NCBI RefSeq assembly: GCF_002849595.1
Contig: NZ_NRQR01000008.1
Location: forward strand, 124,001 to 188,000
Source of the DNA: Luteimonas rhizosphaerae
GTDB lineage: Bacteria > Pseudomonadota > Gammaproteobacteria > Xanthomonadales > Xanthomonadaceae
Direction of reading: 5' to 3'
Length of the DNA stretch: 64,000 nucleotides
Under the pieces are notes generated by a model, which did no database searches, was not told where the DNA came from, and was given only the letters and a program-made list of their open reading frames with translations. Below are positions 1-64,000 of this stretch, in pieces. The translations under genes and the position numbers were made by a program. Each line of letters begins with the position of its first letter. The first letter of the stretch is position 1.

Positions 1-747
1 GGCATCGTCTACATCGACGAAATCGACAAGATCTCGCGCAAGAGCGAGAACCCGTCGATCACCCGCGACGTGTCGGGCGAGGGCGTGCAGCAGGCGCTGC
101 TGAAGCTGATCGAGGGCACCGTGGCCAGCGTGCCGCCGCAGGGTGGCCGCAAGCATCCGCAGCAGGAGTTCCTGCAGGTCGACACCAAGAACATCCTGTT
201 CATCGTCGGCGGCGCGTTCGCCGGCCTCGACAAGGTGATCCAGGCGCGCAGCACCGACGCCAGTGGCATCGGCTTCGGGGCGAAGCTGAAGAGTTCCGAG
301 CGCAAGACCGATACCGGCAAGGTGCTGGCGGACGTCGAGCCCGAGGACCTGATCAAGTTCGGTCTGATCCCCGAGTTCGTCGGTCGCCTGCCGGTGGGCG
401 CCACGCTCGAGGAACTCGACGAAGCGGCCCTGGTGCAGATCCTGACCGAGCCCAAGAACGCGATCAGCAAGCAGTTCCGCAAGCTCTTCGAGATGGAAGG
501 CGTGGAGCTGGAGTTCCGCCCGGATGCGCTGACGGCCATCGCGAAGAAGGCGATCAAGCGCAAGACCGGCGCGCGCGGCCTGCGCACGATCGTCGAATCG
601 GTGCTGCTCGACACGATGTACGAGCTGCCGTCGCTGGAGAACGTCAGCAAGGTCGTCGTCGACGAGTCGGTCATCGAGCACAAGTCCGAGCCGTACCTGA
701 TCTACGAAACGCCGGCGACCGAGCAGAAGGTCGCCTCGGGCGACTGA
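1..747 (+). CDS. clpX: ATP-dependent Clp protease ATP-binding subunit ClpX (3' part)
   Basis: C-terminal ~248 residues of ClpX, the AAA+ unfoldase that feeds substrates to ClpP in the cytoplasm. The open frame runs in from base 1, so the N-terminal zinc-binding domain and Walker A lie outside the window. The visible part opens with the Walker B stretch [11 protein letters not shown], followed by the GIGFGAK segment (the IGF loop that docks on ClpP), the [10 protein letters not shown] arginine-finger region and the sensor-2 motif [12 protein letters not shown]. It ends in TGA at 745-747. A hairpin terminator follows, then lon on the same strand, the usual clpX-lon order of proteobacteria. Identity is certain from these motifs. 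Confidence 0.97.
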
Positions 748-827
748 GGACACCTCCGGGACGGACCGTTCCGGTCGCCTTGCGTCCGGGTGTCCGGCGC
801 CGCGAAGTCCCGCTGTCACGCCCCCTG

Positions 828-861
828 ACGCGCCGCACCCTGACGGGTCGCGGCGCGTTTT
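828..861 (+). terminator. Rho-independent terminator after clpX
   Basis: A 9-bp perfect stem (ACGCGCCGC / GCGGCGCGT) extends inward as ACCC/GGGT and is followed by a TTTT run at 858-861. It lies 80 bp after the clpX stop and before the lon promoter, so it should separate the two transcripts. Confidence 0.8.
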
Positions 862-882
862 CGTCTGGGGCCGGAAAATGCG

Positions 883-910
883 CTTGCATCGACGCAGCGG
901 GCGCCCCATA
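883..910 (+). promoter_or_regulatory. Candidate sigma-32 (heat-shock) promoter of lon
   Basis: CTTGCAT (883-889) and CCCCATA (904-910) are separated by 14 bp. This fits the known RpoH consensus CTTGAAA-N13/14-CCCCATNT well. It lies 69 bp before the lon start and just past the clpX terminator. lon is a classical heat-shock gene in Enterobacteria, so the position makes sense. The boxes are seen directly; the use by sigma-32 is inference. Confidence 0.7.
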
Positions 911-978
911 ACGAAAGCGAGGCGGCCGAGAGGCCGCACTGCCGGCACTCCCGGCCCGACGGAATCACGAGGAACCAC

Positions 979-3435
<2,457 letters not shown>

Positions 3436-3456
3436 GCCTGCGTGTCGTGAGTCCGG

Positions 3457-3491
3457 ACGGCCGTGCCTGCACCAGCAGGGGCGGCCGTTTT
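3457..3491 (+). terminator. Rho-independent terminator after lon
   Basis: The outer stem ACGGCCG / CGGCCGT encloses an inner stem CCTGC / GCAGG with an ACCA loop, followed by TTTT at 3488-3491. It starts 22 bp after the lon stop codon. Confidence 0.85.
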
Positions 3492-3543
3492 CATTGGTGG
3501 ACCGGTGGTGCGGCGTGGGGCTGGCGGAATGGATCGGCGCGCG

Positions 3544-4092
3544 TCAGCGCTGTCTGGGCCGCAGCAGCACCAGCACCGCGCCGGTCCCGCCTTGGGCGCC
3601 GGGCGCGGTGTGGAAGGCCAGCACGTCGGCGCGCTGGCGCAGCACGCGATCGACGAGGTTCTTCAGGATCGGTGCGTCGGGCGACGAGTTGCGGCCCTTG
3701 CCGTGGATGATGCGCACGCAGCCGATGCCGACGTCGACCGCGTCGCGCAGGAACAACCGCAACAGGGCCGTGGCCTGGTCGGCATTGCTGTGGTGCAGGT
3801 CCAGTTCTTCCTGCGCCGCGTATTCGCCGCGGCCCAGCCTGCGCAGCACCCGCGCGGGCACGTCGTCGCGCCGGTACTGCATCGAGTCGCCCGCCTGCAG
3901 CAGCGGGCCATCGAGCAGCTGGCGGAATTCACTGCGCGCTTCCGCGTCGTCGCGTTCGGCCATGCGGGTGCTCGGCCGCGGTGGCGGTGCACGCGGCGGG
4001 GTCGGCGTCGCAGGCAGTTCGCGCACCGGCCCGATCGCGGCGCGGAACAGCGCCGCATCGTCGTCGTGCTCGGAATCGTGGGGCGCGCTCAT
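3544..4092 (-). CDS. Smr/MutS2 C-terminal-domain protein
   Basis: 182-residue protein with a C-terminal Smr domain (about residues 95-178), recognised by ELDLHHSNADQA at its start and the IIHGKGRNS signature. Smr domains of this small stand-alone type (SmrA/YdaL-like) are DNA or RNA nicking endonucleases in studied cases. The N-terminal ~60 residues are Pro/Arg-rich and probably disordered. I chose the ATG at 4090-4092, which opens MSAPHDSEHDDD; upstream in-frame sequence is only an antisense extension under surE. It is transcribed convergently to lon and divergently from surE. Its substrate is not deducible from sequence. Confidence 0.88.
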   Translation of the reverse strand: MSAPHDSEHDDDAALFRAAIGPVRELPATPTPPRAPPPRPSTRMAERDDAEARSEFRQLLDGPLLQAGDSMQYRRDDVPARVLRRLGRGEYAAQEELDLHHSNADQATALLRLFLRDAVDVGIGCVRIIHGKGRNSSPDAPILKNLVDRVLRQRADVLAFHTAPGAQGGTGAVLVLLRPRQR

Positions 4093-4251
4093 GGCGGCAG
4101 CGTAGCTCGGATGCGTGCGTGATGCAGTGTGCAGCGTGGACGTTCGCAGCGGCGCGGGTCGCACGCGACGGGCGCGCGGGTGGGGCGGATCCGACCCATC
4201 CGGTATCATGTGCGCACTGTCCCACGACACCCAGGTCCAGCAGAACGATTC

Positions 4252-5034
4252 ATGCGCGTACTGGTCAGCAACGATGATGGCGTCGACGCCCCCGGCATCC
4301 GGATTCTCGCCCAAGGGCTTCGCGACGCAGGTCACGAGGTGCTGGTCGTCGCGCCCGATCGCGACCGTTCGGGTGCGAGCAATTCGCTGACGCTCGACAT
4401 GCCGCTGCGCGTGATCCAGGTCGACGACTGCACCTGGCGGGTGCATGGCACGCCGACCGACTGCGTGCATGTCGCGATCACCGGCCTGCTCGATCTCGAG
4501 CCGGACATCGTGGTGTCGGGCATCAACAACACCGCGAACCTCGGCGACGACGTGATCTATTCGGGCACCGTCGCCGCGGCAATGGAAGGGCGCTTCCTCG
4601 GCCTGCCCGCGGTCGCGATGTCGCTGGTCACCGAGAACCACGATGGACGCCATTACGCGACCGCCGCGCGCGCCGCGGTCGAGATCGTCGCGCGGCTGAA
4701 GGCCGATCCGCTGCCGGCCGACACCATCCTCAACGTCAACGTGCCCGACGTGGCCTGGCACGATCTCGCGGGGTTCGAGGTCACGCGCCTCGGCAACCGC
4801 CATCGCGCCGAGCCGTGCACGTCGATCGACGATCCGCGCGGCCGCACCTGGTGGTGGATCGGCGCGGCGGGCGCCGAGCAGGACGCGGGCCCCGGCACCG
4901 ATTTCCATGCCGTGCGCACGAAGCACATCGCGATCTCGCCGATCCACGTCGATCTGACCCGCTACCAGGCGCTCGAACACGTGGCGAGCTGGGTCGGCGG
5001 ACTCGAGGCGGATCTGAAGGCGACCCAGGCATGA
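4252..5034 (+). CDS. surE: 5'/3'-nucleotidase SurE
   Basis: 260-residue SurE, a metal-dependent nucleotidase and exopolyphosphatase. The metal-binding NDDG motif sits at residues 7-10, followed by [14 protein letters not shown] and [17 protein letters not shown], all diagnostic of the family. The start is the ATG opening [10 protein letters not shown]. Its stop overlaps the pcm start (ATGA at 5031-5034), so surE, pcm, yqaA and nlpD form a tightly coupled operon, the classical stationary-phase survival arrangement of gammaproteobacteria. Confidence 0.97.
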
Positions 5035-5726
5035 CCGCGCGTCTGCGGCTGCAACCCGAAGCGATCGGGGTCGGCATGACCTCGCAGCGGGTCCGCGACC
5101 GGCTGATCGAGCGTCTGCGCGACGGCACCCATCCGGGCGGCGGCATCGTCGACGAGCGCGTGCTCAACGCGATCCGGACCGTGCCGCGGCACCTGTTCGT
5201 CGACGAGGCGCTGGCGACGCGCGCCTACGAGGACACCGCGCTGCCGATCGGGCACGGCCAGACCATCTCCCAGCCCTGGGTCGTCGCGAAGATGACGGAG
5301 GCGCTGCTCGCCGACGGCACGCCCGAGAAGGTGCTCGAGATCGGTACCGGCTCCGGTTACCAGGCGACGATCCTCGCCGCACTCGGCATCCAGGTGCACA
5401 CCGTCGAGCGGATCGGCGAACTGCTGCGCGTCGCGCGCAAGCGGTTCCGCGCGCTGGGTCTCAACGTGCGCAGCAAGCACGACGACGGTCGCATCGGCTG
5501 GCCGGAGAACGGCCCCTTCGACGGCATCATCGTGACCGCGGCCGGGCCGGCGCTGGTCGAGGCGCTGTCGGAACAGCTCGCGCCCGGCGGCACCCTGGTC
5601 GCACCGGTCGGCGCGCCCGGCGCGCAGCGCCTGCTGGTGCTGCGCAAGGACGTGGACGGCGCGATCGTGCAGCAGGACGTCGCCGCAGTGGCCTTCGTGC
5701 CGCTGCTGTCGGGGTTCGTGGACTGA
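5031..5726 (+). CDS. pcm: Protein-L-isoaspartate O-methyltransferase
   Basis: 231-residue cytoplasmic repair enzyme that uses S-adenosylmethionine to methylate isoaspartyl residues in damaged proteins. The family signature [17 protein letters not shown] and the SAM-binding loop [14 protein letters not shown] are present, and the length fits the PCMT family. The N-terminus carries ~15 residues more than short homologues. It overlaps surE by 4 bp (ATGA) and its TGA shares a base with the next ATG, indicating translational coupling through this operon. Confidence 0.97.
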
Positions 5727-6310
5727 TGCGATTGTTCGGGTCGCTGTACGCGCGCTGCCTGCAGTGGGCGCGTCACCCGCACGCGCCCTGGTACCTGACG
5801 ACGTTGAGCGCCGCCGAATCGGTGGTGTTCCCGATTCCGCCCGACGTCATGCTCGCGCCGATGGCGCTCGCGCGGCCGCGGTCCTGGTGGCGCTATGCCC
5901 TGCTGTGCACGCTGGGCTCCGTCGCGGGCGGTCTGCTCGGCTATCTGCTGGGCCATTACGCGCTGGATCTGGTCTGGCCGTGGATCGTGCAGATGGGATG
6001 GGAGGCGACGTTCGCCCGGGTGCAGGCGCTCTTCCTGCACCACGGCATGCTGTTCGTATTCCTCGCGGCATTCACGCCGATCCCGTACAAGGTGTTCACG
6101 ATCGCGTCGGGTTCGCTCGGTGTGGGACTGTTACCGTTTCTCGCCGGTTCGCTGTTCGGACGCGGCGCGCGTTTCTTCCTCGTCGCCGGCCTGATGGCCT
6201 GGGGCGGACCGCGCGTCGAACCGGTGCTGCGGCGGTATATCGAATGGCTCGGCTGGTGGATGGTCGCGCTGGTGGTGGTGGGTCTGATCTGGATGGAGTG
6301 GCGTCGATGA
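5726..6310 (+). CDS. YqaA-like VTT/DedA family inner-membrane protein
   Basis: 194-residue membrane protein of the YqaA group, SNARE-associated/VTT (DedA) superfamily. Hydrophobic segments lie at about 25-45, 55-80, 105-130 and 170-190. The FPIPPDVMLAP and FTPIPYKVFTIASG re-entrant-loop motifs are typical; members are linked to lipid flipping and membrane homeostasis, but the substrate of this subgroup is not established. Start and stop both overlap neighbouring genes (TGATG at 5724, ATGA at 6307). It sits between pcm and nlpD as in other Lysobacterales, so it is part of that operon. Confidence 0.92.
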   Translation: MRLFGSLYARCLQWARHPHAPWYLTTLSAAESVVFPIPPDVMLAPMALARPRSWWRYALLCTLGSVAGGLLGYLLGHYALDLVWPWIVQMGWEATFARVQALFLHHGMLFVFLAAFTPIPYKVFTIASGSLGVGLLPFLAGSLFGRGARFFLVAGLMAWGGPRVEPVLRRYIEWLGWWMVALVVVGLIWMEWRR

Positions 6311-7050
6311 GGATTGTGGTGGTGCTGTTGTCGATGCTGCTGCTCGCCGGATGCGGCAGCAGTCGCGTGATCCGCGAAGGCGGCAGCGCGGCGTCGTCTT
6401 CGACGCCCCGTCCGGGCCAGTCGGTGGCGGTCCAACGCGGCGACACGCTGTACAGGATCGCGACCAACAACGGCATCAGCGCGCTCGATCTGGCGATGTG
6501 GAACAACATCGCCGCGCCGTACACGATCTATCCCGGCCAGCGTCTGCGCCTGTATCCCTCGGGCGGCACGTCGCGGGCGACCGCGTCGACCACGCGTCCG
6601 ACCTCGGGCCGTGCGACTGCGCCGGTGCGTCCGACCCGGGCGCCGCCGCAACCGGCCGCTGCGCCGCCGGCGCAGAGTCCGTTCCGCTGGCAGTGGCCGA
6701 CGGACGGCCAGGTCATCGGCCGCTTCACGGCGGGCGAGCCGACCAAGCAGGGCGTCGACATCGGCGGCACCGGCGGGCAGCCCGTTAGCGCGGCCGCCGA
6801 GGGCACGGTCGTGTATTCCGGTTCGGGCCTCGTCGGCTATGGCGAGCTGATCATCGTCAAGCACAACGAGCAGTGGCTGACGGCCTACGGCCACAACCGC
6901 ACCCGCAAGGTCAACGAAGGCGACCGTGTCAGCGCCGGCCAGCAGATCGCCGAGATGGGCCGCAGCGGCGCCGCGCGCGACATGCTGCACTTCGAGATCC
7001 GCTACAACGGCAAGCCGGTCGATCCGCTGTCGTATCTGCCGGCGCGCTGA
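6307..7050 (+). CDS. nlpD: NlpD-like lipoprotein (LysM + degenerate LytM/M23)
   Basis: 247-residue lipoprotein. The signal peptide ends in the lipobox LLLAGC (Cys16), so it should be membrane-anchored. A LysM peptidoglycan-binding module lies at about 41-86 (QRGDTLYRIATNNGIS). A Pro/Ala/Thr linker to ~125 leads to a C-terminal LytM domain. The first zinc ligand of active M23 peptidases is absent (QGVDIGG where a His is expected), while AYGHN and LHFEIRY remain. It therefore resembles E. coli NlpD, which is not a peptidase but an activator of the amidase AmiC in daughter-cell separation. It is the last gene of the surE operon; no rpoS follows in the next kilobase. Confidence 0.92.
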   Translation: MRIVVVLLSMLLLAGCGSSRVIREGGSAASSSTPRPGQSVAVQRGDTLYRIATNNGISALDLAMWNNIAAPYTIYPGQRLRLYPSGGTSRATASTTRPTSGRATAPVRPTRAPPQPAAAPPAQSPFRWQWPTDGQVIGRFTAGEPTKQGVDIGGTGGQPVSAAAEGTVVYSGSGLVGYGELIIVKHNEQWLTAYGHNRTRKVNEGDRVSAGQQIAEMGRSGAARDMLHFEIRYNGKPVDPLSYLPAR

Positions 7051-7462
7051 TCCAGCAGAAGAACCCAACCCGGCCCCAGCGTGACGCGGTATCGATGCCG
7101 TCGGAGTAGGACGCGAACGGCGTGGCGTCATCCGTTCACACGGTAAGCGTTTCCATCCGCAGCCGTCTCGAAACGCGTGCGTAGCGCGAGCTGATTCGCA
7201 CCTGCCTTCGCGGTTTCCTTCTCGCGTCACGTTGCGCGTCTCGCGTTTACCGGACGTCGCGGCGGTATGGACCGCGATCGCCCGCCTTCGACGCGTTACC
7301 CCCGCGGACGCAGGTCAGGGGCTGCCCGCCGCGCGCCGCGGCGGGCCATCTGAAGATGGATCGAGCATCGTGCGCGAGCGCACTCCTAGAGGTGCGGGAG
7401 CGGAAGGTGCCTCGTAGCAACTGGGCCGACGAGAGACGACGGCGACAACGCGCCGGACCCGC
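7051..7462. other. 412-bp intergenic region after nlpD
   Basis: No credible gene. It contains one degenerate single copy of the dispersed palindromic repeat (7371-7390, gcgcgagcgcactcctaga), in the minus orientation relative to the TGTAGGAGCGCGCT form. rpoS, which follows nlpD in enterics, is not here. Confidence 0.6.
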
Positions 7463-7837
7463 TCAACCGGCGAGCACGAATCCCGCGACTACCTTGCGGC
7501 CTTCGCTCGCCAGCACGTTGAAGGTGCGGGCGGCGGCGGCGTTGGTCATCGCTTCCAGGCCGATGCCCTGCGACAGGCACGCGGCCATCGTCGCGGGCGA
7601 GGGGAAGGCCTGGGTTTCGCCGGTGCCGATCAGCACGACTTCGGGCTGCAGATCGAGGATCGTGGCCAGGGCCTCGACGTCGAGCGCGCGGATGTCGGTC
7701 ACCGGCCAGTCCTCGACCAGATCGTGCGGACCGAGGACGAAGCTGGCCGTCAGCACGCGATCGTTGACGCGCGCGCTGCGCCCGTCGGCGCCGCGGAGCA
7801 CGTAGTCGAAGTCGGGACGGTCGAGAACCAGTTGCAC
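7463..7837 (-). CDS. Mth938-like domain protein (DUF498/DUF598)
   Basis: 124-residue single-domain protein of the Mth938/NDUFAF3-like fold, a conserved small family in Xanthomonadaceae. Typical motifs are the phosphate-loop-like VLIGTGETQAFPSP and the C-terminal AARTFNVLASEGRKVVAGFVL. No enzymatic activity is established for bacterial members; the mitochondrial relative NDUFAF3 is a complex I assembly factor. The start is taken as GTG at 7837, which leaves 10 bp to yhbY. Both genes run leftward, so it is probably co-transcribed with yhbY. Confidence 0.85.
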   Translation of the reverse strand: MQLVLDRPDFDYVLRGADGRSARVNDRVLTASFVLGPHDLVEDWPVTDIRALDVEALATILDLQPEVVLIGTGETQAFPSPATMAACLSQGIGLEAMTNAAAARTFNVLASEGRKVVAGFVLAG

Positions 7838-7847
7838 CGCGATGGCC

Positions 7848-8153
7848 TCAAGCGCGCGGGAGCACGATCTGGCGGCGGTCGGTGCTCTGGCGGTACAGGA
7901 TGGCCACGTGGCCGATGCGCTGGACCAGTGCGGCGCCGGTCCGCTCGGTCAGCGTCGCGATCATCGCGTCGCGCTCGTCGCGGTCCGCGGCACCGACCTT
8001 CACCTTGATGAGCTCGTGATGTTCGAGCGCGGCATCGATCTCGGCGATCAAAGCGTCGGTGATGCCCTTGCCGCCGACCTGCAGCATCGCCTTGATGCCG
8101 TGTGCCTGGCCGCGCAGAAATCGGTTCTGGGCAGCGGTCAGGGCATTACTCAT
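7848..8153 (-). CDS. yhbY: YhbY-family CRM RNA-binding protein
   Basis: 101-residue CRS1/YhbY (CRM) domain protein that associates with pre-50S ribosomal subunits in E. coli. Characteristic features are the N-terminal LRGQAHGIKAMLQVGGKGIT (the GxxG loop region) and HHELIKVKV. It is divergent from rlmE with 90 bp between the starts, the same arrangement as yhbY/rlmE-ftsH in E. coli, and both neighbours act on ribosome maturation. Start ATG at 8151-8153. Confidence 0.93.
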   Translation of the reverse strand: MSNALTAAQNRFLRGQAHGIKAMLQVGGKGITDALIAEIDAALEHHELIKVKVGAADRDERDAMIATLTERTGAALVQRIGHVAILYRQSTDRRQIVLPRA

Positions 8154-8243
8154 GGGTGAACCGGTCGCAGGAATGGAAACGACCGGCAGGATATCATGCT
8201 CCCCCGGGGCCTCCCCCGGCCCGTCGTCGCTTCGAGCCTGCAG

Positions 8244-8876
8244 ATGGCCTCCCGCAGCAAAAGCAGCCAGCGCTGGCTGAAAGAACATTTCTCCGATCCC
8301 TTCGTGAAGAAGGCGCAGGCCGAGGGCCTGCGTTCGCGTGCCGCGTACAAGCTCGAGGAACTCGTCGAGCGTGACCGGCTGCTGAAGCCGGGCATGGTCG
8401 TCGTCGACCTGGGCGCCGCCCCGGGCGGCTGGTCGCAGTGGGTGCGGCAGGCGCTGGGCGATACCGGCCGGGTCATCGCGCTGGACATCCTGGAGATGCC
8501 TTCGCTCGCCGGCGTGGAGTTCCTGCACGGCGACTTCCGCGAGGATGCGGTGCTCCAGGCGCTGGAAGCGGCACTGGGCGGGCATCAGGTCGACCTTGTG
8601 TTGTCCGACATGGCCCCCAACAAGAGTGGTATCGATGCGGTCGACCAGCCGCGGGCGATGCATCTGGCGGAACTGGCGATGGATTTCGCCGACCACCATC
8701 TGCGGCCCGGCGGCAATTTCCTGATCAAGCTGTTCCAGGGCACCGAGTTCGATGCGTACGTGCGGGAGCTGCGCCGGCGTTACACCCGGCTGGTGATCCG
8801 CAAACCCGCCGCGTCGCGGCAGCGCTCGTCGGAGGTCTATGCCCTCGCGACGGGCAAGCTGGCGACGATGAAGTAG
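8244..8876 (+). CDS. rlmE: 23S rRNA (uridine-2'-O)-methyltransferase RlmE
   Basis: 210-residue RlmE/FtsJ/RrmJ, which methylates U2552 of 23S rRNA (E. coli numbering) in the 50S subunit. The K-D-K-E catalytic tetrad is visible in [21 protein letters not shown] and SSEVYA, and the SAM loop is [13 protein letters not shown]. The start is the ATG at 8244 ([12 protein letters not shown]), giving the normal family length; an upstream in-frame extension would add 16 unlikely residues. ftsH follows after 54 bp on the same strand, the conserved rlmE-ftsH pair that is heat-shock-induced in E. coli. Confidence 0.97.
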
Positions 8877-8930
8877 CATGGCCCCGATGCACCAAGCGCT
8901 CCACCGCACTCTTCACGAGAACCCCGAAAC

Positions 8931-10856
<1,926 letters not shown>

Positions 10857-11223
10857 CGCGAGCCCTGGCTCCGCGTGTGTCGAAAAAGGCGGCCTTCGGG
10901 CCGCTTTTTTTGTTGGCGGATTGCGTGGCGATGCGCCGCGCGGGTGCAGCGGCAGGCGTGCTGCAAGCGCGCGCTCGCGCGCGAGGTGACTGCCCGGGTA
11001 CGGCCATTGGCGGATCTGCGGTCGGGCGTGATGCGACCGAGGCCGCGTCGTCAGGGTGATGACAGAGGACTCGGTCCCGCGCGAGCGCGCTCCTGCAGGG
11101 GAGGGCGGGCTGGTCTTGTGTCGAGTCACCGGTCGTACGGCGCGGTCTGGCCACGGGCTGCTGGGCACGCCGCGGCAGAGCCGCGACAATCGGCGGACCC
11201 TCCGCGATGTGCAGGTGCTGCCG
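10857..11223. other. 367-bp intergenic region between ftsH and folP
   Basis: Holds the ftsH terminator and two degenerate, oppositely oriented copies of the dispersed palindromic repeat (about 10960-10988 and 11077-11100), roughly 90 bp apart, both decayed compared with the copies at 20.9-22.2 kb. I see no further gene. A longer in-frame extension of folP runs through the second repeat copy and is unlikely to be translated. Confidence 0.6.
10883..10911 (+). terminator. Rho-independent terminator after ftsH
   Basis: GCGGCC-TTCG-GGCCGC stem-loop flanked by AAAAAG on the left and CTTTTTTT on the right, so it could also act on the opposite strand. The UUCG tetraloop makes it very stable. Confidence 0.92.
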
Positions 11224-12123
11224 ATGTTCGATACCGCCCCCCAGCTCGACTGCAAGGGCCGCGTGCTGCGGCTCGACGTGCCGCGGGTCATGGGCATCGT
11301 CAACGTCACCCCGGATTCCTTCTCCGACGGCGGTGCCCACGACACGACCGACGCGGCGATCGCGCATGGCCTGCGCCTGGCGGCCGAAGGCGCCGACCTC
11401 CTCGACATCGGCGGCGAATCGACCCGGCCGGGCGCCGAGGCGGTCCCGATCGAGGAAGAGCTGCGCCGGGTGATCCCCGTCATCGAAGGCCTGGCGCGTG
11501 CGACGGCAGTGCCGATCAGCATCGACACCTCGAAGCCGGAGGTCATGCGCGCCGCGGTCGCCGCAGGCGCCGGCCTGATCAACGATGTCCACGGCCTGCG
11601 CCGCGACGGTGCGATGGCGGCCGCGGCCGAGCTCGGCGTGCCGGTGGTGCTGATGCACATGCAGGGCGAGCCCGGCGCGATGCAGGCGGCGCCCGATTAC
11701 GACGATGTCGTCGGCGAGGTCCACCGCTTCCTCGCGGAGCGCATCTTCTCGGCCGAGATGGCCGGCATCGATCGCAAGCGCATCGTCGTCGATCCGGGCT
11801 TCGGCTTCGGCAAGACCACCGCGCACAACCTGGCGCTGCTGGCGCAGTTCGCGCGGTTCCTCGAACTCGGCGTCCCGGTGCTCGCGGGCCTGTCGCGCAA
11901 GCGCAGCATCGGCGAGCTGACCGGCCGCGAGGTGCCTGCCGAACGCGTCGCGGGCTCCGTCGCCGCGCACCTGATCGCCGCCCAGCGCGGCGCGCGCCTG
12001 CTGCGCGTCCACGATGTCGCCGCGACCGTCGATGCCCTGAAGATCTGGGCCGCGGTCGACGCGGTGCCGATGCCGCGCCAGGCCGTCGCGCCCCCGGCGA
12101 TCGTCTGGCCCGACGACGCCTGA
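11224..12123 (+). CDS. folP: Dihydropteroate synthase
   Basis: 299-residue TIM-barrel enzyme that condenses p-aminobenzoate with dihydropterin pyrophosphate in folate synthesis, the target of sulfonamides. Diagnostic motifs are GIVNVTPDSFSDGG, LLDIGGESTRPGA, ISIDTSKPEVM and the C-terminal GLSRKRSIGELTGR. The start is the ATG at 11224 (MFDTAPQL), which gives the normal length. The last ~25 residues (PMPRQAVAPP...) are a short extension. It follows ftsH as in E. coli, but glmM does not follow. Confidence 0.96.
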   Translation: MFDTAPQLDCKGRVLRLDVPRVMGIVNVTPDSFSDGGAHDTTDAAIAHGLRLAAEGADLLDIGGESTRPGAEAVPIEEELRRVIPVIEGLARATAVPISIDTSKPEVMRAAVAAGAGLINDVHGLRRDGAMAAAAELGVPVVLMHMQGEPGAMQAAPDYDDVVGEVHRFLAERIFSAEMAGIDRKRIVVDPGFGFGKTTAHNLALLAQFARFLELGVPVLAGLSRKRSIGELTGREVPAERVAGSVAAHLIAAQRGARLLRVHDVAATVDALKIWAAVDAVPMPRQAVAPPAIVWPDDA

Positions 12124-12191
12124 GCCGGTCCGCACGGGCCGCGCGCTGGGGTTGCAGCGAGGCAGTGCGGTAACCTGTGGCGTCCACATCG

Positions 12192-12211
12192 CACCGCCCG
12201 TCCGGGCGGTG
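12192..12211. other. Perfect 8-bp stem-loop just upstream of putP
   Basis: CACCGCCC-GTCC-GGGCGGTG, ending 12 bp before the putP ribosome-binding site and 69 bp after the folP stop. There is no T-run, so it is not a standard terminator. It may be an mRNA leader structure, an operator or a fortuitous GC hairpin. Confidence 0.35.
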
Positions 12212-12240
12212 TGTGTCGTTTCAGGAGGGGGAACCATTCG

Positions 12241-13752
12241 ATGATGACTGCCAGTACGCCGCTGATCGTGACCTTCGTGGTCTATCTCGTGGCCATGGTG
12301 ATGATCGGCGTCGTGGCATGGCGATCGACCAAGAATTTCGACGACTACATCCTCGGCGGGCGCAGCCTCGGCCCCGGCGTCACCGCGCTGTCGGCGGGTG
12401 CGTCGGACATGAGCGGCTGGCTGCTGATGGGCCTGCCGGGCGCGATGTACCTGGGCGGCGTGTCGGAGGCCTGGATCGCGATCGGCCTGATCGGCGGCGC
12501 CTATCTCAACTGGCGGTTCGTCGCCGGCCCGCTGCGCGTCTACACCGAGCGCGTCGGCAATGCGCTGACGCTGCCGGACTTCTTCACCCACCGCTTCGAG
12601 GACCGCAGCCGCTTGCTGCGCGTGATCTCGGCGGTCGTGATCCTGGTGTTCTTCGCGGTCTACTGCGCCTCGGGCGTCGTCGCCGGTGCGCGCCTGTTCG
12701 AAAGCGTGTTCGGTCTGCCCTACGCCCAGGCCATCTGGTGGGGCGCGGCGGTGACCATCCTCTACACGCTGATCGGCGGCTTCCTCGCGGTCAGCTGGAC
12801 CGACGTCGCCCAGGGCGTGCTGATGCTGTTCGCGCTGCTGCTGACGCCGGTCATCGTCTACATGACGACGGGCGGCTTCGAGTCCAGCGCCGAGCTGATC
12901 CGCAGCGTCGATCCGTCGCGCCTGTCGTGGTCGCGCGGTGGCGAACTGGGCCTCGTCGGCATCATCTCGCTGCTGGCCTGGGCGCTGGGCTACTTCGGCC
13001 AGCCGCACATCCTGGCGCGCTTCATGGCGGCGGGCAGCGTGCACACGATTCCCGCCGCGCGCCGCATCGGCATGTCGTGGATGGTGCTGTGCCTGCTCGG
13101 GTCGCTGATCGTCGGCTTCCTCGGCATCGCGTATTTCCAGCAGCATCCGGAACAGGCCGGACCGGTCGAGGCGAACGCCGAGCGCGTCTTCATCACCCTG
13201 GTCGAGCTGCTGTTCAACCCCTGGGTCGCGGGCGTGATCCTGTCGGCGATCCTCGCCGCGGTGATGAGCACGCTGTCGAGCCAGCTGCTGGTGTGTTCCA
13301 GCGTGCTGTCGGAAGACTTCTATCGCGGGTTCCTGCGCAAGGACGCCAGCCAGCGCGAGCTGGTCTGGGTGGGCCGCGCCAGCGTGCTGCTGATCGCGCT
13401 CGTCGCGCTGTGGCTGGCGCGGGATCCGGACAGCCGCGTGCTCGGCCTGGTGTCCTATGCCTGGGCCGGGTTCGGCGCGGCGTTCGGTCCGGTCGTGCTG
13501 CTGGCCCTGTTCTGGCAGCGGATGACGCGCAACGGCGCGCTCGCGGGCATGGTGCTCGGCGCGGTGACGGTGGTCGCGTGGAAGCAGATCGCGGTCGAAC
13601 AGCTGGGCTCGGGCCTGTACGAAATCGTGCCCGGCTTCGCGGTCGGCACGCTGGCGATCATCGTCGTCAGCCTGCTGGGCCCGGCGCCACCGGCGCAGGT
13701 CCAGGCGACGCACCAGCAGGTGCGGCTGTCGCTGCGGGAAACCGGCTACTGA
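12241..13752 (+). CDS. putP: Sodium/proline symporter PutP
   Basis: 503-residue member of the solute:sodium symporter family, with about 13 hydrophobic segments spread over the length. PutP hallmarks include [31 protein letters not shown] broken across residues ~30-60 and the conserved [17 protein letters not shown] segment near 345. The family couples Na+ entry to L-proline uptake. A strong Shine-Dalgarno (AGGAGGGGG, 12223-12231) sits ~10 bp before the tandem ATGATG, supporting the start at 12241. No putA is adjacent in the window. Confidence 0.95.
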
Positions 13753-13778
13753 CGCGCGCCGCGGCCGCGTCGCCCGCC

Positions 13779-14732
13779 ATGGCTGCCGACCCGCGACCGC
13801 CGGCGATCGTGCTGATGGGCCCGACCGCGTCGGGCAAGACCGCACGCGCGCTGGACTGGGCGCGCCGCTTCGGCGGCGAGATCGTCAGCGTCGATTCGGC
13901 GCTGGTGTACCGCGGCCTCGAGATCGGCGCGGCCAAGCCCGACGCCGCGGAACGCGCGCAGGTGCCGCATCACATGCTGGACCTGCGCGATCCCTGGCAG
14001 ACGTACTCCGCGGCCGAATTCGCCGACGATGCACGCGCCGCGGTCGCCGACATCCTGCAGCGCGGGCGTCTGCCGATCCTGGCCGGCGGCACCGGCCTCT
14101 ATTTCAGCGCGCTGCTCGACGGACTCTCGCCGATGCCGCCGGCCGATCCGGCGACACGCGCGCATATCGCCGCCGAGGCCGAATCGCTCGGCTGGCCCGC
14201 GCTGCATGCGCAGCTGGCGTCCCTCGACCCGGACGCGGCCGCGCGCATCAAGCCGGGCGATCCGCAGCGCATCCAGCGGGCGCTGGAAGTGCATCGCCTG
14301 ACCGGCGTGCCGATCAGCACCTGGCAGCGCATGCCGTCGGAGGCGCCGCCGTTTCCCGCGCGCGTCTGCCGCGTCGTCATCGCACCGACCGGCCGCGACG
14401 TGCTGCATGCGCGTATCGCGCAGCGCTTCGACGCGATGCTCGCGGCCGGTTTCCTCGACGAAGTGCGGGCGCTGCGTGCGCTGCCCGCGCTGCGCGCGCA
14501 TCCGGCGCCGCTGGAGCTGCCGGCGATCCGCGCCGTCGGCTACCGCCAGGCCTGGGAATTCCTCGACGGCCGTGACGATGCCGCCGCATTCCGCGAACGC
14601 GCGATCGCCGCGACCCGGCAGCTGGCGAAGCGCCAGCTGACCTGGCTGCGCGGGCAGGGCGAGGTCGCGTGGTTCGATCCGGCGACCGACGGCGCGCGTC
14701 TCGACGACACGATTGCGCGTTTCCTGGCCTGA
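13779..14732 (+). CDS. miaA: tRNA dimethylallyltransferase
   Basis: 317-residue enzyme that adds the dimethylallyl group to N6 of A37 in tRNAs reading UNN codons. The P-loop GPTASGKT is at residues ~13-20, followed by [20 protein letters not shown], the [10 protein letters not shown] motif and [14 protein letters not shown] 13779 begins [16 protein letters not shown], 26 bp after putP. It heads the conserved miaA-hfq-hflX-hflK-hflC-yjeT-purA order. Confidence 0.96.
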
Positions 14733-14905
14733 ACGCCGCGACGCGTCACGCTTCCGCACATTCGTGCCGGCACGCCCGTCACCGCGGCGTGCGGGGCACG
14801 CGAACGACGCAACGGTTGTGTAACATCGAGGGGTCGCCGCCCACGGGGAGTGGAGGCGATGCGGCCAGCAGCCGACAACAACAACAACCAACGCTGGGGA
14901 ACACC

Positions 14906-15187
14906 ATGTCCAAAGGACAATCCTTGCAGGATCCTTTCCTGAACGCACTGCGCCGCGAGCGTGTGCCCGTCTCGATTTACCTCGTCAATGGCATCAAACT
15001 GCAGGGCACGATCGAGTCGTTCGACCAGTTCGTGGTGTTGCTCCGCAATACCGTGAGCCAGATGGTCTACAAGCATGCGATCTCGACCGTGGTGCCGGCG
15101 CGCAACGTGCGCGTGGCGCCAGGCGGCGGTTTCGTCCAGTCCTCGGAAGGCGAGGATGGCGACGAGCTGCCGGAACAGTCCGAATGA
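14906..15187 (+). CDS. hfq: RNA chaperone Hfq
   Basis: 93-residue hexameric RNA-binding protein that pairs small RNAs with mRNAs. The Sm1 motif ([26 protein letters not shown] region) and the Sm2 [10 protein letters not shown] are canonical. An acidic C-terminal tail ([13 protein letters not shown]) follows, short compared with E. coli. The leader just upstream contains a run of CAA triplets (14875-14890), an unstructured A-rich stretch of the kind Hfq's distal face binds, which hints at autoregulation but is only suggestive. hflX follows after 21 bp. Confidence 0.98.
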
Positions 15188-15208
15188 TCCGACGAGGCTT
15201 GAACGCAT

Positions 15209-16528
15209 TTGTTTGAACGCTCCCGCAAGGGTGAAAACGCGCTGCTGATCCAGCCCCATGCCCATGGGCCTGCCGATGAAGGCGCGCTCGAGGAATTTTC
15301 CGAACTCGCCCGCTCGGCCGGCGCCTCCGTCGCCGCGGTCATCCCGGCGCGGATCGACAAGCCCAACGCCGCGACCCTGATCGGCAGCGGCAAGCTCGAG
15401 GAAGTGAAGGCGGCCGCGGAAGCGACCGGCGCCGACCTGATCCTCGTCAATCACCGGCTGTCGCCAGGCCAGGAACGCAACCTCGAGAAGTATCTCGAGC
15501 GTCGCGTCGTCGACCGCACGGGCCTGATCCTCGACATCTTCGCGCAGCGTGCGCGCAGCCACGAAGGCAAGCTGCAGGTCGAGCTGGCCCAGCTGCGCCA
15601 CATGGCCACGCGCCTGGTCCGTGGCTGGACCCATCTGGAGCGCCAGCGCGGCGGCTCGATCGGCCTGCGCGGCCCGGGCGAAACCCAGCTCGAGACCGAC
15701 CGCCGATTGCTGCAGAAGCGGCTCGAACAGCTGCAGGCACGGCTCGACAAGGTCGAGGTGCAGCGCACCCAGATGCGCCGCGCGCGCGTCCGCAGCGAAA
15801 TGCCGCGCATCGCCCTGGTCGGTTACACCAATGCCGGCAAGTCGACGCTGTTCAACACGCTGTCCGGCGCGGATGCGTATGCGGCCGACAAGCTGTTTGC
15901 GACGCTCGATCCCACCGTGCGCCGCGTCGACCTGTCCGGCGGCTCGGTGGTGATGGCCGATACCGTCGGCTTCGTCCGCGACCTGCCGCACGAACTCGTC
16001 GCCGCGTTCCGCTCGACGCTGAGCGAGGCCCGCGAGGCGGACCTGCTGCTGCACGTCATCGACGCCGCCGATCCGCTGCGCAACGAGCGCATCGAGCAGG
16101 TCGACAAGGTGCTGGGCGAGATCGGCGCCGGCGACTTGCCGCAGCTGCTGGTGTTCAACAAGATCGACCGGATCGACGGCGCGCTGCCGCGGTACGACGA
16201 AGACCCGGACAACACCGCCGACGACGTCAAGCGCGAGAGCGTGTGGATTTCCGCGCGCGACGGGCTGGGCCTGGATCTGTTGTCGCAGGCGCTGGCCAAG
16301 CGCCTGGGCCTGCGTCGCGTCGTCGGCACGCTGCAACTGCCGACCAGCGCCGGACGCCTGCACGCGCGCCTGCATGCGCTGGACGCGGTGCGCAGCGAGC
16401 AGATCGACGAGGCCGGCTGGCATCTGGACATCGACATGGCGCTGGCCGACGCGGCGAAGCTGGCGTCGCAGGACGACGGCGCGCCGCTGCGCCCGCTCCT
16501 GCCGCCGGAAGACGACGACACGTTCTGA
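15209..16528 (+). CDS. hflX: Ribosome-associated GTPase HflX
   Basis: 439-residue GTPase that rescues and splits stalled 70S ribosomes, induced by heat in E. coli. The N-terminal HflX domain carries the GSGKLEEVKAA motif and the long coiled-coil linker with GPGETQLETDRR. The G domain starts near 200 with GYTNAGKS (G1), then DTVGFVRDLP (G3) and NKIDRID (G4). The start is TTG at 15209 (MFERSRKGE); no ATG gives a complete N-terminus. The C-terminal ~30 residues are acidic. Confidence 0.95.
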   Translation: MFERSRKGENALLIQPHAHGPADEGALEEFSELARSAGASVAAVIPARIDKPNAATLIGSGKLEEVKAAAEATGADLILVNHRLSPGQERNLEKYLERRVVDRTGLILDIFAQRARSHEGKLQVELAQLRHMATRLVRGWTHLERQRGGSIGLRGPGETQLETDRRLLQKRLEQLQARLDKVEVQRTQMRRARVRSEMPRIALVGYTNAGKSTLFNTLSGADAYAADKLFATLDPTVRRVDLSGGSVVMADTVGFVRDLPHELVAAFRSTLSEAREADLLLHVIDAADPLRNERIEQVDKVLGEIGAGDLPQLLVFNKIDRIDGALPRYDEDPDNTADDVKRESVWISARDGLGLDLLSQALAKRLGLRRVVGTLQLPTSAGRLHARLHALDAVRSEQIDEAGWHLDIDMALADAAKLASQDDGAPLRPLLPPEDDDTF

Positions 16529-16835
16529 TCAAGGGCAATCGCCACGGCATCACGCCGTGCGATTGAAGCGGGCGGGTGACATCCCCATTCCTGCGGGACG
16601 GACCGGGCAACACGCGGTCCGTCCGGCATCTGCAGGCGCGCCTCAGGGCGTGAGGGCGGGTCGCCCGACCGGGCGAAATCGCGTGCAGGCGCGCTTCCGC
16701 AGGACGCAAGTGTGGTACCTCGAATGCGGCACCCGCCCGACCGCCAGCCCTGGCCGCCGGCGGCCGGGAGCCGGTTAGACTAAGCAACCCCCGCGCAGCC
16801 GCCGACGCAGGCGTCGCGCCCAGATTGGAGCAGGC
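16529..16835. other. 307-bp gap between hflX and hflK
   Basis: No gene. It holds a 9-bp inverted repeat GGACGGACC / GGTCCGTCC at 16596-16624 with an 11-nt loop and no T-run, which may be a weak terminator or attenuator for the hfq-hflX transcript. The gap suggests hflKC has its own promoter; TAGACT near 16777 is a possible -10 without a good -35. Confidence 0.5.
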
Positions 16836-18005
16836 ATGGCCTGGAATATTCCCGGCAAGAACAAGGACAGCGAAACCCCCGACAGGCGGGGTTCCGGTGA
16901 CGACGGCCAGCAGAATCCGTGGCCGCCGAGGCGCCGCAACAGCGGTGGCGGCGGGCGTGGCAACGGCGGCGGTGGTGGCGGTTTCGACCGCATCCTCGAC
17001 CAGTTCCGCGGCCTGTTCGGCGGCGGCGGCGGCGGGTTTCCGCTGCGCTGGGTCGCGCTGGTCCTCGTGGTCATCCTGCTGTTCAACTGCTTCGTGCTGA
17101 TCGGCGAACAGCAGCGCGGCGTGGTGCTGCGCTTCGGCCAGACCGCGCGCGTCATGCAGCCCGGCCCGAACCTCAAGGCGCCGTGGCCGATCGAGCGCGT
17201 CATGAAGGTCAATGCGACCACGGTGCAGTCGTTCAGCAGCACCGTGCCGGTGCTGACCCGCGACGAGAACATCATCACCGTGTCGTTCAACGTGCAGTAC
17301 CGCGTCGGCGATGCCGAGCAGTTCCTGTTCGGCACCCGCGATGCGCGCGAAGTGCTGGAGCAGACCGCGGTCAGCGCCGTGCGCGAGCAGATCGGCCGCG
17401 CCGATCTCGACGCCGCGCTCAACGCGCGTGGTCCGCTGTCGACGGCCGCCCAGGCGTCGCTGCAGGCGTCGCTCGATGCCTACCGCACCGGCCTGTTTGT
17501 CACCGAGCTCAACCTGCAGGACGCGCGCCCGCCGGAAGAGGTCAAGCCCGCGTTCGACGAGGTCAACAGCGCCCAGCAGATGAACGAGCGCCTGATCAAC
17601 GAAGCGCGCGCGCATGCGGCGAAGATCGTGCCGGAAGCGCGAGGCGAAGCCGCCCGCGTGCGTGCGATCGCCGAGGGTTACAAGACCGCCGCCGTCGCCC
17701 GCGCGACCGGTGACGCGACCCGCTTCTCGCTGCTCGTCGATGCCTACCGCGGTTCCGAAGACGTCACCCGCAAGCGCCTGTGGCTCGACGCGGTGCAGGA
17801 CGTGCTGTCGGCCAACCGCACCGTCGTCGGTGGCGACGGCCAGCAGCTGATCTACGTGCCGATGGCCGGGCAGGGCAATGCCCCGCAGAACGCGCCGTCG
17901 CTGGTGCCGCCGGAGGTGCTGTCGCCGACCGTCAATGCCACGCGCGAGCCGACGCCGGCTGCGCAGCAGCTGCCGCGCCCGCCGCGTGAAGGAGCCGTCC
18001 GATGA
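16836..18005 (+). CDS. hflK: FtsH protease modulator HflK
   Basis: 389-residue SPFH/prohibitin membrane protein that forms the large HflKC cage around FtsH and restrains its activity. The N-terminal ~65 residues are Gly/Asn/Arg-rich (runs of Gly at 37-49 and 62-67). A transmembrane segment (about 70-92, LRWVALVLVVILLFNCF) precedes the periplasmic SPFH domain with FGQTARVMQPGPNLKAPWP and a coiled coil. The C-terminal ~50 residues are Pro/Ala-rich. Overlaps hflC by 4 bp (ATGA), so the two are coupled. Confidence 0.96.
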   Translation: MAWNIPGKNKDSETPDRRGSGDDGQQNPWPPRRRNSGGGGRGNGGGGGGFDRILDQFRGLFGGGGGGFPLRWVALVLVVILLFNCFVLIGEQQRGVVLRFGQTARVMQPGPNLKAPWPIERVMKVNATTVQSFSSTVPVLTRDENIITVSFNVQYRVGDAEQFLFGTRDAREVLEQTAVSAVREQIGRADLDAALNARGPLSTAAQASLQASLDAYRTGLFVTELNLQDARPPEEVKPAFDEVNSAQQMNERLINEARAHAAKIVPEARGEAARVRAIAEGYKTAAVARATGDATRFSLLVDAYRGSEDVTRKRLWLDAVQDVLSANRTVVGGDGQQLIYVPMAGQGNAPQNAPSLVPPEVLSPTVNATREPTPAAQQLPRPPREGAVR

Positions 18006-18865
18006 GACTCAATTTCGTCATTCCGATCGTCATCATCGTGCTGCTGGGCCTGATGGGCTCGGTGTTCGTGGTGCGCGAAGGCCAGGTCGGCCTGGTGCTC
18101 AACCTCGGTCGTATCGCGCGGACCGACATCGGCCCCGGCCTGCACTTCAAGATCCCGCTGATCGAAAGCGCACGGGTGTTCGACCGCCGCTTCAACGCCA
18201 ACGCGTTCTCGCCCGAGCGCTCGCTGACCTCCGAGCGCAAGGACGTCAGCGTCGACTTCGTCGCGATCGGCTTCATCAGCGACGTGCGTGCGTTCTACCG
18301 CGCGACCGGCGGCGACGAGGCCGACGTCAATGCGCGTCTCGAGCCGATCATCAAGAACTCGCTGCGTAACGAGATCAACGCCCGCACGCTGACCGAGCTG
18401 GTCTCGGGCAACCGCGCCGACCTGATCGAGAAGCAGCTGCCGACGATCAACGAGGCCGCCGAATCGCTGGGCATCCACATCGTCGACATCCGCCTCAAGC
18501 AGATCGACCTGCCGACCGACAGCGAAGTCATCGGCCAGGTCTACGACCGCATGCGCGCCGAGCGTCGCCAGGTCGCCAGCCGCCTGCGCGCGGAAGGCGA
18601 GGAGCAGGCCCGCGCGATCCGCGGTCAGGCCGATCGCGAGCAGACCGTGCTGCTGGCCGAAGGCGAGCGCGACGCGCAGCTGCTGCGCGGTGAAGGCGAC
18701 GCCGAAGCCACGCGCATCTACGGCGAGGCCGCGAACCGCGACCCGGCGTTCTATGCGTTCCAGCGCAGCCTCGAGGCCTATCGCGCCTCGTTCGAGAAGG
18801 GCGATGCGGTGATCGTGCTCGAGCGCGACGATCCGTTCCTGCAGTACATGCGCGCCGACCGTTGA
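18002..18865 (+). CDS. hflC: FtsH protease modulator HflC
   Basis: 287-residue partner of HflK. It has an N-terminal membrane anchor (about 4-22), then the SPFH domain with GQVGLVLNLGRIART and GPGLHFKIPLIESAR, a long Ala/Glu/Arg coiled coil (about 185-240: MRAERRQVASRLRAEGEE) and the C-terminal FQRSLEAYRASF motif typical of HflC. The start overlaps the hflK stop. yjeT (DUF2065) follows after 16 bp. Confidence 0.96.
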   Translation: MRLNFVIPIVIIVLLGLMGSVFVVREGQVGLVLNLGRIARTDIGPGLHFKIPLIESARVFDRRFNANAFSPERSLTSERKDVSVDFVAIGFISDVRAFYRATGGDEADVNARLEPIIKNSLRNEINARTLTELVSGNRADLIEKQLPTINEAAESLGIHIVDIRLKQIDLPTDSEVIGQVYDRMRAERRQVASRLRAEGEEQARAIRGQADREQTVLLAEGERDAQLLRGEGDAEATRIYGEAANRDPAFYAFQRSLEAYRASFEKGDAVIVLERDDPFLQYMRADR

Positions 18866-18881
18866 TCGCGCGGGCCGCCTG

Positions 18882-19073
18882 ATGTCGGATCTGTGGGCGG
18901 CCCTGTGCCTGGTGCTGGTGCTCGAAGGGTTGATCCTCTTCGCTGCACCGCAGGTGTGGAAGCGCACCGCCGAGCAACTGCAGGCGATGCCCATCGCGAT
19001 GCTGCGACGCGCCGGCGCGATCATCCTCGCACTGGGGCTGGTCGCGCTGTATCTGGTGCGCCGGGGCGGCTGA
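18882..19073 (+). CDS. DUF2065 (YjeT) small membrane protein
   Basis: 63-residue protein with two hydrophobic helices (about 4-20 and 43-59) separated by VWKRTAEQLQAMPIAMLRRAG. It matches the DUF2065/YjeT family that sits between hflC and purA in gammaproteobacteria. No function is established; the conserved position suggests a role with the HflKC-FtsH complex, which is inference. Start ATG 16 bp after hflC. Confidence 0.88.
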   Translation: MSDLWAALCLVLVLEGLILFAAPQVWKRTAEQLQAMPIAMLRRAGAIILALGLVALYLVRRGG

Positions 19074-20687
<1,614 letters not shown>

Positions 20688-20764
20688 TCCGGAAGCCCCG
20701 ACGCCGGGCGCGCTTGCGCAGTAGGCGGGTGCGGAACGACTGAAGCTCGCACTGGATTCGACTG

Positions 20765-20795
20765 GAAGGCCTCGCAGACGCGAGGCCTTCTTCGT
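20765..20795 (+). terminator. Rho-independent terminator after purA
   Basis: 11-bp perfect stem GAAGGCCTCGC-AGAC-GCGAGGCCTTC followed by TTCGTTC. It lies 78 bp after the purA stop. Confidence 0.85.
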
Positions 20796-20831
20796 TCGAC
20801 GAGGTCGATTTCTGTCGCCCGTCTGTTGCGC

Positions 20832-20866
20832 GCCTGCCGCCTGCCGCCTGCCGCGTGACGCGTGAC
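20832..20866. repeat. Heptamer microsatellite (GCCTGCC x3, GCGTGAC x2)
   Basis: Five consecutive 7-mers: three exact GCCTGCC then two exact GCGTGAC, with a decayed sixth (GCGACAG). It directly precedes the 600-bp-period block. Confidence 0.85.
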
Positions 20867-20897
20867 GCGACAGCAGGGCGCTGTCGCATCCGTGCTC

Positions 20898-20968
20898 TGT
20901 AGGAGCGCGCTCGCGCGCGAACGGGCCGTTGCGTGGAAGGCCCAATCGCGCGCGAGCGCGCTCCTACA
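20898..20968. repeat. 71-bp hairpin repeat, copy A
   Basis: Two arms of 23 bp starting TGTAGGAGCGCGCT form a perfect inverted repeat around a 25-nt loop, which itself has an inner GGGCC/GGCCC stem. REP/BIME-like dispersed element. Confidence 0.9.
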
Positions 20969-21497
20969 AGGGGCGGCTGATGCGGCAGCAGGGCGCCGCC
21001 GATTTCACGCCGAGGGCCGCCGCACGGTGGGATGTACAAGAGCGAGGTTTTTCCTGTGTTTTTCGACGGGCAGGTGTCGTGTCAGGCGGCATCATTTGAG
21101 ATCGCGTGACTTGGACGAGCAGGTGTCCGAAGCACGAAGCCAACGTCCCTGGATTCCCGCCTGCGCGGGAATGACGATTGAAGGTGAGGCGTCTGCGTGG
21201 TCCTGATCGTCCGCAGTGACGCGGTGCTTCGAGCCCGTCTCCCGTGTGCGGGAGACGGGTTGGGGTGAGGGCGCTCTGCGCGGGGCGCGCTGATCGTGAC
21301 GCCCCGGAGAATTCCGCCGGTCCGTCGTGTGACTCGATGTGATGTGTCTGTCTCGACGGGACTGTTTCCTAACGGCGACGATGTCCCGCAGGCACGTGGG
21401 ATCCATGCGCTGGAAAGCCGGCAGTGCGCGCGCTGCTGCGTTGACGGATTCGCGGCCGCGCCGTCGCCAGTGGCACGCGGATGACGCGGGTCACCCC

Positions 21498-21568
21498 TGT
21501 AGGAGCGCGCTTGCGCGCGAACGGGCCGTTGCGTGGAAGGCCCAATCGCGCGCGAGCGCGCTCCTACA
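21498..21568. repeat. 71-bp hairpin repeat, copy B
   Basis: Same element as at 20898 with one arm change (T for C in TGTAGGAGCGCGCTTGCGCG) and an identical loop. Confidence 0.9.
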
Positions 21569-22094
21569 AGGGGGCGGCTGATGCGGCAGCAGGGCGCCGC
21601 CGATTTCGCGCCGAGGGCCGCTGCACGGTGGGAGGTACAGGAGCGACGTTTTCTCTGCGTCTTTCGACGGACAGATGTCGGGTCAGGCGGAATCATTGGA
21701 GATCGCGCGATGTGGACGTAAAGAGTTCCGAAGCACGAAGCCAACGTCCCTGGATTCCCGCCTGCGCGGGAATGACGATTGAAGGTGAGGCGTATGCGTG
21801 GTCCTGATCGTCCGCAGTGACGCGGTGCTTCAAGCCCCTCTCCCGCCTGCGGGAGAGGGATTGGGGTGAGGGCGCTCTGCGCGGGGCGCCCTGACGAGAC
21901 GAATCGAAGAATTCACCGGTCCGTCGCGTGGGATGTGATGGGGCTGTCTCGACGGGACCGTCTTCAAACATCGAAGTCTTTACGTGGGAACGCGGGGTCC
22001 ATGCGCTGGAAAGCCGGCAGTGCTGGCGCTGTTGCGTGAGCTGATTCGCGGCTCTGCCGTCTTTCGTGGAACGCTGGCAACGCGGCCAAATCCC

Positions 22095-22164
22095 TGTAGG
22101 AGCGCGCTTGCGCGCGAAAGGGCCGTTGCGTGGAAAGCCCATCGCGCGCGAGCGCGCTCCTACA
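22095..22164. repeat. 71-bp hairpin repeat, copy C
   Basis: Same element with a slightly changed loop (aagggccgttgcgtggaaag) and intact arms. It starts 597 bp after copy B. Confidence 0.9.
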
Positions 22165-22358
22165 AGGAGAGGAGGGGACGGCTGATGGGACAGCAGGACG
22201 CTGCCGCGTGTCTGCGCAGACATGCGACCACGCAAGCCGGCGTGCCTGGATTCCCGGCTGAGCCACCAAATGTCGGTCTAGAGGCGCGGAAATGACGGTC
22301 ACACGTGCGCGGGTTGGATGCGTGCGCCATGCACCGGCGCACCACGCGCCGGCCTTAC

Positions 22359-22880
22359 CTACGTCGCATCGCCACCCGGCATGCCGGCCACGCAGCGCTC
22401 CAGCAGCGCGATGAGCTGTTCCTGCTCGTCGGGCTGCAGCGGCGCCAGCGCGCCGTCGATGACGCGTTCCGCCAGCGCCACGCCGCGGGTCACCCGGGCC
22501 AGGCCGTCGGCGGTGATCTCGAACGACAACACGCGGCCCAGGGTCGGATGCGGCTTGCGGGTCACCAGGCCGTCGCGGCCGAGGCGCAGCAGCAGCTGGT
22601 GCATCGTCTGCGGCGACACGCCCGCCAGCCGCGCGAGTTCCGCGTTGGACGCACCGGGGCGTTCGGCCAGCAGCATCAGCGTCCACGCCTGCGGACGCGT
22701 CAGTTCCATGCCGGCCTGGCGCGCCTGCTCCTCGATCAGGCCGGTCAGGCCGACGTGCAGGCGCTTGAGCCGCGTGCCCATGCGATAGGCCCGCGATTGC
22801 CTGAATGCACGCAAGGCTCGGGTGTCGCGATCGGGCACCGGCGCTCCGGAGTTATCAGTGGGCTGATAAATTACCAGCAT
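22359..22880 (-). CDS. MarR-family transcriptional regulator
   Basis: 173 residues as drawn, with a winged-helix MarR core: LTRPQAWTLMLLAERPGASNAELARLAGVSPQTMHQ (recognition helix around 80-95) and the wing RKPHPTLGRVLSFEIT. MarR proteins usually repress a divergent transporter operon and release DNA on binding a phenolic ligand. Here an RND efflux operon diverges from it. The start is uncertain: ATG 22880 leaves only 25 bp to the next gene and puts the inverted repeat 22852-22869 inside the coding sequence. A GTG at 22838 or the ATG at 22781 (MGTRLKRLHVG) would leave the repeat between the genes. Confidence 0.85.
   Translation of the reverse strand: MLVIYQPTDNSGAPVPDRDTRALRAFRQSRAYRMGTRLKRLHVGLTGLIEEQARQAGMELTRPQAWTLMLLAERPGASNAELARLAGVSPQTMHQLLLRLGRDGLVTRKPHPTLGRVLSFEITADGLARVTRGVALAERVIDGALAPLQPDEQEQLIALLERCVAGMPGGDAT
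22852..22869. promoter_or_regulatory. Candidate MarR operator
   Basis: Perfect inverted repeat TTATCAG-TGGG-CTGATAA, AT-rich against a GC-rich background and placed between the divergent marR and RND genes. TAAATT at 22867-22872 overlaps it and could be the -10 of the efflux operon. Size and spacing fit MarR-family sites; binding is inferred. Confidence 0.65.
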
Positions 22881-22905
22881 TCCGATCCGATCCGAGCCGC
22901 CTCCG

Positions 22906-24045
22906 ATGCCTGCCAAGTCCCTGCGCGTTCTCACCCTGGCTGGATTGTTCGCGCTGGCCGGCTGCGCGGACACCGATACGCCCGAGGCGACGCCCAGCCT
23001 GACGGTCGCGCTGGCCGCGCCGCAGACCCGCGACGTGGTCCGCGAGGTCGTCGCGTCCGGCGCCGTCGCGGCGTGGGAAGAAGTCTCGGTCGGCGTCGAA
23101 CTGTCCGGTGTGCGCGTCGCCAGTGTCGAAGTGGAAGTGGGCAGCGTCGTCGAAGCCGGCGACGTGCTGCTGCGGCTCGACGACCGCACGCTGGCCTCGC
23201 AGCTGCTGCAGGCCGACGCGTCGGCGACGGAAGCGGCGACCAACCTGGAAACCGCGCGCCGCCAGGCCGCACGCGTGCGCGAACTCGCCGACGAGCAGAT
23301 GGTCTCCGTGCAGGACGCCGAGGAAGCCGAAGCCGCGCGCGACAACGCCCAGGCGCGGCTCAACACCGCCATCGCCAGTCGCGACGCCGCGCGCGTGCAG
23401 CGCGGTTTCACCGTCGTGCGCGCGCCGGTCGCGGGCGTGGTGTCGGCGCGCAGCGTGCAGCCGGGGCAGGTGGTCGGCGCCGGAGGCGAGCTGCTGCGCC
23501 TGATCCGCGATGGCCGCCTGGAATGGCGCGCCGAACTGGCCGAGGCCGACCTGCTGCTGGTTGCGCCCGGTGCCCTCGTGCAGGTGGACACGCCCGCCGG
23601 GCCCGTCGCGGGCCAGGTGCGCCGCGTCTCCCCTTCGCTCGATGCGCAGAGCCGCACCGCCACCATCTATGTCGATCTGCCCGCGCCCGGCCCGCTGCGC
23701 GCCGGCATGTTCGCGCAGGGCCGCATCACGCTTGGTCGCGCGGATGCGCTGCTGATTCCGCTCGATGCCGTCGTGCGCCGCGATGGCCGCGCCTACGTGT
23801 TCACCGTCGAGGACGACCACCGCGTGCGCGAGCGCGGCGTCGCGGTCGGCGCCACCCACGGCGGCCAGATCGAACTGCCCGACGGCCTGACCACCGACGA
23901 TCGTGTCGTCGCGCGCGGCGCCGGCTTCCTCGGAGATGGCGACCTGGTGCGCGTCGTCGATGCGCAGGCCGCGGACGCGCCGCCGCCGCAGGCGCAACCT
24001 GCCGATGCCGACGCGGATGCCGCCACCGGAACCGATGCCCGATGA
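22906..24045 (+). CDS. RND efflux periplasmic adaptor (membrane fusion protein)
   Basis: 379-residue HlyD/AcrA-type adaptor that links an RND pump to an outer-membrane channel. The signal peptide ends in the lipobox LFALAGC, so it is probably a lipoprotein. The barrel-sandwich hybrid (VSVGVELSGVRVASVEVEVGS region), a short helical hairpin rich in Ala/Glu (about 95-150) and the RAPVAGVVSARSVQPGQVV lipoyl half-motif are present. The C-terminal tail is Ala/Asp-rich. It overlaps the pump gene by 4 bp. No outer-membrane factor gene follows, so a TolC-type partner must be encoded elsewhere. Confidence 0.93.
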   Translation: MPAKSLRVLTLAGLFALAGCADTDTPEATPSLTVALAAPQTRDVVREVVASGAVAAWEEVSVGVELSGVRVASVEVEVGSVVEAGDVLLRLDDRTLASQLLQADASATEAATNLETARRQAARVRELADEQMVSVQDAEEAEAARDNAQARLNTAIASRDAARVQRGFTVVRAPVAGVVSARSVQPGQVVGAGGELLRLIRDGRLEWRAELAEADLLLVAPGALVQVDTPAGPVAGQVRRVSPSLDAQSRTATIYVDLPAPGPLRAGMFAQGRITLGRADALLIPLDAVVRRDGRAYVFTVEDDHRVRERGVAVGATHGGQIELPDGLTTDDRVVARGAGFLGDGDLVRVVDAQAADAPPPQAQPADADADAATGTDAR

Positions 24046-27000
24046 ACTTCTCGGCCTGGTCCATCCAGCGGCCGCTGCCGGCGATCCTGGTCTTCATCCT
24101 GCTGACGGCCGCGGGCCTCGTCGCCTTCCGCATGCTGCCGGTCTCGCAGTTCCCGGACCTCACCGTGCCGGTGGTCAACATCACCGTGAGCCTGCCGGGC
24201 GCCAGCCCCAGCACGCTGGAAACCCAGGTCACGCGCAAGGTCGAGGACGCGGTGGCCAGCATCGCCGACATCGACGACATGACCTCGATCGTCAACGAAG
24301 GCGTGTCGACGACCATCATCCGCTTCGACATCGAGCGCGACGGCAACATCGCCAAGGACGAAGTGCGTGACGCGATCGACCGCGTGCGCATCGACCTGCC
24401 GGGCGACGTCGAGCCGCCGATCGTCTCGCTGGTCAACGTCACCGCCGGCGACATCCTCACCTTCGCCGTGACCGCCGACGGCTGGAGCGACGAAGAGCTC
24501 AGCTGGTACATCGACGACACCGTCAGCAAGCGCCTGTTCGGCCTGCCCGGCGTGGGCGCGGTGCGGCGCATCGGCGGGATCGACCGCGAGATCCGCGTCG
24601 ACCTGCGGCCCGAAGCGGTGCAGGGCTTCGGCGTCAGCCCGGCGCTGCTGTCGCAGCAGCTCGCGCGCATCCAGCAGGAGCAGCCCGGCGGCCGCACCAC
24701 CGTGGGCGGCAGCGAACAGGCCGTGCGCACGCTCGGCACCGTGACCAGCGCCGAGGACCTCGCCAACTATCCGATCTTCGTACCCGACGGCCGCAGCGTG
24801 CGCCTGTCCACACTGGCCGACGTCCGCGATGGCGGCGCGCAGATCACCCAGCGCACCACACTCGATGGTCGCCCGGTGATCGGCTTCGCCGTGCAGCGCA
24901 CCGTCGGCTCGAGCGAGGTCGGCGTCGGCAACGCGGTGCGCGACAGCATCGACGCGCTGCAGACCGAGCAGCCGCGGCTGCGCATCGTCGAAGTCGCCTC
25001 GACCACCGAGGTCGCCGAGAACTCCTACGCCTCCTCGATGCACATGCTGTGGGAAGGCGCCGCGCTCGCGGTGCTGGTGGTGCTGCTGTTCCTGCGCGAC
25101 ATGCGCGCGACCTTCATTTCCGCGGTCGCGCTGCCGCTGTCGATCATCCCGACCTTCGCGGTGATGTACTGGCTGGGCTTCAGCCTCAACATGATCACGC
25201 TGCTGGCGCTGGCCGTGGTGGTCGGCATCCTCGTCGACGACGCCATCGTCGAGGTCGAGAACATCGACCGCCACCTGCGCATGGGCAAGACGCCGAAGCA
25301 GGCCGCGATGGAGGCCGCCGACGAGATCGGCCTCGCCGTCGTCGCCACCTCCTGCACGCTGGCCGCGGTGTTCATCCCGGTCGCCTTCATGCCCGGCATT
25401 CCCGGCAAGTTCTTCCGCGAGTTCGGTTGGACCGCGGCCGCGGCGGTGATGTTCTCGCTGCTGGTGGCGCGCCTGATCACGCCGATGATGGCCGCCTACA
25501 TGCTCAAGCCGATGCCCGAGCACACGGGCGACTCGAAGCTGATGCAGCGTTACCTGCGCTGGGTGGACGCCGCGCTGCGCCATCGCGGCCGCACGCTGGC
25601 GCTGGCGTTCGCGCTGTTCCTCGGCTCGCTGGCGTTGCTGCCGCTGATCCAGGTGACTTTCATCCCGCCGACCGATGGCCTGCAGAGCACCGTCGCCGTC
25701 GAGCTGCCACCGGGCACGTCGCTCGACACCACCAGCGAGATCGCCGAGGCCGCGCGTCGTCGCATCGCCGACATGCCCGAGATCACGCACGTCTTCCTCA
25801 CCGCCGGCAGCAACAGCGGCGCCAGCGGGCCGGGTGACATCTCCAGCGCAGAGATCCGCAAGGCCACGCTGACCATCCGCTGGAACGACGACCGCGACCT
25901 CACCCAGTATGAGCTCGAAGGCCAGGTGCGCGATCGTCTCGCCGACCTACCGGGCGTGCGCATCAGCTTCCAGGGCGGCGAACCCGGCCGCGCGCTGCAG
26001 CTGGTGCTGGCCGGCGACGACCCGGTGAAGCTGGCCGAGGCCGCGCGCGACGTCGAACGCGGCATCCGCCAGTTGCCCGGCCTGGGCACGGTGAGTTCGT
26101 CGGCCTCGCTGGTGCGCCCGGAAGTCATCGTGCGGCCCGACGCCGCACGCACTGCGGATCTCGGCGTGTCCACGGCCGACATCGCGGCGGCCACCCGCGT
26201 CGCCACGCGCGGCGATTACGAGCAGTTCCTCTCCAAGCTCAACCTGCCCGAACGCCAGGTGCCGATCCGCGTGCAACTGGCGGAATCCGCGCTGTCGGAC
26301 CCCGCGCTGCTCGGCCAGTTGCGCGTGCCGACCGCCAGCGGCGGCAGCGTGCCGCTGTCGTCGGTCGCCGACATCAGGACCGCCAGCGGCCCCTCGCAGA
26401 TTGATCGCTTCGACCGCCAGCGCAACGTCACCATCACCGTCGACCTCAACGGCATGGCGATGGGCGAGGTGGAAAAGCAGATCGACGCGCTGGCGTCGCT
26501 GACCAACCTGCCGGTCGGCGTGGAACGCCAGGCCGCGGGCGACAGCGAAGTGTTCGCGGAGATGTTCGGCGGCTTCGCCATGGCGATGGTCGCCGGCATC
26601 TTCTGCGTCTACGGCGTGCTGCTGCTGCTGTTCAACCACGCCAGCCAGCCGATCACCATCCTGGTCGCGGTGCCGCTGGCCGCTGGCGGCGCGTTCGGCG
26701 CGCTGCTGCTGACCGGCATGGACATCTCGCTGTCGGTGCTGATCGGCCTGATCCTGCTGATCGGCATCGCGGTCAAGAACTCCATCCTGCTGGTGGACTA
26801 CGCCGTCATCGCACGCGACGAGCAGGGCCTGTCGCGCCACGACGCGCTGATGGACGCCTGCCACAAGCGCGCCCGGCCCGTGCTGATGACCAGCCTCGCG
26901 ATGGGCGCCGGCATGCTGCCGATCGCGCTCGGCTTCACCGCCGATTCCAGCTTCCGCGCCCCGATGGCGATCGCCGTCATCGGCGGCCTCATCACCTCCA

Positions 27001-27104
27001 CGCTGCTCAGCCTGATCGTGGTGCCGGCGGCGTTCACGCTGGTCGACGATGCGGAGGAGTGGGTGGGGCGGAAGTTGCGGCGGAAGCCGGCGGCGGCCGC
27101 CTGA
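24042..27104 (+). CDS. RND efflux pump inner-membrane permease (HAE-1/AcrB type)
   Basis: 1020-residue proton-driven transporter with the typical twofold layout: one transmembrane helix (residues 10-30), a large periplasmic porter loop, helices 2-7, a second loop, helices 8-12. Helix 4 contains the proton-relay pair in VVGILVDDAIVEVENIDRH. The C-terminal half has GIAVKNSILLVDYA and ALLLTGMDISLSVLIGL. The first residues MNFSAWSIQRPLPAILVFI are like MexB/MdtBC relatives. It is co-translated with the adaptor. The ligand range cannot be read from the sequence. Confidence 0.94.
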   Translation: MNFSAWSIQRPLPAILVFILLTAAGLVAFRMLPVSQFPDLTVPVVNITVSLPGASPSTLETQVTRKVEDAVASIADIDDMTSIVNEGVSTTIIRFDIERDGNIAKDEVRDAIDRVRIDLPGDVEPPIVSLVNVTAGDILTFAVTADGWSDEELSWYIDDTVSKRLFGLPGVGAVRRIGGIDREIRVDLRPEAVQGFGVSPALLSQQLARIQQEQPGGRTTVGGSEQAVRTLGTVTSAEDLANYPIFVPDGRSVRLSTLADVRDGGAQITQRTTLDGRPVIGFAVQRTVGSSEVGVGNAVRDSIDALQTEQPRLRIVEVASTTEVAENSYASSMHMLWEGAALAVLVVLLFLRDMRATFISAVALPLSIIPTFAVMYWLGFSLNMITLLALAVVVGILVDDAIVEVENIDRHLRMGKTPKQAAMEAADEIGLAVVATSCTLAAVFIPVAFMPGIPGKFFREFGWTAAAAVMFSLLVARLITPMMAAYMLKPMPEHTGDSKLMQRYLRWVDAALRHRGRTLALAFALFLGSLALLPLIQVTFIPPTDGLQSTVAVELPPGTSLDTTSEIAEAARRRIADMPEITHVFLTAGSNSGASGPGDISSAEIRKATLTIRWNDDRDLTQYELEGQVRDRLADLPGVRISFQGGEPGRALQLVLAGDDPVKLAEAARDVERGIRQLPGLGTVSSSASLVRPEVIVRPDAARTADLGVSTADIAAATRVATRGDYEQFLSKLNLPERQVPIRVQLAESALSDPALLGQLRVPTASGGSVPLSSVADIRTASGPSQIDRFDRQRNVTITVDLNGMAMGEVEKQIDALASLTNLPVGVERQAAGDSEVFAEMFGGFAMAMVAGIFCVYGVLLLLFNHASQPITILVAVPLAAGGAFGALLLTGMDISLSVLIGLILLIGIAVKNSILLVDYAVIARDEQGLSRHDALMDACHKRARPVLMTSLAMGAGMLPIALGFTADSSFRAPMAIAVIGGLITSTLLSLIVVPAAFTLVDDAEEWVGRKLRRKPAAAA

Positions 27105-27188
27105 TGCGGTGCGTGGTCTCGACCGGGTGCGCGGCGGCATCGTGCAGGCGTGCGCTTACGTGGGACCGCAGGCCCTGACCATCCTCGC

Positions 27189-27217
27189 CGTCCCCGCGCA
27201 GGCGGGGATCCAAGACC
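27189..27217. repeat. Class II palindromic repeat (diverged copy)
   Basis: tccccgcgcaggcggggatcc: the same palindrome family as the GGATTCCCGCCTGCGCGGGAATG elements at 21.1 and 21.7 kb, in the opposite orientation, with the stem changed to CCCCGC/GCGGGG. Confidence 0.7.
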
Positions 27218-27262
27218 GTTGTTCTCGTCCCGCCGCCAGAATCACCAGCGCCAGGTAGCACT

Positions 27263-27282
27263 AATCGTCAAATCTGACGATT
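27263..27282. promoter_or_regulatory. Candidate HipB operator
   Basis: Perfect inverted repeat AATCGTCA-AATC-TGACGATT in an AT-rich leader, ending 3 bp before the -35 box of the hipBA promoter. HipB-type antitoxins autorepress by binding such repeats with their HTH dimer. A second, weaker repeat TCGCC...GGCGA surrounds the -10. Confidence 0.65.
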
Positions 27283-27285
27283 TAT

Positions 27286-27314
27286 TTGACTTAAAGGCGT
27301 TTAGTCGCCATATT
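27286..27314 (+). promoter_or_regulatory. Sigma-70-like promoter of hipBA
   Basis: TTGACT (27286-27291), 17-bp spacer, CATATT (27309-27314). The predicted start near 27321 is only about 3 nt before the hipB ATG at 27324, so the mRNA would be nearly leaderless. Confidence 0.6.
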
Positions 27315-27323
27315 CGGCGAGTC

Positions 27324-27671
27324 ATGAACAGCCCGCATGTCCCCGACGCAGCAGGCCTTCGCCAACTGGGCGACCGGTTGGCCGCGCTGCGCCTGGCGCA
27401 GAACCTCACCCAGGCGGATGTCGCCGAGCAGGCCGGCGTGTCCAAGCGCACCGTGGAGCGGCTGGAAGCTGGCGCCACGGCCAGCCAGCTGTCGACGTTC
27501 CTCCGCGTCTGCCGCGTGCTCGGACTGCAAGGTCGCCTGGATCAACTGGTGCCCGAGCCTGCCCCCAGCCCCGTCGCCCAGCTCCGGCAACAGCGGCAGA
27601 CCCGCAAGCGCGCCTCCGGTCGCGTGGACGAACCGCAGGCGCCGCCCAAGCGCTGGCGCTGGGAACCATGA
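27324..27671 (+). CDS. hipB: HipB-like XRE antitoxin
   Basis: 115-residue DNA-binding antitoxin. A helix-turn-helix of the XRE type covers residues ~12-65: LRLAQNLTQADVAEQAGVSKRTVERLEAG. The C-terminal ~45 residues are Arg/Pro/Gln-rich, longer than in E. coli HipB. The ATG overlaps the promoter region (see the leader above) and the stop overlaps hipA (ATGA at 27668). In HipBA systems HipB neutralises the HipA kinase and represses the operon. Confidence 0.88.
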   Translation: MNSPHVPDAAGLRQLGDRLAALRLAQNLTQADVAEQAGVSKRTVERLEAGATASQLSTFLRVCRVLGLQGRLDQLVPEPAPSPVAQLRQQRQTRKRASGRVDEPQAPPKRWRWEP

Positions 27672-28966
27672 CCCTCGCCGAAGTCCAGCTCTGGGGCCGC
27701 ACCATCGGCGCCGTCTCGCTGCAGGACGGCGCGACCACGGCCGCGTTCGAATACGTGCCGGAGTTCCTCGGCAGCGGCATCGAACTCTCGCCGCTGCACA
27801 TGCCGCTGCAGCCGCGCATCTACAGCTTTCCGGAGCTCGCGCCGCCCACCTTCCACGGCCTGCCCGGCCTGCTGGCCGATTCCCTGCCGGACCGCTTCGG
27901 CAACGCGCTGATCGATCAATGGCTGGCGATGCAGGGCCGCACGCCGCAGAGCTTCAACGCCGTCGAGCGGCTGTGCTACACCGGCGCGCGCGGCATGGGC
28001 GCGCTGGAGTTCAAGCCGGTGCAGGGGCCCAGGGCCAGCCGGTCCGAGACGCTGGATGTCGCCGCGCTGGTCGGATTGGCGTCGGACATCCTCAGCCATC
28101 GCGAGGGCCTCACCGCCAGCCTCGAGCGCCCCGCGCGGCAGAAGGCCATGCAGGACATCCTGCGCGTCGGCACCTCGGCCGGCGGCGCGCGCGCCAAGGC
28201 CCTGATCGCCTGGAATGCCGACACCAACGAAGTGCGCTCCGGCCAGGCGCCGGCCGACGCCGGCTTCAGCCACTGGCTGCTCAAGTTCGACGGCGTGTCC
28301 GGCAACAAGGACAAGGAACTGCTGGACCCGCAAGGCTACGGCGCCATCGAATACGCCTACGCGCTGATGGCGCAGGCCGCTGGCATCGACATGAGCGAAT
28401 GCCGGCTGCTGGAAGAGGGCGGACGTCGTCACTTCATGACCCGGCGCTTCGACCGGCGCGACGACGGCAGCAAGCTGCACATGCAGTCGCTCGGCGCACT
28501 GGCGCATTTCGACTACAACCTGCCCGGCGCGTATGCCTACGAACAGGCCTTCCTCGTGATCCGGCAACTCGGCCTGCCGATGGCGGCCATCGAGCAGCAG
28601 TTCCGCCGCATGCTGTTCAACGTGGTGGCGCGCAACCAGGACGACCACGTCAAGAACATCGCGTTCCTGATGGACAAGCAGGGCCAGTGGTCATTGGCGC
28701 CCGCGTTCGACGTCAGCTACAGCTACAACCCCGACGGCGACTGGACGGCCACGCACCAGATGCGCGTCAACGGCAAGCGGGACGGGTTCACGCTGGAGGA
28801 TTTCAAGGCGGCCGCGGCGGTGGCGGGCCTCAAGCGCGGGCGGGAGAAGAAGATTCTGGAGGAGGTGGCGACCGCGGTCGAAGAGTGGCCGGCGTTCGCG
28901 AACCAGGCAGGCGTGGACGAGCGGCAGATCGAGCAGATTGGCGCTGTGTACCGTTTGAGGTTCTAA
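27668..28966 (+). CDS. hipA: HipA-like serine/threonine kinase toxin
   Basis: 432-residue HipA-family kinase; E. coli HipA phosphorylates glutamyl-tRNA synthetase and causes growth arrest and persistence. The N-subdomain has LPGLLADSLPDRFGNALI, the nucleotide loop is TSAGGARAKALIAWN and the invariant Lys is in HWLLKFDGV. The catalytic loop NQDDHVKNIAFL and the metal-binding FDVSYSYNPDG are intact, so the kinase should be active. Its length is close to E. coli HipA (440). It forms a bicistron with hipB at the edge of a lower-GC island, suggesting horizontal acquisition. Confidence 0.9.
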   Translation: MTLAEVQLWGRTIGAVSLQDGATTAAFEYVPEFLGSGIELSPLHMPLQPRIYSFPELAPPTFHGLPGLLADSLPDRFGNALIDQWLAMQGRTPQSFNAVERLCYTGARGMGALEFKPVQGPRASRSETLDVAALVGLASDILSHREGLTASLERPARQKAMQDILRVGTSAGGARAKALIAWNADTNEVRSGQAPADAGFSHWLLKFDGVSGNKDKELLDPQGYGAIEYAYALMAQAAGIDMSECRLLEEGGRRHFMTRRFDRRDDGSKLHMQSLGALAHFDYNLPGAYAYEQAFLVIRQLGLPMAAIEQQFRRMLFNVVARNQDDHVKNIAFLMDKQGQWSLAPAFDVSYSYNPDGDWTATHQMRVNGKRDGFTLEDFKAAAAVAGLKRGREKKILEEVATAVEEWPAFANQAGVDERQIEQIGAVYRLRF

Positions 28967-29106
28967 GGCGGGCCGGCTTTTGAAGGTGCGGCTTGGTGGG
29001 GTAACCCAGTGTTTCTGGCGAAGTCTTCGCACGACTTACGGGAGCTGTCGCGCCACGATGTGCTGCTGGACGCTTGGAATGAAGATGGGCGACTTAGAGC
29101 AAGGCG

Positions 29107-30935
29107 TCATTCTTTGGTAGCCAGCACTTGGGGATAGCTATCGGCGATATACAAGTAGCAACCTTTCATGCCTCTGCTCATTAGAGTTTTGTATGTATTC
29201 CGCACAATCCGCTCCAGCAGTTCGGTTGTTGCGCTCGGATCTTCTTTCATCAACTTCTTGTATCCACGGATCGAACGGTCCATTCGTGAGCGCGACTCCG
29301 GGAACACTTCGGGCTTACCGTCGGGCCAGCGCAGGTCACATCCGATGATTACGCCGACGTAGTCCAGCTCCAATCCCTGGCAGGTGTGGATGCAGCCGAC
29401 CTGTTCTACCGAGTCTGGGGCTACGATCCAGAGACTGCCGTCCTTATCAAGGTTCCACTGTGCTTTGTAACTATGCTCGGGAATCTCAATGTCCCATGCA
29501 TTGGGATCCTTCTTGCTCTTCCAGTCCCAGCAATAGCCCGCAACAACACGGGCTTTGTTGTTGAGCTTGTTCTTCTCGCGGATCAGGTCGTGCAGCTCGA
29601 CTGGAGAGTCGACGATGCGGAAGTCAAAGCTGTCGCGATCGAAGTCGGCGTTTGCGGTCTCCCGGATGCCCAGGAAGTTATCGAGCCAGGCGATGTAGCC
29701 GTCCGAGCCCGCGCAGCGGAACTGGGAGGCAAGTTCCATGTGGGTCACCTCGGCACCCGCTGCTTGCGCCCAACGCTCCAATTCGGCGATGCGGCCAATG
29801 TCGGATAGAGTCACAACCTGGTCGTCGTCAGCGAAGAAGACAGTGCAGCGGGCGCTACGGACCAGTTCCATGATCTGGTTCTGACCGAGATTGCCGTACA
29901 GGCCGCTCTTTTCGTTCAAACGGTGGGCTTCATCCACGACCAAGGTGTCGAAGACGTTGGGCTGGCCGTCGTGGAATCCACCGGAGCCAGCGAACAGGTT
30001 GCCGATTTCTACCTGACGCAGGTGCCCGGCCAGCTTCTGTTTGTAAACGGCACGCGGCGCTGCGTTCTTGGAGACGTATTTGGTGAGCTGCCCGCGCTTG
30101 GTCAGCTCGACCAGCAGATTGATTGCCACTACTGACTTGCCGGTACCGGGGCCGCCCTTGACGATGACCACTTGCTTACGGGCATCGCTGGCTTGCGCAG
30201 CCTTGGCCAAGCATGTCTCGTAAACGACCTTCTGGTCGTCCACGAGGACGAACTCCTGGTTGCCCTTGAGCATCTTGGCGACGCTGTCGGCCAGCATCTT
30301 CGACGGCCGTATGCGCCCGTTCTCGATGCTGTAGAGCAGCTCGCCGCTGTCACCTTTCTTGACGTGCTGCTTGATGAAGCTGCGTAGCAGCGCGAGTTCG
30401 TCCGCGCCGTCGAGAAATGTCGGCGCTTTATCCAGATAAGCGGCGTACCGGGCGTCGCGGATGACGCCGTCATCCTTGTAGTTGTGCAGGTAGGCGCAGG
30501 GGCGGAGTTCGGTACTCGACTCGTAGATGGCTTCGTTGAAGCCACTGAGCAGTGCAGCGTAGGACCAGGCCTGGTAGCTGGGATGCGGACCTTCCGTCTC
30601 TGAGCGACCGCCTCGGTTGGCAACGATGATGCCGTCCTTCTCGCTGACCCGGGAGCTGGACCACTGCTTGAGCTCGACGATGACGAGAGGATGAAGTCGA
30701 TCCGCTTGGAGGTTTGCGGAATACCGAACTCGACGCCGACACCGATGTCGTCCGGAATCTCGCTGTCGCGTAGGACGCGCGCCATCGCCGCGAGGGAGTT
30801 GCGCCACGATTTGAATTCCGACTGGGCGGCGTAACGCCCAGTGCGCTGGACAAAGGCGCGTTCGACCACGTCCTCGATCTGCGCATGATCGGTGTCGTGC
30901 AGGAAAGTGCTCTTTGTCGCCTGATAAACGATCAC
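29107..30935 (-). pseudogene. DUF2075 P-loop ATPase/helicase-like protein, frame-disrupted
   Basis: The protein starts with GTG at 30935 (MIVYQATKSTFLHD), the usual DUF2075 N-terminus, and reads to KRIDFIL near 30690. The frame then changes and continues as LVIVELKQWSSSRVSEKDG to the stop at 29107. Homologues as I recall them have a dozen or so residues between these two motifs, so a small out-of-frame deletion is likely. The rest is complete: P-loop VIVKGGPGTGKSVVA, Walker B VFDTLVVDEAHRLN, the C-terminal HTCQGLELDYVGVIIG (UvrD/RecD-type motif) and ADSYPQVL end. DUF2075 proteins combine an N-terminal nuclease-like fold with an ATPase. GC is visibly lower than in the flanks. It lies 29 bp after a MazG-like gene. 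Confidence 0.82.
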
Positions 30936-30964
30936 GCCAGCGTATCCCCCTTTGGATGGCTGTT

Positions 30965-31315
30965 TCAGAATTCGGTGTACTTCGTGCTGGTTCCCTTGGC
31001 CCGGTCGACCGGGTACTTGCCGGCATTGATCGCCAGCTTCTGGTGAGCGGCGGCCACAGGATCGATGTCCAGCTTGTCTGCCAACTGCAAGAGGTAAAGC
31101 AGAACGTCGGCAATTTCGTGACCGACCTGCTGGCGCTGCTCCTCGTTCAGCTCGCGGCTCTGCGCATCGGTGAGCCACTGGAAATGCTCAAGCAATTCGG
31201 CGGCTTCGATTGACACAGACATTGCGAGATTCTTGGGGCTGTGGAACTGCTCCCAGTCCCTCTCTTGGGCAAAGGTTCTGAGCTCCGATTGGAGTCTTGG
31301 GATGTCTTTGCTCAC
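30965..31315 (-). CDS. MazG-like nucleotide pyrophosphohydrolase
   Basis: 116-residue all-alpha NTP pyrophosphatase of the MazG/RS21-C6 type, which hydrolyses (d)NTPs to NMP and PPi using Mg2+. The metal-binding pattern is present: SIEAAELLEHFQW (first EAAE) followed by HEIADVLLYLLQLADKLDID (the ExxD). The start is taken as GTG at 31315 (MSKDIPRLQSEL); upstream ATG codons are out of frame. It is followed by the DUF2075 gene on the same strand with 29 bp between them, so they form a probable two-gene operon. Nucleotide-pool cleaning or a defence role are both possible. Confidence 0.85.
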   Translation of the reverse strand: MSKDIPRLQSELRTFAQERDWEQFHSPKNLAMSVSIEAAELLEHFQWLTDAQSRELNEEQRQQVGHEIADVLLYLLQLADKLDIDPVAAAHQKLAINAGKYPVDRAKGTSTKYTEF

Positions 31316-31623
31316 CGGAGATCTCGAATTGCATGACGACGCCGGAGTATAGGTATGTTCTGCGCGCGGGCGGCGGAGGAATAACGGTGCCCGGCTCACT
31401 TATGGAGCGCAGGTGCGCATGTGTAACTCATCCACGTGCGGCACGTGTCGGCGTTGGGCCAGTCTTCGTGCGTGACCGGCTGCGGCGACACATAGTCTTT
31501 GGTCTGGTGGCTCTTCAGAGATGGCTTGCCGAGCACGCGCAGCGGTTGTTGACGCGCGCGCCTCCGCGGGCCAGGTGACAAGCGGTTGACGAATCGCCTG
31601 AGCAACTCCGGCACGCTCCTTGC
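31316..31623. other. 308-bp gap with a possible gene remnant on the minus strand
   Basis: On the minus strand 31396-31540 an open frame encodes LGKPSLKSHQTKDY and VTHEDWPNADTCRTW, with gene-like codon use and a stop at 31396, but no start or upstream domain. It may be the 3' end of a lost gene. Otherwise nothing is recognised. Confidence 0.35.
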
Positions 31624-31974
31624 ATGGACGTGCGCGTGAATCCGTTTCCGAGCATCCGCATGTCCCACACCGCGCACTCAACTGTCATCGACGGCCCCTG
31701 GACGGCCCAGCCCGATGCACCGGCCCGCCGGACGCCCGAGCGTCGCCGGGGCGCGCCGCCTGCCGACACGGCCCAGCTGCGCGAAGGCCTGAAGCCGGCC
31801 CAGCTCATGACGATGGAGGCGCTTGAGATCTTCGGCTGGCGCCTGGCCTTCGTGCGCCGTCCGCTGTTCCAGGCGCCGATCCCGGTCCTGTTCGACCGGG
31901 AGGGGACGCGCCATGTGGTGATCCTCGAAGACGGGACCCTGGACGAACAGCCCGTACTGCCATTGCGGAGCTGA
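31624..31974 (+). CDS. Conserved hypothetical small protein
   Basis: 116 residues. The N-terminal half is Pro/Arg-rich and variable. The C-terminal ~60 residues form a compact block (LMTMEALEIFGWRLAFVRRP, LFQAPIPVLFD, HVVILEDGTLDEQP) that I recognise as a short conserved-hypothetical pattern in Pseudomonas and Xanthomonadaceae; no function is known. The ATG at 31624 or the in-frame ATG at 31660 may be the start; neither has a good Shine-Dalgarno. It marks the return to normal high GC after the island. Confidence 0.65.
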   Translation: MDVRVNPFPSIRMSHTAHSTVIDGPWTAQPDAPARRTPERRRGAPPADTAQLREGLKPAQLMTMEALEIFGWRLAFVRRPLFQAPIPVLFDREGTRHVVILEDGTLDEQPVLPLRS

Positions 31975-32147
31975 CCGCACTGGAGGGTGTTATCGCGCCG
32001 CTGCGCGCGGCGTTTCAGGAACGACAGCCCGCTTGAGCCGGAACACCTGCACGAGGCACGTCTCGCCAGTCAGCCTCGCTGCGCTGCAGAGATAGCGCGC
32101 GCTCGATTGCGGAAAGTCGTCTGACGGGTTCCGCCGCCTGAAGCGAG

Positions 32148-32175
32148 AACGCCCCCGGCGGTGACCGGGGGCGTT
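32148..32175 (-). terminator. Strong hairpin downstream of the TonB receptor
   Basis: 11-bp perfect stem AACGCCCCCGG / CCGGGGGCGTT with a 6-nt loop, 58 bp after the receptor stop codon. There is no T-run on the minus strand, so it may act as an mRNA 3' stabiliser rather than an intrinsic terminator. Confidence 0.55.
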
Positions 32176-32233
32176 GGGTTGTGACGCGACGAAACGTTGG
32201 ATCCGGGCAACGTGCCTCGGCACGGTTGTCCGA

Positions 32234-34782
32234 TCAGAACTTCCAACCCACCCGCGCGTAATAGAAGCCGCCGTTGAAGCCGTACGGCGAGTGCACGGGG
32301 TACTGGGCGCCGGCGATGCCGCCCCAGGGGTTGTCGTCGGGCACTTCGTCGAACAGGTTCTGCGCGCCGACGTTGACGTACAGGCCGGAATCGAAGGTCC
32401 AGCCGATCTCGGCATCGACGATCACGGTGCTGTCGCCGTAGATCGGCAGGCCGCCGTCTTCGATCGAGATCACGGCGCTGTCCAGGTGGTCCTCGTACCA
32501 GGAGCTGTAGTAGCTCGCGCGCACGTTGGCGTGGAAGACGTCGCGCTGGTGGTTGACGCTGAGATAGCCCTTGGTGCGCGGCAGCGATTCCTCCAGCTTG
32601 TACACGCGGGCCTCGTCGACGAAGTCCGGGTTGAAGCGGTCGACCTCGGTGCGGTTCCAGTTGCCGGCCAGCGAGTACGTGGTGGTGCCGCCGAAGTGGT
32701 CGCTCTCGTAACTCGTCACCAGGTCCACGCCGGAGGTCGTGGTGTCGAAGGCGTTGCCGAAGTAGGTGACCGAGGTCAGCGATGCGGCTTCCGGGTTGCC
32801 GGAGGCGACGAGCTGGGCGCGTTCGGCATCGGTGAGGTCGAAGCTGGAACTCAGGGCGATGCGGTCCTCGACTTCGATGCGGTAGGCGTCCGCGGTGACC
32901 AGCCAGTTGCCGCTGCTCCACACCGCGCCCAGCGAGAAGTTGGTCGACTCTTCGGGCGTCAGCGGCTGCGCGCCCTTGATCGCGGCGATGGGGTTGGTCG
33001 GCGGCAGCGTGGCGATGTCGGTCAGGCCGGTACCGGCGAAGGCGGTGGTGATCTGGCTGACGTTGGCCTGGCCGGGTGTGGGCGCGCGGAAGCCGGTGTT
33101 GATGGCGCCGCGGATGGCGAAGGTGTCGGTGAAGTCGAAGCGGCCGGTCAGCTTGCCGTTGGTGGTGTCGCCGAAATCCTCGAAGTCTTCGTAGCGCACG
33201 GCCGCGGCCAGCAGGAACTGGTCGGTGAACTGCGCTTCGGTGTCGACGTAGACGGCGTAGTTCTCGCGTTCGAACTTGCCGGCGGTGCGCGGGCTGAAGC
33301 CGTTGAAGCCGTTGGAGCCGAGCGCGAAGCCCTGGGTGGTCAGCGGCCCGATCCCGGTCGAGGCCGCGTCGCCGGCGATGATCTCGAAGGCCTCGTTGCG
33401 CCACTCGGCGCCGGCCGAGAAACGCAGTGGCTGCGCGGTGAAGGTGGTCTCGAAATCGCGGCCGATGTCGAAGTTGACGCCGGTATCGGTCTGCACGTTG
33501 CCGCCGGGGTTGAAGCGGTAGCCGTCCGGCTGGTCCGGGCCGAGCGAGGCGTTGACGGTGTTGTAGATCTCGAAATCGATCTCGTTGCGACCGAGCTGTC
33601 TTCCAGCTTGCCGCCGAAGCGCGGGGTGAAGCCGCCGGGGAACAGCGACAGGAAGCTGAAGCAGTTGGCGGGCATCGAGGACGCCGCCGCGCCGACCACG
33701 CTGTAGGGCAGCAGGTTGCCCGCGCCGTCGCGCAGCGCGATGGTCGGGCAGCCGCCGGCGCCGGTGAGGTCGCCGACCAGCAGCGTCTCGCCACCATCGT
33801 TGGAATACACGCCCGAACGCGAGGTCGCATCGCGGTAGTAGAAGCCGCCGTCGACGCTGCGCTTGGCGTAGTTGCCGAACAGGTAGAACTCCAGCGCGTC
33901 GGTTTCCAGGCCCAGGTTGGCGACGAACTTGATGTCGTCCTTGATCTCGGGCGAGCCCCAGATCTGCGAGGGATTGGCGATGTCCGGGTAGCCGGCCGCG
34001 TCGGCCGCGGCGGCGTCGTCGCGCTGCACGCTGCGCGAGGTCGCATCGGCCTGGCGCCATTCGGCCGTCAGCGTGGCGAAGCCGCGCTCGGTCATCGGCA
34101 GGCCGATCTGCGCGCTGTACTGGGTGGTGAAGCCGTCGCCCTCGTAGAACTGGCCGGCGAAGGCTTCGACGGTGCCGCCTTCGCGGATTTTTTTCAGGCC
34201 GAAGTTGATGACGCCGGCGATGGCATCGGAGCCGTATTGCGCGGCCGCGCCGTCGCGCAGGACTTCCACCTGTTCCAGCGCGAGCGAGGGGAACACGGAA
34301 AGATCCGGGCCCTGCGCGCCGTCCGACAGGCCGTGGCCGAGGAAGGTGATGACCGCCGCGCGGTGGAAGCGCTTGCCGTTGACCAGCAGCAGCGTGTTGT
34401 CGGGCGGCAGGCCGCGCAGGTTGGCGGGCCGCACCAGGCTGGCGGCGTCGTCGATGGGAATGGTGCTGACGTTGAACGAGGGCACCAGCACGCGCAGCTG
34501 GTCGAGCGCATCGGTCGCGCCCTGGTTGCGGAATTCCTCGCTGCTGAAGATGTCGATCGGCACGGCGGACGACGACACCGAACGCGGCTGGCTGCGGCTG
34601 CCGAGCACCGAGACCGTCTCGAGCGTGGCGGTGCCTTCCGTCTCCGGCGGGTCTTCCTGCGTCGCGGTCTGCGCGAGCGCTGCGCTGCTGCTGATCAGGA
34701 GTGCACTGGCGAGTGCCAGTCGAACGGCCGACGCCAATGGCGCCTGCGTGAATCGCGAACGTGATGCCTGATTGCTTTGCAT
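32234..34782 (-). pseudogene. TonB-dependent outer-membrane receptor, frame-disrupted
   Basis: Starts at ATG 34782 with a signal peptide (LALASALLISSSAALAQ), a TonB-box-like TLETVSVLG and a complete plug (PANLRGLPPDNTLLLVNGKR, AAAQYGSDAIAGVINFGLKK). The frame breaks near 33593-33602: FTPRFGGKLED ends frame one and LGRNEIDFEIYNTVNASLG resumes in another. Related receptors, as I recall them, have some 20 more residues there. The beta-barrel then runs intact to the C-terminal ARVGWKF (terminal aromatic). Without repair the protein would be truncated in the barrel. Substrate unknown; no transporter partner is adjacent. The upstream leader carries two A-runs (34898-34916). Confidence 0.85.
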
Positions 34783-35535
34783 GCCTGTTTCCCTGGAGTT
34801 CTTGTTGTTGTTGATGGGTTTCCTGTGGGGCCAACTGGACAAGCCGCATTGCTGCGCCGCAACAATCGTTAACAGGAATTCAGCCTCCGGGCAACAAAAA
34901 AATCACAAAAAAGTCACAAGGTGACGAAACTGGGACCAAGGTCGGCAAAGTTTCGAGGGTCGATCCAGGGGGAAGTGACGGGTTGGACCGGCGCCTCAGG
35001 TTGCAAGGACGCGGCATCTGGCTTGGCGGGCCGGGGCCGTTTGCGCCGGCCACGCGCGCGAAACACAGGGTCCGGGTGCCGCAGTCGAACTGCGATCGGT
35101 CGGGGCGACTGGAATGAGGGCGGTCGCGTTCTGCGCGATGGGGAAGGTCTGAACAGCGCCGCGTGTGGCCGTCATTCCCGCGCAGGCGGGAATCCAGCGT
35201 CTTTGGGTTTCAACGGCTTGAAGTCATTGATCCCCGCCTGACCAGCCGTTCGGCTGTCGAGCGCCGCAGGGACAAAGGCAGTGATTCAGACCGTTCCTGG
35301 ACGCCGTGCACGCGGACGGCGATCGGCAGCGGGACGTCATGCGGTCGGGTTGCGCCGGCCTGGCTTGAGGCAATGCCGGCATGGGGTCATCGGCGCGCCG
35401 TGCGTTGCCGGGCGTCGCGCTCTTGGCCTGATCGTCTCCGCATCAGCGTCCCGTGTCGGATGCCATGACGCGGATCCAGACCGCAGGCGAGCGCCACGCT
35501 GGCCCGATCCACCAGGCAACGCGGCGCGGCATGAC
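34783..35535. other. 753-bp intergenic region
   Basis: Leader of the TonB receptor (AT-rich runs at 34898-34916) followed by GC-rich sequence without a credible gene. One class II palindromic repeat lies at 35170-35200 (gtcattcccgcgcaggcggg), and a partial echo of it (gatccccgcctg) at 35228-35239. Confidence 0.55.
35170..35200. repeat. Class II palindromic repeat
   Basis: ATTCCCGC-GCAG-GCGGGAAT core, reverse orientation of the elements at 21147 and 21748. A common dispersed palindrome type in proteobacterial genomes. Confidence 0.8.
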
Positions 35536-36345
35536 CTATTTCCCGCGCAGATACAGCGCCCAGTAGCCCAGTCCGATCACGGCGCCCCCAATGAGGTTGC
35601 CGACGGTCGACCACAGCAGGTTGAGGCCCGCGGTTGCCCACGTCAGACCCGCCGGAATTGCGACGCCGCTGCCCGTCTGCGCGAGCAGGCCCAGCGGCAG
35701 CAGCGACATGTTGGCGATCGAATGTTCGAGCCCCAGTGCGACGAACGCGGCGACGGGCGGCACGATCACGGCGACCTTGTCGATGGCGGACGTCGCACCC
35801 GCCGCCATCCACACCGCAAGGCAGACCAGCACGTTCGCGAGCACGCCACTGGCGACGAGCGCGCCCGGCGATTTCGCGGTCTTGTCGGCGGCCAGCTCGA
35901 TCGCGGTCGCGGCGAAGGCACCGTCGCCGGCGAGATGCACGCCGGCGGCGATCGCGAGCAGCACCAGCAGCAGCGCGCCGACCAGATTCGAGATCCATAC
36001 CAGGCTCCAGGCGCGCAGCACGCGGCCGATGCCCAGGCGCTTCTGCGCGAGCGGCAGCGTCATCAGCACGTTGCCGGTGAAGAGCTCCGCGCCGGCCAGC
36101 AGCACCAGGATCAGGCCCAGCGAGAAGCCGATGCCGGTCGCGATCTGCGCCAGTCCGAACGGAAGACCGGCCGCGCCGGCGCCGAGCAGCACGGCGATCA
36201 GGCTTCCGAAACCGATGTACGCACCGGCCAGCAGGCCGAGGCCGAGGATCGACGACGTCGGCAGGGCGGCCTTGTCGACACCGCTGTCGGAGATCGCCTG
36301 GGCGATGGCGTCCGGAGAGCGCATTGCGGGCGAGGTCTCTGCCAT
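35536..36345 (-). CDS. Formate/nitrite transporter (FNT) family channel
   Basis: 269-residue membrane protein with six hydrophobic segments, as in FocA/NirC pentameric channels. FNT signatures present are AGAYIGFGSLIAVLL near 40, GAELFTGNVLMTLP near 100 (the pore-lining loop) and GLEHSIANMSLLPLGL near 190 containing the central His of the pore. Family members pass formate, nitrite or hydrosulfide. There are no neighbouring pyruvate-formate-lyase or nitrite reductase genes, so the substrate is open. Start ATG 36345; an alternative ATG lies 9 bp upstream. Confidence 0.9.
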   Translation of the reverse strand: MAETSPAMRSPDAIAQAISDSGVDKAALPTSSILGLGLLAGAYIGFGSLIAVLLGAGAAGLPFGLAQIATGIGFSLGLILVLLAGAELFTGNVLMTLPLAQKRLGIGRVLRAWSLVWISNLVGALLLVLLAIAAGVHLAGDGAFAATAIELAADKTAKSPGALVASGVLANVLVCLAVWMAAGATSAIDKVAVIVPPVAAFVALGLEHSIANMSLLPLGLLAQTGSGVAIPAGLTWATAGLNLLWSTVGNLIGGAVIGLGYWALYLRGK

Positions 36346-36593
36346 GGGGCGCATCCGTTCGAAGGGGTTCCCAGCTATACGCGGCGTGGGGTGAAGCGCG
36401 CGGGCACGGCGCGCTATGCGCGGCGCTCGTCCGAGTGCGACGCCAGCGTCTCGGCGACGTCTGCCCTCGATGAGGGCGACATGCCGCGTGTCTCCCGCCG
36501 CATTCACTGTCCCTTGCGCGCCCATCGACGAAGGTAGGGAACGCGACGCGCCACCCGGGCCGCCTCGCGCACCCATCGATTCCGAGACTTCCC

Positions 36594-37034
36594 ATGCATC
36601 CACTTCCCGTCGTCGCGGCGCAGCCTGTTCGGCCGCTGCACCCCGTGCACATGCTGCTGGCCAGCAGTGCGTTCCCTCTCTTCCTCGGCGCGCTGATCGC
36701 CGACGTCGCCTATGCCCAGACCTACGAGATCCAGTGGACGAACTTCGCGTCCTGGCTGGTCGTGGGTGCACTGGTGTTCGCCGGCATTGCGCTGGTCTGG
36801 GCGCTGCTGTCGCTGATCACCCCGACGGCCCGCACGCGCACGCGCTTCCTCTACGTCGGTCTGCTCGCGCTGACCTGCGTGCTCGGCTTCGTCAATTCGC
36901 TGGTCCATGCGATGGACGCCTGGCAGAAGATGCCGCAGGCGCTGGTGTGGTCGGTGCTGTGCGTGGTGTCGATCGCCGCGACGCTGTGGTTCGCGATCGG
37001 CGGCAGCCTGCGTCGTCGGGAGGTGGTGGCATGA
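36594..37034 (+). CDS. DUF2231-type membrane protein
   Basis: 146-residue protein with four hydrophobic helices (about 20-40, 50-75, 85-105, 115-138). The opening PVRPLHPVHMLLASSAFPLF resembles the DUF2231 family start with its conserved His pair. Its stop overlaps the start of the sugar dehydrogenase gene (ATGA at 37031). Pairing of a DUF2231 protein with a sorbosone-dehydrogenase-like lipoprotein is a recurring arrangement and suggests a membrane electron-transfer or haem-linked role, which is inference. Confidence 0.82.
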   Translation: MHPLPVVAAQPVRPLHPVHMLLASSAFPLFLGALIADVAYAQTYEIQWTNFASWLVVGALVFAGIALVWALLSLITPTARTRTRFLYVGLLALTCVLGFVNSLVHAMDAWQKMPQALVWSVLCVVSIAATLWFAIGGSLRRREVVA

Positions 37035-38400
37035 ACGTCCTGACGTTGAAGCGCACGACGCCCCGTCTTTTGACGCGCGCCCTGGTGCCTGCCCTGGCGC
37101 TGGCACTCGTCGCCTGCGGCGGCACGCCGGACGAGACCTATGTCGGTCCGTCGCCGGAGCTGCCGAAGCCGCAGCGCGGCCTGTTCCCCACGCTGAAGAT
37201 CTCGCTGCCGGCCGAGTGGGGCGATCAGCGCCCGACGGTGCCCGAGGGCTACGAGATCACCCCGATCGCCGACAACCTGCTGATCCCGCGGCAGATGCTG
37301 GTGCTGCCGAACGGCGACATCCTCGTCGCCGAAGGCCGCGGCGGTCGCGCGCCGAAGCTGACGCCGAAGGACATCATCGCCGGCGTCATCAAGGCGCGCG
37401 GCAATACCCAGGTCGAGAGCGGCGACCGTCTGACCCTGCTGCGCGATACCGATGGCGATGGCGTCTACGAAGGTCGCTCGGTGTTCGCCGACAACCTCGA
37501 CGCGCCCTATGGCCTGGCGTATTCGGAAGGCTCGCTCTACGTCGCCACGCAGGATGCGCTGCTGCGCTTCGCCTACACCGACGGCGCGGTCAATGCCGCC
37601 GGTGCGCCGGAGGAAGTCACCAAGCTGCCGTCGGCGATCAACCACCACTGGACCAAGGCGCTGACGATCAGTGCCGACGGTCGCTATCTCTACGTCGGCA
37701 TCGGCTCGGACAGCAACATCACCGAGCGTGGCCTGGCGGTCGAAGAGAACCGCGCGATGATCTGGCAGGTCGAGGCCGCGACCGGTTTCCACCGCGTGTT
37801 CGCGACCGGCCTGCGCAATCCGACCGCGCTGGCGATGCAGCCGGGCATGGACCAGTTGTGGGCCGTGGTCAACGAGCGCGACGAGATCGGCGGCGAGCTG
37901 GTGCCGGACTACCTCACCAGCGTGCGACCCGGCGGTTTCTACGGCTGGCCCTACAGCTACTGGGGCCAGAACGTCGACGAGCGCGTGCGTCCGCAGAAGC
38001 CGGAGAAGGTCGCGTCCGCGATCGCCCCCGACTTCGCACTGGGCGCGCACGTCGCGGCGCTGGGCCTGGCGTTCTCCAGCCCGGCGATGGGCGCGCAGTT
38101 CGCCAATGGCGTGTTCGTCGGCCAGCACGGCAGCTGGAACCGCGATCCGCCGGTCGGCTACAAGGTTTCGTTCGTGCCGTTCGCCAATGGACGCCCGTCG
38201 GGTGACGCGATCGACTTCGCCACCGGCTTCCTCGGCGAAGACGGGTCGATCCGCGCGGCGCCCTGCTGGTGGCCGACGATCTGGCGAACACCATCTGGCG
38301 GATCACGCCCACGGGCGGCGCCCCGGGTGTCCCCGCAACGCCGCCGGCTGCGCCCGAGGCCGCGCCTGCGGCGACAGGGACGCCGCCGCCTGCGGGTTGA
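37031..38400 (+). pseudogene. PQQ-dependent sugar dehydrogenase (sorbosone dehydrogenase type), frame-disrupted near the 3' end
   Basis: Lipoprotein signal peptide (LALALVACGG) followed by a six-bladed beta-propeller of the soluble glucose/L-sorbosone dehydrogenase family. Visible motifs include EITPIADNLLIPRQMLVLPNG, GLRNPTALAMQPG, the GGFYGWPYSYWGQN blade and GQHGSWNRDPPVGYKV (conserved His and Arg of the PQQ site). After GFLGEDGSIR (38251-38260) the frame is lost; GALLVADDLANTIWRITP then continues in another frame to the TGA at 38398. Homologues have about ten residues (GRPVGVA-like) at this point, so a short out-of-frame deletion is likely. Translationally coupled to the DUF2231 gene. Confidence 0.85.
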
Positions 38401-38422
38401 GTGCGCGCGTTCGGTTCGCATG

Positions 38423-38452
38423 ACAAAGGGCCCGCAAGGGCCCTTTGTTTTT
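38423..38452 (+). terminator. Rho-independent terminator after the sugar dehydrogenase
   Basis: ACAAAGGGCCC-GCAA-GGGCCCTTTGT followed by TTTT: 11 bp perfect stem with a GNRA loop. Convergent with ridA, so it probably serves both sides. Confidence 0.92.
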
Positions 38453-38536
38453 GGAGTCTCGGCGACGTTCTGCCGACAGCCGATCTTCCGGCGCCGGGAG
38501 GACGGGGCGGTCCTGGCGCCGCCTGCGCCACGCGCC

Positions 38537-38941
38537 TCAACCGGGCGCACGCTCCGGCAGCTTCGCCACCACCTTGATTTCGAAATCGAACCCCGCCAGC
38601 CACGTCACGCCGACCACCGTCGCGGTCGGAAACGGCGCCTCGCCCCAGTACTCGGGCACGATCTGCCATGCACGCTCGAAGCGGTTCGCCGGGTCGACGA
38701 TGAAGAACGTCACATCGACCACGTCGTCGAACGTGCAGCCAGCAGCGGCGAGGACGGCATTGAGGTTCTCGAAGGCGCGGCGCACCTGCTGGTCGAACTC
38801 CGGTTCGGGCGAGCCGTCTTCGCGGCTGCCGACCTGGCCGGAGACGAACAGGAAACCATCCGAGCGGACGGCGGGCGAATAGCGGTGCTTGTCGTACAGC
38901 GCATGGCGGCCGACGGGGAACACGACGTCACGGGTTGCCAT
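38537..38941 (-). CDS. RidA/YjgF/YER057c family protein
   Basis: 134-residue protein of the Rid superfamily. The N-terminal GRHALYDKHRYSPAVRSDGFLFVSGQVG (broken over 11-38) and the C-terminal PFPTATVVGVTWLAG are typical. RidA proper deaminates reactive 2-aminoacrylate, but the RidA-active Arg in IRTAVYP-type proteins is not clearly matched, so this may be one of the Rid subfamilies of unknown substrate. A good Shine-Dalgarno (AGGAG, on the minus strand) precedes the ATG at 38941. It is divergent from a LysR regulator that may control it. Confidence 0.85.
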   Translation of the reverse strand: MATRDVVFPVGRHALYDKHRYSPAVRSDGFLFVSGQVGSREDGSPEPEFDQQVRRAFENLNAVLAAAGCTFDDVVDVTFFIVDPANRFERAWQIVPEYWGEAPFPTATVVGVTWLAGFDFEIKVVAKLPERAPG

Positions 38942-39035
38942 GGAATTCTCCTGTGGGGCCTGGCCCCGGATGCTTGGGATGGCGCCAGTCTGCGGACGCA
39001 CGTCGTCGGGATAAACACGCCTGTCTGGCCATCAC

Positions 39036-39054
39036 TGTTCGTAGAATCCAAACA
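39036..39054. promoter_or_regulatory. LysR-type box between ridA and lysR
   Basis: TGTT-N11-AACA, the classical T-N11-A pattern of LysR regulator sites. It overlaps TAGAAT (39042-39047), a close -10 match, 30 bp before the LysR start. Autorepression and control of ridA are plausible. Confidence 0.5.
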
Positions 39055-39076
39055 ATCTTCCGCAGCTGGACCGCCG

Positions 39077-40003
39077 ATGGACCGTTTCGATGCGATGCAG
39101 GCGTTTGCGCGCGTGGTGGAGACCGGCAGCTTCACCAAGGCCGCCCAGACACTGCACATGAGCCGGACCACGGTGACGCAGCTGGTGCAGCAGCTGGAGG
39201 CGCGCCTGCGCGTGCGGCTGCTCAACCGGACCACGCGCCAGGTCAACGTGACCGCCGACGGCGCGGCGTACTACGAACGCGTCGTGCGTCTGCTGGCCGA
39301 CGTGGACGATGCCGAGACAAGCCTGTCGGGCGCCGCCGCGACGCCGCGCGGGCGCCTGCGCGTCGACGTGCCCAGTCCCTTCGCGCGGATGATCCTGGCG
39401 CCGGCGCTGCCGGATTTCCACGCCCGCTATCCCGACATCCAGCTCGACCTCGGCGTCAGCGACCGGCGCATCGACGTGATCGGCGAGAACGTCGATTGCG
39501 TGGTGCGTGGCGGCACGATCACCGACCAGTCGCTGGTCGCGCGGCACGTCGGCGACCTGCAGCTCGGCGTGCACGCGACGCCGGCGTATCTGCAGCGCAT
39601 GGGCACGCCGGCGCATCCGCGCGAGCTCGAGGCGTCGCATCACCGGATCGTGGGATTCCTGTGGGCGCGCACCGGAAAACCGCTGCCGTACGCGATGCGG
39701 CGCGGCGACGAGCGCGTCGAGGCGCAGGGCCGCTACGTGGTCGCGGTCGACGACGGCAGCGCGTACCTCGCCGCGGGATTGGCGGGCATGGGCGTGATGT
39801 GGCTGCCCGCGTACATGGCCAGGCCGCACCTGGCGAGCGGCGAGCTGGTGTCGCTGTTCGAGGACTGGCGCATGGACCCGATGCCGATGTCGATCGCGTT
39901 TCCGCCGAACCGCCACGTCAGCGCGAAACTGCGGGTGTTCATCGACTGGATCATCGAGCTGATGGCGATCCACGCGCCGGTCGTGCAACGGCCCCCGGTC
40001 TAG
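39077..40003 (+). CDS. LysR-family transcriptional regulator
   Basis: 308 residues. N-terminal winged HTH (MDRFDAMQAFARVVETGSFT, then AAQTLHMSRTTVTQLVQQLEARL) and a C-terminal periplasmic-binding-like effector domain from ~90 (GRLRVDVPSPFARMILAPAL). The pattern RLLNRTTRQVNVTADGAAYYE is that of the CrgA/AaeR-like subgroup, which often regulates a divergent single gene. ridA diverges from it across 135 bp. The effector is unknown. Confidence 0.92.
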   Translation: MDRFDAMQAFARVVETGSFTKAAQTLHMSRTTVTQLVQQLEARLRVRLLNRTTRQVNVTADGAAYYERVVRLLADVDDAETSLSGAAATPRGRLRVDVPSPFARMILAPALPDFHARYPDIQLDLGVSDRRIDVIGENVDCVVRGGTITDQSLVARHVGDLQLGVHATPAYLQRMGTPAHPRELEASHHRIVGFLWARTGKPLPYAMRRGDERVEAQGRYVVAVDDGSAYLAAGLAGMGVMWLPAYMARPHLASGELVSLFEDWRMDPMPMSIAFPPNRHVSAKLRVFIDWIIELMAIHAPVVQRPPV

Positions 40004-40192
40004 GCGCTGCGTGGCCCCCGTATGGCCCTGGAGTGGGCCACGCACATCGCGCGCAAGCGCGCGCCTGCCGCGACCTGGTCTGTTCTGGCTTGCGTTTGCG
40101 CGTACCCGGGCGTGGCGATGCCGAGTCCAAATGGGTTGTGCCGGACGACCGCAAGGCCCGTGCGATGCGCGTGCAGCAGGCCGTGACGCCAT

Positions 40193-40259
40193 TCGCGCGC
40201 GAGCGCCCTCCTACGGGGAGGTGTCTTGTTGCAGGGGCGCGCTTGCGCGCGACCGGGCC
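40193..40259. repeat. Outward-facing pair of the palindromic repeat
   Basis: Two diverged arms (TCGCGCGCGAGCGCCCTCCT at 40193 and GGGGCGCGCTTGCGCGCGAC at 40234) arranged back to back, opposite to the hairpin units at 20.9-22.2 kb. A third fragment (catcgcgcgcaagcgcgcg) lies at 40045. Confidence 0.75.
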
Positions 40260-40267
40260 CGTCGAGC

Positions 40268-41980
40268 TCAGACCACCTCGGCCACCGCTTCTCCGTCGCC
40301 CTGGTCCGCCGTGTCGTCGGCGCGGCCGCAGGACACGATGGCGATGCCGTCGTCGATCGCGGCCTGCGTGCCGTCGCGGATGCGCTCGACGAGCAGGGCG
40401 GGCGGTACGCCGTTGGCGGGACGCAGCGCGGCCCAGTTGTTGCGGCCGTGCTGCTTGACCCAGTACAGCGCGGCGTCCGCGAGTTCGATGGTCTGCTCCC
40501 ACGGCAGCGCCGCGTCGTCGCCGGGGTTGCGTTCCGCGAAGCCCACCGAGCACGTCAGCGTCAGCGGCGGTTGCCCGGTCACGTCGAACGCGTGCGCCGC
40601 GACGAGGGCGCAGATGCGCCTGCCGAGCACGGACACGGACTCCGACGGCATCGGCCGCAGCACCAGCAGGAATTCCTCGCCGCCCCAGCGCACGGCGTAG
40701 TCGCTGCTGCGGATCAGGCCGCCGAGCAGGGTGGCGAACTGCTGCAGGACCTCGTCGCCAGCGCGGTGGCCGAGGCGGTCGTTGATCCGCTTGAAGTGGT
40801 CGATGTCGACGAGCGCGAAATACAGGGCCTGGTTCGGCGTGTGCGGCTGCAGGGCGTCGCGCTCGTAGAACGCCAGATCCAGCGGCAGCTGGCGCGACAC
40901 GTAGCGCCGGTTGCGAAGGCCGGTCAGCGCATCGGTCTGGCTGAGTTCCTCGAGCCGGCGGTTGGCCGCGTCGAGCTGGCGGGTGCGCTCGGCGACCAGG
41001 GCCTCGAGTTCTTCCTGCTGGATCCGCGTCGCTTCGGCCAGCAGCCGCGCCGAGCGGATCGCGCCCACGCGCTGCACGTGGATGGTTTCCATCAGCATCA
41101 GCGGCAGGATCGCGAACAGGTTGAGCAGGCCGAGCAGCAGCACGGCATCGAGCGTGGTCGTGGGCGGCCGGTAGGCCGCGAGTCCCAGGCCCAGCAGCGA
41201 GGTCACGACCGCCACCGCGACGAGGGTCGAGGTCGCGGTCCACAGGCGGGTGAAGCGGAACGCGCTCCACACCAGCAGGGCCAGCGGAATGGCGACCATG
41301 CCCAGCGGATAATGGCTGGCCTGCGAGCCGACCCAGTACAGGAACCCGTAGGACGCGACGCAGGCCATCAGCCACACCCAGCGCTCGGTTGCCCCGGCAT
41401 AGGCGGACGTCGGCGGCGCATCGGTCTGCACGCGCATCCGCGATTCCAGCACCAGCAGCAGCGCCGGCGCGATGCAGGCGATGCCGAGGAGATTGCTCAG
41501 CGCCCACTTCATGTAGGCGGCCGCCGCGTCGGCGCCGGGCACCATGCCCGCTTTGACGAGACCCAGCGTGCCGACGCCCGCCGACACGACCGCCATCGCC
41601 ATCGCGCCGCCCAGGATTCCGAACACGCCGGCCGCGCGGTGGGGACTGAAGGTCCGCACGACGCGCAGGAACACCGCACCCGACAGGGCGCCGAGCACGT
41701 TGCTCATCACCGAGAACGGCACGAACTCCGGCGGCACCGGCGCGAACGTCGCGTGCGCGATCAGCAGCGCCACCGGCAGGATGAGCACCCAGCGCATGCC
41801 GAGGCCCACGACGGCCGCATAGGCGATGCCGGAGGCAGGCCAGAACAGGGTCACCGCCGGCGCGCCGACGACGAAGGACTCGGCGCACCAGATCGCCAGC
41901 ACGTAGAGCGCGGTCCACACGACCGCGGTGCGCAGGACGGCGAGGGCGCCGGAAGCGGAGGGAAGCAGCAGGGTCGACAT
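40268..41980 (-). CDS. MASE1-like membrane diguanylate cyclase (GGDEF)
   Basis: 570 residues. The N-terminal ~300 form eight or so hydrophobic helices of MASE1 type (FWPASGIAYAAVVGLGMRW near 45). A coiled coil (about 340-385, LLAEATRIQQEELEALVAER) leads to a GGDEF domain. The active-site signature is present as RWGGEEFLLVLRP and is preceded by RSSD five residues upstream, the inhibitory I-site (RxxD). So the enzyme should make c-di-GMP from two GTP and be product-inhibited. No EAL domain. The start is ATG 41980; a long upstream in-frame extension lacks gene-like composition. Confidence 0.92.
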   Translation of the reverse strand: MSTLLLPSASGALAVLRTAVVWTALYVLAIWCAESFVVGAPAVTLFWPASGIAYAAVVGLGMRWVLILPVALLIAHATFAPVPPEFVPFSVMSNVLGALSGAVFLRVVRTFSPHRAAGVFGILGGAMAMAVVSAGVGTLGLVKAGMVPGADAAAAYMKWALSNLLGIACIAPALLLVLESRMRVQTDAPPTSAYAGATERWVWLMACVASYGFLYWVGSQASHYPLGMVAIPLALLVWSAFRFTRLWTATSTLVAVAVVTSLLGLGLAAYRPPTTTLDAVLLLGLLNLFAILPLMLMETIHVQRVGAIRSARLLAEATRIQQEELEALVAERTRQLDAANRRLEELSQTDALTGLRNRRYVSRQLPLDLAFYERDALQPHTPNQALYFALVDIDHFKRINDRLGHRAGDEVLQQFATLLGGLIRSSDYAVRWGGEEFLLVLRPMPSESVSVLGRRICALVAAHAFDVTGQPPLTLTCSVGFAERNPGDDAALPWEQTIELADAALYWVKQHGRNNWAALRPANGVPPALLVERIRDGTQAAIDDGIAIVSCGRADDTADQGDGEAVAEVV

Positions 41981-42335
41981 CACGGGAGCGCCTGGACGTT
42001 GAGCGAGGCGGTCCTGCCAGGCTGTGCAGCATGAGGCCGCAGGCGACGGGCGCTGCGGAAGAAGAGGGGAGGTGGGGTGGCGCATCCGGCCGCGAGGTGC
42101 GGGCGGGGTGCCGATGGGCACATCATGCGCCTTGTCGCGTGAGGCGTGTGCAGCGGCGTCGATCGGGCCATGCGGCCGGTGGATCGCAGGCCGGAGTGCG
42201 TCCGCGCCGACCCGTCGCCACACCATCCGCGCCGTACCCCGGCCCGGCGGTTTGGGCTGCTCCATCCCACACGGTCCGCTGGCTGCCCCGCGGCGCGCGG
42301 GTGCATGATGCAGGACCGTCCGCCGGAACCTGCCG
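41981..42335. other. 355-bp divergent promoter region
   Basis: Between the diguanylate cyclase (leftward) and the cNMP/thioredoxin-reductase-like gene (rightward). GC-rich, with no palindromic repeat and no operator that I can name. Confidence 0.5.
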
Positions 42336-44051
42336 ATGGCCCTCGTCGACTCCCGTCAGCATCAGATGTTCCCGGTCCTGGACGCCGCCCAGCTGGCGAC
42401 CGCGCGCCGCTTCGCCAGCGGGCCGCCACGGACCTGCCGCGCCGGCGAGGTGCTGTTCGACGTCGGCGACCGCGACGCGCCGGTGTGGCTGGTGCTCGAG
42501 GGCGCGATCGATGTCGTGCGGCGCGACGGCCTGGGCCACGAGAAGCCGATCACCACGCAGGGCGTGGGCCAGTTCACCGGCGAGGTCAGCCAGCTGGCCG
42601 GGCGCGCATCGCTCGCGGCCGGGCGTGCCGCCGCGTCCGGATGCACGGCGGTGCCGATCGATGCGCCGCACTTGCGCGCGCTGGTGGTCGGCGCGGCGGA
42701 ACTGGGCGAGATCGTGATGCGGGCGCTGATCCTGCGACGGGTCGGCCTGATCGAAGCCGACGCCTCGGGGTCGGTGCTGGTCGGCGATCCGGGCGAGGCC
42801 CATCTCACCGCGCTGCAGGGCTTCCTCACCCGCAACGGCTATCCGAACACGCTGATCGATGCGCACGGCGATGCGGAAGGACGCGAGATCGTCGAGCGGC
42901 TCGGCATCCAGCCCGGCGACCTGCCGCTGATGATCTGCCCGAACGGACAGGTGCTCAAACGGCCCGGCAATGCCGAGGCCGCCGCGTGTCTGGGCATGAC
43001 GCCGGAGCTGGATCCCGGGGTGCTGCACGACGTGGCGATCGTCGGCGCCGGCCCGGCCGGGCTCGCCGCTGCCGTCTACGCGGCGTCCGAAGGCCTGTCG
43101 GTGCTGGTGCTGGACCAGCGGGCCATCGGCGGCCAGGCCGGCGCCTCGGCGCGGATCGAGAACTACCTCGGCTTTCCGACCGGCATTTCCGGCCAGGCGC
43201 TGGCGGGCCGCGCCTACAACCAGGCGCTGAAGTTCGGCGCCGAACTCGCGATTCCGCTGGAAGTGGAAAGGCTCGCCTGCGGCGGTGGCGAGGGCGGGGA
43301 CTGCGCGGGCGCAGCGCCGCACGTGCTGCATCTGACCTCGGGCGAGGCGGTGCGCGCGCGGACGGTGGTCATCGCATCGGGCGCACGCTACCGGCGGCCG
43401 GACATCGAGAACCTCGCCCTGTTCGAAGGCGCCGGCGTGTCGTACTGGGCGTCGCCGGTCGAAGCGCGGCTGTGCGAAGGCGAGGAGGTCGCGTTGATCG
43501 GCGGCGGCAACTCGGCCGGGCAGGCGGTCGTGTTCCTCGCGCCGAAAGTGAAGACACTGCATCTCGTCGTGCGCGGCGCCGGCCTGGAGGCTTCGATGTC
43601 GCGTTATCTGATCGACCGCATCGCGGCGCTGCCCAACGTGGTGCTGCACACGCGCACCGAACTGGTGACGCTGGAGGGCGATGCGGAGCAGGGCCTGATC
43701 GGCGGCACGTATCGCCATCGCGATACCGGCGACACGCATCACTGCGATCTGCGGCACGTGTTCCTGTTCGTCGGCGCGGATCCGAACACCGGCTGGCTGA
43801 CCGACTGCGTGGCGCTGGATCATGCCGGCTTCGTGACCACCGGCATCGACGGCGCGGCCCCGGGCCGTTCGACGTCGCTGCAGACCGATCGTCCCGGCGT
43901 CTACGCGATCGGCGATGTGCGCGCGGGCTCGGTCAAGCGCGTCGCGGCCGCGGTCGGCGAAGGCGCGGCCGTCGTCGCGCAGATCCACCAGTACCTCGCC
44001 GCCGCGGACGAACCCGCGCGCGCCGCCACCCCGGAAACGGAGCCCGCCTGA
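42336..44051 (+). CDS. FAD-dependent thioredoxin-reductase-like protein with N-terminal cyclic-nucleotide-binding domain
   Basis: 571 residues in three parts. Residues ~10-130 are a cyclic-nucleotide-binding-like beta-roll (CRAGEVLFDVGDRDAPVWLV). Residues ~145-215 look like a glutaredoxin/thioredoxin-like fold without its CxxC (TALQGFLTRNGYPNTLID, LPLMICPNGQVL). From ~225 is a TrxR-type FAD/NAD(P) module: VAIVGAGPAGLAAAVYAASE, GGQAGASARIENYLGFP, ALIGGGNSAGQA and VYAIGDVRAGSVKR. The usual redox CATC after GVSY is replaced by WASPVEARLC, so it cannot act as an ordinary thioredoxin reductase. It ends TGATG with a UBP zinc-finger gene, a recurring pair. Confidence 0.9.
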   Translation: MALVDSRQHQMFPVLDAAQLATARRFASGPPRTCRAGEVLFDVGDRDAPVWLVLEGAIDVVRRDGLGHEKPITTQGVGQFTGEVSQLAGRASLAAGRAAASGCTAVPIDAPHLRALVVGAAELGEIVMRALILRRVGLIEADASGSVLVGDPGEAHLTALQGFLTRNGYPNTLIDAHGDAEGREIVERLGIQPGDLPLMICPNGQVLKRPGNAEAAACLGMTPELDPGVLHDVAIVGAGPAGLAAAVYAASEGLSVLVLDQRAIGGQAGASARIENYLGFPTGISGQALAGRAYNQALKFGAELAIPLEVERLACGGGEGGDCAGAAPHVLHLTSGEAVRARTVVIASGARYRRPDIENLALFEGAGVSYWASPVEARLCEGEEVALIGGGNSAGQAVVFLAPKVKTLHLVVRGAGLEASMSRYLIDRIAALPNVVLHTRTELVTLEGDAEQGLIGGTYRHRDTGDTHHCDLRHVFLFVGADPNTGWLTDCVALDHAGFVTTGIDGAAPGRSTSLQTDRPGVYAIGDVRAGSVKRVAAAVGEGAAVVAQIHQYLAAADEPARAATPETEPA

Positions 44052-44356
44052 TGGCCGACGCCTGCCGTCATCTCGCCACGATCGCGACGGTCGTGCCCAG
44101 CGCACGCGGCTGCGAAGAATGCCTCGCGATCGACAGCCCCTGGGTGCATCTGCGCCTGTGCCGCAGCTGCGGCCACGTCGGCTGTTGCGACGATTCGCCG
44201 AACCGGCACGCCACCGCGCACCACCACGCGACCGGCCACCCGATCATCGAGGGCTACGATCCGCCCGAGGGCTGGGGCTGGTGCTATGTCGACGAGGTCG
44301 AAGTCGATCTGCCGGACCAGACCCCGCAACGCGGACCGATTCCGCGCTACGTGTAG
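44051..44356 (+). CDS. UBP-type zinc finger protein
   Basis: 101-residue protein made almost wholly of a zf-UBP domain, a zinc-binding fold that in eukaryotes recognises the free C-terminus of ubiquitin. The ligands are visible in CRHLATI, CEECLAID, CRSCGHVGCCDDSPNRHATAH (split here) and HHHATGHP. Bacteria lack ubiquitin, so the target is unknown. The start codon overlaps the stop of the upstream reductase-like gene, and the two are probably translated as a unit. Confidence 0.9.
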   Translation: MADACRHLATIATVVPSARGCEECLAIDSPWVHLRLCRSCGHVGCCDDSPNRHATAHHHATGHPIIEGYDPPEGWGWCYVDEVEVDLPDQTPQRGPIPRYV

Positions 44357-44382
44357 GCCCGTTTGGTGCTCGCCGGGCTGCC

Positions 44383-44450
44383 GGTAGGCGCGCGCTCGCG
44401 CGCAACCGGGACCTGCGCGGAAGCCCATCGCGCGCGAGCGCGCTCCTACA
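44383..44450. repeat. 68-bp hairpin repeat, same family as 20898
   Basis: Arms GGTAGGCGCGCGCTCG and CGAGCGCGCTCCTACA around a loop (accgggacctgcgcggaagc) that is clearly homologous to the loop of the 20.9-kb copies, so arms and loop move as one element. Confidence 0.85.
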
Positions 44451-44684
44451 AACGACATCCAGCCTTCGGATACGTCGTACCTCGAATGCGCTCACACGCG
44501 ACGCGCAGGGAATGCCGGGCGGCGGCACGCCCGCTCGCGCTGATTCACGAGGCGACGCGTGTGAGACGCCCGTCCCCGGAGGAGCGCGCTCGCGCGCGAT
44601 GGCGTTCCGCGCAACACCCGCTCGCGCGTGATGCCCGCTTACAGACTGCGGATCCACGCGCCCGCATCGTCGACAAGCGCCCGC

Positions 44685-44717
44685 AAAAAAAAGGCGGGCC
44701 CCGCAATGAGGCCCGCC
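44685..44717 (-). terminator. Rho-independent terminator of paoABC
   Basis: On the minus strand GGCGGGCC / GGCCCGCC with a 9-nt loop followed by eight T (44685-44692 read in reverse). It lies 22 bp after the paoC stop. Confidence 0.92.
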
Positions 44718-44738
44718 GCGTGTGCACGTCCCGTTCGA

Positions 44739-46940
44739 TCAGGCGATGTCGGGCAGTCCGTCCAGCAGCTTCTCGAGCGTGATCGGGTACTCGCGTACGC
44801 GCACGCCGGTGGCGTTGTGGATCGCATTGGCGATCGCGGCCGGCACGCCGCACAGGCCGAGTTCGCCGACGCCCTTGGCCTTCATCGGCGAGCTGTCGGC
44901 ATCAGTCTCGTCCAGGAACACGACCTCCTGCTCCGGGATGTCGGCATGCACCGGCACCTCGTAGCCCGCGAGATCGTGATTGACGAAGAAGCCCATGGTC
45001 TCGTCGACGGCCAGCTCTTCGCTGAGCGCGGCACCCACACCCATTGTCATCGCACCGATCATCTGGCTGCGCGCCTGCTTCGGGTTGAGGATGCGGCCCG
45101 CCGCGGCGACCGACAGCATCCGGCGGACGCGGGTCTCGCCGGTGTGCATGTCGACGCCGACTTCGGCGAAGTGCGCGGCGAAGGTTGCGAGTTGCTTCTG
45201 CTTGTCGAGATCGCCGAATTCGATCGCGTCCTCGACGACGAGCTGGCCGTCGCCCGCGGCGTCGGCGAGCGACACCGATCTGCCGCTCGCGCTGACCTTG
45301 CCGTCGGCGAACTCCGCGGTGGCGGGATCGAGTTCCAGCTTGGTCGCCACGACCTCACGCAGCTTCATGCAGGCCGCATAGACGCCGGCCGTCGCGCTGT
45401 TGGCGCCCCATTGGCCGCCGGAACCGGCGGAGACGGGGAAGTCGGAATCGCCGAGTTTCACGTCGATCGCCTCGATGGGCAGGCCCAGCACCTCGGCGGC
45501 GGTCTGCGCGATGATCGTGTAGGTGCCGGTGCCGATGTCGGTCATGTCGGTTTCGACCGTGACGCGGCCATCGCCGTGCAGTCGCACGCGCGCACCGGAC
45601 TTCATCACCGGCGCGCCGCGGAACCCGGCCGCCATGCCCATGCCGACCAGCCAGCGACCGTCGCGCACGCTGCCGCTGGCCTTGCGTTCGTCCCAGCCGA
45701 ACCGCTCCGCACCCTGGCGCAGGCACTCGACGAACTGGCGCTGCGAGAACGGACGCTCCGGCTTTTCGGGATCGACCTGGGTGTCGTTGCGGATGCGGAA
45801 CTCGACCGGATCCATGCCGAGTTTCTCGGCCATCTCGTCCATCGCGATTTCCAGCGCCATCATGCCGGGCGTTTCGCCGGGCGCGCGCATCGCGTTGCCT
45901 TCGGGCAGGTCCAGCGTGGCCAGACGCATCTTGGTCATGCGGTGTGCGCCGGCGTAGAGCAGGCGGGTCTGCTGCACGGCCACTTCGGGGCCGCCGCCTT
46001 CCAGGTCGCCGGACCAGCTCTCGTGACCCATCGCCGTGATCGTGCCGTCGCGGTTCGCGCCGATGCGGATGCGTTGCTCGGTGGCCGGACGATGCGTCGT
46101 GTTGTTGGCGATCAGCGGGCGCTGCAGCGCGACCTTGACCGGGCGCTTGGCCGCTTTCGCGCCGAGCGCGGCGAGCACCGCGTCCGAGCGCACGAACAGC
46201 TTGCCGCCGAAACCGCCGCCGATGTACGGCGAGACCAGGCGCACCTTGTCCGGTGCGATGCCGAGCGTGCGCGCGACGTCGCCCTTGCCCCAGGCGATCA
46301 TCTGGTTCGACGTCCAGATCGTGACCTTGTCGCCATCCCACGCGGCCAGCGACGCCATCGGCTCCATCATCGCGTGCGACTGGTCGGGCGTGGTGTACAT
46401 CTCGTCCAGCGTGACCTCGGCCGACGCGAACGCTGCATCGAAATCGCCGACCGCCGAATCGGCCGGCGTGTCGCCGCCCTCGGGCTTGATCGCATTGGCC
46501 TTCTCGCGCTGCAGCGAGAAGCGGCCGCGCTGCCGGGTGTAATCGACGCGCACCAGACCCGCCGCCGCGCGCGCCTGCTCGAAGGTCTCGGCGACGACGA
46601 GCGCGATGGCCTGGTGGTAATGCTGGATCTCGGGGCCGCCGAGCAGCTTTGCGGTGTTCATGCGGCCCTTGCCGAGCTCGCCCGCGTTCTGCGCGGTGAC
46701 CACGGCGAGCACGCCCGGCGCGCGTTCCGCTGCGGACGTGTCGATGGCGGCGATGCGGCCCTTGGCGATGCCGGCGCCGATGACGTGGCCGTAGGCCGCG
46801 CGCTCGGTGGCGTCGTGCCATTCGTAGGCATAGGTCGCGGTGCCGGTAACCTTGTGCGGGCCGTCGATGCGGTCGAGCGGCTGGCCGACCACGCGCATGC
46901 GGTCGACGGGGTTCTGGCCGGCGGGCGTATCGAACTTCAT
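44739..46940 (-). CDS. paoC: Aldehyde oxidoreductase, molybdenum-binding subunit PaoC
   Basis: 733-residue large subunit of the periplasmic molybdenum-flavoprotein PaoABC, which oxidises aromatic aldehydes to acids; E. coli PaoC is 732 residues. Molybdopterin-cytosine-dinucleotide-binding motifs include [17 protein letters not shown], the [14 protein letters not shown] region and [12 protein letters not shown]. The C-terminal GVGELGLCG contains the catalytic Glu that deprotonates the Mo-OH. Overlaps paoB by 4 bp. No chaperone gene (paoD/xdhC-like) follows within the window. Confidence 0.94.
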
Positions 46941-47896
46941 GACGTGGCCTCCTGGGCTTCGACCAGCGCGGCGGCGATGGTGCGCTCGGCGAGCTTCAGC
47001 TTGAAACGGTTGTCGTCGGTCGGCGCGGCGCCTTCGAACAGGCGCGCCGCGACCGCCTTGGCGCCACGCGGCATCTCGGCATCTGCCTCGGCCCGGCGCC
47101 AGGGCTCGGGTGCGACACCGCCGACGGCGATGCGGCCGCTGCCATCCGGTTGCACGATGGCCGCAACCGACACCAGCGCGAAGGCATAGGACGCGCGGTC
47201 GCGCACCTTGCGGTAGACATGGCGTCCGCCGACGGGCGGCGGCAGCACGACGGCCGTGATCAGTTCACCGGGCTGCAGCACCGTTTCGCGCTGCGGGGTG
47301 TTGCCCGGCGCGAGGTAGAACGCGTCGAGCGCAATGCGGCGGGTCTGGCCGTCGGGCGCCACGGTTTCGACGACGGCATCGAGCACGCGCATCGCGACGG
47401 CCATGTCGCCCGGATGCGTGGCGATGCACTCGCGACTGCCGCCGATGACGGCGAGCTGGCGGCTGTAGCCGTCCAGCGCGCCGCACCCGCTGCCCGGCAG
47501 GCGCTTGTTGCAGGCCTGGGCGGTGTCGTAGAAGTAGGGACAGCGCGTGCGCTGCAGCAGGTTGCCGGCCGTCGTCGCGCGGTTGCGCAGCTGGCCGGAC
47601 GCGCCCGCGAGCAGGGCGCGCGACAGCACCGGATAGTCGCGGCGCACGCGCTCGTCGGCAGCGAGATCCGTGTTGCGGACCAGTGCACCGATGCGCAGGC
47701 CGCCGTCGTCGGTCTTCTCGATCGTGTCGAGCGACAGGCCGTTGACGTCGATCAGATGCGCCGGTGTCTCGATCTCCAGCTTCATCAGATCCAGCAGATT
47801 GGTGCCGCCCGCGATGAACTTCGCGCCGGGCGTGCGCGCAGCGGCGGCCGCGGCGGCTGCCGGCGACTCGGCGCGTTCGAATCCGAAGGCCTTCAT
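46937..47896 (-). CDS. paoB: Aldehyde oxidoreductase, FAD subunit PaoB
   Basis: 319-residue FAD-binding subunit (E. coli PaoB is 318). The pyrophosphate-binding motif is [14 protein letters not shown] near 27. [19 protein letters not shown] followed by [16 protein letters not shown] supplies the cysteines of the extra 4Fe-4S cluster that distinguishes PaoB-type subunits from xanthine dehydrogenase. Overlaps paoA at 47893-47896 (ATGA). Confidence 0.93.
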
Positions 47897-48543
47897 GCGC
47901 GTGCTCCCGACGTGCGCGAGCCGGCCACGTCCTCGATCGCGTCGAGGATGTTGGCGTAGGCGCCGCAGCGGCACAGGTTGCCGCTCATGCGTTCGCGGAT
48001 TTCCTCGCCGCTCAGCGCGGGCTTCGCGCCGAGATCGGCGGTGACGTGGCTGGGGATGCCGTCGCGGATCTCGCCGAGCACCGCGACTGCAGAGCAGATC
48101 TGGCCCGGCGTGCAGTAGCCGCACTGGTAGCCGTCGTGCTTGACGAAGGCCGCCTGCATCGGGTGCAGCTTGTCCGGCGTGCCGAGGCCTTCGATGGTCG
48201 TGACCTTCGCGCCGTCCTGCATCACCGCGAGGGTGAGGCAGGTATTGATGCGGCGGCCATCGACGATCGCCGTGCAGGCGCCGCACTGGCCGTGGTCGCA
48301 GCCCTTCTTGGTGCCGGTGAGCTGCAGATCCTCGCGCAGCAGATCGAGCAGGGTGGTGCGGGTATCGACCTCGCGCTCGACGCGCTGGCCGTTGACCTCG
48401 AGGGTCACGCGCTGGGTCACCGGCGCGCGGGCCGGTGCGGGGGCGGATGCGACGTCGGCGGCCTTCGCCATGCCGGGCATCGCCACGGCACCGGCCGATG
48501 CGGCGCCGGCTTTCAACAGTTCCCGTCGGGACAGGGGGGGCAT
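47893..48543 (-). CDS. paoA: Aldehyde oxidoreductase, 2Fe-2S subunit PaoA (Tat-exported)
   Basis: 216 residues. The N-terminus carries a twin-arginine signal ([15 protein letters not shown]), which carries the assembled PaoABC complex to the periplasm. The first 2Fe-2S site is [11 protein letters not shown]...INTC, the second QCGYCTPGQ...[12 protein letters not shown] 48543 is favoured over the in-frame ATG 6 bp upstream because the Shine-Dalgarno AAGAGGA is then at proper spacing. Gene order A-B-C on the minus strand with 4-bp overlaps shows a single operon. Confidence 0.93.
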
Positions 48544-48916
48544 GGGCATTCCTCTTGGCTGGCGGAAAACGCGTGGCTGGCGAAGGTGGTGCGGCCGTTG
48601 GGCACAAGCACCGGGCCTGATCATGCGCCCTGATACGTGTCCATCGGGTCAAGGTTGGCGACGTGCGGCCTGGGCAGGGCGCCGGACCAGCGCGTTCCAG
48701 CCGATCCGGGGGCGCCGCGCGATCTGTCGATCGCCCGAGACAGCACCGCCGATGCGCGGAAATCCGGCTGCGTCGATGCGCCCGCCCCAGGGAGCCATGC
48801 CGGTCGGCAGTTGAGCGTGCGCGCGCCAGCGTCGAGAATCGGGGACCGGTCGCGGGGCGCCGGTGCATCGGCTGCCGGTGTCCGCGGCCCGCGTCATTTC
48901 CCGAAGGAGCTCCGCA
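48544..48916. other. 373-bp divergent region between paoA and the DUF885 gene
   Basis: GC-rich, no repeat element, no gene that I can support. Promoters for both sides must lie here but I cannot pick them. Confidence 0.5.
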
Positions 48917-50713
48917 ATGCCCATCGCGCCGCGTCGTGCCACGACGCGCTCGCTGCTCGCCCTGTCGCTGGCCGTCGCCATCGGCGCCGCGTCGCCCGTC
49001 CTGGCCCAGGACGCGCCGGCCGCCACCATCGCGCCGCCTGCGAACGCCGCGGAATCCGCGCTGCGCACCCTCTATACCGACGAGTGGGAATGGCGCCAGG
49101 CCGAATTCGACCGGGTCAAGGTCGACGGCCGCTGGCAGGCCGGCGACAGCATGCCCTCGGTGACGCCCGAGGCGATGGACCGGCGCGCCGCGTATGCGCG
49201 GAAGACGCTCGAGGCGCTGGACGCGATCGACACGGCGCAGCTGGGCCGCGAGGAACGCATCAACGCGGCCGTGTTCCGCGCCTCGCTGGAGAGCCGGATC
49301 AACGACGCGCAGTGGCGGACCTACGAGGCGCCCTTCAACAGCGACAGCTTCTTCTGGGGCGGCATCAATCCGAGCCGGCCGTTCCAGACCGAGGCCGACT
49401 GGCGCCGCTTCATCGCGCGTCTCGGCGACGTGCCGCGCTACTTCGACGAGCAGATCGCCAACATGGAGCGCGGCCTGGCGCGTGGCTGGAGCGTGCCGCG
49501 GGCGACGCTGGAAGGTCGCGACGCGACCCTGGTGCCCTACGTCGGCACGGGCGAGGACAACCCGCTGCTGGCGACGTTCGACACCATCCCCACGACGATC
49601 CCCGACGCCGTGCGCACGCAACTGCGCGACGAGGGACGCCGCGTGGTGCTGGAGCGCGCGGTGCCGGCCTACAACAAACTGCTGACCTTCCTGCGCACCG
49701 AGTACCTGCCGCGCACGCGGACCAGCATCGCCGCCCGCGATCTGCCCGAAGGCCGCGCGTTCTACCAGTCGCAGATCCGCGAATACGTGACCCGCGACAT
49801 GACCGCGCGCGAGGTCCACGACATCGGCCTCGCCAACGTGGCGCGCATCACCGCGGAAATGGAGCAGGTCAAGACGCGCGCCGGGTTCGACGGCACGCTG
49901 GCCGAGTTCATCGAATTCCTGCGCACCGACCCGCAGTTCTACGCGAAGACCCCGCACGAACTGCTGTCGCACGCGGCCTGGATCGCCAAGAAGATCGACG
50001 GGCAGCTGCAGTACGTGGTCACCACGCTGCCGCGGTACCGCTTCACGATCCTGCCGGTCGCCGACGACATCGCGCCGATCTACACCTCGGGCCGCGGCGG
50101 GCTGGACGCGTGCTGGTTCAACACCTACGACCTCCCGTCGCGGCCGCTGTACAACCTGCCGTCGCTGGTCGCGCACGAGTGCGCGCCGGGCCACAGCTTC
50201 CAGGCCGCGCTGGCACTCGAAGCGCCGGCGCGCCCCGACTTCCGCCAGCAGACCTATTTTTCGGGCTACGGCGAAGGCTGGGGCCTGTACACCGAGTGGC
50301 TCGGCACGCGGATGGGCCTGTACGAGACGCCGTACGAGGATTTCGGCCGGCTGACCTTCGAGATGTGGCGCGCGGCGCGACTGGTCATCGATACGGGCCT
50401 GCACGAATACGGCTGGACGCGCGACCAGGCGATCGACTACCTGGCCAGCCACACCGCCCTGGCGCGCCACGACGTGGTGACCGAAGTCGACCGCTACATC
50501 TCTTGGCCCGGCCAGGCGCTGTCGTACTACATCGGCTACCGCACGATGCGCGACCTGCGCGCCGAAGCGGAACGCGAACTCGGCGACCGCTTCGACCAGC
50601 GGCCGTTCCACGACACCATCCTCAATCTGGGCTCGGTGCCGCTGCCGGTGCTGGAGTCGGAAGTGCGCGCCTTCATCGCCGCCGAAAAGGCCAAGCCCGC
50701 CACGGAGGGCTGA
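48917..50713 (+). CDS. DUF885 family protein (predicted zinc carboxypeptidase-like)
   Basis: 598 residues with a Sec signal peptide (residues 1-30, cut after PVLAQ). The DUF885 core shows the metal-site-like [10 protein letters not shown] around 416 and the downstream [13 protein letters not shown], a Glu-bearing gluzincin arrangement, plus [13 protein letters not shown] near 525. DUF885 proteins are predicted metallopeptidases with little biochemical work. A good Shine-Dalgarno (AAGGAG, 48903-48908) supports ATG 48917. Exported lipid-free protein, so probably periplasmic. Confidence 0.92.
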
Positions 50714-50761
50714 GCCGCGCCGGGCCGGACTGCGCGGGACGTCGCGCGCCGGCCCCGGCCT

Positions 50762-51220
50762 TCATCCCGCGCGCAGGGTCTTCTCCATCCGCGCGTGGTC
50801 CTTGCGGTAACGCGCCGCCAGTCGCTGCTTCTCGGCGTCGCCGAGCAGCTTGCCCGAGACCTGGAAGAACTTGCGTTCTTCCTCGCGCAGGTGGTGATGG
50901 ACCTTCTCCGAGAGCTTCTTCGCGGTCGCCATCCAGCCGCGGCCGTTGTGGTCGGTGGTCTGCAGGGCCTCGACCAGTTCGTCCATCTCGTGGTGTTCGT
51001 GCAAGGCATGACGCGACGCATCGAGTCCGGCGTCGTGCATCAGGATCGGCGCGTAGAGGAACCGTTCTTCGGCGGCGGCGTGCGCGGCGAGTTCGATGCG
51101 CAGCTCGGTGAACAGGTCGATCCGGCGCTCGCTGTGGGCGGGCGCGCGCAGGAGCTTGCGGCACAGCGAGCGCTGGCGTTCATGGCTTTCGCGCAGGGCG
51201 TCGTAGATGGTCTCGGGCAT
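50762..51220 (-). CDS. Hemerythrin HHE-domain protein
   Basis: 152-residue four-helix protein. Candidate di-iron ligands are in ESHERQRS (H13 region), AAHAAAEERFLY (His and Glu), HEHHEMDEL and KVHHHLREEERKFF. Bacterial HHE proteins store or sense O2/NO or repair iron-sulfur proteins. The convergent DUF885 gene ends 49 bp away. Start ATG at 51218-51220. Confidence 0.9.
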   Translation of the reverse strand: MPETIYDALRESHERQRSLCRKLLRAPAHSERRIDLFTELRIELAAHAAAEERFLYAPILMHDAGLDASRHALHEHHEMDELVEALQTTDHNGRGWMATAKKLSEKVHHHLREEERKFFQVSGKLLGDAEKQRLAARYRKDHARMEKTLRAG

Positions 51221-51408
51221 GGCGGCTTCCGTTGGCGGTTGGCTGGACGGGACCGCGGCACGCTAAGCGGGGCCGGGTGCAGACGGCGTATGGACGCCGC
51301 GCGCGGGACACCGTGACCCGCGACCGCAGTTGAGCGGCGCCGCGCTTGCACCGAGAATCGCGCATCGGCCGCGCACGTCGCGGACTTCTCTCCCCCCGAG
51401 GACGTGAC

Positions 51409-52206
51409 ATGCAGGATCTCCGCGTTTCCATCGTCCAGGGCGCGACGCGCTGGCACGATCCCGCCGGCAACCGCGCGTATTACGCGGAGCTGATCGCACC
51501 ACTGCACGGCACGACCGATCTTGTCGTCCTGCCCGAGACCTTTACCAGCGGCTTCAGCAACGACGCCATCGACCGCGCGGAAGACATGGACGGGCCGACG
51601 GTCGCCTGGATCCGCGAGCAGGCCCGGGCGCTGGACGCGGCCGTGACCGGCAGCGTCCAGCTGAAGACCGGGGCGGGCGTGTTCAACCGCATGCTGTGGG
51701 CGACGCCGGACGGCGGCCTGCAGCATTACGACAAGCGCCATCTGTTCCGTTACGCGAACGAGCACAAGCGCTATGCCGCCGGGCGCGAGCGCCTGACGGT
51801 GGACTGGCGCGGCTGGCGGATCAATCCGCAAGTCTGTTACGACCTGCGCTTCCCGGTGTTCTGCCGCAACCGCTACGACGTCGAGCGGCCCGGGGCGCTG
51901 GATTTCGACCTGCAGCTGTTCGTCGCGAACTGGCCGGCGGCGCGGGCGTATGCGTGGAAGACGCTGCTGCGCGCGCGCGCGATCGAGAACCTCAGCTACG
52001 TCGTCGGCGTGAACCGCGTCGGCACCGACGGCAACGGCCTGGGCTACGCCGGCGACAGCGCCGCGATCGATTTCCTCGGACAGCCGGTCAGCGAGTGCCG
52101 GGACGCGGAAGTCGTGTCGACGACGACGTTGCAGGCGGGCCTGCTGGCCGAGCACCGCGCCGCGTTCCCGGCGATGCTGGATGCGGACCGCTTCGAGATC
52201 CGCTGA
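51409..52206 (+). CDS. Carbon-nitrogen hydrolase, omega-amidase (YafV/Nit2) type
   Basis: 265-residue nitrilase-superfamily enzyme. The Glu-Lys-Cys triad is visible: LPETFTSGF (Glu43), YDKRHLFRYANE (Lys ~109) and QVCYDLRFPVFCRN (Cys ~144). The second Cys in the RFPVFCRN segment and ANWPAARAYAWKTLLRARAIEN are typical of omega-amidases, which hydrolyse alpha-ketoglutaramate and alpha-ketosuccinamate. Start ATG 51409. It stands alone, divergent from the hemerythrin. Confidence 0.93.
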   Translation: MQDLRVSIVQGATRWHDPAGNRAYYAELIAPLHGTTDLVVLPETFTSGFSNDAIDRAEDMDGPTVAWIREQARALDAAVTGSVQLKTGAGVFNRMLWATPDGGLQHYDKRHLFRYANEHKRYAAGRERLTVDWRGWRINPQVCYDLRFPVFCRNRYDVERPGALDFDLQLFVANWPAARAYAWKTLLRARAIENLSYVVGVNRVGTDGNGLGYAGDSAAIDFLGQPVSECRDAEVVSTTTLQAGLLAEHRAAFPAMLDADRFEIR

Positions 52207-52378
52207 CGCGGGACCGGTCGCCGCAGACGGGGTGCCATGGGCCTGGAGGGACGCGTTCCGGCAGGCGCAGTCCGCTCGAGCGCGCTGCAGGTGCGCGATG
52301 ACGTTGCAGGCGCACGCTCGCGCGATCGCTGTTTCGAACCAGGCGCGCGCCTGCCGCGCGCCACACCCGCCGGCGGGC

Positions 52379-53068
52379 TCAGCCCGCGTCCTGCTCCGGC
52401 TGCCGCCGCTCCCGGCCGCGGCCCATCGCATGCGCGCCGAGCAGCAGCATGCGGATCATGTGCGAGAGCTCGTCGACCAGCGCGGCGTCGCGCTCCGGCG
52501 GCTGGTCCAGGGCGGTGCCGCCGGCCGCGAACACCAAGCGCGTGATCGCGCGCGCGACCAGGCCGGGTTCGTGGAAAGCGATGCCCTGCGCCGCGGCAAT
52601 GCGCACCAGGTCGGCGCGCAATTCCTCTTCGAAGAACAGCAACTGGCGGTCGACGGCGCGCTTGAAGGCGTCCGAACCGACCGTCCCCTCGCGCAGCAGC
52701 ACGTGCAGCAGCTTGTCGTCGGCGCGGAGACGTTGCATGAAGGCCTCGAGCGAGCCGCGCACGATGCTGCGGCCCGACACCGCGCGACGGCGGGCGTCGC
52801 CGATGATGCCGCGCAGCGATTCACCGGCGACGTCGATCAGGGCGACGGCCAGCTCGTCCATGTCGTGGAACTGCCGGTAGAAGCTGTTCGGGGCTATCCC
52901 GGCCTCGCGGGCCACCTCGCGCAGGCTCAGCGTGGAGACGCTGCGGTGCGGGCCGATCAGGCGCAGGGCGGCGGTGATGATGTCCTGGCGCACGATCGCC
53001 GGCTTGCGACCAGGGCCGTCCGGCGTGGCGATCTCGTCGCTGGTGGTCGCGGAACTGCGAAGGGACAA
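52379..53068 (-). CDS. TetR-family regulator (FabR/DesT type)
   Basis: 229 residues with an N-terminal HTH: TLSLREVAREAGIAPNSFYR is very close to the FabR/DesT recognition helix (AxxAGxAPNSFYRHF). These repressors sense unsaturated/saturated acyl-CoA balance and control desaturation genes. The divergent neighbours are a ferredoxin reductase and a fatty acid desaturase, exactly the DesT regulon of Pseudomonas. The start is drawn at TTG 53068; a downstream start is possible because the first ~25 residues are not conserved. Confidence 0.88.
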   Translation of the reverse strand: MSLRSSATTSDEIATPDGPGRKPAIVRQDIITAALRLIGPHRSVSTLSLREVAREAGIAPNSFYRQFHDMDELAVALIDVAGESLRGIIGDARRRAVSGRSIVRGSLEAFMQRLRADDKLLHVLLREGTVGSDAFKRAVDRQLLFFEEELRADLVRIAAAQGIAFHEPGLVARAITRLVFAAGGTALDQPPERDAALVDELSHMIRMLLLGAHAMGRGRERRQPEQDAG

Positions 53069-53221
53069 GAGCTGGCGCCGGTGCGTCGGTGGGCCAGCAT
53101 ACCAGCGTGGTCCCTTCGACCCGTTTCCGCGATGCCTCTCCCAAGCCGTTCCGGCCTACCGTTCCGCGTGGCTGCGCGGGCGCGCCTGAACGCCGCGCCT
53201 GCTGCACTGCGGAATTACTGC

Positions 53222-53255
53222 ACACGTGTATACACAGCCGTGCGGATGTCTGTAC
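53222..53255. promoter_or_regulatory. Candidate TetR (DesT-like) operator cluster
   Basis: Overlapping palindromes ACACGTGT (53222-53229) and GTGTATACAC (53226-53235), and a further TGTACA at 53251-53256, in an AT-richer patch just upstream of the ferredoxin reductase start. Compatible with autoregulated divergent control by the TetR protein. Confidence 0.5.
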
Positions 53256-53266
53256 AGTCGTCTCCC

Positions 53267-54373
53267 ATGTCAGCCGTCACGCCAATCTCCGCACGTCCGC
53301 GCAGTCGTCTGCGCCGGCTTGCCACGCCATTCGTTGCCCCGCCGGTGTTCGACTTCTGGGCCCAGCGCCTGCATCCCACGTGGACCTGGGAGCGGCCGCT
53401 CGCCCGCATCGTCGGTCACGCACCGGCCGCGGCCGGCGCCGTCACGCTGACCCTGAAGCCGAACCGGCACTGGGCCGGCGCGCTGCCGGGCCAGCACGTG
53501 AATCTGGGCGCCGACATCGATGGTATCCGCGTGACCCGCAGCTACAGCCTGGATGCGCCTGTGGGCGCGGACGGCCGGTTCACGGTCACGATCAAGGCTG
53601 TCGACGGGGGCCGCATGAGCCGGCATCTGCTGGATCGTGCCCGGGTCGGCGACGTGCTCGACATCGGCGCCGGCTTCGGCGAGTTGCTGGTGCCCGCGCA
53701 GGCCACCGAGGCGCGGCTGTTCCTGGCCGGCGGCAGCGGCATCACGCCGTTGATGGCGCTGGTGCGGCAGCTGGCCGCGCAGGGCGTGCCGGCCCCGGTG
53801 ACCCTGCTGTACTGGGCGCGCACCCGCGCCGAATTCTGTTTTGCCGACGAGCTGCGCCAGCTGGCGTCGCGCCACGCGAATTTGGTCGTGCGCTTCGTGC
53901 TGACCGGCGACGAGCCGGTCGCGGCGGATGAAGCTGCCGGTCGCATCGACACGGCGCTGCTCGACGCGCTGGTGCCGGATCTGGCCGGGCGTCATGTCTA
54001 CGCATGCGGCCCGGGCGGCTTCATCTCCAATGTGGAAGCTGTGGTGGCCGACCGCGCGCCGCTGCTGCGGACCGAGGCCTTCACGCCGCCGCCCCGGCCG
54101 CCCGCCGACGACACCGGCACGGTGTCGGTGACGCTGGCACGCAGTGGCCGCGCGCTGCAGTTGCCGCGTGGCGTCGCCCTGCTGCCGGCGCTCGAGGCGG
54201 AAGGCGTGAAGCCGCGCTACGGCTGCCGCATGGGCATCTGCAACACCTGCGCCTGCGGCAAGGCCGGCGGCACCGCGCGCGATCTGCGTACCGGCGCCGT
54301 CAACGGCGAACCCACCCAGGCACTGAAGCTGTGCGTCAGCAGCGCAGTGACCGATCTCGTTCTCGATCTCTGA
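53267..54373 (+). CDS. Ferredoxin/flavodoxin-reductase-like protein with C-terminal 2Fe-2S domain (DesC-like)
   Basis: 368 residues. FAD-binding domain at ~55-160 (RSYSLD binds FAD), NADPH-binding domain ~165-280 (LAGGSGITPLMALVRQL, then YACGPGGFI) and a plant-type 2Fe-2S domain at the C-terminus with RYGCRMGICNTCACG and LKLCVSS supplying four Cys. This is the electron-transfer partner of the desaturase that follows. ATG 53267 is used; an in-frame ATG 21 bp upstream is possible. The stop shares a base with ATG 54373 of the next frame. Confidence 0.92.
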   Translation: MSAVTPISARPRSRLRRLATPFVAPPVFDFWAQRLHPTWTWERPLARIVGHAPAAAGAVTLTLKPNRHWAGALPGQHVNLGADIDGIRVTRSYSLDAPVGADGRFTVTIKAVDGGRMSRHLLDRARVGDVLDIGAGFGELLVPAQATEARLFLAGGSGITPLMALVRQLAAQGVPAPVTLLYWARTRAEFCFADELRQLASRHANLVVRFVLTGDEPVAADEAAGRIDTALLDALVPDLAGRHVYACGPGGFISNVEAVVADRAPLLRTEAFTPPPRPPADDTGTVSVTLARSGRALQLPRGVALLPALEAEGVKPRYGCRMGICNTCACGKAGGTARDLRTGAVNGEPTQALKLCVSSAVTDLVLDL

Positions 54374-54387
54374 TGTCCGGAGTCACC

Positions 54388-55524
54388 ATGACCAACGCCG
54401 CAACCGCCGCCCGCCGCATGGGCCCCCAGGAACTCGAAGCCTTCGGTGCCGAACTCGATGCGCTGCACACGCGCACGATGGCGCAGGTGGGCAAGGTCGA
54501 TGCCGACTACATCCGCAACGTGGTGCGCTGGATGCGCTACATCGGCTTCGGTGGCCGCGCGCTGCTGATGGTCGGCGCGGTCGGCGGTGCGTTCGTGCCG
54601 TGGCTGCTGTGGCCGGCCTGCATCCTGGGCGCGCTGATGCTGGGCCTGGCGAAGATCCTGGAGAACATGGAGATCGGCCACAACGTGATCCACGGCCAGT
54701 ACGACTTCATGGGCGACCCGCAGTTCAACAGCCACACCTACGAGTGGGACATCGTGGCGACGTCGGACAACTGGCGCCATTCGCACAACTTCCGCCACCA
54801 CACCTACACCAACGTGCGCGGCATGGACGACGACATCGGCTACGGCCTGCTGCGCATCTTCCCCGAGCAGCGCTGGCGCCCGTTCTACCTGATGCAGCCC
54901 TTCATCGCCGTGGTGTTCGCGTTGTACTTCCAGTGGGGCGTGGCGATCCAGGAACTGAAGCTGGGCCGTTTCTTCGCCGGCAAGATGCCCAAGGGCAAGA
55001 TGCGCCGCGACTTCGCGCCGGTGGGCCGCAAGATGGGCCGCCAGCTACTGAAGGACTACGTGCTGTTCCCCGCGCTGGCCGGTCCGTTCTTCCTGCCGGT
55101 GCTGCTGGGCAACCTGGTCGCCAACGGCATCCGCAACGTGTGGACGTACGTGGTGATCTTCTGCGGGCATTTCACCGCCGACGCCGAGACTTTCCCGAAG
55201 GAATCGATCCGCAACGAATCGCGTGGCCACTGGTACATGCGCCAGCTGCGCGGTTCGTCGAACATCGGCGGTGGCCGTCTGATGAACCTGCTGACGGGCA
55301 ACCTGAGCCACCAGATCGAGCATCACTTCTTCCCGGACGTGCCGGCGCATCGCTACGGCAAGCTGTCGCACGAAGTCCGCGAGATCTGCACGCGCTACGG
55401 CCAGCCGTACAACACCGGTTCGCTGCCGCGGCAGTTCGGCGAGGTGATGTGGCGGATCGTGCGGCATGCGTTCCCCAGCCGCCCGCGCCGGCTGCGTGCC
55501 ACGGGGCAGTTGCAGGAAGCCTGA
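54388..55524 (+). CDS. Acyl-CoA/acyl-lipid fatty acid desaturase (DesB-like)
   Basis: 378-residue integral-membrane di-iron desaturase. The three His boxes are complete: HNVIH (first), HSHNFRHH (second) and HQIEHH (third). Four transmembrane stretches surround them. It receives electrons from the preceding reductase. ATG 54388 has a Shine-Dalgarno GGAG 5 bp before it; ATG 54373, overlapping the previous stop, would add five residues. Together with the TetR regulator it forms an aerobic unsaturated-fatty-acid module. Confidence 0.93.
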   Translation: MTNAATAARRMGPQELEAFGAELDALHTRTMAQVGKVDADYIRNVVRWMRYIGFGGRALLMVGAVGGAFVPWLLWPACILGALMLGLAKILENMEIGHNVIHGQYDFMGDPQFNSHTYEWDIVATSDNWRHSHNFRHHTYTNVRGMDDDIGYGLLRIFPEQRWRPFYLMQPFIAVVFALYFQWGVAIQELKLGRFFAGKMPKGKMRRDFAPVGRKMGRQLLKDYVLFPALAGPFFLPVLLGNLVANGIRNVWTYVVIFCGHFTADAETFPKESIRNESRGHWYMRQLRGSSNIGGGRLMNLLTGNLSHQIEHHFFPDVPAHRYGKLSHEVREICTRYGQPYNTGSLPRQFGEVMWRIVRHAFPSRPRRLRATGQLQEA

Positions 55525-55889
55525 TCACGGGGACCTGCGTCCAGGTCCGAGGCCGGCACTTCGACAAACGCGTCCAGCCCGAAAGCTGGGCGCTTTTTTT
55601 TGGATGGGTGACGGCGGTGCAAGGCGCGCGTGCCTCGCGTGCGCGTTCCACGACGCGCAGCCGCGCCTTGCCTGGTGCTGCGCACGCGATACGGAAGCCC
55701 GAGCGAGTGCGGGGAGGGGGGCGCCGCAGTCGAAGCCGGCCGTTCGCTCCCACAGGCGGTGATCCACGGATCTGGCGGCGCATGCAATGCATCCTGCGAG
55801 ACGACCGCTCACTCGGTCGCTCGCAGCGCCAGCGCGCGCAGGCCTTCAATCGGTCGCTCGCAGTTGCGACGGCACGACCCACGCCCGCG
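55525..55889. other. 365-bp gap downstream of the desaturase
   Basis: Contains the desaturase terminator; the remaining ~290 bp to the end of the FAD reductase gene holds nothing I recognise. Confidence 0.5.
55570..55601 (+). terminator. Rho-independent terminator after the desaturase
   Basis: GCGTCCAGC / GCTGGGCGC (one G-T pair) with a 6-nt loop, followed by eight T. Confidence 0.9.
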
Positions 55890-56984
55890 TCACGGCAGCC
55901 GTCCACGTCGATGGAAGTACACCTGCTCCGCGGCGCGTCGCAGCAGCGGCGAATGCAGCAGCGCATCGACCGGCCAGTCCATCTGCAGGCGATCGAAGGC
56001 CCAGCGCAGCAGGCGCTTGCTGCGGAAGCGCGGCGCCGCGCGTTCGGCCACGCGCTCGGGCGCGTCGCCGAGCCCGCGTCGATGCCGGCCGATCGCTTCG
56101 CCGACGGTCCAGCCGTGCGCCCACGCCGAGTGGATGCCGCCGGCGGTCAACGGCGACACGATGCCGGCCGCATCGCCCGTCAGGATCACACCGGGCGCGG
56201 CCAGGCGGGCCACCGGTCCCCCGCAGGGAATCAGGCCGGCCCGGGTTGCATCCGGTTGCCGGTCCGCCGGCAGGCCCAGTCGCGCGCCGACCCGCGCACG
56301 CAGCGTGTCGATGTCGGGCACGCCGCGCCGGTGGGCCCGGTGCCGGAACGCGAGGCCGAACTGCACCCCGGTCGGCGATTGCGCGGCCCAGCCGATGTAG
56401 CCGGGCGCCAGCGCGCGGCTGATGAAGCAGTGCAGCGCTTCGGGCTCGTCGAGCGTGGCGCCGGCGAATTCGTGTTCGATCCCGTAGAGGAAGGCGTCCA
56501 CCTGGCCGAGCCCGGCGCGTTGGGCGACGCGCGACTTGGCGCCGTCCGCGCCGATCAGCCAGCGCGAGCTGCCCAACCCCTGGACCTGCCAGCCGTCGCC
56601 GACGCGCGCGGCATCGGTGAACGACTGCATCAAGCGCAGGTCGACGCCGGCGTCGCGCATCTCGCCGGCCAGCCAGCGCAATACGTTCGGCGTGTCGGTG
56701 GTCAGGAAGGCGTGGTCGTCGGCCTGCAGCGGCAGGCTGGCGAGCCGCGGGGCGTACAGGCGCACCCGTGGCACCGGCCGGTACAGATGCGCGGGCATGC
56801 GGCCGAGCCGCGTGGTGGCGAACGCTTCGGCGACGATGATGCCGGTGGTGTGCAGGCGGATGCCGGGGTCGTGCTTGCGCTCCAGCACGCAGACCCGCAG
56901 CCCGGCCTCGCGCGCCGCGAGCGCACACGCCGCGCCGGCGAAGCTCGCGCCCACGATCACCACGTCCCAGTCGCATGCCGCCAT
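55890..56984 (-). CDS. FAD-dependent oxidoreductase, geranylgeranyl-reductase family
   Basis: 364-residue flavoprotein. The N-terminal FAD motif is VVIVGASFAGAACALAAREAG, with the third glycine of GxGxxG shifted (GASFAG). The GADGAKSRVAQ and GDAAGIVSPLTAGGIHSAW motifs are typical of the geranylgeranyl reductase / PHBH fold. Family members reduce isoprenoid chains or hydroxylate quinones. Here it stands between repeats and away from carotenoid genes, so the substrate is unknown. Start ATG at 56984. Confidence 0.88.
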   Translation of the reverse strand: MAACDWDVVIVGASFAGAACALAAREAGLRVCVLERKHDPGIRLHTTGIIVAEAFATTRLGRMPAHLYRPVPRVRLYAPRLASLPLQADDHAFLTTDTPNVLRWLAGEMRDAGVDLRLMQSFTDAARVGDGWQVQGLGSSRWLIGADGAKSRVAQRAGLGQVDAFLYGIEHEFAGATLDEPEALHCFISRALAPGYIGWAAQSPTGVQFGLAFRHRAHRRGVPDIDTLRARVGARLGLPADRQPDATRAGLIPCGGPVARLAAPGVILTGDAAGIVSPLTAGGIHSAWAHGWTVGEAIGRHRRGLGDAPERVAERAAPRFRSKRLLRWAFDRLQMDWPVDALLHSPLLRRAAEQVYFHRRGRLP

Positions 56985-57471
56985 ATCCGTGCTGCCCCGC
57001 TTGAAAGACGGGGCAGCATCGCGTGGCGCGGTGGAGCGCCGATGGCGGGGACGTGAAGCGAAGGCGAAGTGGCAACAGCTGTGCCGGGCGTCGTGGGTTG
57101 CCCGATCTGGCCGAGGCAGAAGCTGCCGCTTGCTCGCGTCCAGCTGGTGCGGATAGCCCTGTCATGCACGCGGTCTGCCGGACGCGCATGGCCAGCGCAT
57201 CGGGCGCTTCGTCTGCAGGAGCGCGCTCGCACGCGATGTCGGGGACGTGCAGGTCTTGCGCGGCCCGTCGGTCAGGCGCTGCGGCTTCGCGCGCCAGCGC
57301 GCTTCTGCAGAGCATCGTGCGCGCGTCGACATCGCCGCGTGAAGTGCGTTGGCGCCGGATCGCGCGCGCGTCTGCAGCACCGATTGCCGCGTCGGTGAAC
57401 GGGTCTTCCGCACCCCGGACACGACACGGGGCCCGAAGGCCCTGTGCGCTGCAGCGTGCGAGTTCAGACGG
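56985..57471. other. 487-bp intergenic region with a diverged repeat
   Basis: Holds an inverted pair of degenerate palindromic-repeat arms (57213-57311; arms TCTGCAGGAGCGCGCTCGC and GCGCCAGCGCGCTTCTGCAG) with a ~50-bp spacer, and a hairpin CACGGGGCC-CGAA-GGCCCTGTG at 57427-57448 that may end the rluB transcript. No gene. Confidence 0.6.
57213..57311. repeat. Diverged inverted pair of the palindromic repeat
   Basis: Both arms keep the GGAGCGCGCT core but carry T-to-C change (TGCAG for TGTAG) and mismatches. The spacer is about twice that of the 71-bp units. Confidence 0.7.
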
Positions 57472-59088
57472 TCAGCGACCGCCACCCCGCGGGCCGCGAT
57501 TGCCGCCGCCCGGCGGACGACCACCGCCCGGACCGCGATTGCCCGCGCCGCCACCCGGACCCCGCGCACCCGGTCCCTTCGGACCCCGGTTGCCGCCGCC
57601 CGGACCCGGGCGCGGACCGCGCGGCGCGGCGTTCGGATTGAAGCTGCCGGGATTGGCATGATCGGACGGGAACGACGGGGCGCTGTCGGGATGTCCGTAG
57701 GGCGCGCGCGGACGACCCGCGCCGCCGCTGTTGCCACCACCACCGCTGCCCTGACGCGGCCACGCGCCCTGGCCACCACCGGCGCCACGCGGACCCTGTC
57801 CACCGCCACCGGGGCCGCCCGGACCACGCTTCTTCGCACCGGCGCCCGCGCCGCCATACGGCTTCTTCGGGCCGCGGCCGTCGGCATTGCGATGCCCGCT
57901 CGGACCGGTCTCGACGCCATCGGGCACGTACCAGGTGCGGAAAGCGGCGGGATTGCCTTCCGGCAATGCCCGGTTGCCCTTGTCGGCGCGCTGCTTGAAC
58001 GGCTTCTGCGACTGCTTGGCCGCGGCGTCGCCGCTGACCGTCAGGCCACCGTGCGGCTTGCGCGGGCCACCGCGACCGCGGCCGCGGTCTTCGCGCACGT
58101 GATCGAAACGACGCAGCTCGCGGCCTTCGTCGGCGCCACTGTTGTGACCGTTGACGTAGGCGTTGCCGGAATTGAAGTTGACCGTCGACTTGGCGGCCTT
58201 GCGCTGGCCGATGACCGGCTGCAGCGTCAGTGCCGGAGGCGGGCCTTCCTCGAGCTTGAGCTCCTTGCGCAGCGCTTCGACCTGGGCGTCCGGCAGTTCC
58301 TGCGACTGCCCGCGCAGCAACGGCTGCGGCAGGACCACGTTGCCGTAGCGCACGCGCTTGAGGCGGCTGACCTGGCATCCCTGCGATTCCCACAGGCGGC
58401 GCACTTCGCGGTTGCGGCCTTCCTTGAGCAGCACCTGGAACCAGTCGTGCGAATCCGTGCCGCCGATGCGCTTGATCTCGTCGAACTTGGCCGGGCCGTC
58501 CTCCAGCGCGACGCCGCGCTGCAGGCGGTCGACCAGCTTGTCGGACACGTCGTCCTCGCCTTCGGGCGCGCGCACGCGGCAGACGTATTCGCGTTCGACC
58601 TCGTAGGAGGGATGCATCATCGCGTTCGCGAGTTCGCCGTCGGTGGTCAGCAGCAGCAGCCCGGTCGTGTTGATGTCGAGGCGGCCGATCGCGATCCAGC
58701 GCGCACCCTTGAGGGCGGGCAGGGCGTCGAAGATCGTCGGTCGACCTTCGGGATCCTCGCGGGTCGTGACTTCGCCTTCGGGCTTGTTGTAGATCAGCAC
58801 CCGCGCCGGCTCGGTCAGCGCGCTGGCGACGAAGCTGCGGCCGTCGAGGTCGATGCGGTCGCCGCCCTTGACGCTCATGCCGGTCTGCGCGGTCTCGCCG
58901 TTGACCTTGACCAGGCCGTCGGCGATGCGCTGTTCCAGCGCGCGGCGCGAGCCGAGGCCGGCCTGCGCGAGCACCTTGTGCAGGCGCTCCTCCAGCTTGG
59001 GGGCGGCGTCGGCCGCCGGGGTCTCGCCTCGCTTCAGCGTCAGCGGGCTGCGGGCGGGCTTGTCGGGGGAATTGCGATGCTGCGTCAT
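57472..59088 (-). CDS. rluB: 23S rRNA pseudouridine(2605) synthase RluB with long Gly/Arg/Pro tail
   Basis: 538 residues, about twice the usual catalytic size. The S4 RNA-binding domain is at 30-85 (RLHKVLAQAGLGSRRALEQRI). The pseudouridine synthase domain follows, with the catalytic Asp in GRLDINTTGLLLLTTDG and YEVEREYVCRV. From about residue 290 the chain is low-complexity: Gln/Lys/Gly then almost pure Gly, Arg, Pro, Asn to the end. Such tails in Lysobacterales RluB proteins probably bind RNA non-specifically. The start overlaps the scpB stop by 4 bp. Confidence 0.95.
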   Translation of the reverse strand: MTQHRNSPDKPARSPLTLKRGETPAADAAPKLEERLHKVLAQAGLGSRRALEQRIADGLVKVNGETAQTGMSVKGGDRIDLDGRSFVASALTEPARVLIYNKPEGEVTTREDPEGRPTIFDALPALKGARWIAIGRLDINTTGLLLLTTDGELANAMMHPSYEVEREYVCRVRAPEGEDDVSDKLVDRLQRGVALEDGPAKFDEIKRIGGTDSHDWFQVLLKEGRNREVRRLWESQGCQVSRLKRVRYGNVVLPQPLLRGQSQELPDAQVEALRKELKLEEGPPPALTLQPVIGQRKAAKSTVNFNSGNAYVNGHNSGADEGRELRRFDHVREDRGRGRGGPRKPHGGLTVSGDAAAKQSQKPFKQRADKGNRALPEGNPAAFRTWYVPDGVETGPSGHRNADGRGPKKPYGGAGAGAKKRGPGGPGGGGQGPRGAGGGQGAWPRQGSGGGGNSGGAGRPRAPYGHPDSAPSFPSDHANPGSFNPNAAPRGPRPGPGGGNRGPKGPGARGPGGGAGNRGPGGGRPPGGGNRGPRGGGR

Positions 59089-60008
59089 GAAGTGCTCCGG
59101 TCGCTGTCGCCGTCTACGGCGAGGGCGTCTTGTGGTTCGGGATCCTGGTCGCCGGTGTCGGCGTCCGTGTCGTGGTGGTCGGGTGGGGCGATGTCGGGGT
59201 CGACGTCGCCGGTGTCGTTCGTGCGGTCGTGATCGGTGTCTTCCACGGTCGAGGCCGCGGTCCCGGCGGTCTCGCCGGTGCCGGTGGCGTCGCGCGCCGC
59301 GTCGTCGACGGCGCCGTGGTGCGGGGCGTCGGTATCGTCGTGCGCGTCGGCGTCGGGTGCGTCTGCTGCGTCGTCCGTCAGGTCCTGTGCCGCGTCGCCG
59401 TGGTCGTCCGCATTCGCGGTGATGCCACCGACCTGACGCGGCCCGTCGTCACTGGCGAAGCGCATCTGCGGGTCGAGCTCGGCGAAGTCCTTGAGCTCCG
59501 ACAGCGGCGGCAGCTCGTCGAGGCGCTTGAGACCGAAGTAGTCCAGGAAGCCCTTGGTCGTGCCCAGCAGTTCCGGACGGCCCGGCATGTCGCGATGGCC
59601 GACGACGCGGATCCATTCGCGCTCTTCCAGCGCCTTGATGATGTTGCTGTTGGTGGCGACGCCGCGGACCTGCTCGATCTCGCCGCGCGTGATCGGCTGG
59701 CGGTAGGCGATCAGCGCCAGCGTTTCCAGCGTGGCGCGCGTGTACTTGGTCTGGCGCTCGGTCCACAGGCGCGCGACCCAGCCGTGCACGTCCGGCTTGA
59801 CCTGGTAGCGCCAGCCCGAGGCGAGCTCGACCAGTTCGACGCCGCGTGTTTCGCAGTCGGCGCGCAGGGTGTCGAGGGCCGCCTCGATGGCGCCATCGGG
59901 CAAGGCTTCGTCCAGCGTGAACAGCGCGCCGAGCTGCGAGGCCGTCAGCGGCTGGGTCGCGGCCAGCAGCGCGGCCTCGACGATACGGGTGATCAGGGAC
60001 TGGTCCAT
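59085..60008 (-). CDS. scpB: Chromosome segregation/condensation protein ScpB, acidic tail
   Basis: 307 residues. The winged-helix ScpB core (about 1-185; EAALLAATQPLTASQLGALF, QPITRGEIEQVRGV and LGTTKGFLDYFGLKRL) is the kleisin-associated subunit of the SMC condensin. From ~190 there is an Asp/Thr/Ala-rich tail of over 110 residues, much longer than normal. It works with ScpA and Smc in the nucleoid. It is co-transcribed with scpA (33 bp gap) and rluB (overlap). Confidence 0.94.
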   Translation of the reverse strand: MDQSLITRIVEAALLAATQPLTASQLGALFTLDEALPDGAIEAALDTLRADCETRGVELVELASGWRYQVKPDVHGWVARLWTERQTKYTRATLETLALIAYRQPITRGEIEQVRGVATNSNIIKALEEREWIRVVGHRDMPGRPELLGTTKGFLDYFGLKRLDELPPLSELKDFAELDPQMRFASDDGPRQVGGITANADDHGDAAQDLTDDAADAPDADAHDDTDAPHHGAVDDAARDATGTGETAGTAASTVEDTDHDRTNDTGDVDPDIAPPDHHDTDADTGDQDPEPQDALAVDGDSDRSTS

Positions 60009-60041
60009 CGTGCGCAGGGGAGACTCGTTCGGATGGGAAGG

Positions 60042-60974
60042 TCAGCGGGCCGCGTCGGCATCGCTGCCGTCGTGGTCGGACGGGACGTCGTCGTCGAACT
60101 CGCTGGAGAACTGCAGCGCCGTGCCGTTTTCCTCGGCGTCGGCCAGCGACTTGATGTAGATCGGTGCCAGTGGCGCCTCCTGCACGATGTCGAGCAGGCG
60201 TTCCTTGGTCAGCTCCAGCACCGACAGGAACGTGACCACGACACCGAGCCTGCCTTCGGACGGGTCGAAGAGCGACTCGAAGCGGTGGAAGGCGCCGCCG
60301 GTCAGCCGCGTCAGCACTTCGCCCATGCGCTGGCGCACGCTCAGCGCATCGCGACGGATCGCGTGGCCGGTGAACAGCTCGGCGCGCTTGAGCACATCGT
60401 GCAGCGCCAGCAGCATCTCGCGCAGATCGACCGGCGGGGGTTCGCGGTTCGCCGGACGCTCGGGCAGCAGCGCGGACGCGGGGCTGGTGTCGCGGTCCTG
60501 TCGCGGCAGGCGGTCGATGTCTTCGGCCGCCTGCTTGAAGCGTTCGTAGTCCTGCAGCCGGCGCACCAGCTCGGCGCGCGGATCGTTCTCGTCGCTGTCC
60601 TCGCTGGGCGGGCGGGGCAGCAGCATCCGCGATTTGATCTCGGCGAGGATCGCGGCCATCACCAGGTACTCGGCCGCCAGCTCGAAGCGCAGTTCCTGCA
60701 TGACGCTGATGTAGTCGACGTACTGCCGGGTGATGTCGGCGACCGGAATGTCGAGAATTTCGAGGTTCTGGCGACGGATCAGGTACAGCAACAGATCGAG
60801 CGGGCCTTCGAAGGCCTCGAGGATGACTTCCAGCGCGTCCGGCGGGATGTACAGATCCTGCGGTATCTGCAGCACCGGCTGGCCGTGCACCACCGCCAGC
60901 GGCATCTCCTGCTGCTGGGGGCTCGCGCCGGGGGCGCCCGCGACAGGCGCGGCATCGGTAGCGGCTTGGGTCAT
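60042..60974 (-). CDS. scpA: Chromosome segregation/condensation protein ScpA (kleisin)
   Basis: 310-residue kleisin that bridges Smc heads. Core motifs are EGPLDLLLYLIRRQNLEILDI near 55 and FELAAEYLVMAAILAEIKSR near 100, and the C-terminal winged helix from ~220 (FLSVLELTKERLL). The N-terminal ~45 residues are Ala/Pro/Gln-rich. It heads the scpA-scpB-rluB operon. A -35/-10 pair matches upstream (see promoter). Confidence 0.94.
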   Translation of the reverse strand: MTQAATDAAPVAGAPGASPQQQEMPLAVVHGQPVLQIPQDLYIPPDALEVILEAFEGPLDLLLYLIRRQNLEILDIPVADITRQYVDYISVMQELRFELAAEYLVMAAILAEIKSRMLLPRPPSEDSDENDPRAELVRRLQDYERFKQAAEDIDRLPRQDRDTSPASALLPERPANREPPPVDLREMLLALHDVLKRAELFTGHAIRRDALSVRQRMGEVLTRLTGGAFHRFESLFDPSEGRLGVVVTFLSVLELTKERLLDIVQEAPLAPIYIKSLADAEENGTALQFSSEFDDDVPSDHDGSDADAAR

Positions 60975-61367
60975 TCGGTTCGCGACCCCTCCGGGTCACA
61001 CGACAACTGGTTCACGGGCGGCGCGTCACGACAGGACACGACTGCGGGCTGGTCCGGCCGCGGGAACGCGGCATCGGGATTCGGTCGCGCGGCATCGGCC
61101 GTCGCGGAAACGCAAGGTGCTTCGAGGACGTCTGCGGTCGATCGTTCCATGCACGACACGCACCTGGCGGGAACAGGGGCGGGCGGGAAGAGGCGTCGGA
61201 CCGGGCCGGGTGTGACCGCTGGACGGGGAGCGCCTGGGCGCCATCGTTGCGGTGAACTGGCCGGGAATCTGGGGCACAGGGTATAGCGGCGTTGCGGGCG
61301 CTGTCCAGCCTTGGCGCATCGCACATGCTCGTTACACTGCCGGGCCATCCGCACGGGACGAATCTGC
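60975..61367. other. 393-bp gap between scpA and the YciI gene
   Basis: Divergent promoter region with a possible scpA promoter (61280-61307) and, on the plus strand, TTGGCG-N16-TACACT (61311-61338) for the YciI gene. No gene. Confidence 0.5.
61280..61307 (-). promoter_or_regulatory. Candidate sigma-70 promoter of scpA-scpB-rluB
   Basis: On the minus strand TGGACA (61307-61302), 16-bp spacer, TATACC (61285-61280): 5/6 and 4/6 matches to consensus. It would leave a leader of ~300 nt to the scpA ATG. Confidence 0.4.
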
Positions 61368-61667
61368 ATGTGGTACGCGATCGAAGGACATGACGGCGAC
61401 GACGTTCTGGACGCACGCCTGGCGGCGCGCGCCGCCCATCTGGACCGGCTGCTCGCGCTGCGCGAGGCGGGGCGCCTGCTGATCGCGGGCCCGTGCCCGG
61501 CGGTCGACGCCGAGGAGCCGGGCCCGGCCGGGTTCAGCGGCAGCATCGTCATCGCCGAGTTCGCCTCGCTGGCCGAGGCACGCACCTGGGCCGACGCCGA
61601 TCCCTACGTCGCGGCGGGGGTGTACGCCCGCGTCGACGTGCGTCCGTTCCGGCGCGTGCTGCCCTGA
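61368..61667 (+). CDS. YciI family protein
   Basis: 99-residue ferredoxin-fold dimer protein of the YciI family. [12 protein letters not shown] carries the conserved His; [22 protein letters not shown] and [17 protein letters not shown] are the family's second and third motifs. In E. coli, yciI is linked with ScpA/ScpB-associated trp-region genes; in Lysobacterales it commonly sits next to scpA. Its reaction is unknown; a chlorite-dismutase-like active site has been proposed. Confidence 0.9.
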
Positions 61668-61826
61668 TCCGGGGGTGCTCCGCACACGGCGAGCAAGCGT
61701 CGAAGCCGCGCACGCGCGGGTTCGCACCCTGTGCAGGGCGGGCCGCCCGTGCCGCCGTCACATCGCCCCGGCAGGTTGGTGCGGCGCAACATATTCATTT
61801 CATTGCAGTTTCTTTGCTTGATGATC

Positions 61827-61840
61827 TGAAAACGCTTACA
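61827..61840. promoter_or_regulatory. LacI-family operator TGAAAACGCTTACA
   Basis: A 14-mer fitting the palindromic LacI-family pattern TGNAANCGNTTNCA, 31 bp before the LacI start. Autoregulation is the simplest reading. Confidence 0.6.
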
Positions 61841-61871
61841 TTCGCCGCATCACGCAACCGCGGAGGGCGGT

Positions 61872-62936
61872 GTGAGCATCACCATCAAGGATGTCGCGCA
61901 GCGCGCGAACGTGTCGGTCGCGACCGTCTCGCGCGCGCTCAACGGCCATCAGAACGTCGCCGAGGCAGTGCGCAAGCGCGTGCTCGCGGTGGCCGCCGAG
62001 CTGCGTTACAGCCCGCACCATGCCGCGCGCAGCCTCAGCAGCCGGCGCACCCAGACGATCGGCGTCGTGCTGCCGGACCTGCACGGCGAGTTCTTCTCGG
62101 AGCTGATGCGCGGCATCGACCAGGTCGCGCGGGTGCGCGGCCAGCACCTGCTGGTGTCGAGCTATCACGGCAATCCGGAAGCCCAGGGCGCGGCGCTGCG
62201 GGCGATGCGCGGTCGCGTCGACGGCCTGTTGCTGATGTCACCCTACCTGCACGATGCGGACTTCCTGTCGCAGAACGTCGACGCCAGCCTGCCGCTCGTG
62301 CTGATGAACGCCGCGCGCAGCGAAGGCCACGCGGCACTGGGCATCGACAACCACGGCGGCGCACTCGCGATGACGCGGCACCTGATCGCCGCCGGCTATC
62401 GGCGCATCGCGTTCATCGCCGGACCCGAAGACAACGACGACGCGCGCGAACGACTGCGCGGCTATCGCGACGGACTGGACGAAGCCGGTGCGGGCTTGGA
62501 GCCCTGGGTGCTGCCGGGCCGTTTCGACGAAGACTCCGGCCATCAGGCAGGGCAGGCGTTGCTGGCGGCGGATGCGCGGCCCGATGCCATCTTCGCCGCC
62601 AACGACATGATGGCGATCGGATGCCTGTACGCACTGGGCCGCGGCGGTCTGAAAACGCCCGATGAAGTCGCCGTCGTGGGCTTCGACGATATCCCGCTTG
62701 CACGCTACGTTCACCCCGCGCTAACGACGATGCGCGTCGACATCGCCGAACTCGGCGCGCGCGCGATCAAGACCCTGCTCGACATCGAAGCGGCACCCGC
62801 CGCATCCGTTCCGGGTGCCATGTCGCTGCAGACCGAACTGGTGGTGCGGGATTCCTGCGGCAGCCGCCGCTCGGGGTCCTTGTCCACGGTGTCCACGTCG
62901 CGACCCGCCGAGCGAGGCGCGACCGTTATGCGTTGA
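61872..62936 (+). CDS. LacI-family transcriptional regulator
   Basis: 354 residues. N-terminal HTH TIKDVAQRANVSVATVSRALNG with the YSPHHAARSLSS hinge helix; then a sugar-binding periplasmic-like domain (TQTIGVVLPDLHGEFFSELM, AIFAANDMMAIGCLYALGR, VAVVGFDDIPLARYVHPALTT). The start is GTG 61872 with Shine-Dalgarno GGAGG at 61862-61866; no ATG fits. In Lysobacterales such regulators control sugar-uptake TonB receptors, and an Oar-like receptor begins 188 bp downstream. The last ~20 residues are Ser/Arg-rich. Confidence 0.93.
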   Translation: MSITIKDVAQRANVSVATVSRALNGHQNVAEAVRKRVLAVAAELRYSPHHAARSLSSRRTQTIGVVLPDLHGEFFSELMRGIDQVARVRGQHLLVSSYHGNPEAQGAALRAMRGRVDGLLLMSPYLHDADFLSQNVDASLPLVLMNAARSEGHAALGIDNHGGALAMTRHLIAAGYRRIAFIAGPEDNDDARERLRGYRDGLDEAGAGLEPWVLPGRFDEDSGHQAGQALLAADARPDAIFAANDMMAIGCLYALGRGGLKTPDEVAVVGFDDIPLARYVHPALTTMRVDIAELGARAIKTLLDIEAAPAASVPGAMSLQTELVVRDSCGSRRSGSLSTVSTSRPAERGATVMR

Positions 62937-63124
62937 GTGTTGTGTGGCCTTGGGAGGGGCAACCATGCATCCGAACGTTTCAAAGATCGTTCCGCGGCGG
63001 CGCGCGTGCCGGCCCGGTCCGCATACCTGACGCCGGTGTCCGCCTGCTTCATCCCTGATCCCCCTGTTGTGCCGGGACGCGCCTCCGTGCGTCACGGTCG
63101 AATCCCCTTGATTACGAGAACGCC

Positions 63125-64000
63125 ATGAAGCAAACGTCCGTCTTTTCCCGGCCGATGGCCCGGTCCCTGCTCAGCGGTGCGCTGGCCAGCTGCCTGTTCC
63201 TGGCGGCGCCCGCAGCTCTGGCCCAGTCCACGTCGGCGACGATCCGCGGCCAGGTGATGGTCGACTCGGCACCGGCCACCGAAGCGCGCGTGACCGCGAC
63301 GAACACCGGCACAGGATTGACCCGCAGCGTCGGGCTCGGCAGCAACGGCACCTACAACCTGGTCGGCCTGCCGCCCGGAACGTACCGGATCGACGTGACC
63401 GCCAACGGCCAGACCAGTTCGCAGACCGCGACGGTCGCCATCGGCCAGACCGCGACGCTGAATCTGGGCGTCGGTGGCGTGGCCGAAGCGGCGCCTGGCG
63501 GCGAAGCGACGGACCTCGATGCCGTGACCGTGACCGCCGATGTGCTGGTCGAGACCAAGACCTCGGAAATCGCGACCTACGTGTCGCAGAAGCAGATCGA
63601 ATCCCTGCCGCAGAACTCGCGCAACTTCCTCGCCTTCGCCGACACCGTGCCGGGCATGCAGTTCGTCAATTCCCCCAACGGCACGGAGTCGCAGCTGCGC
63701 AGCGGTGCGCAGGGCTCGAGCAACATCAACGTGTTCATCGATGGCGTCGGCCAGAAGAACTACGTCACGCCGGGCGGCATCACCGGCCAGGACGACAGCC
63801 GTGGCAATCCGTTCCCGCAGTCCGCGATCGGCGAGTACAAGGTCATCACCTCGAACTACAAGGCCGAGTACGACCAGATCAGCAGCGCGGCGGTCACCGC
63901 GGTGACGAAGTCGGGCACCAACGATTTCTCCGGCAGCTTCTTCTGGGACCGCACGTCTGACGAGTGGTCGGCGCGTACGCCCCGCGAGATCCAGGACGGT
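63125..64000 (+). CDS. TonB-dependent receptor, Oar-like, with N-terminal carboxypeptidase-regulatory-like domain (5' part)
   Basis: 292 codons, open to the window end. Signal peptide of ~37 residues (ending PAALAQS), then a carboxypeptidase-regulatory-like/CarboxypepD_reg domain at ~38-125 (TIRGQVMVDSAPATEARVT, NLVGLPPGTYRIDVTAN). The TonB box region is DAVTVTADV and the plug starts near 165 (QKQIESLPQNSRNFL, RSGAQGSSNINVFIDGVGQ, EYKVITSNYKAEYDQ). The rest of the barrel is off the window. ATG 63125 gives MKQTSVFSRPMARS. Following a LacI gene, it is probably a carbohydrate-uptake receptor; ligand unknown. Confidence 0.9.
   Translation, partial: MKQTSVFSRPMARSLLSGALASCLFLAAPAALAQSTSATIRGQVMVDSAPATEARVTATNTGTGLTRSVGLGSNGTYNLVGLPPGTYRIDVTANGQTSSQTATVAIGQTATLNLGVGGVAEAAPGGEATDLDAVTVTADVLVETKTSEIATYVSQKQIESLPQNSRNFLAFADTVPGMQFVNSPNGTESQLRSGAQGSSNINVFIDGVGQKNYVTPGGITGQDDSRGNPFPQSAIGEYKVITSNYKAEYDQISSAAVTAVTKSGTNDFSGSFFWDRTSDEWSARTPREIQDG

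Follow-up and report, generated by a model that had tools for sequence, protein, structure and literature searches.

A tandem REPIN array with a 600-bp unit between purA and marR of Luteimonas rhizosphaerae

The convergent genes purA and marR of Luteimonas rhizosphaerae are separated by a stretch of DNA in which a segment of about 600 bp is repeated head to tail. The question raised by this locus is what the repeated unit is: a mobile element, a set of RNA genes, the remains of a duplicated gene, or the outcome of recombination between repeats that are found throughout the genome. The initial annotation had described three palindromes per unit and had proposed either a RAYT-type process or unequal recombination as the source. 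We examined the array within a window of 64,000 nucleotides, the whole stretch of DNA that was analysed. The array is very probably a tandem REPIN (BIME-type) array, which arose as a by-product of repeat dynamics.

Layout of the array and its surroundings

The sequence, its self-alignment and a repeat search agree on two full units, 600 and 597 bp long, followed head to tail by a third that has decayed; all lie between purA and marR (Table 1). The array is observed directly, and the earlier description of two units of about 600 bp with a shortened third stands. Each full unit has the order A, D, linker, B, linker, C, linker, with more than 500 bp between successive REPINs (element A). Element D is a fourth short motif of 18 nt that was absent from the initial annotation. 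Unit 3 is composed of A3, an insertion of 8–9 bp, D3, a deletion of about 130 bp and a B3 element that is split by about 23 bp; C is not detectable in its alignment. The same three palindromes, said to be present in every unit, are thus found in units 1 and 2 but not in unit 3, which retains A, the start of the linker and the interrupted B. The spacing of 600 and 597 bp is also correct, but rather than reflecting a strictly kept register, it is the net outcome of several indels that nearly cancel each other. A copy of D just upstream of A1 (D0) suggests that the array once extended to, or began at, about 20869, and its start is probably near this position.

Table 1. Features of the array and flanking genes (window positions)
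Feature	Position	Strand	Description
purA	19380–20687	+	exact start uncertain
Hairpin after purA	20765–20790	+	perfect hairpin GAAGGCCTCGC/GCGAGGCCTTC, likely terminator, before the array; read in the sequence
D0	20869–20886	+	GACAGCAGGGCGCTGTCG, forms a hairpin; precedes A1 and may be left from an earlier unit
Unit 1	20897–21496	+	600 bp; A1-D1-linker-B1-linker-C1-linker
A1	20898–20968		REPIN, two facing GTAG-type REPs, 23-bp stem; arms 20899–20920 (+) and 20946–20967 (-); DNA fold -42.2 kcal/mol, z -8.9
D1	20984–21001	+	GGCAGCAGGGCGCCGCCG
B1	21147–21177	-	CGTC-1-like REP (CGTC tag, ATTCCCGC stem, CCA tail on minus strand)
C1	21233–21273	+	triplex-motif-like hairpin (21233–21260), tail GGGGTGAGGGC; has a swapped stem pair in comparison with C2
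Unit 2	21497–22093	+	597 bp; A2-D2-linker-B2-linker-C2-linker
A2	21498–21568		REPIN, mosaic: A3-like left, A1-like right
D2	21585–21602	+	GGCAGCAGGGCGCCGCCG
B2	21748–21778	-	CGTC-1-like REP, same sequence as B1
C2	21836–21874	+	CCCTCTCCC..GGGAGAGGG..GGGGTGAGGG, fits published intrastrand triplex motif; hairpin 21836–21859
Unit 3	22094–~22297	+	decayed; from alignments
A3	22095–22164		REPIN
D3	22189–22206	+	GACAGCAGGACGCTGCCG, one mismatch to D pattern
B3	22245–22297 (about)	-	CGTC-1-like REP split by ~23 bp
marR	22359–22877	-	MarR-family regulator gene, convergent with purA; exact start uncertain

The alignment of unit 1 with unit 2 extends from end to end and has 520 matches, 67 mismatches and 23 gapped columns (88.6% identity at ungapped positions), which supports the proposal that the unit was duplicated as a whole. 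A 300-bp core of the units is 90% identical without gaps, far above chance, and similarity is not confined to the palindromes, since the linkers align too. The identity is uneven: 99% in A, 88% in the A–B linker, 100% in B, 98% in the B–C linker, 87% in C and 81% in the last linker. It is about 98–100% across A–D and again across B to the B–C linker, and this patchiness was equalled in 0 of 5000 shuffles. The B–C linker, though conserved, is not palindromic, so local gene conversion accounts for the pattern better than selection on hairpins; the patchy identity suggests that such conversion occurred after the units had formed.

All six frames contain stops (1–7 per unit and frame) and the spurious open reading frames of the units have no Pfam match, in agreement with the array having been called non-coding. 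The hairpin that follows purA was not flagged by a simple terminator scan, but is likely to be the purA terminator; because it precedes the array, the latter is placed where two convergent genes end. REPs are common in this setting (PMC3733652).

The region downstream of purA (20687–27104 in the window; loci L120–L140) is variable in the genus. The marR gene, a membrane-fusion gene and an RND pump gene follow closely after purA at 2 of 21 congener loci, with a gap of 82 bp between purA and marR in G004 and of about 850 bp, apparently with a small open frame, in G037. No direct single-copy ancestral site was found among the 21 loci read. In congener G029 (L120, G029:C32:14000-30000), an intact purA is followed downstream by two additional fragments of the purA 3′ end, with 109 and 65 matched codons, which are interleaved with other DNA; one 315-bp copy is 96% identical, and a 235-bp stretch is also duplicated.

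The repeated elements and the RAYT genes

All three copies of A form a 23-bp stem (z of about -8.5 to -8.9 in DNA folding). The 22-nt REP of A, GTAGGAGCGCGCTCGCGCGCGA, is identical at every position to the REP associated with the RAYT of Xanthomonas campestris (PMC2817692, Table 1). As in other GTAG-type REPs, a GTAG head precedes an imperfect, GC-rich palindrome with the sequence of the family, dispersed copies are numerous (31 exact and 150 with at most 3 mismatches in this genome, compared with 1 for a reversed control), and inverted pairs form long hairpins. The REP arms are exact in 6 of 6 cases within the array and at 25 of 144 other sites (Fisher p about 5e-5, the six not being independent), which fits a recent duplication or homogenisation of the array.

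In this genome, a relic of a Y1-transposase gene (RAYT-like; G000:C15:169503-169679, L142 and L196) has A-type REPs on both sides. Barring an assembly error, it carries an in-frame stop and a frameshift relative to its homologues, of which those in G023, G028 and G031 are open and also flanked by A REPs; a cognate RAYT gene is thus flanked by the same REPs in four genomes. REP sites with at most 2 mismatches number 765 in G023, 400 in G028 and 516 in G031, the top three of the genus, and 122 in this genome. We thus have a known REP family tied to a RAYT gene whose frame is open in the three congeners with most copies of the REP and broken here, and it is therefore likely that A has lost its mobility in this genome. 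The frame of a second Y1 transposase (G000:C15:147218-147544, L141; 329 aa) is open, and A-type REPs are absent from its vicinity. In X. campestris, the RAYT gene is flanked by inverted copies of the REP and associated with BIMEs (PMC2817692), whereas here the RAYT-like gene that adjoins A-type REPs is disrupted, and no RAYT gene lies next to the array.

Element B has a CGTC tag, an 8-bp stem starting with A-T pairs, a 4-nt loop and a CCA tail. Tag, stem, loop and tail all fit the CGTC-1 REPs, or dRS3 of Neisseria, as described in PMC3733652. In contrast to the dimers described there, B is single in each unit; B dimers are present elsewhere in the genome (L154, L155).

Element C is a CTCTCCC/GGGAGAG hairpin followed by GGGGTGAGGGC. 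Judged by sequence alone, C2 has the same CCCTCTCCC-GGGAGAGGG-GGGGTGAGGG layout as an intrastrand triplex motif (TM) tabulated in PMC4666352, that is, a pyrimidine–purine hairpin and then a purine-rich third strand. C1 corresponds to this motif in part, but its swapped stem pair breaks the pure purine/pyrimidine tract. The pair is G-C in C1 and C-G in C2, so that pairing is preserved despite the change in sequence. Intrastrand triplex motifs have been linked with rearranged loci (PMC4666352). Exact matches to D in the genome are limited to three of the array copies, the fourth being one mismatch off.

Origin of the units

Elements A, B and C are scattered throughout the genome. Among the matches listed, those of the array outside its locus fall on A, B and C and none on a linker, both in this genome and in 51 congeners; the genome searches scored part of the first-look candidates per genome, and a very diverged single linker copy could be missed. 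A 165-bp stretch of the A–B linker gave only short weak matches in 395 genomes of the family (about 21–57 bp, mostly near the D end and scattered), which may be due to chance or to coding sequence. A 20-nt linker word has one exact match in a large genome collection, in an unrelated assembly, which we judge to be chance. A phage search for the origin of a linker gave no match, and only the B and C elements were matched in a plasmid search, in unrelated bacteria. With linkers that have no match elsewhere, the 600-bp composite appears to be local, and neither dispersed nor itself mobile.

These findings bear on the idea that the whole composite is a mobile element, carried as a unit to this one site in repeated insertions by a RAYT or a different transposase. 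Such an element would be bounded by REPINs of a RAYT-tied family, as is the case here. However, the complete unit was not found at several unlinked loci, nor were identical, separate mobile copies seen across the genome; the searches of genus, family and genome collection described above and the broken state of the RAYT gene beside A-type REPs argue against it as well, and we consider a mobile composite extremely unlikely. A RAYT-type process thus remains a good explanation for element A, which equals a published RAYT-associated REP and in four genomes lies on either side of a RAYT-like gene. For the 600-bp composite, found nowhere else, such a process has no support.

The A regions contain a trace of how the units were joined. 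In a comparison of the three, A2 is like A3 in the upstream part and at the single left-arm site that is informative; further right, it follows A1 at three sites and through D. An unequal crossover within the REPIN, between A1 and A3, is expected to produce exactly this pattern. Judged from these positions, with one site on the left and three on the right, the mosaic A2 points to unequal crossing-over in a way that is supportive rather than conclusive. Together with linkers unmatched elsewhere, it supports the unequal recombination that had been put forward as one possible source.

We infer the following order of events and route of recombination. RAYT-associated REPINs (A) would have settled in the intergenic DNA after purA, where a CGTC-type REP (B) and a triplex-motif hairpin (C) would also have been present. 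Either homologous recombination or slippage during replication, acting on two REPINs, could then have duplicated all the DNA that these enclose, leading to the arrangement A-linker-A-linker-A. The copies would subsequently have diverged by point changes and indels, with local gene conversion maintaining similarity in parts of the units, and unit 3 would have decayed.

The strong hairpins, the C stem pair that has changed on both sides between units, and the conservation of A, B and the B–C linker above the rest would also be compatible with units that encode a structured or regulatory non-coding RNA and are held in tandem by selection. The only Rfam models found were those of microRNA precursors and similar RNAs, which are driven by the long hairpins and score far below gathering thresholds. 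No family exceeded its gathering score and no sigma-70-like promoter was found in the array. Moreover, no linker match was listed in the 51 congeners, the hairpins are genome-wide repeats, and the conserved but non-palindromic B–C linker is better explained by patchy gene conversion. An RNA held by selection is therefore very unlikely. A selected array, in which REPIN, CGTC-type REP and triplex motif form a composite, would account for the partial likeness of the units by their acting jointly, for example by impeding transcription or replication in the purA–marR interval; this we regard as very improbable. The purA 3′ fragments of G029 mark the region as prone to duplication, and the units could by analogy be decayed fragments of a duplicated gene. 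Yet the unit readings examined have no Pfam match and contain stops in all frames, and the linkers lack DNA similarity to purA or to the downstream regions of relatives, which makes an origin from gene fragments exceedingly improbable.

Rfam, promoter and Pfam searches gave no pointer to a dedicated product or RNA, and we infer that the tandem REPIN array has no dedicated function. Going by the literature on REPs, its elements would most likely behave like ordinary REPs in a place where two convergent genes end, with hairpins in transcripts or in DNA. Any cellular effect would be of the kind expected for ordinary REPs, such as hairpins at transcript 3′ ends, gyrase binding or polymerase pausing.

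Comparison with known REPIN clusters

The genus contains other tandem arrays of A plus linker; their periods range from about 83 to 215 bp, and the highest copy number is five. Examples are L143 (five copies at about 190 bp) and L144 (four copies at about 147 bp), and further arrays are found at L145, L147, L157 and L160. The period of 600 bp is about three times the longest period found in congeners. BIME-2 of E. coli likewise consists of tandem, alternating REPs with linkers, but these linkers are short (tens of base pairs), compared with the more than 500 bp between successive REPINs here.

Ordered clusters, in which REPINs and their flanking sequences are repeated in tandem, have been described, and some of them adjoin RAYT genes (PMC3116915). 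PMC3733652 similarly reports large REP clusters that are reiterated together with flanking DNA segments. The purA–marR array, with REPIN and flanking DNA head to tail at one locus, resembles the shorter arrays of congeners and belongs to this known kind. The strangeness implied by the initial annotation was overstated in the light of these reports, and only two points are unusual, namely the length of the period and the combination of three repeat classes within a unit. The array leaves existing knowledge of REPs unchanged; it is a readable case of REPINs reshaping intergenic DNA, with a mosaic middle copy that marks the probable joining point of the units. The ordered REPIN clusters of Pseudomonas fluorescens SBW25 also repeat a REPIN together with flanking sequence, but the largest of them measures just over 700 bp in total (PMC3116915), whereas here each unit comprises 600 bp and includes two other repeat classes.
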